Below are positions 1 to 28,404 of a DNA stretch of 28,404 nucleotides, piece by piece. The translations under genes were made by a program, and so were the position numbers. Each line of letters begins with the position of its first letter. The first letter of the stretch is position 1. The notes beneath the pieces were generated by a model. It made no database searches. It was given only the letters and a program-made list of their open reading frames with translations, and was not told where the DNA came from. This DNA comes from a virus, in the IMG/VR virus record IMGVR_UViG_3300046804_003913, positions 1-28,404 of that record, one strand, 5' to 3'.

Positions 1-1665
1 CTTACCATCCTTGCCGGGCACTTCTATTGCGGCTCCGGGCTTAATTGGATTGTCTGCTGTTGGCGCTGTTGCACTTAACTGTATATGCCAATCTTCGTTG
101 GCAACTGGTCGACTCAGACCAAAACTTTCAAGCCAGCCTGTTGGATTGTCTCGCGACCCAGCAAGCACGTTGATACCGTTCGATCCTTTTGAATTAATAT
201 CAATAGCCTGTCCACTCATGTGAGCACTTCCACGGCCACCACCAAGCGGAGGGGCAGGTTCGGCTACCATTTTACGTGTACGAGCAACATCGCCGCCGTT
301 CTCAGCTAGCTTTGCGTCCCAAAGCTGTTTTTGTTTTTCGTTGGTACGCACACCTGATGTGATACTCAACTTCTTGCCGGTGCGGTCCATAAAGGCCTGA
401 GCCATTGTCGCAACACGTTTTTCAAACACGCTACTGAAACCATCGAGGTTGACGCCTGAATCTGCTTTTGTTGCGACTGATGATAGAGACGAAGGTGTTG
501 AAGTTGTAGGCGCGGTTGCAACGGGCGTAGCTGCTTGAGGCTGCTCGGTAGGTATTGCTTGTTCACCTGTAGCACGAACTGGTGGCTTTGGTGCTGGTAT
601 GACTAGTGGAGGTGTTGGTTGTGTTGCAGCCGGCCCTGGCGCAGCGGTTTGCTCTGGCTTGCGTTTGACAGCATCGAGCTTGGTGCCTAGCACATCCTCA
701 GCTTCTTCAACAACTGAATCATAAAGTTCTCCGTATCGCTCATTACGCTCCGGATCCTTTGTGTCTACAACACCGTACACCTCCTCATATGTGTCTCGAA
801 CTGTGCTTGCGACAGTTAACGGTATCGATGTCAGAGGTCCCGCCAAGCCGCTCGCTGCTTCAATGCCAGCACCGAGCCAGTCGCCCTTCAGCAGCTTGCC
901 GACAGCAAATGCTGCTCCAACGGCCGCACCGACAAACGGAATTGATTTAGCACCCATTTTACCAATGGATGCAAGTAGTCTACGACGAGCAACGGCCTTA
1001 ATTGCAGCTTTCGCTGCCTTTGCCTTAGCAGCACCAATTTGCTTCTTTGCGAGCTGCTCAAACTCTTTTTTGGCTGCTGGGTTATTTTTCCAGTCCTTGC
1101 CATGCTTTTTTTGCATGGCTTTTTCAGCTTCAGTCTTGGCAGCTTTACCGGCCTTGTCAGTCTGCTTTTTGATCCGTTCTTTTTCTTTTTTATTATATTT
1201 CGGCTCTTTACCAGACGGTGGCTTCTTTGTTGGAATTTTTAGCTTATCAAAGATGCTATCAAAAAGACTGGCAGCATCATCTTCCTCTTTAACACCTTCC
1301 TGAAGTGCCGGTGCTTTCAATGAAGGAGGTTGAGGCGCCTTCTTTTCAATTTTCTGCTGTTCTTTTAGACCTTTTGTTGTTTCTTCTTCAGAAACGATTT
1401 GAGCATCCATCGCCTTGGCGAGAAGCTGCACGTTCATGGAAATCTGCGTAAACGCTTTTTCCATGTGGATTAGCGTTGTGTCTGTTTCTGTAATCTTTCC
1501 TGTGTTGAAGCGAATCTCTTTCACTTCTTCCTGGATACGTTTTTGTTCTTCAGCCTTTTCGCGGCGTATCCTCATCGTTTCGCCGATGATACCCAGATTG
1601 TCTTCAGCAGCTGTTCTGACGTTGGTACGTAGCTGCTCTTTAAACGTATCTGTAAACTGAGCCAT
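1..1665 (-). CDS. Tail protein with C-terminal M15 (VanY-like) peptidase domain, partial
   Basis: The frame is open from an ATG at 1665 to the window edge (555 codons, no stop), so the C-terminus is missing. Residues about 15-100 are charged and heptad-like (coiled coil). Residues about 150-230 are Lys/Ala-rich, about 235-285 hydrophobic, and about 333-400 a Pro/Ala/Thr-rich linker. From about residue 405 the sequence matches peptidase M15 (D-Ala-D-Ala carboxypeptidase or endopeptidase): SGVRT with R440, SAHMSGQAID with H482 and D489, and WH at 526-527. H482, D489 and H527 are the expected zinc ligands. The family cuts peptidoglycan cross-links or stem peptides. The start overlaps the upstream stop as TAATG, with an AGGG site before it, implying coupled translation. 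Its place after the gp26/51 chaperone and another coiled-coil protein suggests a tape-measure or hub protein carrying a wall-cutting domain. The domain call is firm; the structural role is inferred. Confidence 0.85.
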   Translation of the reverse strand, partial: MAQFTDTFKEQLRTNVRTAAEDNLGIIGETMRIRREKAEEQKRIQEEVKEIRFNTGKITETDTTLIHMEKAFTQISMNVQLLAKAMDAQIVSEEETTKGLKEQQKIEKKAPQPPSLKAPALQEGVKEEDDAASLFDSIFDKLKIPTKKPPSGKEPKYNKKEKERIKKQTDKAGKAAKTEAEKAMQKKHGKDWKNNPAAKKEFEQLAKKQIGAAKAKAAKAAIKAVARRRLLASIGKMGAKSIPFVGAAVGAAFAVGKLLKGDWLGAGIEAASGLAGPLTSIPLTVASTVRDTYEEVYGVVDTKDPERNERYGELYDSVVEEAEDVLGTKLDAVKRKPEQTAAPGPAATQPTPPLVIPAPKPPVRATGEQAIPTEQPQAATPVATAPTTSTPSSLSSVATKADSGVNLDGFSSVFEKRVATMAQAFMDRTGKKLSITSGVRTNEKQKQLWDAKLAENGGDVARTRKMVAEPAPPLGGGRGSAHMSGQAIDINSKGSNGINVLAGSRDNPTGWLESFGLSRPVANEDWHIQLSATAPTADNPIKPGAAIEVPGKDGK

Positions 1666-3050
1666 TACATACCAGCCCTAAAAACAGTTCCATTGTCTAA
1701 CGAACCACGGTCAGCAATAGGCGACGGCATTTGCATTGGTTGCTGTGTTAGTTGCGACGTCATATCGTTTGTGCTGCTTGACACCTGAGGCTCTTGAGAT
1801 TTAGGTTCACTTGCAGCAGCAACCTCTGTGCTGAGTTGGCCAACCTCAGCACCTGTATCTGGGGCTTGGGGAACAGGCTCCGCAGACGGTGGTGCGACCA
1901 TGCTTGATGGGCTAGATGGCTGTGCAGGCGCTGAAGGAGGCGGTGCTTGTGTTGATGCTGACGACCCCGCTGCTTGTGGTTGTGGCTGAGGTGTTGATGC
2001 TGGTTGCGCGGCCTCTGCCTGCTTCAAACCTTCTTCCTGAATACTGATCAAATCCTCAAGCTGCTTTTTACGAACAGGATCCTTTTCGACAGCTGCCTGC
2101 TGCTTTAAGTTTTCAATCGTTAGCTTGAAGGCTTGTATTGCTGGATTTTCTGTACTCGACGGCGGCGGTGCAGTAGAAGCAGGAGCTGACGTTGCAGCAA
2201 CGGATTCAGCGGATGTACGCTGCACACTTTCATACACCTGAGCTTCTTGCTGAGAAGGTTCTGGTGGTGCTGCTTGAGCAGTCATGAATGATGCTGGAGA
2301 GGAGGACGTGCTGGATGATGTTTCAGGCGCTGGTGGTGCTGACGAGACGTTGACATTAACCTGCTGTGCACCACTCGTCGATTGATCAGCTGTTTTTTGA
2401 TCAGCCTCTTCTGTTGTCTGGTCTCCCTGGTCCCCCTGATCACCACCTTCTTGCTCACTCGTTGATCGTGAGGCAGCGTAAATAGCTCCAAGACCTGCCG
2501 CTGCTCCAGCAGTACCCAGCAGACCCGCCGCCATAAGCCCAGCCCCGACAAGAGCAAACTTACGCAACGCCTTGCCCAGCAACTTTTTGGTAGATCCTAT
2601 CGATCCCAATAGTTTGGACATCATGCCCTTGTCTTTTTCTTCTGGGGATTGTGGTGCTGTGCCTGCAACAGCTGGTCCCGCAACCTTGACGGCTGCGTTT
2701 TCAGATGATGCTTCTTCCTGTTCCGCTGCCTGACGATCCATTCGTTCTTTTTGTGCACGCCGTGCTTCTTCCATTGAAGCAACGTGTTTGCTCCACACAC
2801 CAGCAATGTTGTAAATGTTGTCGGCTATGTTCAGGACGACAGCTTCAATGCGGTGTAGAGTTGCATTGACTTTGTCTTGTTCTGCTGATTGTTCTTTGAG
2901 GGCATCGCCGACTTGTGTGTCACGCTCCTCACCGGCAAACTTCTTTTCAAACGCCTTGCCCAGCGCCGATCCTACAATCCCGCTTCCAAAAACAGCTTTG
3001 CTGACTTTTTTGATTGCGGTCTTTTTTAAATCCGCGCCGAATGTTGCCAT
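1665..3050 (-). CDS. Coiled-coil tail protein with hydrophobic segment, tape-measure candidate
   Basis: This 461-residue protein is not recognised by motif. Residues 1-115 are mostly helical and charged, with a heptad-like stretch at about 55-115. Residues 161-193 form a strongly hydrophobic Ala/Gly/Leu stretch. Residues 195-300 are low-complexity (Gln, Asp, Ser, Thr, Pro). A second helical stretch spans about 300-350, followed by a Pro/Ser/Ala-rich tail. Coiled coil plus a membrane-like segment, placed directly after the tail chaperone pair gp26/51, is what tape-measure genes look like in many tailed phages; T4 gp29 is 590 residues. The start lies 3 nt after the gp51-frame stop, and the end overlaps the M15 protein start by one base. 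The general architecture resembles the M15 protein, so the two may be old paralogues or may share the role. Tape measure is an inference from context. Confidence 0.6.
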   Translation of the reverse strand: MATFGADLKKTAIKKVSKAVFGSGIVGSALGKAFEKKFAGEERDTQVGDALKEQSAEQDKVNATLHRIEAVVLNIADNIYNIAGVWSKHVASMEEARRAQKERMDRQAAEQEEASSENAAVKVAGPAVAGTAPQSPEEKDKGMMSKLLGSIGSTKKLLGKALRKFALVGAGLMAAGLLGTAGAAAGLGAIYAASRSTSEQEGGDQGDQGDQTTEEADQKTADQSTSGAQQVNVNVSSAPPAPETSSSTSSSPASFMTAQAAPPEPSQQEAQVYESVQRTSAESVAATSAPASTAPPPSSTENPAIQAFKLTIENLKQQAAVEKDPVRKKQLEDLISIQEEGLKQAEAAQPASTPQPQPQAAGSSASTQAPPPSAPAQPSSPSSMVAPPSAEPVPQAPDTGAEVGQLSTEVAAASEPKSQEPQVSSSTNDMTSQLTQQPMQMPSPIADRGSLDNGTVFRAGM

Positions 3051-3053
3051 GTA

Positions 3054-3233
3054 TTATCTCTGCGCTAGGCGCTGTTGTTCTTCTGTTAGGTAATCCTTCA
3101 ACATATCAACATACAAGTCACGTTCGTAAGGATAAAGATTTTCAAGCTCAGTAATCGAATATTTATGGTGCTGAACCATACTGAACAAAAGCGTGTAGTA
3201 GTTCGGTAGGGTGTTATGGCTCAGCGCAACGTA
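3054..3233 (-). CDS. gp51: gp51-like C-terminal extension of gp26, read by -1 frameshift
   Basis: In the -1 frame after the T run at 3233-3239, 59 sense codons follow before TAA at 3056-3054. They contain a stretch typical of the small gp51-like proteins of T4-related phages, MVQHHKYSITELENLYPYE, followed by a helical tail. The only internal ATG (3179-3177) would give just 41 residues and would leave out the upstream residues NTLPNYYTLFS, which look like part of the same domain. No Shine-Dalgarno sequence precedes that ATG. Frameshifting would give a gp26-gp51 fusion of about 292 residues beside the normal 236-residue gp26. Two-frame tail chaperones made this way lie just before the tape measure in many tailed phages (lambda G and GT). 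The frame, length and site are seen; actual use of the frameshift is inferred. Confidence 0.72.
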   Translation of the reverse strand, partial: YVALSHNTLPNYYTLLFSMVQHHKYSITELENLYPYERDLYVDMLKDYLTEEQQRLAQR

Positions 3234-3931
3234 AAAAAATCAGTTAACGAGCGAAGAGTAATATCAACCTTCTTGCCATTAGAGTTAGTGTATGATACTG
3301 TGTGCTCTAGGCGTGGCATTGCTTCTATAAACTTTTGAATGGCTTGATATGTCTTTACATCAAGTGAGTCAATGAACTCTTTAACCTCGTCGCGTGTGAA
3401 ATCTGATGTCTTGTACACGTTATCACCCTGGTACACGCACTCAATGCATGCTTCCATAATAGCGAAGTTGAAGTCGACGGGATCGGTGATTTTCTCAACT
3501 GTGTTCATAATGTCGAGTTGAGGGTACTTCAGCACAATGCCTGACTCACCAGAGATTTCAATTTTATTCTGAACGTCTGTCTGCTCTGTAACCTCAACCT
3601 CGTCGAGATTGACCGTCACCTCGTAAATCTGATTGTCCTCATTGTCTCTATACGAAAGACTAACAATGTTTTGAACCGACTTAGCACGTAGCTTCACGAA
3701 AAAGTATTCGAGGTCAAACGTGGTGAACTTCTCTACGTTGACGTTTGCGTCTGTAATGCAGTTGGTGATGACCTGCTTGATAGCACGAATAATGTCGGTT
3801 TGATCGTCGCTCGACTGAGCAATGAGCAATAGTTTTTCTTCTTTGACAAGAAACGGTCTAAAGTGAATCTTTTGTTTTGTCGAAGGAAGTGTGAGAGAAA
3901 ATGTAGGATGCTGTATAACAGGTAGGCCCAT
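3221..3931 (-). CDS. gp26: gp26-like baseplate hub assembly protein / tail chaperone
   Basis: This 236-residue protein belongs with the T4 baseplate protein family (T4 gp26 is 208 residues). The opening MGLPVIQHPTFSLTLPST, followed by a strand-rich FRPFLVKEEKLLLIA segment and a region of acidic loops, is characteristic. The C-terminal half has FTRDEVKEFIDSLD and a helix ending in SLTDFF. In T4, gp26 takes part in hub assembly. The start is preceded by GAGG nine bases upstream, and a 22-nt gap separates it from gp54. Its last codons contain the frameshift heptamer that would fuse it to the gp51-like frame, which suggests a role as a tape-measure chaperone similar to lambda G. Family assignment is strong; the chaperone role is inferred. 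Confidence 0.85.
   Translation of the reverse strand: MGLPVIQHPTFSLTLPSTKQKIHFRPFLVKEEKLLLIAQSSDDQTDIIRAIKQVITNCITDANVNVEKFTTFDLEYFFVKLRAKSVQNIVSLSYRDNEDNQIYEVTVNLDEVEVTEQTDVQNKIEISGESGIVLKYPQLDIMNTVEKITDPVDFNFAIMEACIECVYQGDNVYKTSDFTRDEVKEFIDSLDVKTYQAIQKFIEAMPRLEHTVSYTNSNGKKVDITLRSLTDFFTLR
3233..3239 (-). promoter_or_regulatory. Slippery heptamer for -1 frameshift (T TTT TTT)
   Basis: On the minus strand the gp26 codons at the end read GAT TTT TTT ACG TTG CGC TGA. The seven T residues fall as T TTT TTT in the zero frame, the X XXY YYZ phase needed for tandem -1 slippage. Both tRNAs would re-pair perfectly after the slip. The zero frame ends four codons later, while the -1 frame opens into the gp51-like sequence. 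I saw no convincing pseudoknot downstream, so stimulators are undefined. Polymerase slippage on the run would be an alternative way to reach the same frame. Confidence 0.7.
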
Positions 3932-3953
3932 AATAAAACCTCAAAATCAAAAT

Positions 3954-4778
3954 TTAAAAACCACGGCGAATGTTTTGTACTGTTGTGACGGAGCTCAATG
4001 CATCTTGAACGTTTCTCGGACGTTTTATTGATGCCAGTGTTTGAACGGCTGTTCCAATCTTGACGAGCTTCTGTAGTGTTGAAAGCCCCTTCAATCCACC
4101 TTTCGTCAATTGAACATCTTTGCTTGCACTGACCAGTACAGACTGCAGATACTCGAACTGTACGCTAAACTGCATCATAGACGACTCGGACCAGTTGAGA
4201 TCGACCTCAGCGACGTTGATAGGAAACGCCTCTTTCAGTTGATACTCAAACACTGGCGTGCCTTGTTCGTTGAATGTTGTTATTGTTATAGTACAACGGT
4301 ACTGATCTTTAAACTCTACCTCATAGGCAGAAAGACCGTTTGATGATACCTGAGTACTTGCAACGTCGTAGTCGCCACGCACGATGCTCTGCAGCCAGGT
4401 GTAGAAAAACTTGTATATCTCTCCCTTACCGTCACCGATAAACTTTATCGTCGTGTTGTTGGTTTGGATGGAGTATGGAACTTTTTCGTTGGGTCCAATG
4501 CCGTAGCGCTTTAGGTCCGCTGTTTGAATAAACAGGCCGGGAAGTTGCGCACCCTCAGCGTATAATGAAATCTTTTGTGGAATCTTACTACCGCTGAGAA
4601 CCTTCGGAGCTGTGATTGTCACCTCAAATAGGTTTGTACGAGCAACGGAGTTGGCACGTATCTCAGAGATGAAGTTGTTTAGCTTACCGGATGTTCCACC
4701 TGCTGGCTTTGAGCCGAACAGCGATGAAAGGGCCGACACGGTGCCGACTGCATTCATTGCTGTGTTGAGAATTCCCAT
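3954..4778 (-). CDS. gp54: gp54-like baseplate tail-tube initiator
   Basis: This 274-residue protein (T4 gp54: 320) has a tail-tube fold signature: an N-terminal Ala/Gly/Ser-rich helix, then RTNLFEVTITAPKVL at about 47-61, GAQLPGLFIQ, a central strand-rich stretch with YKFFYTWLQSIV, and FEYQLKEAFPINVAEVDLNW followed by FSVQFEYLQS. These are shared by tube proteins (gp19) and the tube-initiating gp54. In T4, gp54 sits on the hub and, with gp48, forms the platform where the gp19 tube polymerises. The start overlaps the upstream stop as TAATG, with AGGATGG upstream as a ribosome site. The other tube-like protein nearby, gp48, is the first gene of the divergent operon. The alternative, gp19 itself, is less likely given the length and the baseplate context. 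Confidence 0.75.
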   Translation of the reverse strand: MGILNTAMNAVGTVSALSSLFGSKPAGGTSGKLNNFISEIRANSVARTNLFEVTITAPKVLSGSKIPQKISLYAEGAQLPGLFIQTADLKRYGIGPNEKVPYSIQTNNTTIKFIGDGKGEIYKFFYTWLQSIVRGDYDVASTQVSSNGLSAYEVEFKDQYRCTITITTFNEQGTPVFEYQLKEAFPINVAEVDLNWSESSMMQFSVQFEYLQSVLVSASKDVQLTKGGLKGLSTLQKLVKIGTAVQTLASIKRPRNVQDALSSVTTVQNIRRGF

Positions 4779-5371
4779 TATCGTACCATCCTGCGACTAT
4801 CAGTGAACACTTGCTGGCGTGTGGCACCCACAAACCGCTCCAGCGGTAAGAAAAGAGCCGTGTTCCATTGATCTGCTGGGATCCACAAGAAACGCGACTT
4901 CAGGTGACTATTTAGATAGTGCTTAACACATGGTCTGAAGTACTTGTACTTTGACGCACCTGCAAGTATGTTGTACGAAATGCGCAACTTCGTTGTATCG
5001 TCCTGCTTGGTGTTGTTAACGAGAGGATATAAAGCATCCATTAGTCGAGCACGCAGCATGTGTGGAAGGTAATGCATGTTGATGCCATAGAACCCTTGGC
5101 CAGCACTCTTGAATGGAAACACTAATGGGAACTTGTCGTAATACGGTAATTCTTCTTTGTACTTAGGGTCATAAGCAAACAAGTACATGCGACCAATTAA
5201 AGGCTTAGCAATCAAGCGCTCGGTGTGGTTGGCTAGGATAGTCTTTGGATTGGCCAGGTTCCGTGACATGGATGTCAGTTGTGCCTGCTCTTTAAGCCAT
5301 TGCGTAGCGTTGCTTGTTGCTTGAGGCACGTTAGCAGTTTGTAGGAGGTCAGCAAATAGTTCAGTAGCCAT
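4778..5371 (-). CDS. Conserved T4-superfamily protein of unknown role
   Basis: This 197-residue protein has no function I can name. Its most distinctive segment is MYLFAYDPKYKEELPYYDKF at about 62-81, followed by PLVFPF, a Gly-Phe turn, GINMHYLPHMLRARLMDALY and, near the end, WNTALFLPLERF with a QVFTDSRR terminus. I remember this pattern from virion-gene clusters of marine T4-like phages, where it is normally left unnamed. No signal peptide, membrane segment or catalytic motif is visible. It is compact and rich in Tyr, Phe and basic residues. The start TAATG overlaps the nuclease gene upstream and the stop overlaps the gp54 start, so it is translated as part of a tightly coupled head and tail completion operon. 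A structural or assembly role in the baseplate or neck is plausible but unproven. Confidence 0.8.
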   Translation of the reverse strand: MATELFADLLQTANVPQATSNATQWLKEQAQLTSMSRNLANPKTILANHTERLIAKPLIGRMYLFAYDPKYKEELPYYDKFPLVFPFKSAGQGFYGINMHYLPHMLRARLMDALYPLVNNTKQDDTTKLRISYNILAGASKYKYFRPCVKHYLNSHLKSRFLWIPADQWNTALFLPLERFVGATRQQVFTDSRRMVR

Positions 5372-5811
5372 TAGAATTTGATCCCTAATTCTTTTTCCGT
5401 CATTATAACAAATTTCCAGCTTCTGTCTTTACAGAATTCCTCAGCTGCTTTCCACTTCGCACTATTCACACCCCATGTCTTCACCTCGTTAATAAACTGC
5501 TTTGTTTTTCGTGCGGGTATTGCTGGTGGCTTAGTCTGGACTGCTGGCTTAATTTCAATGAGTAGAGTCTCTCCTTCACCACGAGCATTGCGCTTCTTCA
5601 CTAAAAAATCAGGAAAGTATCGATGCACCTTACCGTCAATCGGTGAAAGGTAGGGAATACTAAACTCTTCGCTGGCCCACTCTACAACATCTTTGTGACC
5701 ATCTAAATATGCCATGAACTTTAGTTCCCAGCGGCTTCGATACACTATATTCGTACAATCACCGCGGTATTTTGTCGGATTGCGAGGTTTAAAAAAGCCT
5801 TTGTAACTCAT
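5371..5811 (-). CDS. gp4: gp4-like head completion nuclease (PD-(D/E)XK fold)
   Basis: This 146-residue protein matches T4 gp4 (also called gp50/65; about 150 residues), the head completion protein. The opening FKPRNPTKYRGDCTNIVYRS is followed by WELKFMAYLD with E29, then RYFPDFLVK with D68, and LIEIKP with E86 and K88. E29, D68 and E86-x-K88 form a PD-(D/E)XK nuclease core like that of TnsA. In T4 the protein is needed for filled heads to become stable and able to accept tails. It is the first gene of the leftward operon. Its start lies only 11 nt from the divergent gp48 start, with no clear Shine-Dalgarno sequence, so it may be read from a very short leader or from an upstream transcript. 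The nuclease motif is visible; whether it is active is unknown. Confidence 0.85.
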   Translation of the reverse strand: MSYKGFFKPRNPTKYRGDCTNIVYRSRWELKFMAYLDGHKDVVEWASEEFSIPYLSPIDGKVHRYFPDFLVKKRNARGEGETLLIEIKPAVQTKPPAIPARKTKQFINEVKTWGVNSAKWKAAEEFCKDRSWKFVIMTEKELGIKF

Positions 5812-5822
5812 AGGAATTATAT
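5812..5822. promoter_or_regulatory. 11-nt divergent intergenic gap
   Basis: The gap between the gp4 and gp48 start codons is AGGAATTATAT. On the plus strand AGGA is a good ribosome site seven bases before the gp48 ATG. Read on the minus strand the same bases contain TATAAT just before the gp4 ATG, without any Shine-Dalgarno sequence. The gap is too short to hold two promoters, so at least one promoter must lie inside the opposite coding sequence. Confidence 0.5.
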
Positions 5823-6890
5823 ATGCCCGATCTTCTTCAACAATTCAGTCAGAACGTTTCGATAGCATCGAAGTCGTTTGTGGACTCGTTGACAGACAAA
5901 ATTAAAAGTGGTATTAGTGGAATCTCTGATGCCGCCAAAGGTGCAGCCAGCTCTGCGTCGCTAAAAGTGGAAAGCTCGTTTCCGTCACCGGATTTTAAAT
6001 CGAGGCCGGCTGTAGCTTCTAAAGCCGCCTCGCCTACCGAAAAGATTGCAAAACGTGCAAAATACGCTGGCGCTTTAGAGTACCCAGCTGCAATGAAGTA
6101 TTATACTCGTTTCATGTTTTACAAATACGAGCGCGGCGACGTGTTGTCACCACCAAAAAACAAGCCTCTTGTGACGATTGTGCTGCCAATGCCTGCGAAC
6201 TTAGTTGAAAACTTTGGTGTTGAATATCAAACACCAGCGCTTGGGCCTGTAGTTGGTGCTGCTGCTGATTCGATTGTTAATCAGCTTAAGCAAGGCGGTA
6301 GCGGCATGAGTGTTTTAAAAAGTGCGGCTGGTGCGGTTACAAGTGCAGAGAAGTTGGGCGAAGCTGCAGGAGCCTCCTTTATGTTCAATAAGCCTGGTGG
6401 TAAAGCAGGTGAGATGGCGGCTGTGTTGGGATCAACTGCTTTCGGTGTAGCACCCAATCCTCATCTTGCCGTCATGTTTAGTAACATAGGACTGCGTGAA
6501 CACTCGTTCAGTTATAGGTTTGCTCCGAACAGCAAAGAGGAATTGGCTTTGCTAAAACAGATTATCAAGCAATTCAAAATCAACATGCTCCCTAAGGTGT
6601 CAGAAAACACCATGTTGTTTAGCTATCCAAGTACCTGTCAAATCTCGTTTCACAACGGTGGATACAAAGAAGTGCCCTACAAAATTAAACAATGCGTGAT
6701 GAAATCACTGACAGTGAACTACGCACCAAATGGCACTCCTGCTTTCTTTAAGACTGGTGATCCGGTTATGGTTGAAGTGTCTATGTCGTTTATGGAAATG
6801 AGCCCGTTCACTGCAAACGATGTTGACTCGGTAAAGGGATCGAGTGCAACGACAGGTGCAAGCTCAGGTAGCAGGTCAAGTCCTAAATGA
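5823..6890 (+). CDS. gp48: gp48-like baseplate tail-tube cap
   Basis: This 355-residue protein (T4 gp48: 364) has a variable Ala/Ser/Lys-rich N-terminus (1-75). It then has YYTRFMFYKYERGD at about 96-109, TIVLPMPANLVENFGVEYQ, and a conserved C-terminal tube-like half including NIGLREHSFSYRFAPNSKEE, IIKQFKINMLP, FSYPSTCQISFHN and a final strand VEVSMSFMEMSPFT. This order is typical of gp48-type tube-cap proteins. gp48 binds the completed baseplate and, with gp54, primes tail-tube assembly. It opens the rightward operon and is preceded by AGGA. The C-terminus after the last strand is a short Ser/Gly-rich tail. Family assignment comes from recognised motifs and length; it could be confused only with gp54, which is encoded separately on the minus strand. 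Confidence 0.8.
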   Translation: MPDLLQQFSQNVSIASKSFVDSLTDKIKSGISGISDAAKGAASSASLKVESSFPSPDFKSRPAVASKAASPTEKIAKRAKYAGALEYPAAMKYYTRFMFYKYERGDVLSPPKNKPLVTIVLPMPANLVENFGVEYQTPALGPVVGAAADSIVNQLKQGGSGMSVLKSAAGAVTSAEKLGEAAGASFMFNKPGGKAGEMAAVLGSTAFGVAPNPHLAVMFSNIGLREHSFSYRFAPNSKEELALLKQIIKQFKINMLPKVSENTMLFSYPSTCQISFHNGGYKEVPYKIKQCVMKSLTVNYAPNGTPAFFKTGDPVMVEVSMSFMEMSPFTANDVDSVKGSSATTGASSGSRSSPK

Positions 6891-6901
6891 TCGGGTAATG
6901 T

Positions 6902-7747
6902 ATGTCAGGCTTTTTTAACTACTTTCCCTCTTTGCTGTATTCAAACACAGCAGTTACTAATGTTATTGCAAAGATAAAATTCGATGAAAGTGTTGCAAAC
7001 AACATAGCAACCTTTTATCCGTACGTGATACAAGAAGGTGAGCGCGCAGATCAAATAGCAGAAAGCTACTACGACTCGCCCACATACGACTGGGTAGTGT
7101 ACCTAAGCAACAACATTGTCGATCCGTCGCATGAGTGGCCAAAAAGCCAACATGCGTTTGATGAGTTTATCAAGCAGAAGTATGTAACCGTTGAAGCTGC
7201 TATGGCTCGGACTTTATATTTTCGAGTCAACTATGCTGATGATGATAGTGTTATAACAACAGCAGCATATGAGGCACTTGCTGCATCGAACAAAAAGTAC
7301 TGGTCACCTATACTTGGTTTTAACGAGCAGGTAGTAAACTATCAGCGTAAAGAGCTTGATCTTGGGTCAGAGACGAACGCCGTTCAGACGCTGACAGGGT
7401 CATTTGCCAACGTTGAAATTGACGACTTAATCAAACAGCAGAGCGGCGCTAAAGGGACAGTCAGTTTTGCTAATAGCACAACAGTCACGTTAAAACACAT
7501 CAGTGGTACGTGGTCGCCGTCTACAGCGGTCTATGCAACGATTTCAAACAACGTCGTCAACGCTACTATCAGTAGTGTTTCTTCTATTACGTACGGTATA
7601 CCGTCTGAAGAACTCGCGTACTGGTCGGCAGTCAGTGCTTATGACTACGAGCAGGAACTCAACGAAAGTCGTAAGCATATTAAACTGTTGAATGTGTCCT
7701 ATCTCGACCTCGTTGATCGCGATATGAAGGATCTTCTCGGGTCATGA
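6902..7747 (+). CDS. gp53: gp53-like baseplate wedge protein with inserted beta module
   Basis: The N-terminal part is a clear gp53: FFNYFPSLLY, FYPYVIQEGERADQIAESYY at 38-57, and YDWVVYLSNNIVDPSHEWP at 62-80. The C-terminal part (IPSEELAYWSAVSAYDYEQE, about 233-252, and the following helix) is also gp53-like. Between them, residues about 160-232 form a strand-rich insertion containing TLTGSFANVEIDD, SGAKGTVSF and VTLKHISGTW. Without it the length would be about 208 residues, close to T4 gp53 (196). gp53 joins neighbouring wedges to the hub and stabilises the baseplate ring. The ATG follows a weak GGGTAA site, and the stop overlaps the gp27 start by 4 nt (ATGA), indicating translational coupling. 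The insertion resembles modules in gp7, gp8 and the DUF4815 protein downstream. Confidence 0.88.
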   Translation: MSGFFNYFPSLLYSNTAVTNVIAKIKFDESVANNIATFYPYVIQEGERADQIAESYYDSPTYDWVVYLSNNIVDPSHEWPKSQHAFDEFIKQKYVTVEAAMARTLYFRVNYADDDSVITTAAYEALAASNKKYWSPILGFNEQVVNYQRKELDLGSETNAVQTLTGSFANVEIDDLIKQQSGAKGTVSFANSTTVTLKHISGTWSPSTAVYATISNNVVNATISSVSSITYGIPSEELAYWSAVSAYDYEQELNESRKHIKLLNVSYLDLVDRDMKDLLGS

Positions 7748-8982
7748 AAAATATTGAGGCTGGTGATGTAATCATAAAGAATCTCGAGCTTTCAAACAAA
7801 GCACTGAAAGCGCGTATTGATCCGACTGATCAAGTTGTTGGTTTTGACATATGGGAAGATATGTCCAAGCCCACAATGTATGCTGAATTTGCTTTCCAGG
7901 ACAATGTTGGGCTACTTGAGTCATTTCCAATTATTGGTGAAGAAACAATTAAAGTAGAACTTATGACTCCTGGACTCAGCAAGTCGACGACATATGAGTT
8001 CAAATCGTTTGAGGTAACAAAAGTACAGCGTGATGTGAATGGCAAAGGGTCGACCTTCGTGCTGCGCTGTGTTAGTGAAGAGCATCTATACAACGGATCG
8101 TCATTGATTACCCAGGCATACGTTGACACAATTGGAAACATTGTCGGTAGTGTTCTTCAGCGCTACTTGAAGACAACGAAGCCGTTGATCGTTGACGAGA
8201 CGCGTGGCATTCAAACGCTAGCCACTCCTAAACTGTCCCCACTCGAGCTCATCGACATGTGTCGCCTTCGTGCTGTAAGTAAGGAATTCCAGTCCTCAAG
8301 CTATGTGTTCTTTGAAAACCAGCAAGGGTTCAACTTTAAAACAATCGAGGGACTAATTAAGGCCGGCAAATCAACAATCGGTTCTCGAATATTCAATGCG
8401 CAACAAGATGTAATGGGGTCACCAGAAGCACAAGCAAATGCGTTTAGAACAATTCTCGATTTTACAAACATTGCGCGTGCCGACTCAAATATGAAAGCAG
8501 CTGATGGAGTCTATAAGGCTGTGACACGCACCTTTGATGTTGCGACCAAGAGCTTTGAATCGTCAACGTTTCTTCTTACCGACAAATATTCTCAGTTTGT
8601 TACACCCGGTAAAAAAGCACAGATCCCCAATTCAGATGATTTCATTGATAAGTACGCTACAGGTGTATCTAAGCAATTTTTCACGCCAAAGAACACACTT
8701 GCTCCAGACACATTAATTGACACTGCAATGGCGTCTCGTAATTCGTTTGTATCATTACTGAACTCTGATATAACCAGAGCAATGATCCATGGCGATACGG
8801 GATTGAAGGTCGGTGATCTTGTTACACTCCATTTACCTGATCCGGACGGCCTAACAACACGTAAAAAAGACTCAAAACTGTCATCCGGAAACTATCTTAT
8901 TGTTCGCTTGCGCCATGTTGTAACACCTAGTACTCGATCAAAGCATCGCGTCGTTTTTGATTGTGTGAAGATGGGAATTTAA
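7744..8982 (+). CDS. gp27: gp27-like baseplate hub protein
   Basis: This 412-residue protein (T4 gp27: 391) sits directly before the spike gene, as expected for the trimeric hub that forms the torus holding gp5. The N-terminal half is strand-rich: IKNLELSNKALKARIDPTDQ, GFDIWEDMSKPTMYAEFAF and FVLRCVSEEHLYNGSSL are typical of hub proteins of the gp27/VgrG/gpD type. A central region has KLSPLELIDMCRLRAVS and FFENQQGFNFKTIEGLI, the common hub pattern for a second tube-like domain. The C-terminus, LKVGDLVTLHLP then SGNYLIVRLRHVV, matches the closing domain of the same family. It overlaps gp53 by 4 nt and ends right before the gp5 ATG. The call rests on pattern and context; the sequence is distant from T4 gp27. 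Confidence 0.8.
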   Translation: MKNIEAGDVIIKNLELSNKALKARIDPTDQVVGFDIWEDMSKPTMYAEFAFQDNVGLLESFPIIGEETIKVELMTPGLSKSTTYEFKSFEVTKVQRDVNGKGSTFVLRCVSEEHLYNGSSLITQAYVDTIGNIVGSVLQRYLKTTKPLIVDETRGIQTLATPKLSPLELIDMCRLRAVSKEFQSSSYVFFENQQGFNFKTIEGLIKAGKSTIGSRIFNAQQDVMGSPEAQANAFRTILDFTNIARADSNMKAADGVYKAVTRTFDVATKSFESSTFLLTDKYSQFVTPGKKAQIPNSDDFIDKYATGVSKQFFTPKNTLAPDTLIDTAMASRNSFVSLLNSDITRAMIHGDTGLKVGDLVTLHLPDPDGLTTRKKDSKLSSGNYLIVRLRHVVTPSTRSKHRVVFDCVKMGI

Positions 8983-9771
8983 ATGACAACGAAAGAACTT
9001 GGTCAAGAAGGATTTAGATGGTTTATTGGTGTCGTTGAAGACCGCGAAGACCCAGAAAAGATAGGTCGCGTTCGTGTGCGCATATACAATGTGCATGGTG
9101 ATTCGGCACAGGCACCAACAGCCACGCTACCATGGGCCTCTGTCTTAATGCCTCTATACAGCTCGAGTCTAAAGTCGGTAGGAGTATCTGCAACAGGTCT
9201 GCAGATCGGATCAACGGTGGTTGGGTTTTTTCTTGATGGCAACGAGACAAACATGCCGATCATATTTGGTGCGCTGCCTGGTAAGGGCGACATGACGCAG
9301 CTAGCCACAGGCACACAGACTCTAATTAAACAGCAGCTGCCAATGGAGCCGGGGTCAGCATATAATGCACGTTACCCCTACAACAAGGTGTTTCAGACGG
9401 AGGCAGGTCACGTAACTGAAATGGATGACACGCCAGGTTCAGAGCGCCTACACACTTTTCACACGTCTGGATCTTACGAGGAGATCAACTCGAATGGACG
9501 ACGTGTTGTAAAAACTGTTGAGGATAGCTTTGATATTACTCAGAAAAACAAGACGATCTATGTTGGAGGTGATGTTGAGATACGTGTCAAAGGTAACTAC
9601 ACACTAACAGCAGATGGGACGATCAAGATCAAAGGATCAAAGATCATTCTCAACGACGGTACAAATGGCGCTGCACGTGTTGGAGATACTGCTGATACTG
9701 GAGATGCTGGTGATGCAGTTGGGTCGAATCAAATTGAGACTGGCTCGTCGACAGTGTTGATAGGGGACTAA
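8983..9771 (+). CDS. gp5: gp5-like baseplate spike without lysozyme domain, PAAR-like end
   Basis: Residues 11-100 are an OB-fold spike domain: FIGVVEDREDPEKIGRVRVR, LPWASVLMPLYS, GSTVVGFFLDG and MPIIFGALPG. Residues about 135-225 are a repetitive beta-helical needle with DITQKNKTIYVGGDVEIRVK and TIKIKGSKIIL. The last 33 residues, AARVGDTADTGD... IETGSSTVLIGD, look like a PAAR-type tip, but no His or Cys metal ligands are visible. T4 gp5 (575 residues) carries a lysozyme domain between OB-fold and needle; here the two are joined by a short linker and no lysozyme residues are present. The protein would be the membrane-piercing spike under the gp27 hub. A GGGA site before the ATG is weak, so translation may depend on coupling from gp27. 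The needle and OB-fold are clear. Confidence 0.87.
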   Translation: MTTKELGQEGFRWFIGVVEDREDPEKIGRVRVRIYNVHGDSAQAPTATLPWASVLMPLYSSSLKSVGVSATGLQIGSTVVGFFLDGNETNMPIIFGALPGKGDMTQLATGTQTLIKQQLPMEPGSAYNARYPYNKVFQTEAGHVTEMDDTPGSERLHTFHTSGSYEEINSNGRRVVKTVEDSFDITQKNKTIYVGGDVEIRVKGNYTLTADGTIKIKGSKIILNDGTNGAARVGDTADTGDAGDAVGSNQIETGSSTVLIGD

Positions 9772-9772
9772 G

Positions 9773-10201
9773 ATGGCAATCATACTACGCAGAGATAAGC
9801 AAACACCAGTTTCTTCACAAGAAGAATATTTTTCAGACTTCCTGACTGACTTCGATATTCATCCCATCAAAAAGGACCTTGTGCGTTATACCAACGAAGA
9901 TGCTGTTAAGCGCTCAATTAAAAACCTTCTCTTAACAAACCGTGGTGATCGTCCTTTTAATAACACGCTGGGAAGTGACCTAAGGTCGATGCTATTTGAA
10001 CAAGCAACCGACTCAACATCGTCAACTCTTGAAGATTTGATCCGATCAACTATCGACGATTATGAGCCTCGTGCAAAAGTTGAAGACGTGTCTGTTGACA
10101 TTGATGAGGATACAAACACCATGTATGCGACAATTGTTTTTAGCATAATAAATAAGCAGGAACCTATCACTCTAGAGATCATTTTGGACAGGATTCGCTA
10201 A
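9773..10201 (+). CDS. gp25: gp25-like baseplate wedge protein
   Basis: This 142-residue protein (T4 gp25: 132) shows the family core: SDFLTDFDIHPIKKDLVRYT, then the characteristic AVKRSIKNLLLTNRGDRPF with an Arg-Gly-Asp-Arg-Pro turn, FNNTLGSDLRSMLFE, and a C-terminal beta hairpin (VSVDIDEDTNTMYATIVFSI). gp25 belongs to the conserved sheath-baseplate core found in contractile tails, R-type pyocins and type VI secretion (TssE), where it ties gp6 and gp53 to the sheath. Older databases label it a lysozyme, which the sequence does not support. An AGGGG site precedes the start and the stop abuts the gp6 ATG. This is one of the most secure calls in the window. Confidence 0.92.
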   Translation: MAIILRRDKQTPVSSQEEYFSDFLTDFDIHPIKKDLVRYTNEDAVKRSIKNLLLTNRGDRPFNNTLGSDLRSMLFEQATDSTSSTLEDLIRSTIDDYEPRAKVEDVSVDIDEDTNTMYATIVFSIINKQEPITLEIILDRIR

Positions 10202-11986
10202 ATGGCCAACACGAATTTCGAGCTCGTTGGACTGGACTTTGCCAGTATCAAAAGCAATCTAAAAAGCTACCTAAAAAATAACACACAGTTCAAGGACCTT
10301 GACTACGAAGGGTCTAATATTAACGTGTTGTTGGACGTAATGGCCTACAATACGTATTTGAACGCATTCTACACGAACATGGTCGCGAGTGAGATGTTCC
10401 TTGACAGCGCCCAGCTACGTGACAGTATTGTGTCGCATGCCAAGGAGCTCAATTACACACCCCGTTCGTTCACGTCTGCTAAGGCAGGGCTTAGTGTTAC
10501 TATCACGCCGAATACAGCAGTGTCGTCTGTTGTTGTGCCAAAATACACGTCATTTACCTCACGGGTTGGCTCTAACACATACTCATTTTCCACTGGCGAA
10601 GCGTTTGTTGTGACTTCCGATGCCACTGGTAAGTTTATGTTGAGCACGGACGTGTACGAAGGTACCGTCACGACAGATACGTTTGTGATGAATGGCCAAA
10701 GTAAGCAACGTTTTGTTCTCTCATCGCCTACAGTTGATGTACTATCACTCGATGTAAGTGTGTATGAGGACTCAGGTCAGACGCTACTCACTTATACGCG
10801 AGCAACAAAGCTTCTTGGCGTGACAGACACATCGAAGGTTTTCTTTGTACAAGCAGCAGAAAACCAACAATATGAGATAGTGTTTGGTGATGGTGTGTTT
10901 GGCCGCCGCCCGAAGGCTGGATCGACTGTTGTGGTCCGGTATCGTTCATGTGCAGGCGAGTTGCCGAATGGTGCTAGTGTATTTGTACCTGATGGCCTGA
11001 TCGACGGCCATGCAAACATTGCAGTAACAACAACAAGTGTTGCTGTGGGTGGTGCTGTTGCAGAAACATTGGAGTCAATAAAATTTAATGCACCTCGCGC
11101 CTTCCAGGCACAGGATCGTGCTGTTACAGCATCTGACTACGAAACACTCCTGAGTGCAAACTTTTCTGATATTCAAGCAATCAGTGTGTATGGTGGCGAA
11201 GACGTGGACCCACCGCGCTACGGTCGTGTGATAATTTCTGTTGATGTTGCTGGTGCCGAGGGTGCACCGCTTTCTCGCAAACAAACATTTTATGATTTTA
11301 TCAAAGACAGATCACCGTTGACAATTCAACCAGAGTTTATCGACCCAGACTTTTTGTATGTGCATGTGTCGACGGACGTGAACTACAATATCAACACCAC
11401 GACAAAAACAACGACAGACATTGCATCAGCTGTTCGAGCAGCTATTAGCAGCTACAACACAACAAACCTAAACAAATTTAAAACGACACTATACTACAGT
11501 GCAATGTGCGCACAAATTGATAACGCAGATGCAAGTATCATAGGTAATGACACAACAGTGACAATCGCCAAACGAATATACCCAACAGTCGGTGTTAAAT
11601 TTCAGTCTGTGGTTGACACACATAACCCCTTGTCCGTCGAATCGTCACTAGAGATGTCTGGTGGAAGTGTGCATTATGGCCACACCCTGACGAGCACGTA
11701 TATCACATATCAGGGCAACCAGGCAATTATTATTGATGATGCTCAAGGCAACATCTTGGCCGCAACGATTAGCGGTAGTTCTGTCATTGCAACCCAAAAT
11801 ATCGGTACTATCAACTATGAGACGGGGCGCTTATCATTTACAAATGTGATTTTTGATTCGTATGAGGGAAGTTATATTGAGTTGTATTTGATTCCAAGAG
11901 CAAAAAACATTACCGCCAAGCAAAATACGATACTTGTAGTAAACGATGAAGATGTTACTGTAAACGTGACGGGTGTGAGGCAATGA
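10202..11986 (+). CDS. gp6: gp6-like baseplate wedge (baseplate J family)
   Basis: This 594-residue protein (T4 gp6: 660) has the typical N-terminus NFELVGLDFASIKSNLKSYL, SNINVLLDVMAYNTYLNAFY and MFLDSAQLRDSIVSHAKEL, which forms the helical bundle of gp6/J proteins. FGDGVFGRRPKAGSTVVVRY at about 228-247 and the APRAFQAQDRAVTASDYETL segment at about 295-314 are standard J-family motifs. The C-terminal 180 residues are beta-rich and probably less conserved. gp6 dimers connect the wedges into the inner baseplate ring with gp25 and gp53. The start has an AGGA site and the stop overlaps the gp7 start (ATGA), giving coupled wedge synthesis. Confidence 0.92.
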   Translation: MANTNFELVGLDFASIKSNLKSYLKNNTQFKDLDYEGSNINVLLDVMAYNTYLNAFYTNMVASEMFLDSAQLRDSIVSHAKELNYTPRSFTSAKAGLSVTITPNTAVSSVVVPKYTSFTSRVGSNTYSFSTGEAFVVTSDATGKFMLSTDVYEGTVTTDTFVMNGQSKQRFVLSSPTVDVLSLDVSVYEDSGQTLLTYTRATKLLGVTDTSKVFFVQAAENQQYEIVFGDGVFGRRPKAGSTVVVRYRSCAGELPNGASVFVPDGLIDGHANIAVTTTSVAVGGAVAETLESIKFNAPRAFQAQDRAVTASDYETLLSANFSDIQAISVYGGEDVDPPRYGRVIISVDVAGAEGAPLSRKQTFYDFIKDRSPLTIQPEFIDPDFLYVHVSTDVNYNINTTTKTTTDIASAVRAAISSYNTTNLNKFKTTLYYSAMCAQIDNADASIIGNDTTVTIAKRIYPTVGVKFQSVVDTHNPLSVESSLEMSGGSVHYGHTLTSTYITYQGNQAIIIDDAQGNILAATISGSSVIATQNIGTINYETGRLSFTNVIFDSYEGSYIELYLIPRAKNITAKQNTILVVNDEDVTVNVTGVRQ

Positions 11987-14871
11987 GAGATATTGAACGT
12001 GCTATTTCGACACTAGTCGAAAGCCAGTTTCCGGATTTTTATAAGGAACAAGGTCCAAACTTTATTGACTTTGTTACGCAATATTACGCTTGGATGGAGC
12101 AAACCAATCAAGCTGTTGGCGCATCTCGTAGTCTGTTCGACACACGGGATATCGATAAGACGTCAGACGAGTTTGTCAAGTACTTCAAGGAAAAGTACCT
12201 CAAGAATACGCCCTTGTTGAATTCGTCAGAGGGTCGCCAGCTCGTTAAGCATTCTACGTCAGTGTATGGCACCAAGGGATCGGAGCAAGGTGTTAAGTTA
12301 GTAATGCGCGGAATGTATGGTGAAGATGCGACATTATACTTTCCAGGCAATGATCTACTCAGAACGTCAGACGGAACATGGGTAAAACCAACGTACCTCG
12401 AGCTTTCAGTCAGTGACCGCACAAAGCAGTTTATTGCACAGGAAATTATTGGTAACGTGTCTGGTGCTAAGGCATTTTTGGAAAGCCTTGTGCGTCGCCG
12501 TATTGGGACAAAGTATGTTGATGTAGCGTACCTTAGTAACCTTCGAGGTAGCTTTCAAACTGGCGAGCAGATAACTACAACAGCAAATCAAGAGCTTTTG
12601 TATGCGCCACAAGTCGTTGGATCACTGTCAGAACTTACGGTATCTGTTGGTGGTGCTGAATTTGCCGTTGGCGACATTTTTGATGTTGTGTCCACGCGCG
12701 GAAAGCAAGGCAAAGCGCGGGTGACGGAAATATCAAACCAAACAGGTACAGTAAACTTCATTTTTATTGATGCAATGACTAGCGGTGGATGGGGATATTC
12801 AAACACCGCCAATGTTATCGTGTCTTCAAAAGTTCTTACCGTCAACACCGTATCGAACGCTAATGTAAGCGTTACCAATTTCCAACGGTTTGAAACTGTC
12901 ACACAAACGTTAGCAAACATTGCATACTCAATCGCGTCAGGGAATAATTTGATATTTGATATTGGCGCAAAGGTTGAAAATTACTATCCCAATAGTGCTC
13001 TTGCGGCTAATGGAATCATCGTCCAAACAAACCGATCAACAAACACAACTGGGTTTATTGTCATCGCTCCTAATGTTGGTCAAATCAATATTGACAGTAC
13101 ATTCACTGTCGTAGCTGTCAATGCAGCATCACAAAATGCCACGATTACATCATTTGCTGACCGCACGGTCACCGCTAACGTTACCGGTGTAAACACAGGA
13201 TTCGTTGGTGTCCATAATATTGTTGGCGGCAACTTTATTCAGACACCCTACGCAAATCTCGTCGGCGGTACGTCAAACACAGTAGCTTTAGTTGCAAATG
13301 CAAGCATGGGTGTTGGGGCTACTTTCAGCATTAACAAGATAACTGATACAGAGCAAGTGCTACTGTCGCCAGACTTTCTTCACAGCAAAAACACAGGTAA
13401 TGTTACATTTTATAACGTAGCACTTACCGGTTACAATGCCAACACAGCGTGGTTCGGGGTCGATGATACATTCAACGCCAACACGCAGGTCAATACGGCT
13501 ACGAAATCCATACTGCTGTCGAACTCTAATCATTACGCAGCTAATAGTCCGGTCCTGTATTACGTGTCGACGGGTAACACTGCAAATATCGGTCTCACAA
13601 CAAACACCGTATACTTTGTTGATGCAGCTAACAACACCCATATGTCGCTTAAGGCAACGAAAACAGGTACAGCTATTACTTTAACAAAGGGCGCAACAGA
13701 AACGGGTCACCACCTCGTCGGACCTCTGAGAGAATTGACGGACGGGACGATTGCTTTTCACGGACTTGGCTTCACCAAGTTCCCTGGTGCAACAATGGAT
13801 TCGACGCTGCTAGATTGTCTAATATTTGAATCAAAAACGATTGGTTCGATTGCATCGTTAAAAGGAATAAACCCAGGCACTGATTATAACATGAACCCAT
13901 TTGTTGCTGTTATTGAAGAGGCAGTAGTTGGATATGACAAGCACGATTATGTAATGAGCGTGACTCCTATCAGTGGTGCCTTTGTGTACGGCGAACGGAT
14001 CGAAGAGACATTGACAGCACCTGCTGTGCAGCTAACGTATACAGGCTTTGCTGGCACCGATGCGCAGGGTAATGCCACCTCATCGCCCGTCGTGGGTGAG
14101 TTCGTTTATCAAGCAAACAGCACAAACACCCAAGCAGCAAAGGGGTATGTTGTTGAGTATGGTTCCGGTACGATGAAACTTCGCGATGTGACGGGAACAT
14201 TTACCATAACAGCAACAAGTACGTACCCACTTCATACATTCTCAACTAATGCGACCGCGAACGTTACTGCAATTAATACTGGCGTGACCATCACCTCCAC
14301 AGCACGAGCGCTGGTGAAAGAGGTTGCTAACTCATCGTACATGGCGTTGAAGCGTATCAACCTTGAGAATACATTCTCCGTAGGCGGCACAATTGTGGGG
14401 CGTACGTCAGGTGCTCAGGCAACAGTCGTAAGTGTTGCACAGGTAAACACGTTGCCCGTACTTGGGTTGAATGCTAACATCGGTGCAAACGTACAGACGG
14501 CAAATAACGTTGTGACAAAGTTGCAGGTGTATGATTCAGGCTATGGGTACGAGGATCTGGAATCCGTTACACTGACAAAAGAAGGTAGCTTGTATGAAGT
14601 ATCTGCAATTGCTCAGTTGGGCAAGCAGGGTGTTGGTGCTGGGTTCTTTTCGACGACGCGAGGATTTCTTGATGCCGACAAACGTTTGCAGGATAACGAC
14701 TACTATCAAGAATATAGCTACGAGGTGCAGACAAAAATACCGTTTAGTGAATATGTTGACGTGCTGAAGCAGGTTGCACACGTTGCAGGGACAAAGATGT
14801 TCGGCCGCGTATCATCTACATCACAGATTAATACTACTATGACGGCTATAAATACCGTCGTTATTTCTTAA
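11983..14871 (+). CDS. gp7: gp7-like baseplate wedge initiator
   Basis: This 962-residue protein (T4 gp7: 1032) begins with the gp7-type helical domain: ESQFPDFYKEQGPNFIDFV, YYAWMEQTNQA, and DKTSDEFVKYFKEKYLKN. Then come KHSTSVYGTKGSEQGVKLVM and the YFPGNDLLRTSDGTWVKPTY segment. The rest is a string of beta modules with repeated themes such as GSFQTGEQI (about 189), GEFVYQANSTNTQAAKGYVV (about 704) and GGTIVGRTSGAQATVVSV (about 800), ending in a gp7-like SFQNDYYQEY-type tail. Residues 497-582 are a module also found in two downstream fibre proteins. gp7 starts wedge assembly by binding gp10 and gp8 in T4. The ATG overlaps gp6. Family call is strong from N-terminus, length and order. Confidence 0.88.
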   Translation: MRDIERAISTLVESQFPDFYKEQGPNFIDFVTQYYAWMEQTNQAVGASRSLFDTRDIDKTSDEFVKYFKEKYLKNTPLLNSSEGRQLVKHSTSVYGTKGSEQGVKLVMRGMYGEDATLYFPGNDLLRTSDGTWVKPTYLELSVSDRTKQFIAQEIIGNVSGAKAFLESLVRRRIGTKYVDVAYLSNLRGSFQTGEQITTTANQELLYAPQVVGSLSELTVSVGGAEFAVGDIFDVVSTRGKQGKARVTEISNQTGTVNFIFIDAMTSGGWGYSNTANVIVSSKVLTVNTVSNANVSVTNFQRFETVTQTLANIAYSIASGNNLIFDIGAKVENYYPNSALAANGIIVQTNRSTNTTGFIVIAPNVGQINIDSTFTVVAVNAASQNATITSFADRTVTANVTGVNTGFVGVHNIVGGNFIQTPYANLVGGTSNTVALVANASMGVGATFSINKITDTEQVLLSPDFLHSKNTGNVTFYNVALTGYNANTAWFGVDDTFNANTQVNTATKSILLSNSNHYAANSPVLYYVSTGNTANIGLTTNTVYFVDAANNTHMSLKATKTGTAITLTKGATETGHHLVGPLRELTDGTIAFHGLGFTKFPGATMDSTLLDCLIFESKTIGSIASLKGINPGTDYNMNPFVAVIEEAVVGYDKHDYVMSVTPISGAFVYGERIEETLTAPAVQLTYTGFAGTDAQGNATSSPVVGEFVYQANSTNTQAAKGYVVEYGSGTMKLRDVTGTFTITATSTYPLHTFSTNATANVTAINTGVTITSTARALVKEVANSSYMALKRINLENTFSVGGTIVGRTSGAQATVVSVAQVNTLPVLGLNANIGANVQTANNVVTKLQVYDSGYGYEDLESVTLTKEGSLYEVSAIAQLGKQGVGAGFFSTTRGFLDADKRLQDNDYYQEYSYEVQTKIPFSEYVDVLKQVAHVAGTKMFGRVSSTSQINTTMTAINTVVIS
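14847..14854 (+). promoter_or_regulatory. T4-like late promoter TATAAATA upstream of gp8
   Basis: A perfect copy of the T4 late -10 element, TATAAATA, lies in the last codons of gp7, 24 nt before the gp8 ATG. It is the only perfect copy I found on either strand. It sits between GACGG and CCGTC, a five-pair inverted repeat with a nine-base loop. A transcript starting about six bases downstream would have a leader of roughly 18 nt. Chance alone could give about one such octamer in the window, so position is the main argument. Confidence 0.45.
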
Positions 14872-14878
14872 AACAAAT

Positions 14879-16657
14879 ATGGCCAAGTCTCTTATCACAG
14901 ATTATTTTCGCCTGCACAACGTAAATCAGTTTCGCGAATCCATAAACGAAACTGCAAACAGTGTGTATTATGTGTTCGCAGGAACACATCTTACCTACCC
15001 GAGCGGCGACAGTACAATTCCGGATCAAACGAACTCTGTAGATGGAACATTGTATGACCCATACGATGAAATGGTGTTCGGCAAGCGTGTATCTGCAAAC
15101 GATGTGTGTGGCATGGTACCGCGCTATAATTGGACAAGCAATACTTTGTATAATGCCTACCGTTCGGATGAAGATCTGACGGGCAAAGAGTTTTTTGTGG
15201 TTGTTGAAGAGGCGGCATTCAATGTGTTTAAGTGTCTTGACAACAACGGTAATGCAGCATCGATGTATGCTCCTAGTCTAGCACAGACCTCAGCAAATGA
15301 TGAATTCTATAGCACGGCTGATGGGTACGTGTGGAAGTATATGTACTCTGTCGATACGACTACTTTTAACAAATTTGCTACTGCAACGCTGATGCCTGTT
15401 GTAGCAAACACGGCTGTTACAGGTAATGCGGTGTCTGGAGCAATCGATGTAATTGCTGTGAGCTATCGCGGATCAAATTACAATACGTTTCTTGCTAACA
15501 CATTCACAGCAGCGGACATTGCAGTTGGTGGAGACACAAAGAAGTTCAACCTAGCAAACTACGCATCCGCATCAAACAACTTCTACAAAGACAGCTTTCT
15601 CTATGTTACAGCGGGAACGGGATACGGGCAGGGTCGCAAGATTGTGGATTATGTTGTAATTGGCAACGATAAAACAATCACACTCGAGTCTGCTTTTGAT
15701 GTTTTGCCAGACTCAACTTCGACATATGAAATTACACCCTACGTGTTGATTACAGGTGATGGATCTAATGCAGTAGCAAGAGCGCTTGTAGACACAAGTG
15801 TAGCAAACACTATTAGTGGTATTGAGATTGTAAGCCGTGGGTCCTCATACACCTACGCGGTCGCTACAATACAGGGTAATACTGGTGGTGTGTCGAATGC
15901 CGCAGTGTTGAATGTGGTGCTTGGTCCTAAAGGTGGGCATGGTTCTAATCCCGAGTATGAGCTTGGGTGCCGTTCACTTTGTATCAGCACAACGTTTGCG
16001 AACACAGAAGGCAACACGATCCCTGTGACGAATGACTACAGGAGCGTAGGTCTGCTAAAGGATCCGTTGTATCGCTCTGTTGAACTGACGTTGTCGTCTC
16101 CCACAGGATCATTCGAAATTGGTGAAATTGTTTCCCAGGCAAACACAAACGCTACTGGTGAAGTGGCTGACCTGGAAGGCACTCTACTCACATTAACTAA
16201 TGTTGCTGGTGTGTTTGCAACTGGTCAGGTAATCACAGGAGCAACCACTACATTTACAGCAAATGTCGCGAGCTTTTTGATTAACAATAAAGCAAAAGGA
16301 TTTGAAACGTTCGATCAACGCCATCGCTATACGTATACCCTACTCTCTGGAGCCGATTTTACAATCGATGAAGGTGTGTACCAGACTATTCTTGAAGATG
16401 GTGAGATGGTGATCTTTGGCCGTGGGAATGTGCATGCTAAAGACAATGATTTCATTTACCTGACACACGAAACCGGCACAATAAATACAGGTAACACGAT
16501 CGTCGGCCAAACGTCAACAGCTACAGCAAACGTTTTGTTCTACTATCCACCCGATCTTGTAAAAGGATCTGGCGAAGTGTTGTATGTTGAGAATATGAGT
16601 GCGATTTCTCGCTCAAACTCACAATCCGAGACCATCAAACTGATTTTGCAGTTTTAA
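14879..16657 (+). CDS. gp8: gp8-like baseplate wedge protein, enlarged
   Basis: This 592-residue protein is much longer than T4 gp8 (334). The N-terminal 200 residues are gp8-like: SVYYVFAGTHLTYPSGDSTI, YDPYDEMVFGKRVSANDV at about 58-75, MVPRYNWTSNTLYNAYRSDE and FFVVVEEAAFNVFKCLDNNG, then DGYVWKYMYSVD. The added central and C-terminal parts are beta-rich, with a GSSYTYAVATIQG motif and a SFEIGEIVSQANTNATGEVA module at about 413-432. gp8 dimers join gp7 and gp10 in the wedge periphery. The ATG lacks a recognisable Shine-Dalgarno sequence (upstream bases are AT-rich), which is unusual in this operon and coincides with the late-promoter-like octamer just upstream. Related marine T4-like phages also have enlarged gp8. 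Confidence 0.85.
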   Translation: MAKSLITDYFRLHNVNQFRESINETANSVYYVFAGTHLTYPSGDSTIPDQTNSVDGTLYDPYDEMVFGKRVSANDVCGMVPRYNWTSNTLYNAYRSDEDLTGKEFFVVVEEAAFNVFKCLDNNGNAASMYAPSLAQTSANDEFYSTADGYVWKYMYSVDTTTFNKFATATLMPVVANTAVTGNAVSGAIDVIAVSYRGSNYNTFLANTFTAADIAVGGDTKKFNLANYASASNNFYKDSFLYVTAGTGYGQGRKIVDYVVIGNDKTITLESAFDVLPDSTSTYEITPYVLITGDGSNAVARALVDTSVANTISGIEIVSRGSSYTYAVATIQGNTGGVSNAAVLNVVLGPKGGHGSNPEYELGCRSLCISTTFANTEGNTIPVTNDYRSVGLLKDPLYRSVELTLSSPTGSFEIGEIVSQANTNATGEVADLEGTLLTLTNVAGVFATGQVITGATTTFTANVASFLINNKAKGFETFDQRHRYTYTLLSGADFTIDEGVYQTILEDGEMVIFGRGNVHAKDNDFIYLTHETGTINTGNTIVGQTSTATANVLFYYPPDLVKGSGEVLYVENMSAISRSNSQSETIKLILQF

Positions 16658-16666
16658 GAGACGCAT

Positions 16667-19600
16667 ATGCCATTAGAAAACTCATTAGGTTCCAGTCCAT
16701 ATTTTGACGACTACGATCAGACAAAAGAATTCTATCGAGTTCTTTTTAAACCTGGTGTAGCTGTACAAACGCGCGAGCTGAATCAGCTTCAAAGCGTTCT
16801 GCAAAATCAGATTGAGCGCTTTGGTGATCACGTATTTAAGTCTGGCACAATTGTAAGTGGTGTTAACTTCTCCTACATGCCGACATACAGCTTTGTAAAG
16901 ATTACAGATTTACAGGGTGATGGAGAGCCTTCTCTGCCCTCTTCGTATGTGGACTACTACATCAAGAGTGATTTGAATCTAACCGCACGGGTTGTAAATT
17001 ATGAAGACGGTCTCGAGTCGAAAGCACCAGATCTCAAGACATTGTATCTACAGTACATCAACAGCTCCGATCCTGATACAAGCAACGGCTCGGCAATCTA
17101 CACTGAATTCAAACCAGATCAAGACCTGACCGTCTTCAGCAAGCAAAACGAGCTGTTTAAGGTTATTGTAAACAACGGTGGGCTTGGATTCTCTAATGCT
17201 GACACGGTCGTTGTGCAGAGCGCCATTACAATCTCAGGCAACACTGGTGCCTTCACGAATACGGAAGTTGTTACACAAGCTACTACGGGCGCTAAGGCAA
17301 CAATTGTCGGTATCAACGCGACAGCTGTAGCCAACACAATCATTCTTCGTCTGCGTCCTTTGTTGGCTGACCTAGCTAACACTTCAAAGACGTCAGCTGC
17401 ATGGACCTTCCAGGCTGGCTATAACATTGTCGGAAATACAAGTAGTGCGTCGGCTAATGTGACGTCATTGATTGGCTCTGGTGCGTCAGCATTTGTCAAT
17501 ACCGACTCGTTGGGTATTGTACAGAATATCGTACTTGCTAATACCGGCAGTGGGTACAGCTTCCTGCCAATCGTTACAATCAAAACGTCTAACACAACAG
17601 CTACACTAAACAACCTCGATCTTGCAGCACAAAACTACAAGGCTGTTGTGACCGTTGGCAATAGCTCGGTAAACGCTGTTGGAACCGGTTACGCGTTTGG
17701 CGTGACAGAGGGTGTAATCTATCAAAAAGGTTTCTTCTTGCGCGTTGATCCCCAGGTGATTGTCGTTGACAAATACACAACAACACCTAACAACGTTGCA
17801 GTTGGTTTTAAGACTGTCGAGAGTACCGTCGATGCCAATGAAGATGAATCGTTATATGATAACGCTGCAAATACATTAAACTACACAGCGCCTGGCGCGG
17901 ACAGATTAAAACTGACGCCTACGCTGTCAAAGCTAACTCTCGACGAAGCAGCTGCAAATGTAGACTTCTTTGCACTCGCTGAGTGGAAAGACGGCGTGCC
18001 GTATAAAGAAAACCGCACTACAATCTACAACACCTTGGGCGATGAACTTGCACGCCGCACGCGCGAGGCGCAAGGAAACTTCGTAGCAGACCCGTTTGTT
18101 GTTACTACAAAAGAGTCGAGCACTTTGAATGCTAACAACGTACAAGTTGTTGTAGATCCAGGTCTCGCATACATTTCTGGATATCGTGTTCAGACGATGT
18201 ATAACAATTACTTGAATGTTGCTCGTTCAAGCACTTCTACATCATTCACTAATCAGTCGATTACTGTCAACTATGGTAATTACGTTTATGTAAAAGAGTT
18301 AGTTGGTTTGCTGGACTTCAAGGCTGGCGCGACCGTATCGTTGCGTGACACGGCAAAGACCTATGCAAGCACGACTACGCTTGCCTCAGGCACAACCATT
18401 ACAGCGCCTGGAAGTGAGATTGGAACGGCACGTATTCGTTCGCTTGTAATTGATAACGGCATACCAGGCACGCCTGATGCAACATACCGTTTGTATTTGT
18501 TCGATGTTCAGATGAATGCTGGACAAACATTTAGATCAGTTAAGAGCGCATACTACACGGCCGCAAGTGGTGATGGTATTGCTGATATCGTGCTTGAGAC
18601 AGATGCAACAACAAGCTCAAGTGTGGCAGTATTGCATGACACAACACACGATCAGATGGTGTTCCCTGTCAGCCAGCCTGGTGTAAAAACAATTTCTAAT
18701 GTTACGTACACTTACCGGACCGTTTCTGATACAACACTCAAAATTACAACGTCAGGGACAGTGACAATCACTGTGGGTTCTGGTTTGACGCACCCTTACA
18801 CGGCAGGTGGCAATCTCTCAGATACACAAAAGCGCGATCTAATTGTATTCCCTATTGCCAACACCCAGGCAGCGGCTAACGCAGCAGGTAGCGTTTCTGT
18901 TACGAGTGGCGCTAACACAGTAACAGGAACATCTACTACGTTTGCAACTTCATTCAGTGTCGGCGACTTTGTTAAGATTGCTAACAGCACTGCCAACGTT
19001 GTAGGCCGTATCTCAAAGATTACAAACAACACAAGCATGGCTCTGACATCCAATGTTGGAAGCTCAATCAGTGGTAATGCTGTGCTGTTTATTCCTGCAT
19101 TGTATCCGATTCCGCTCGAAAGTCGTTCAGCACGTATCGTAAGTCTGGCCGCTGGTGGACAAGTGCTGACAATCAATCTGGCTAATACGTTCGCTGCAGA
19201 AGCAAACGTTGTTGTAACATACAACGTGCGCAAGAGTGGTGCGTCAGCAACCGCTAAAACAATTGCGCGTGACAGGTTTGTCAAGCTCTACACGGCAAAC
19301 AACGCTGCTGGTAATACAGGCCCTTGGAGTCTTGGAATTCCTGGCCTTGCTCGTCTGAAAAACGTATACATCAGCGACAGCGCAACTGTTAACGTCAATA
19401 GCACCGACGTCACAAAATACTTCTTCATCGATAACAATGATGATGAGAATGTGTATCGCCCTGCGCGTCTGACACTGCAGAGTCCATCTGCATACAGTGT
19501 AAACAGCACTGCTTACATGCTCGTGAAGTTCGACGTGTTTACAACCAACGACACAGGTGGTTTCTTTAGTATCGGTTCATACTCAATTAACGACAGCGCA

Positions 19601-20668
19601 AATCTTGCTTCGTCAAATACGACGGTTAACTTGCTGGAAGTACCTGAGCTGATTACACGCCCAGGTAACTACATCGACCTACGTGATGCTATCGACTTCC
19701 GCCCATATGCAAATGTGGTTGCAAATGTTACTTCAAACGTAAGTCTTGCAACACTGAACCCTGCAAATACATTTACATTGACATCTGCAGCTAAGTTGTT
19801 TCCGGCACCCGATTCTCAGATCACGTTTGACGTTGAGTACTATAACTATCGCGTCGATGTGGTGACGGTAGACAAGAACAGCAACTTCAATGTCATTCAA
19901 GGAATGCCTGCTCTTACACAACCATCGCCTCAGGTCGTTGCTTCTGATGTCGTGAAGTTGACGACTCTCTTCGTGCCTCCCTATCCTTCTTTACCAGCAA
20001 GTGTTAACGCCCGCACAATGGAGTTCTTAACAAAGCGCATCGGTAATAGTAGGGGAGCGTTTGACGGTCGAAGAGCAGCGAGCTATACAATTCGAACACG
20101 TTTAGATAAGTCTGTGTTAAGTCCACAGCCGCTGCGCTATACTATGGCCGACATAGGAAACTTAGAGCGTCGAATCAATGAGCTAGAGTATGCTGTTGCA
20201 CTGAACAAGGCTGAAGCACAGATTCGCGATCTTGTGATTCCAAGCGCCATTACACCGACTGTCAATAGATTCAAAAACGCTTTCTTTGTAGACAGCTTCA
20301 ACGACTTTAGTAAAGCAAGTGTACAAGATCGTGAATTCGCTGCGACAATTGACACGGTTAAAGGCAGCCTAAAACCAGTTACAAAGCAGCTGAACGTACA
20401 GGCTAAGTTTGATCGTACGGATTCTACAACAAACAACGCGATTGTTGGTGGTCAGTTAATGCTGCCATATAACGAGGAAACACTCATCGATCAGAGTATA
20501 CGTAGCGCTGTGGTTACTCCTCCGATACGTGCACAGTTCTGTGGATCTGGGACTATCACACCGCCTACGTTTGAAATCCAGGATAAGGTGGAAGGCGAGG
20601 CAGCAACGCTGTCATCCTCGCCAAACTTTAGCAACTGGAGCAGCCTAGCACACACGGTCTCTCACTAA
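16667..20668 (+). CDS. DUF4815-type baseplate/tail structural protein
   Basis: The N-terminus is the hallmark of DUF4815 proteins of T4-like phages: SPYFDDYDQTKEFYRVLFKP, GVAVQTRELNQLQSVLQNQI, and ERFGDHVFKSGTIVSGVNF. The protein has 1333 residues, mostly beta. Residues about 190-270 contain GAFTNTEVVTQATTGAKATI, a wedge-type module. Residues about 743-802 contain a TVTGTSTTFATSFSVGDFVK module. Late in the protein come ITRPGNYIDLRDAIDFRP and FDVEYYNYRVDVVTVDKN, then LERRINELEYAVALNKAE, a helix common to the family. The end (MLPYNEETLIDQ and beyond) resembles a point in the middle of longer homologues, and the following two genes look like the rest. The family is of unknown exact role but is placed at the baseplate periphery next to fibres, in the position of T4 gp9/gp10. 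Confidence 0.85.
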   Translation: MPLENSLGSSPYFDDYDQTKEFYRVLFKPGVAVQTRELNQLQSVLQNQIERFGDHVFKSGTIVSGVNFSYMPTYSFVKITDLQGDGEPSLPSSYVDYYIKSDLNLTARVVNYEDGLESKAPDLKTLYLQYINSSDPDTSNGSAIYTEFKPDQDLTVFSKQNELFKVIVNNGGLGFSNADTVVVQSAITISGNTGAFTNTEVVTQATTGAKATIVGINATAVANTIILRLRPLLADLANTSKTSAAWTFQAGYNIVGNTSSASANVTSLIGSGASAFVNTDSLGIVQNIVLANTGSGYSFLPIVTIKTSNTTATLNNLDLAAQNYKAVVTVGNSSVNAVGTGYAFGVTEGVIYQKGFFLRVDPQVIVVDKYTTTPNNVAVGFKTVESTVDANEDESLYDNAANTLNYTAPGADRLKLTPTLSKLTLDEAAANVDFFALAEWKDGVPYKENRTTIYNTLGDELARRTREAQGNFVADPFVVTTKESSTLNANNVQVVVDPGLAYISGYRVQTMYNNYLNVARSSTSTSFTNQSITVNYGNYVYVKELVGLLDFKAGATVSLRDTAKTYASTTTLASGTTITAPGSEIGTARIRSLVIDNGIPGTPDATYRLYLFDVQMNAGQTFRSVKSAYYTAASGDGIADIVLETDATTSSSVAVLHDTTHDQMVFPVSQPGVKTISNVTYTYRTVSDTTLKITTSGTVTITVGSGLTHPYTAGGNLSDTQKRDLIVFPIANTQAAANAAGSVSVTSGANTVTGTSTTFATSFSVGDFVKIANSTANVVGRISKITNNTSMALTSNVGSSISGNAVLFIPALYPIPLESRSARIVSLAAGGQVLTINLANTFAAEANVVVTYNVRKSGASATAKTIARDRFVKLYTANNAAGNTGPWSLGIPGLARLKNVYISDSATVNVNSTDVTKYFFIDNNDDENVYRPARLTLQSPSAYSVNSTAYMLVKFDVFTTNDTGGFFSIGSYSINDSANLASSNTTVNLLEVPELITRPGNYIDLRDAIDFRPYANVVANVTSNVSLATLNPANTFTLTSAAKLFPAPDSQITFDVEYYNYRVDVVTVDKNSNFNVIQGMPALTQPSPQVVASDVVKLTTLFVPPYPSLPASVNARTMEFLTKRIGNSRGAFDGRRAASYTIRTRLDKSVLSPQPLRYTMADIGNLERRINELEYAVALNKAEAQIRDLVIPSAITPTVNRFKNAFFVDSFNDFSKASVQDREFAATIDTVKGSLKPVTKQLNVQAKFDRTDSTTNNAIVGGQLMLPYNEETLIDQSIRSAVVTPPIRAQFCGSGTITPPTFEIQDKVEGEAATLSSSPNFSNWSSLAHTVSH

Positions 20669-20680
20669 ATGGATGCGTAA
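20669..20680 (+). other. Three-codon minigene filling the gap
   Basis: The 12 bases between the DUF4815 stop and the next start read ATG GAT GCG TAA, and are followed immediately by ATG. This makes a three-codon open frame sitting exactly between the stop and the start. It may help re-initiation or may be chance. Confidence 0.3.
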
Positions 20681-21247
20681 ATGGCAATAGAATTATTTCA
20701 AACAGAGGATAGGATCGACCCTATTCTAGACAACTTCAAACAAACGCCCATATCGACGCCTGGTGCGCCTCCGAAGGTGAGCGTCCCTTCCCCGGTCTCG
20801 TTTACAGCTCGCGAGCAAGTCTTCAGGGTGGATATTAAAGGACTACGTCCGAGCACTCCTCACTATATGTACTTTGAGCGCCGTCTGGTTTCGGCTTCAA
20901 ACATCAAGCCGCTTGGTGGAAGTCTTGGCGGGGCCTTGGTGACAGACACGAGCGGCAACCTTGTGTTTGACTTCTATTACCAGGCAGATCTACCTCCAAG
21001 TACATCTCCTGTGCAAGAGCTTCAGCGGGCCGCGTCTTTGGTCGCTGGAGTGAAGGAAGTTGTTGTATCAAATATAAACGAGTCGACACTGCCGTCAGAC
21101 TACGCGTTATCATCATCTTCCTATTTTGCAGGATACATTGGCATTTCCGTTCTCACCACTTCTTCAATTCCAGACGCGTCGACTATCGATGATAGTGTTC
21201 ATGGATCAGGCATCGGTGCTGGCGTCGGTGGGCCTGGTAACGATTAA
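20681..21247 (+). CDS. Small baseplate-periphery protein, DUF4815-companion
   Basis: This 188-residue protein is not a named family to me. Residues about 45-105 contain REQVFRVDIKGLRPSTPHYM, YFERRLVSASNIKPLGG and a strand-rich TDTSGNLVFDFYYQADLP, a pattern I associate with the Ig-like domain located after the central region of long DUF4815 proteins (a GLRPxTxxYxxF strand with a later SGxLxxxF strand). A helical VQELQRAASLVAGVKEVVVS segment and a Ser-rich, then Gly-rich C-terminus follow. No membrane or catalytic motif is present. It lies between the DUF4815 protein and another protein that resembles the C-terminal domain of that family, which fits a split of one ancestral protein into three. 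Function as a tail structural part is inferred. Confidence 0.7.
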   Translation: MAIELFQTEDRIDPILDNFKQTPISTPGAPPKVSVPSPVSFTAREQVFRVDIKGLRPSTPHYMYFERRLVSASNIKPLGGSLGGALVTDTSGNLVFDFYYQADLPPSTSPVQELQRAASLVAGVKEVVVSNINESTLPSDYALSSSSYFAGYIGISVLTTSSIPDASTIDDSVHGSGIGAGVGGPGND

Positions 21248-21264
21248 GCACGCAAGGACAATAA

Positions 21265-23310
21265 ATGATTGGATTCGATTTAGCTCAAACGTTCTTTGTT
21301 GACAAAGAGGCTGTTCAAAAAGCCGAGCGCATATTCATTACAAGCGTTGATTTGTTCTTTAAGACAAAGCCAACAGCCGGAGAAACAAAAACAGGAATTG
21401 TGTCTCCTGGTGTTTCAGTCTTTCTATGTCCTTTAGACGAAAAAGGTACGCCCGATCTTCAGGCTGCATATTTAAAGAGCCAAGCGCGTGTTGAGTACGC
21501 TAATATTGTTGTAAGTACGACGGGAAGCTCGACGGCACAGACCACATTCACGTTTAGTAGACCTGTTGTTGTGACTACAAACAAGCAGTATGCATTTTTG
21601 GTTAAATTTGATGGGAGCGATCCCGACTTTTCGTTGTGGTATAACAAAGCAGGAGTGACAAACGTACTTGGTACAGCAGCAACACAGGTATCGTCTGGCA
21701 AGGTTGATGGGTCATTATACCGCGTGACTAACGGTCAGCAGTTGACTGCTGAAACGGATGCCGATCTTGCATTCCGTGTAAAGATCGCGCGTTTCACCAG
21801 CAATACTGCTACATTTGCTGTTATTAACAGACCATCGGAGACGTTGAAGTTAGCTAACGTAGTTAGCACGTTCAAGGGCGGTGAGCTTGCCTATGTGACT
21901 GCAGCTAATGCAACTGGCACTATCACGACTACATCCACGTCCAATACAATTCTAGGAAGTGGTACAACGTTTGATACAACTGTTGTGGTCGGTGATTATA
22001 TCGTCATCACGGATGGGACGCCAGGCAACACAAACATTCGGACGGTTACATCGCGTGCAAATTCAACAGTCATTACCGTCGATGCCACACCGTCATTTTC
22101 AAACAGTTCAGCTCATTACTACAAAACAGTGATAGGCCGCGTGCTGTCATATAACGGACTGTCTGATGTTATTACCTTACAGGATGTAAATTCAAACAGC
22201 TCTTTATACGTATCGACCGGCACAACATTGAACGGCGTTGATTCTCAAGCAACTGCCAACATCAGCTCGATATTATCGTTGAGCATCAACAGTGTTGTGC
22301 CAAGCTACAACATTCTAGCTCCTGTCGGCTCGTCGATTGTTACAAAGATGACGTTTGCTAATACCGCAGGTAGTGTGGACAGCGCTAACGAACAACAGTT
22401 TCAAATTGGCAAGCGTTTGTTTATTACAAACTATCCCGCCATGTTTGATTCTCGCACCAACGAGGTACAGGCCGTATCGCCGTACCATTCGTTCCAAAGC
22501 ACGATTAACATGACATCGACGAATGAGTACACCTCGCCTGTAGTTGCTGAGGAAGACCTCGATGTGTTTATTGAGCAGTACGATGTTAATAATGATACAA
22601 CAAATGAATACCTTGGCCGCGGCAACTCTAAGTCACGCTATGTTTCAAAGACAGTATCTTTGACTAAAGATCAACTCGCTGAAGATTTGAAGGTCTACGT
22701 GACTGCCTTTCAGCCTGCAAACAGTTCTGTAAAGGTATATGCACGGTTTAGAAATTCGCTGGACGTTGAAACGTTAGAGACAAAAAACTGGACCGAGCTG
22801 TCGCTCGATACAGGATCGCTCTCTGTGTTAAGCAATCCTGCGAACCCTGACGATATGATTGAGCTTACATACTCCGTCCCGACATATGGAGCAGCTACCC
22901 TTGCTACTGGCCAGTTTACAACATCGAGTGGCAACGCAGTTGTTGTTGGCACGTCTGGAGCAGTAAACACTGATATTTCAATAGGTAGTCTTGTGCGCGT
23001 GTATTCTCCAAGCATTCCGTCGTCGTACATTGTTGACAACGTTATTGACGCTAACACGACGACGTTTACGCTTGGCCGCGCGATCTCTAATTCAAGCATT
23101 GTGGGGACTGGGTTTCTTGTGGAAAAAATCACAAGAACAAATAGTGGCTACCTTGATATTCAAAACAAGAACGTCCTTACTTACTTTAACTCCGCTATGT
23201 CAAAGTATCAAGGATACGACAGCTTTGCTATCAAGGTCGTACTTTTGTCGAGTGACGGGGTGCAGACGCCGTTTGTTGATGATGTAAGAGCAATCGCGGT
23301 ATCTGCCTGA
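21265..23310 (+). CDS. Tail structural protein resembling DUF4815 C-terminal domain
   Basis: This 681-residue protein opens with FDLAQTFFVDKEAVQKAERI and FITSVDLFFKTKPTAGETKT, then VSVFLCPLDEKGTPDLQ and TTFTFSRPVVVTTNKQYAFL. That is the pattern (AQTFFV..., DLFF.TK, FxFxxPVxxxxxxxYAF) found at the C-terminus of long DUF4815-type proteins. Two inserted modules carry TILGSGTTFDTTVVVGDYIV (about 227-246) and VVVGTSGAVNTDISIGSLVR (about 555-575). The C-terminal region has YLDIQNKNVLTYFNSAMSKY and SFAIKVVLLSSDGVQTPFVD. It is preceded by AAGGA, the best ribosome site in the neighbourhood. It likely lies at the baseplate rim and may attach fibres; the order is the same as in other T4-like phages, where this part is fused to the DUF4815 protein. 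Role is inferred. Confidence 0.75.
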   Translation: MIGFDLAQTFFVDKEAVQKAERIFITSVDLFFKTKPTAGETKTGIVSPGVSVFLCPLDEKGTPDLQAAYLKSQARVEYANIVVSTTGSSTAQTTFTFSRPVVVTTNKQYAFLVKFDGSDPDFSLWYNKAGVTNVLGTAATQVSSGKVDGSLYRVTNGQQLTAETDADLAFRVKIARFTSNTATFAVINRPSETLKLANVVSTFKGGELAYVTAANATGTITTTSTSNTILGSGTTFDTTVVVGDYIVITDGTPGNTNIRTVTSRANSTVITVDATPSFSNSSAHYYKTVIGRVLSYNGLSDVITLQDVNSNSSLYVSTGTTLNGVDSQATANISSILSLSINSVVPSYNILAPVGSSIVTKMTFANTAGSVDSANEQQFQIGKRLFITNYPAMFDSRTNEVQAVSPYHSFQSTINMTSTNEYTSPVVAEEDLDVFIEQYDVNNDTTNEYLGRGNSKSRYVSKTVSLTKDQLAEDLKVYVTAFQPANSSVKVYARFRNSLDVETLETKNWTELSLDTGSLSVLSNPANPDDMIELTYSVPTYGAATLATGQFTTSSGNAVVVGTSGAVNTDISIGSLVRVYSPSIPSSYIVDNVIDANTTTFTLGRAISNSSIVGTGFLVEKITRTNSGYLDIQNKNVLTYFNSAMSKYQGYDSFAIKVVLLSSDGVQTPFVDDVRAIAVSA

Positions 23311-23528
23311 TGAAATTAGTTCGTACTGACGATCGTCAATTCATGCGTGATAGGAGTAGCTCTGCTGTGCTAAATATAGACACAGCGAGCTATCAACAGT
23401 ACAAGAAAGATAGAGAGGCGACTCTGGAGAGTCAAAGGCTAGCTGCTGAGGTCAAAACCCTCAAACAAGATATTACAGCAATAAAAATGTTGCTTGAACA
23501 ATTAGTCAACGGAAAGTCAAATGTCTAG
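23310..23528 (+). CDS. Small coiled-coil protein of the tail cluster
   Basis: This 72-residue protein has an N-terminal stretch RDRSSSAVLNIDTASYQQYK and a C-terminal heptad-like helix from about residue 40 (LESQRLAAEVKTLKQDITAI, KMLLEQLV). Its ATG overlaps the upstream stop as TGATG, and its stop overlaps the next start by 8 nt, so it is translated in a coupled chain. Proteins with the same layout occur in the tail clusters of related phages and are left unnamed. A trimeric or dimeric coiled coil connecting tail parts is possible, but nothing in the sequence proves it. Confidence 0.75.
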   Translation: MKLVRTDDRQFMRDRSSSAVLNIDTASYQQYKKDREATLESQRLAAEVKTLKQDITAIKMLLEQLVNGKSNV

Positions 23529-24879
23529 ACCAGTATCAAATGTTAACATTGCCACAGACTCGTTTGCGACATGGGTTGGCATTACCAACTTTCTAGCCGA
23601 CACAGTTAACCAATATGCATTAACAGCTAATACTAATGCGGCTGGTGGATCAACCACAGGTAATGCATCACTCGTTGGCATCTTCAGCGCTAATACGGTT
23701 GCTGTTGCAAACACACTTCGTGGCGGTACCGTAACCACAGCAAACACGCTTAGTGTTGTATCGAACGTCGTATTTACGACCGGACAAGTCAACTCGACAG
23801 CTAACTTGTATGTTGAGGCTGCCAACGTATATACAAACGGATCTAACTTTTCTGTTGTTGGTGGCCAAGCAACCTTCACATCGAACGTGTATGTTAACGC
23901 TGCTAATGCCTATGTAAACACAACTAACTTCAAGACTATTGCTAATAGCTTCGTTGTTGAAGGCAACACATCACTAAAGGCCAATTCGTCACTTAATAAT
24001 GTAGTTTTAACAACAAACAGCACGGCTAGCAATCTTCAAATCACCGTTGACGGCTTCAACATAAATGCGGTCACGACAGCAACGGGCAACGTAACATTAA
24101 AGGCCAACTCATCGTTAACGAGCTTTGCTCTTGCCTCCAACAGCACTGCAAGCAATCTTCAAATAACTGTTGATTCGCTATTTGCTACAGGTAATACAAC
24201 GCTAAAGGCCAATTCATCACTGAACAGTGTTGTGCTGACATCCAATAGCACCGCAAGCAATTTGCAAATCACTGTAAATAACCTGTACGTATCGGGCGTA
24301 ACATCGATCACCGGCAATACAACTGTCACAGGATTTGCTAATGTTACAACAACACTTGCTGCTGGTAATACCACAATAACAGGCTTTGCCAACGTATCAA
24401 CAACGCTCGCTGCTGGCAATACAACAATTACAGGGTTTGCCAATGTATCAACAACACTCACCGCTGGCAATACAACAATTGCAGGGTTTGCCAATGTATC
24501 AGGCACGCTTCAGGTCGGTGGAAACACACAACTGCAAAGTGATGTTGTATTGGTAGTTGTTGCCAACACAAACCTAGGCACAGCTGGTCCGACCGTTGAT
24601 GTGGAGATGTTAAACTTCCCTAAGGGTACATACACCGGCGCAAAGATTAGTGCTGTGGCTGTATCGTTGACAGGTAATACACAGATGCAGGAGCTTGTGT
24701 TGGCGCACTCAGCCAATGCCACGATGAATACCGCTGTTATCACTCAGTATGCAACAGTTACGACGGGAGCAAACGTCGGCATATTTACAACATCACTAAA
24801 TAGTACAGCGGTGGCAATTAACTACAGACAGGCTGCTGCTAACTCTAGTGTCAAAATGTTTGTTCAGTTCATTAAATAG
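23521..24879 (+). CDS. Repeat-rich tail fibre protein 1
   Basis: This 452-residue protein starts with NVNIATDSFATWVGITNFLA and NASLVGIFSANTVAVANTLR, an N-terminal layout I recognise from fibre proteins of marine T4-like phages and presumably an attachment domain. Residues about 148-253 hold three copies of a 30-residue repeat (LKANSSLNNVVLTTNSTASN type), and residues 265-332 hold four copies of a 17-residue repeat (GNTTITGFANVSTTLAA). The C-terminal domain (VDVEMLNFPKGTYTGAKISA and NYRQAAANSSVKMFVQFIK) is probably a compact trimeric head. The repeats are Asn/Thr/Ser-rich with regular hydrophobic positions, as in fibrous triple beta-helices. The ATG lies inside the end of the previous gene, after a GGAAAG site. 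Fibre role is inferred from repeats, position and composition. Confidence 0.8.
   Translation: MSRPVSNVNIATDSFATWVGITNFLADTVNQYALTANTNAAGGSTTGNASLVGIFSANTVAVANTLRGGTVTTANTLSVVSNVVFTTGQVNSTANLYVEAANVYTNGSNFSVVGGQATFTSNVYVNAANAYVNTTNFKTIANSFVVEGNTSLKANSSLNNVVLTTNSTASNLQITVDGFNINAVTTATGNVTLKANSSLTSFALASNSTASNLQITVDSLFATGNTTLKANSSLNSVVLTSNSTASNLQITVNNLYVSGVTSITGNTTVTGFANVTTTLAAGNTTITGFANVSTTLAAGNTTITGFANVSTTLTAGNTTIAGFANVSGTLQVGGNTQLQSDVVLVVVANTNLGTAGPTVDVEMLNFPKGTYTGAKISAVAVSLTGNTQMQELVLAHSANATMNTAVITQYATVTTGANVGIFTTSLNSTAVAINYRQAAANSSVKMFVQFIK
23962..24279 (+). repeat. Three 90-bp (30-residue) repeats in fibre 1
   Basis: Copies lie at 23962-24051, 24085-24174 and 24190-24279. Each encodes G-N-x-x-L-K-A-N-S-S-L, a hydrophobic strand, then NSTASNLQITV and one or two variable residues. 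They are separated by 33 and 15 bases of unique sequence, so the array is not strictly tandem. Confidence 0.85.
24313..24516 (+). repeat. Four tandem 51-bp repeats in fibre 1
   Basis: Four units of 51 bases (24313, 24364, 24415, 24466) encode GNTTITGFANVSTTLAA with small changes. Related GNTTITGFANVS units occur again in the next gene. Such arrays recombine easily and set fibre length. Confidence 0.88.
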
Positions 24880-24886
24880 GTAAAGC

Positions 24887-26050
24887 ATGGCAGCGTCGAA
24901 TACTCAGTTCAAGGTTGAACACGGCTTAATTGTTTCTGCCGGTACGGCAAACCTCGAGGTTGCCACAACTGTTAATGGCGCACTTACTGTTAGCAACACA
25001 GCTGCTCTCGGTAACACCTCGATCGCTGGGTTTGCCAATGTTAGTACAACACTGAACGTAGTTGGCGCTGCGACAGTCAATGGTGCTTTTATAGTAAACA
25101 ACACAGCTGCTGTTGGTAATACAACCATCACCGGTTTTGCTAATGTTAGCTCTAGTATCGTGGTTGCGGGAAGCGCAACGGTCAACGGCGCGCTCGCGGT
25201 CGGTAACACAGCTGCTGTTGGCAACACAACTATTACCGGCTTTGTAGATGTTATTGGTTCTTCAGTAAGCTTCAACGCTTCTGCGAATGTTGCAAATACA
25301 ACAGACACCATAACAGCCAACGGTCATGGATTTTCCAATGGCGACATTGTTCGCTACACTGTAGCGGCAGGGAATACAGCAATCAGCGGTCTTGCCAGCG
25401 GTACAAAATATTATGTGATTACCACGACGCCCAACACATTCCAGCTATCGACAACGTATGGTGGTGCAAACATTAACATCACGTCTGGGGCAAGTGAGTC
25501 TGGCCACACCTTAACCCCATTACGCGTCACACTTGAAAACTCCGGTAATATTACGGCTCCATTGGGAGCTGCAAACGTGGGCACACTGCGCGTGTATGGG
25601 GCCGCAACAGTAAACGGCACATTTACTGTTGGTGATGGTGCAAACGTAACGATCGATACTGATTTGTTATTCATTGATGCTGTTAATAACCGAATTGGTC
25701 TGAAGAACACTTCCCCATCAACTGTAGATCTATTGACTATAACGGGTAATGTGGCTTTCAGTGCTGCAAACACAAACGGCTTGCGTTTCCTGTCAGCAAC
25801 TGCTAGCGTTAACTCATCGATTATTCTACAGGCAAACTCATCCAATAGCCGCCTTACGTTTTCAACATACGACAACTCCAACTCATCAGTCAATGATGGT
25901 GGGTACATCTTCAATTTTGTTGCTAACTCAACATCAACCACAGTAGGTCTACAGCTAACATCCAACACATTCCAGTATAAGTCTGGTAATGTCGCGCATG
26001 CTGGTAACTTCGGCATATATGATGTCAATGGTACACGAGTAGGACCATGA
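24887..26050 (+). CDS. Repeat-rich tail fibre protein 2
   Basis: This 387-residue protein begins NTQFKVEHGLIVSAGTANLE, typical of a fibre anchoring strand. Three copies of a 35-residue repeat (TVNGAFIVNNTAAVGNTTIT type) follow at about 28-132, sharing GNTTITGF with fibre 1. Residues 129-212 are a module also found in gp7 and fibre 3 (HGFSNGDIVRYTVAAGNTAI, KYYVITTTPNTFQLSTTYGG, SGHTLTPL). The C-terminal part has TIDTDLLFIDAVNNRIGLKN, a motif seen at the start of many phage fibre heads, then beta-rich sequence ending GIYDVNGTRVGP. A trimeric fibre segment is likely. Start has AGGTAA eleven bases upstream. Order relative to fibres 1 and 3 suggests proximal and distal sections of one fibre or separate fibres; which is not decidable. 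Confidence 0.8.
   Translation: MAASNTQFKVEHGLIVSAGTANLEVATTVNGALTVSNTAALGNTSIAGFANVSTTLNVVGAATVNGAFIVNNTAAVGNTTITGFANVSSSIVVAGSATVNGALAVGNTAAVGNTTITGFVDVIGSSVSFNASANVANTTDTITANGHGFSNGDIVRYTVAAGNTAISGLASGTKYYVITTTPNTFQLSTTYGGANINITSGASESGHTLTPLRVTLENSGNITAPLGAANVGTLRVYGAATVNGTFTVGDGANVTIDTDLLFIDAVNNRIGLKNTSPSTVDLLTITGNVAFSAANTNGLRFLSATASVNSSIILQANSSNSRLTFSTYDNSNSSVNDGGYIFNFVANSTSTTVGLQLTSNTFQYKSGNVAHAGNFGIYDVNGTRVGP
24968..25282 (+). repeat. Three tandem 105-bp repeats in fibre 2
   Basis: Units begin at 24968, 25073 and 25178. Each codes for a 35-residue repeat that starts with TVNGA and carries NTAAxGNTTITGFANV in the middle. The third unit diverges in its last third, where the module shared with gp7 begins. 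Confidence 0.85.
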
Positions 26051-26051
26051 A

Positions 26052-28404
26052 ATGCCAAGACCACTTAGAGCCAAATATCAGCTAAGCTCAACAGCAACCT
26101 TCAATGCAAACACCGGCGTAAACTCTACAACAGAGTACATTACAACAACCTCAGCGCACGGTTTTGCAAACGGTACCTTGGTCGAGTACCGAGTAGCAAC
26201 TGGCAACACAGCTTTGACAGGATTAACAGCCAACAGTTTATACTATGTTGTTGGCGCTAACAGCACAGCTCTTCAACTCGCCTCTACTTTGGGTGGTTCT
26301 GCGATTAATGTGACGTCTAACCCTGTAAGTGAAACAGGACACACATTATCATCCCTATCTGCTAGCATTGCTGCAGGTGTGCAGGAAATGTCGGATGCAG
26401 ACTTGAACGACCTTGTTGCGCCTCTTGTCCTAACACAAATAGTCAACAATCCATCAACATCCTATGAAACTCGCCTACGTCTCGCGGCGTCAGGTGATGG
26501 GTACGATGTTAGTCGTGGCACAATAACAGAATATAAGGGCGGTATTCCCGGCACTCATCCCATCACGGATTATGGCCCAACAAGTTACACATTATACCAG
26601 AACGAGCGCACGCTGTCTTCGCTTGCGTTGCCAGCACGTCCTGTTAAGTATGTATTGAGTGGGGGTGAACATAAAGTTCAGGAGATGAGTGATCAAGATG
26701 TGCTCGACTATGTGATTCCGTCCGTCGTGCAGACGATGATTACTGGCGGACAAGGCGCCTACTTCGTTGGACAGGCCGCAAACGGCGCGCCAGCGACAGG
26801 CACGTGGACGAGTTATGGAACATTGACCGACAACTTCTACACTGGCTCCGTTTCCAATTCAATTAACTACTCTCTTTGGCAGCGTACATCTGGGACTACA
26901 GCCGGTTCATTACGCCCATTGAAGTTATCTGGCACAGGATCGCTGGTTGAGATGTCCAATACGGAAATCCTAGGCCTTGTAAACGCTGTCGGTGAGTACA
27001 TTCGCACAACAGGGGTTGGCAAGTACGCACTTCAAACAACCATGCCGGCTACAGGCACGTGGACAAGTCGGGGGACGTTTGTTGACACGTCATATGCCGT
27101 GCAGGAAGTTGGCTATGCTGGCACATACGTTGGCACTTTTACAGGTGCTTATTCAAAAGCATATAGCACAACGTACACAAAAGACTACGCCGGTACGTAT
27201 GCTGGAACGTATCAGTCAACGTACACAAAAGACTACGCCGGTACGTACCAGGGTACGTATAGTGGCTTGTTCACAGGGTCCTATCAAGGTAGTTTTAATA
27301 ACCTAACATTTACAAAAGTATATTCTAACCTCTATACCCGCGACTATACACAAGCATACACCGGAACATACTCAGGTGCATCATATTCAGGCGCATTTAA
27401 CTTTGATTATACCACGCTGTATACTAAAGATTATGTTGGGACATATGCTGGAACTTACAGCAAGGATTTTACGGGGGTGTATGCCAATTCATTCAGTGGA
27501 TTAGTCTACACTAATGTATTCACGGGCACGTATACATCCTTGTACACGGGTAGTTACACGACCACATTCACAAAAACCTTTTCTGGAAGTTATACAGGAA
27601 CATTTACAAAAGCGTACACGGGTGCATGGGCCGGATCGTATGTAGGAGACTACACGGGGGCGTCCTACACACAAACTAATCCGCGTACGTATAGTGGGGT
27701 CTACAACGCGCCGACTGCCTTTGTTGGGCAGTGGTCGGGTACAACTTATACACAAACAAATCCTCATTCCTATACAAATACTTTCACTGGCATATCATAC
27801 TTAGGATCGTATAACTCTCCTACAAGCTATACAAGAACTAGAGCTGCTTCGTACACGAGAACGTTTATTGGCAACTTTACCCCGACATTTACAGGCGTAT
27901 ATACAACCTCCTACTCACCTGCGACATCCTATACTATGGCCTATCAAGGGTCGTATGCAGGCTCTGCAACGACAAATACATATGTGTATAGCTCAGCAGG
28001 AAACTATATTCTTGACGTACCGAGCAGTGTTTCCACAGCAACCATATATGTCGTTGGTGGAGGTGGTGGTGGGGCAGGTGCTAATGCGTGGTCCCAGCCT
28101 GGTGGCGGTGGAGCGGGTGGTTTTGTAACAATCTACAATTATCCAATTAGCGGATCAACCCGCTTGACAATTAATGTTGGATCTGGAGGTAGTGGTGGTG
28201 CGGCTGGTGTGAGTGGTAGTGCAGGTGGCGAGAGTAATGTTGTAAGCAACACCTCGGCCACCGTCCTTCAATCGCCTGGTGGTAACGGCGGTGTTTCTGC
28301 CTCGGGCGATGGTGGATCGACGCCATATGGGGGCGCTGGCGGAGCGGGAGCGCTTTATGCTGGTGGTGGCGGTGGTGGCTACTCAAGTAACGGTGTTTTT
28401 GGGG
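26052..28404 (+). CDS. Distal tail fibre / adhesin with aromatic tetrapeptide array, partial
   Basis: The frame opens at ATG 26052 (AGGA upstream) and runs to the window edge (784 complete codons, no stop), so the C-terminus is missing. Residues 17-102 are the module shared with gp7 and fibre 2. Residues about 111-350 hold three related blocks, each opening with an EMSxxD/E sequence; two also carry ATGTWTSYGT or ATGTWTSRGT. Residues about 355-636 are a Tyr/Phe-rich array with an aromatic residue at nearly every fourth position (YAGTYVGTFTGAYSKAYSTT). From about residue 657 the protein turns into a Gly-rich domain (TATIYVVGGGGGGAGANAWS, then GGGGAGGFVTIYNY), a family found at fibre tips and recalling the polyglycine receptor-binding domain of T-even gp38. 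A receptor-binding role at the distal end is likely, from position and composition. Confidence 0.82.
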   Translation, partial: MPRPLRAKYQLSSTATFNANTGVNSTTEYITTTSAHGFANGTLVEYRVATGNTALTGLTANSLYYVVGANSTALQLASTLGGSAINVTSNPVSETGHTLSSLSASIAAGVQEMSDADLNDLVAPLVLTQIVNNPSTSYETRLRLAASGDGYDVSRGTITEYKGGIPGTHPITDYGPTSYTLYQNERTLSSLALPARPVKYVLSGGEHKVQEMSDQDVLDYVIPSVVQTMITGGQGAYFVGQAANGAPATGTWTSYGTLTDNFYTGSVSNSINYSLWQRTSGTTAGSLRPLKLSGTGSLVEMSNTEILGLVNAVGEYIRTTGVGKYALQTTMPATGTWTSRGTFVDTSYAVQEVGYAGTYVGTFTGAYSKAYSTTYTKDYAGTYAGTYQSTYTKDYAGTYQGTYSGLFTGSYQGSFNNLTFTKVYSNLYTRDYTQAYTGTYSGASYSGAFNFDYTTLYTKDYVGTYAGTYSKDFTGVYANSFSGLVYTNVFTGTYTSLYTGSYTTTFTKTFSGSYTGTFTKAYTGAWAGSYVGDYTGASYTQTNPRTYSGVYNAPTAFVGQWSGTTYTQTNPHSYTNTFTGISYLGSYNSPTSYTRTRAASYTRTFIGNFTPTFTGVYTTSYSPATSYTMAYQGSYAGSATTNTYVYSSAGNYILDVPSSVSTATIYVVGGGGGGAGANAWSQPGGGGAGGFVTIYNYPISGSTRLTINVGSGGSGGAAGVSGSAGGESNVVSNTSATVLQSPGGNGGVSASGDGGSTPYGGAGGAGALYAGGGGGGYSSNGVFG
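26382..27110 (+). repeat. Three diverged EMS blocks in fibre 3
   Basis: Blocks begin near residues 111, 210 and 299 (QEMSDADLNDLV, QEMSDQDVLDYV, VEMSNTEILGLV), spaced 99 and 89 residues. The second and third also share GTWTS[YR]GT followed by an Asp/Thr turn. They probably are repeated domains of a fibre shaft. Confidence 0.7.
27114..27956 (+). repeat. Aromatic tetrapeptide array in fibre 3
   Basis: About 280 residues have Tyr, Phe or Trp at about every fourth position, often as Y-x-G-T or Y-T-K-D. An exact 31-base direct repeat (27169-27199 and 27217-27247, offset 48 bases or 16 residues) shows recent duplication. Occasional five-residue steps such as GASY break the register. Confidence 0.9.
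28041..28404 (+). other. Glycine-rich adhesin-type domain, partial
   Basis: From about residue 664 the protein has runs of Gly separated by short strands (IYVVGGGGGGAGAN, PGGGGAGGF, LTINVGSGGSGG, SPGGNGGV, AGGGGGGY). This arrangement is known from Gly-rich domains of phage fibres and from the gp38-type adhesin. The window ends inside it. Confidence 0.75.

Follow-up and report, generated by a model that had tools for sequence, protein, structure and literature searches.

In the window, that is, the whole analysed stretch of 28,404 bases from a virus record (IMGVR_UViG_3300046804_003913), gp26 and the gp51 domain that follows it in the –1 frame are, judging by the comparison of sequences, very probably a single gene that yields two proteins, a short and a long tail assembly chaperone, related to each other by a –1 programmed frameshift. 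The frameshift reading draws its support from a universal heptamer, the invariable –1 position of gp51, third-position-biased conservation, a conserved stem and a chaperone fold. The conserved heptamer, the frame and the RNA stem are directly seen in the sequence; the chaperone-like fold is predicted. A short/long pair of this kind had been proposed for gp26 and gp51 in the first-pass annotation of the same DNA, and all comparative tests, whether of sequence or of the predicted fold, speak for it.

The mechanism that we infer comprises slippage itself, its efficiency, a role for the stem and a role in tail assembly. The majority of ribosomes would stop at the TGA codon and release gp26, the short chaperone (TAC-N). 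In a minority of cases the ribosome would pause at the stem beginning 4–7 nt downstream of the slippery run, step back one base so that both Phe codons re-pair on T_TTT_TTT, and continue reading in the –1 frame, resulting in a gp26–gp51 protein (TAC-NC). By analogy with gpG/gpGT of lambda, the mixture of short and long forms may coat the tape-measure protein and recruit tail tube subunits in the course of assembly.

The gp26–gp51 junction in the window and its relatives

The gp26 gene of the window (3221–3931, minus strand; 236 aa, with the TGA stop at 3221–3223) matches the Pfam family T4_baseplate (PF12322, E 4.5e-55) and the baseplate hub family phrog_150 (E 6.4e-59). On the minus strand its 3′ end reads TTA ACT GAT TTT TTT ACG TTG CGC TGA; the slippery heptamer T_TTT_TTT (3233–3239, minus strand), which is kept across the relatives examined, is separated from the stop by three sense codons, ACG TTG CGC. 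Read from the last T of the run, the –1 frame, YVALSHNTLPNYYTLLFSMVQHHKYSITELENLYPYERDLYVDMLKDYLTEEQQRLAQR, stays open for 59 codons (3057–3233) up to a TAA at 3054–3056. It holds the gp51 domain (TAC-C; 3054–3233, minus strand), the putative C-terminal part of a gp26–gp51 fusion, and is matched from residue 2 on by phrog_634, ‘baseplate hub assembly catalyst’ (gp51; E 7.4e-22). The matches to PF12322 and phrog_634 place the two frames in the families of T4 gp26 and gp51. The first candidate starts in the –1 frame are a TTG at residue 15 and an ATG at residue 18, both within the conserved domain, and inspection by eye revealed no Shine–Dalgarno sequence for either of them. The first-pass annotation had described seven T residues phased as T TTT TTT near the gp26 stop, a –1 frame open for 59 codons, gp51-like residues ahead of any usable start and the lack of a ribosome site for that frame; all these sequence details proved accurate.

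We compared the window with 80 environmental relatives and with 12 isolate genomes that carry an adjoining gp26–gp51 pair, the identity of their gp26 to the window gene ranging from 71% down to about 25%. In every relative examined (>90 loci) the gp26 frame ends with T_TTT_TT(T/C), or once with TTG as the last codon, and in each locus long enough to show it, gp51 is in the –1 frame. No exception to this relation of heptamer and –1 frame was found among the >90 loci; L061, whose locus contains an early stop, deviates only in appearance, as AAT TTT TTC is present at the true gp26 end. The sole relative with T_TTT_TTG rather than T_TTT_TTY is Rhizobium phage AF3 (L092, around 2985–2998). The distance from the heptamer to the gp26 stop differs among relatives and amounts to 3, 6, 9, 24 or 27 nt. 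The heptamer is present at 28/28 distinct junction peptide contexts, compared to 20 of the 229 Phe-Phe dipeptides located elsewhere in the same loci (8.7%), an enrichment whose nominal probability is not to be taken literally because the sequences are related. Frameshifting had been expected to leave a conserved slippery heptamer in homologous gp26/gp51 pairs, and such a heptamer is what we find. Homologues in which gp51 has its own ATG and the slippery run is missing, the pattern named as evidence against the proposal, were not seen: the starts vary and the run is constant.

Two public records, those of Synechococcus virus S-PRM1 (L093, 2998–3186) and Aeromonas phage AS-szw (L089, 3699–3866), contain the gp51 domain in the –1 frame without annotating it.

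The –1 frame is conserved as a continuation of gp26. In the window clade (23 members) the peptide L(S/I/N)HN..xNYY...F(S/A)(M/L)(V/I)QHHKYS begins directly at the junction. Over the 18 codons that precede the first shared ATG, pairwise differences within this clade number 1147, 622 and 1866 at codon positions 1, 2 and 3, respectively; the third-position excess indicates that the –1 frame evolves as protein ahead of that ATG. In the 22 close relatives, conservation extends from the junction on, and there are no usable starts before residue 8–18. Like the second ORF of frameshifted chaperones, the gp51 ORF is in –1, runs open through the junction and is conserved ahead of any start.

The downstream RNA stem and competing explanations

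In the window clade, a stem of 9–12 bp begins 4–7 nt after the heptamer. Its 5′ arm in the window, UGCGCUGAGCCA (3217–3228, minus strand), was delineated by pairing and by a synonymous-recoding test; it pairs with the Val-Gln-His-His codons of gp51 about 40 nt further on, within which the 3′ arm is located, UGGUUCAGCACCA (3166–3178, minus strand). Over 17 sequences of the clade, 97% of helix cells are paired, and no compensatory (double) changes were found in the stem in these sequences. For the recoding test, the –1 frame was recoded synonymously 150 times at random and each resulting fold was compared with the native one, with windows inside gp26 serving as controls. The native stem beat 150/150 recodings in 14/14 clade representatives (mean z –4.6), against a mean z of –0.25 for the gp26 control windows; over 33 representatives the test gave p = 9e-12. 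Because there is no covariation within the clade, support for the stem comes from its invariance and from the recoding test. An RNA structure about 5–9 nt downstream, as expected of –1 frameshift sites, is found here in terms of both presence and synonymous constraint. An Rfam search returned no match except a chance one to a snoRNA on the opposite strand.

In L019, a member of the clade, folding remains strong but uses another 3′ arm. Further groups form stems of their own at this position (e.g. L028, L036, L082, L086 and L091), and in the distant relatives L026, L041, L088 and L092 any such stem is weak or missing. On the simplest reading, the stem probably stimulates slippage. We lean slightly towards the wider view that the long-range, strongly conserved stem (3217–3228/3166–3178) is an undescribed stimulator of chaperone frameshifting in this clade, that other clades employ other stems and keep the heptamer, the ratio of products being tuned clade by clade, and that the T4 branch uses two genes.

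Inspection by eye also revealed a Shine–Dalgarno-like GGAGGG/GAAGGG located 8–14 nt upstream of the heptamer in many cyanophage-type relatives (L029, L036, L046, L082), an element that may be likened to the one at the dnaX frameshift site. In the window clade no such element is evident by eye upstream of the heptamer, and there is a stronger stem instead.

The same arrangement could arise if gp51 were a separate small protein, translated through reinitiation or from a start near the gp26 stop, with the T run being incidental. In many relatives a GTG or ATG does overlap the stop of gp26, and the annotation lists gp51 as a gene of its own. Within the cyanophage-type relatives, the overlapping ATG is found in some and is absent from others; where it exists, gp51 may be translated independently, but its coming and going indicates that start codons are not what selection keeps. 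The window clade contains no ATG before residue 18, only scattered GTG and TTG codons, none of them shared, and the shared ATG at residue 18 is itself inside the conserved domain and is lacking, for instance, in L019, L020 and L023. In relatives such as L037, L044 and L049 there is no start until +50. Since start codons are not conserved, whereas the heptamer is, we consider a separately initiated gp51 improbable.

Two further explanations concern the T run itself. A 7-base homopolymer on a metagenome contig might reflect a sequencing or assembly error, in which case gp26–gp51 would be a single uninterrupted ORF. The same frame relation, however, recurs in independent contigs and in isolate genomes, many of them with TTTTTTC; since these TTTTTTC relatives show identical frames, the error was rejected, and we give it next to no probability. 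Seven T residues also form a possible site of transcriptional slippage, so the –1 product could come from slipping of RNA polymerase rather than of the ribosome. Yet at 45 of the 64 distinct junctions there are only six T followed by C, and six T are short for transcriptional slippage. The T_TTT_TTY phase and the downstream stem, moreover, are requirements of ribosomal slippage. We regard the polymerase as a very improbable source of the –1 product and retain ribosomal frameshifting as the preferred reading.

The predicted gp26 fold and the neighbouring genes

An AlphaFold2 model of gp26 was built with 21 related sequences and has a mean pLDDT of 83. The best PDB matches of model residues 1–95 were 3fgx (Z 8.3), 2ob9 (Z 7.5) and 3klu (Z 7.0), with the next at 3.8; Z values of 7–8 are moderate and common as a best value, and the match is limited to the N-terminal 95 residues. 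These three structures, RBSTP2171 (3fgx), HK97 gp13 (2ob9) and YqbN (3klu), have been grouped into a single chaperone family. For the N-terminal domain of gp26, the model predicts a fold similar to that of tail assembly chaperones with known structures. Compared to these proteins, gp26 has about 140 further residues, and identity is only 7–10%. Foldseek alone yielded no PDB match at E ≤ 0.001, with 2ob9 ranking second (probability 0.72), and the gp26 profile searched against sequences of solved structures gave nothing meaningful.

Upstream of gp26 lies a gene of the tail tube family (gp19/gp54-like; 3954–4778, minus strand; phrog_45, E 9e-37; PF06841, E 5e-09). The next gene downstream of gp51 (1665–3050, minus strand) encodes 461 aa and is a candidate tape-measure or tape-measure-like gene by position and character: its N and C ends are conserved, and its middle is variable, Ala/Ser/Pro-rich and has a hydrophobic segment. 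Homologues at the same place in relatives are 393–623 aa long; no Pfam or PHROG family matched the 461-aa protein. It is followed by a gene of at least 555 aa that runs off the window (1–1665, minus strand); its product, which may be a tape-measure or hub protein, carries a VanY/M15 peptidase-like domain at the C terminus (PF02557, E 3.7e-06; phrog_23178 peptidase, E 3e-08). In BLAST, neither of the two downstream ORFs significantly matched T4 gp29 or neighbouring genes of named phages. The annotation of Sinorhizobium phage phiM12 notes a similarity to tape measures for the gene at the corresponding place. The tape-measure character initially ascribed to the downstream genes is thus plausible, given the variable length and the low-complexity middle, but a match to a tape-measure family was not obtained.

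The first ~105 residues encoded by 1–1665 are weakly similar to relatives of the 1665–3050 gene (E 0.006–0.05); going by sequence, the two consecutive genes after gp51 might be paralogues. The window as a whole bears a T4-like baseplate module, whose genes include members of the gp48, gp53, gp5, gp25 and gp6 families. The nearest counterparts of its gp6 are those of Sinorhizobium phages, Stenotrophomonas phage DLP6 and Caulobacter phage Cr30 (38–40% identity).

Relation to known tail assembly chaperones

Both lambda gpG/gpGT and P2 gpE/E+E′ share with the arrangement proposed for the window a short ORF, a –1 slip at its 3′ end, a long C-terminal extension and a position ahead of tape-measure-type genes, which in the window are candidates. 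Their heptamers differ from the T_TTT_TTT of the window: lambda has G_GGA_AAG, and P2 gpE has T_TTT_TTG, as in Rhizobium phage AF3.

T4 offers an independent line of evidence. T4 gp26 (gene 26; L087, 5803–6429) corresponds to the short form: like gp26 of the window, it belongs to PF12322, and it ends with GLKEFFELL. In T4 gp51 (gene 51; L087, 6480–7229), a T4_baseplate domain (PF12322, E 3.9e-52) precedes the gp51 domain (phrog_634, E 1.2e-23). Both T4 proteins are thus members of PF12322, and gp51 adds its C-terminal domain where other phages frameshift. Unlike in the window, the two forms are encoded in T4 by separate, divergently oriented genes, without a frameshift. As T4 gp51 is a fused long form, a pre-fused protein made of a gp26-like part and gp51 does occur in nature, which is expected if the gp26–gp51 fusion is the functional long form.

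The abstract of a 2022 study by Vladimirov and co-authors reportedly mentions genes 26 and 51 of T4 and describes frameshifting as kept in several T4-like groups. A frameshifted chaperone assignment for T4-like phages is cited as already published (Vladimirov et al. 2022, cited in PMC10885494 and PMC12846349). The PRFect paper says of this work that some T4-like phages have a short gene and a separate fused long gene, without frameshifting (PMC10885494), and a 2025 paper citing it states that TAC-N genes of T4-like phages carry poly-T –1 slippery sequences (PMC12846349). As far as these citing passages describe it, that system agrees with the window both in the genes involved (26/51 homologues) and in the notion of a chaperone that exists in two lengths. 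The environmental clade and the downstream stem may lie outside the published work; the mechanism itself having been reported, this clade and its conserved stem are apparently what is novel in the present analysis.

A large environmental group confirms that genes 26 and 51, classically assigned to T4 hub assembly, are the counterparts of the frameshifted tail assembly chaperones found in other phages with long tails. It follows that in many genomes of cyanophages and related phages the gp51 frame has been either overlooked or mistaken for a gene of its own. The defined RNA stem provides an entry point to the question of how phages set the short-to-long ratio.
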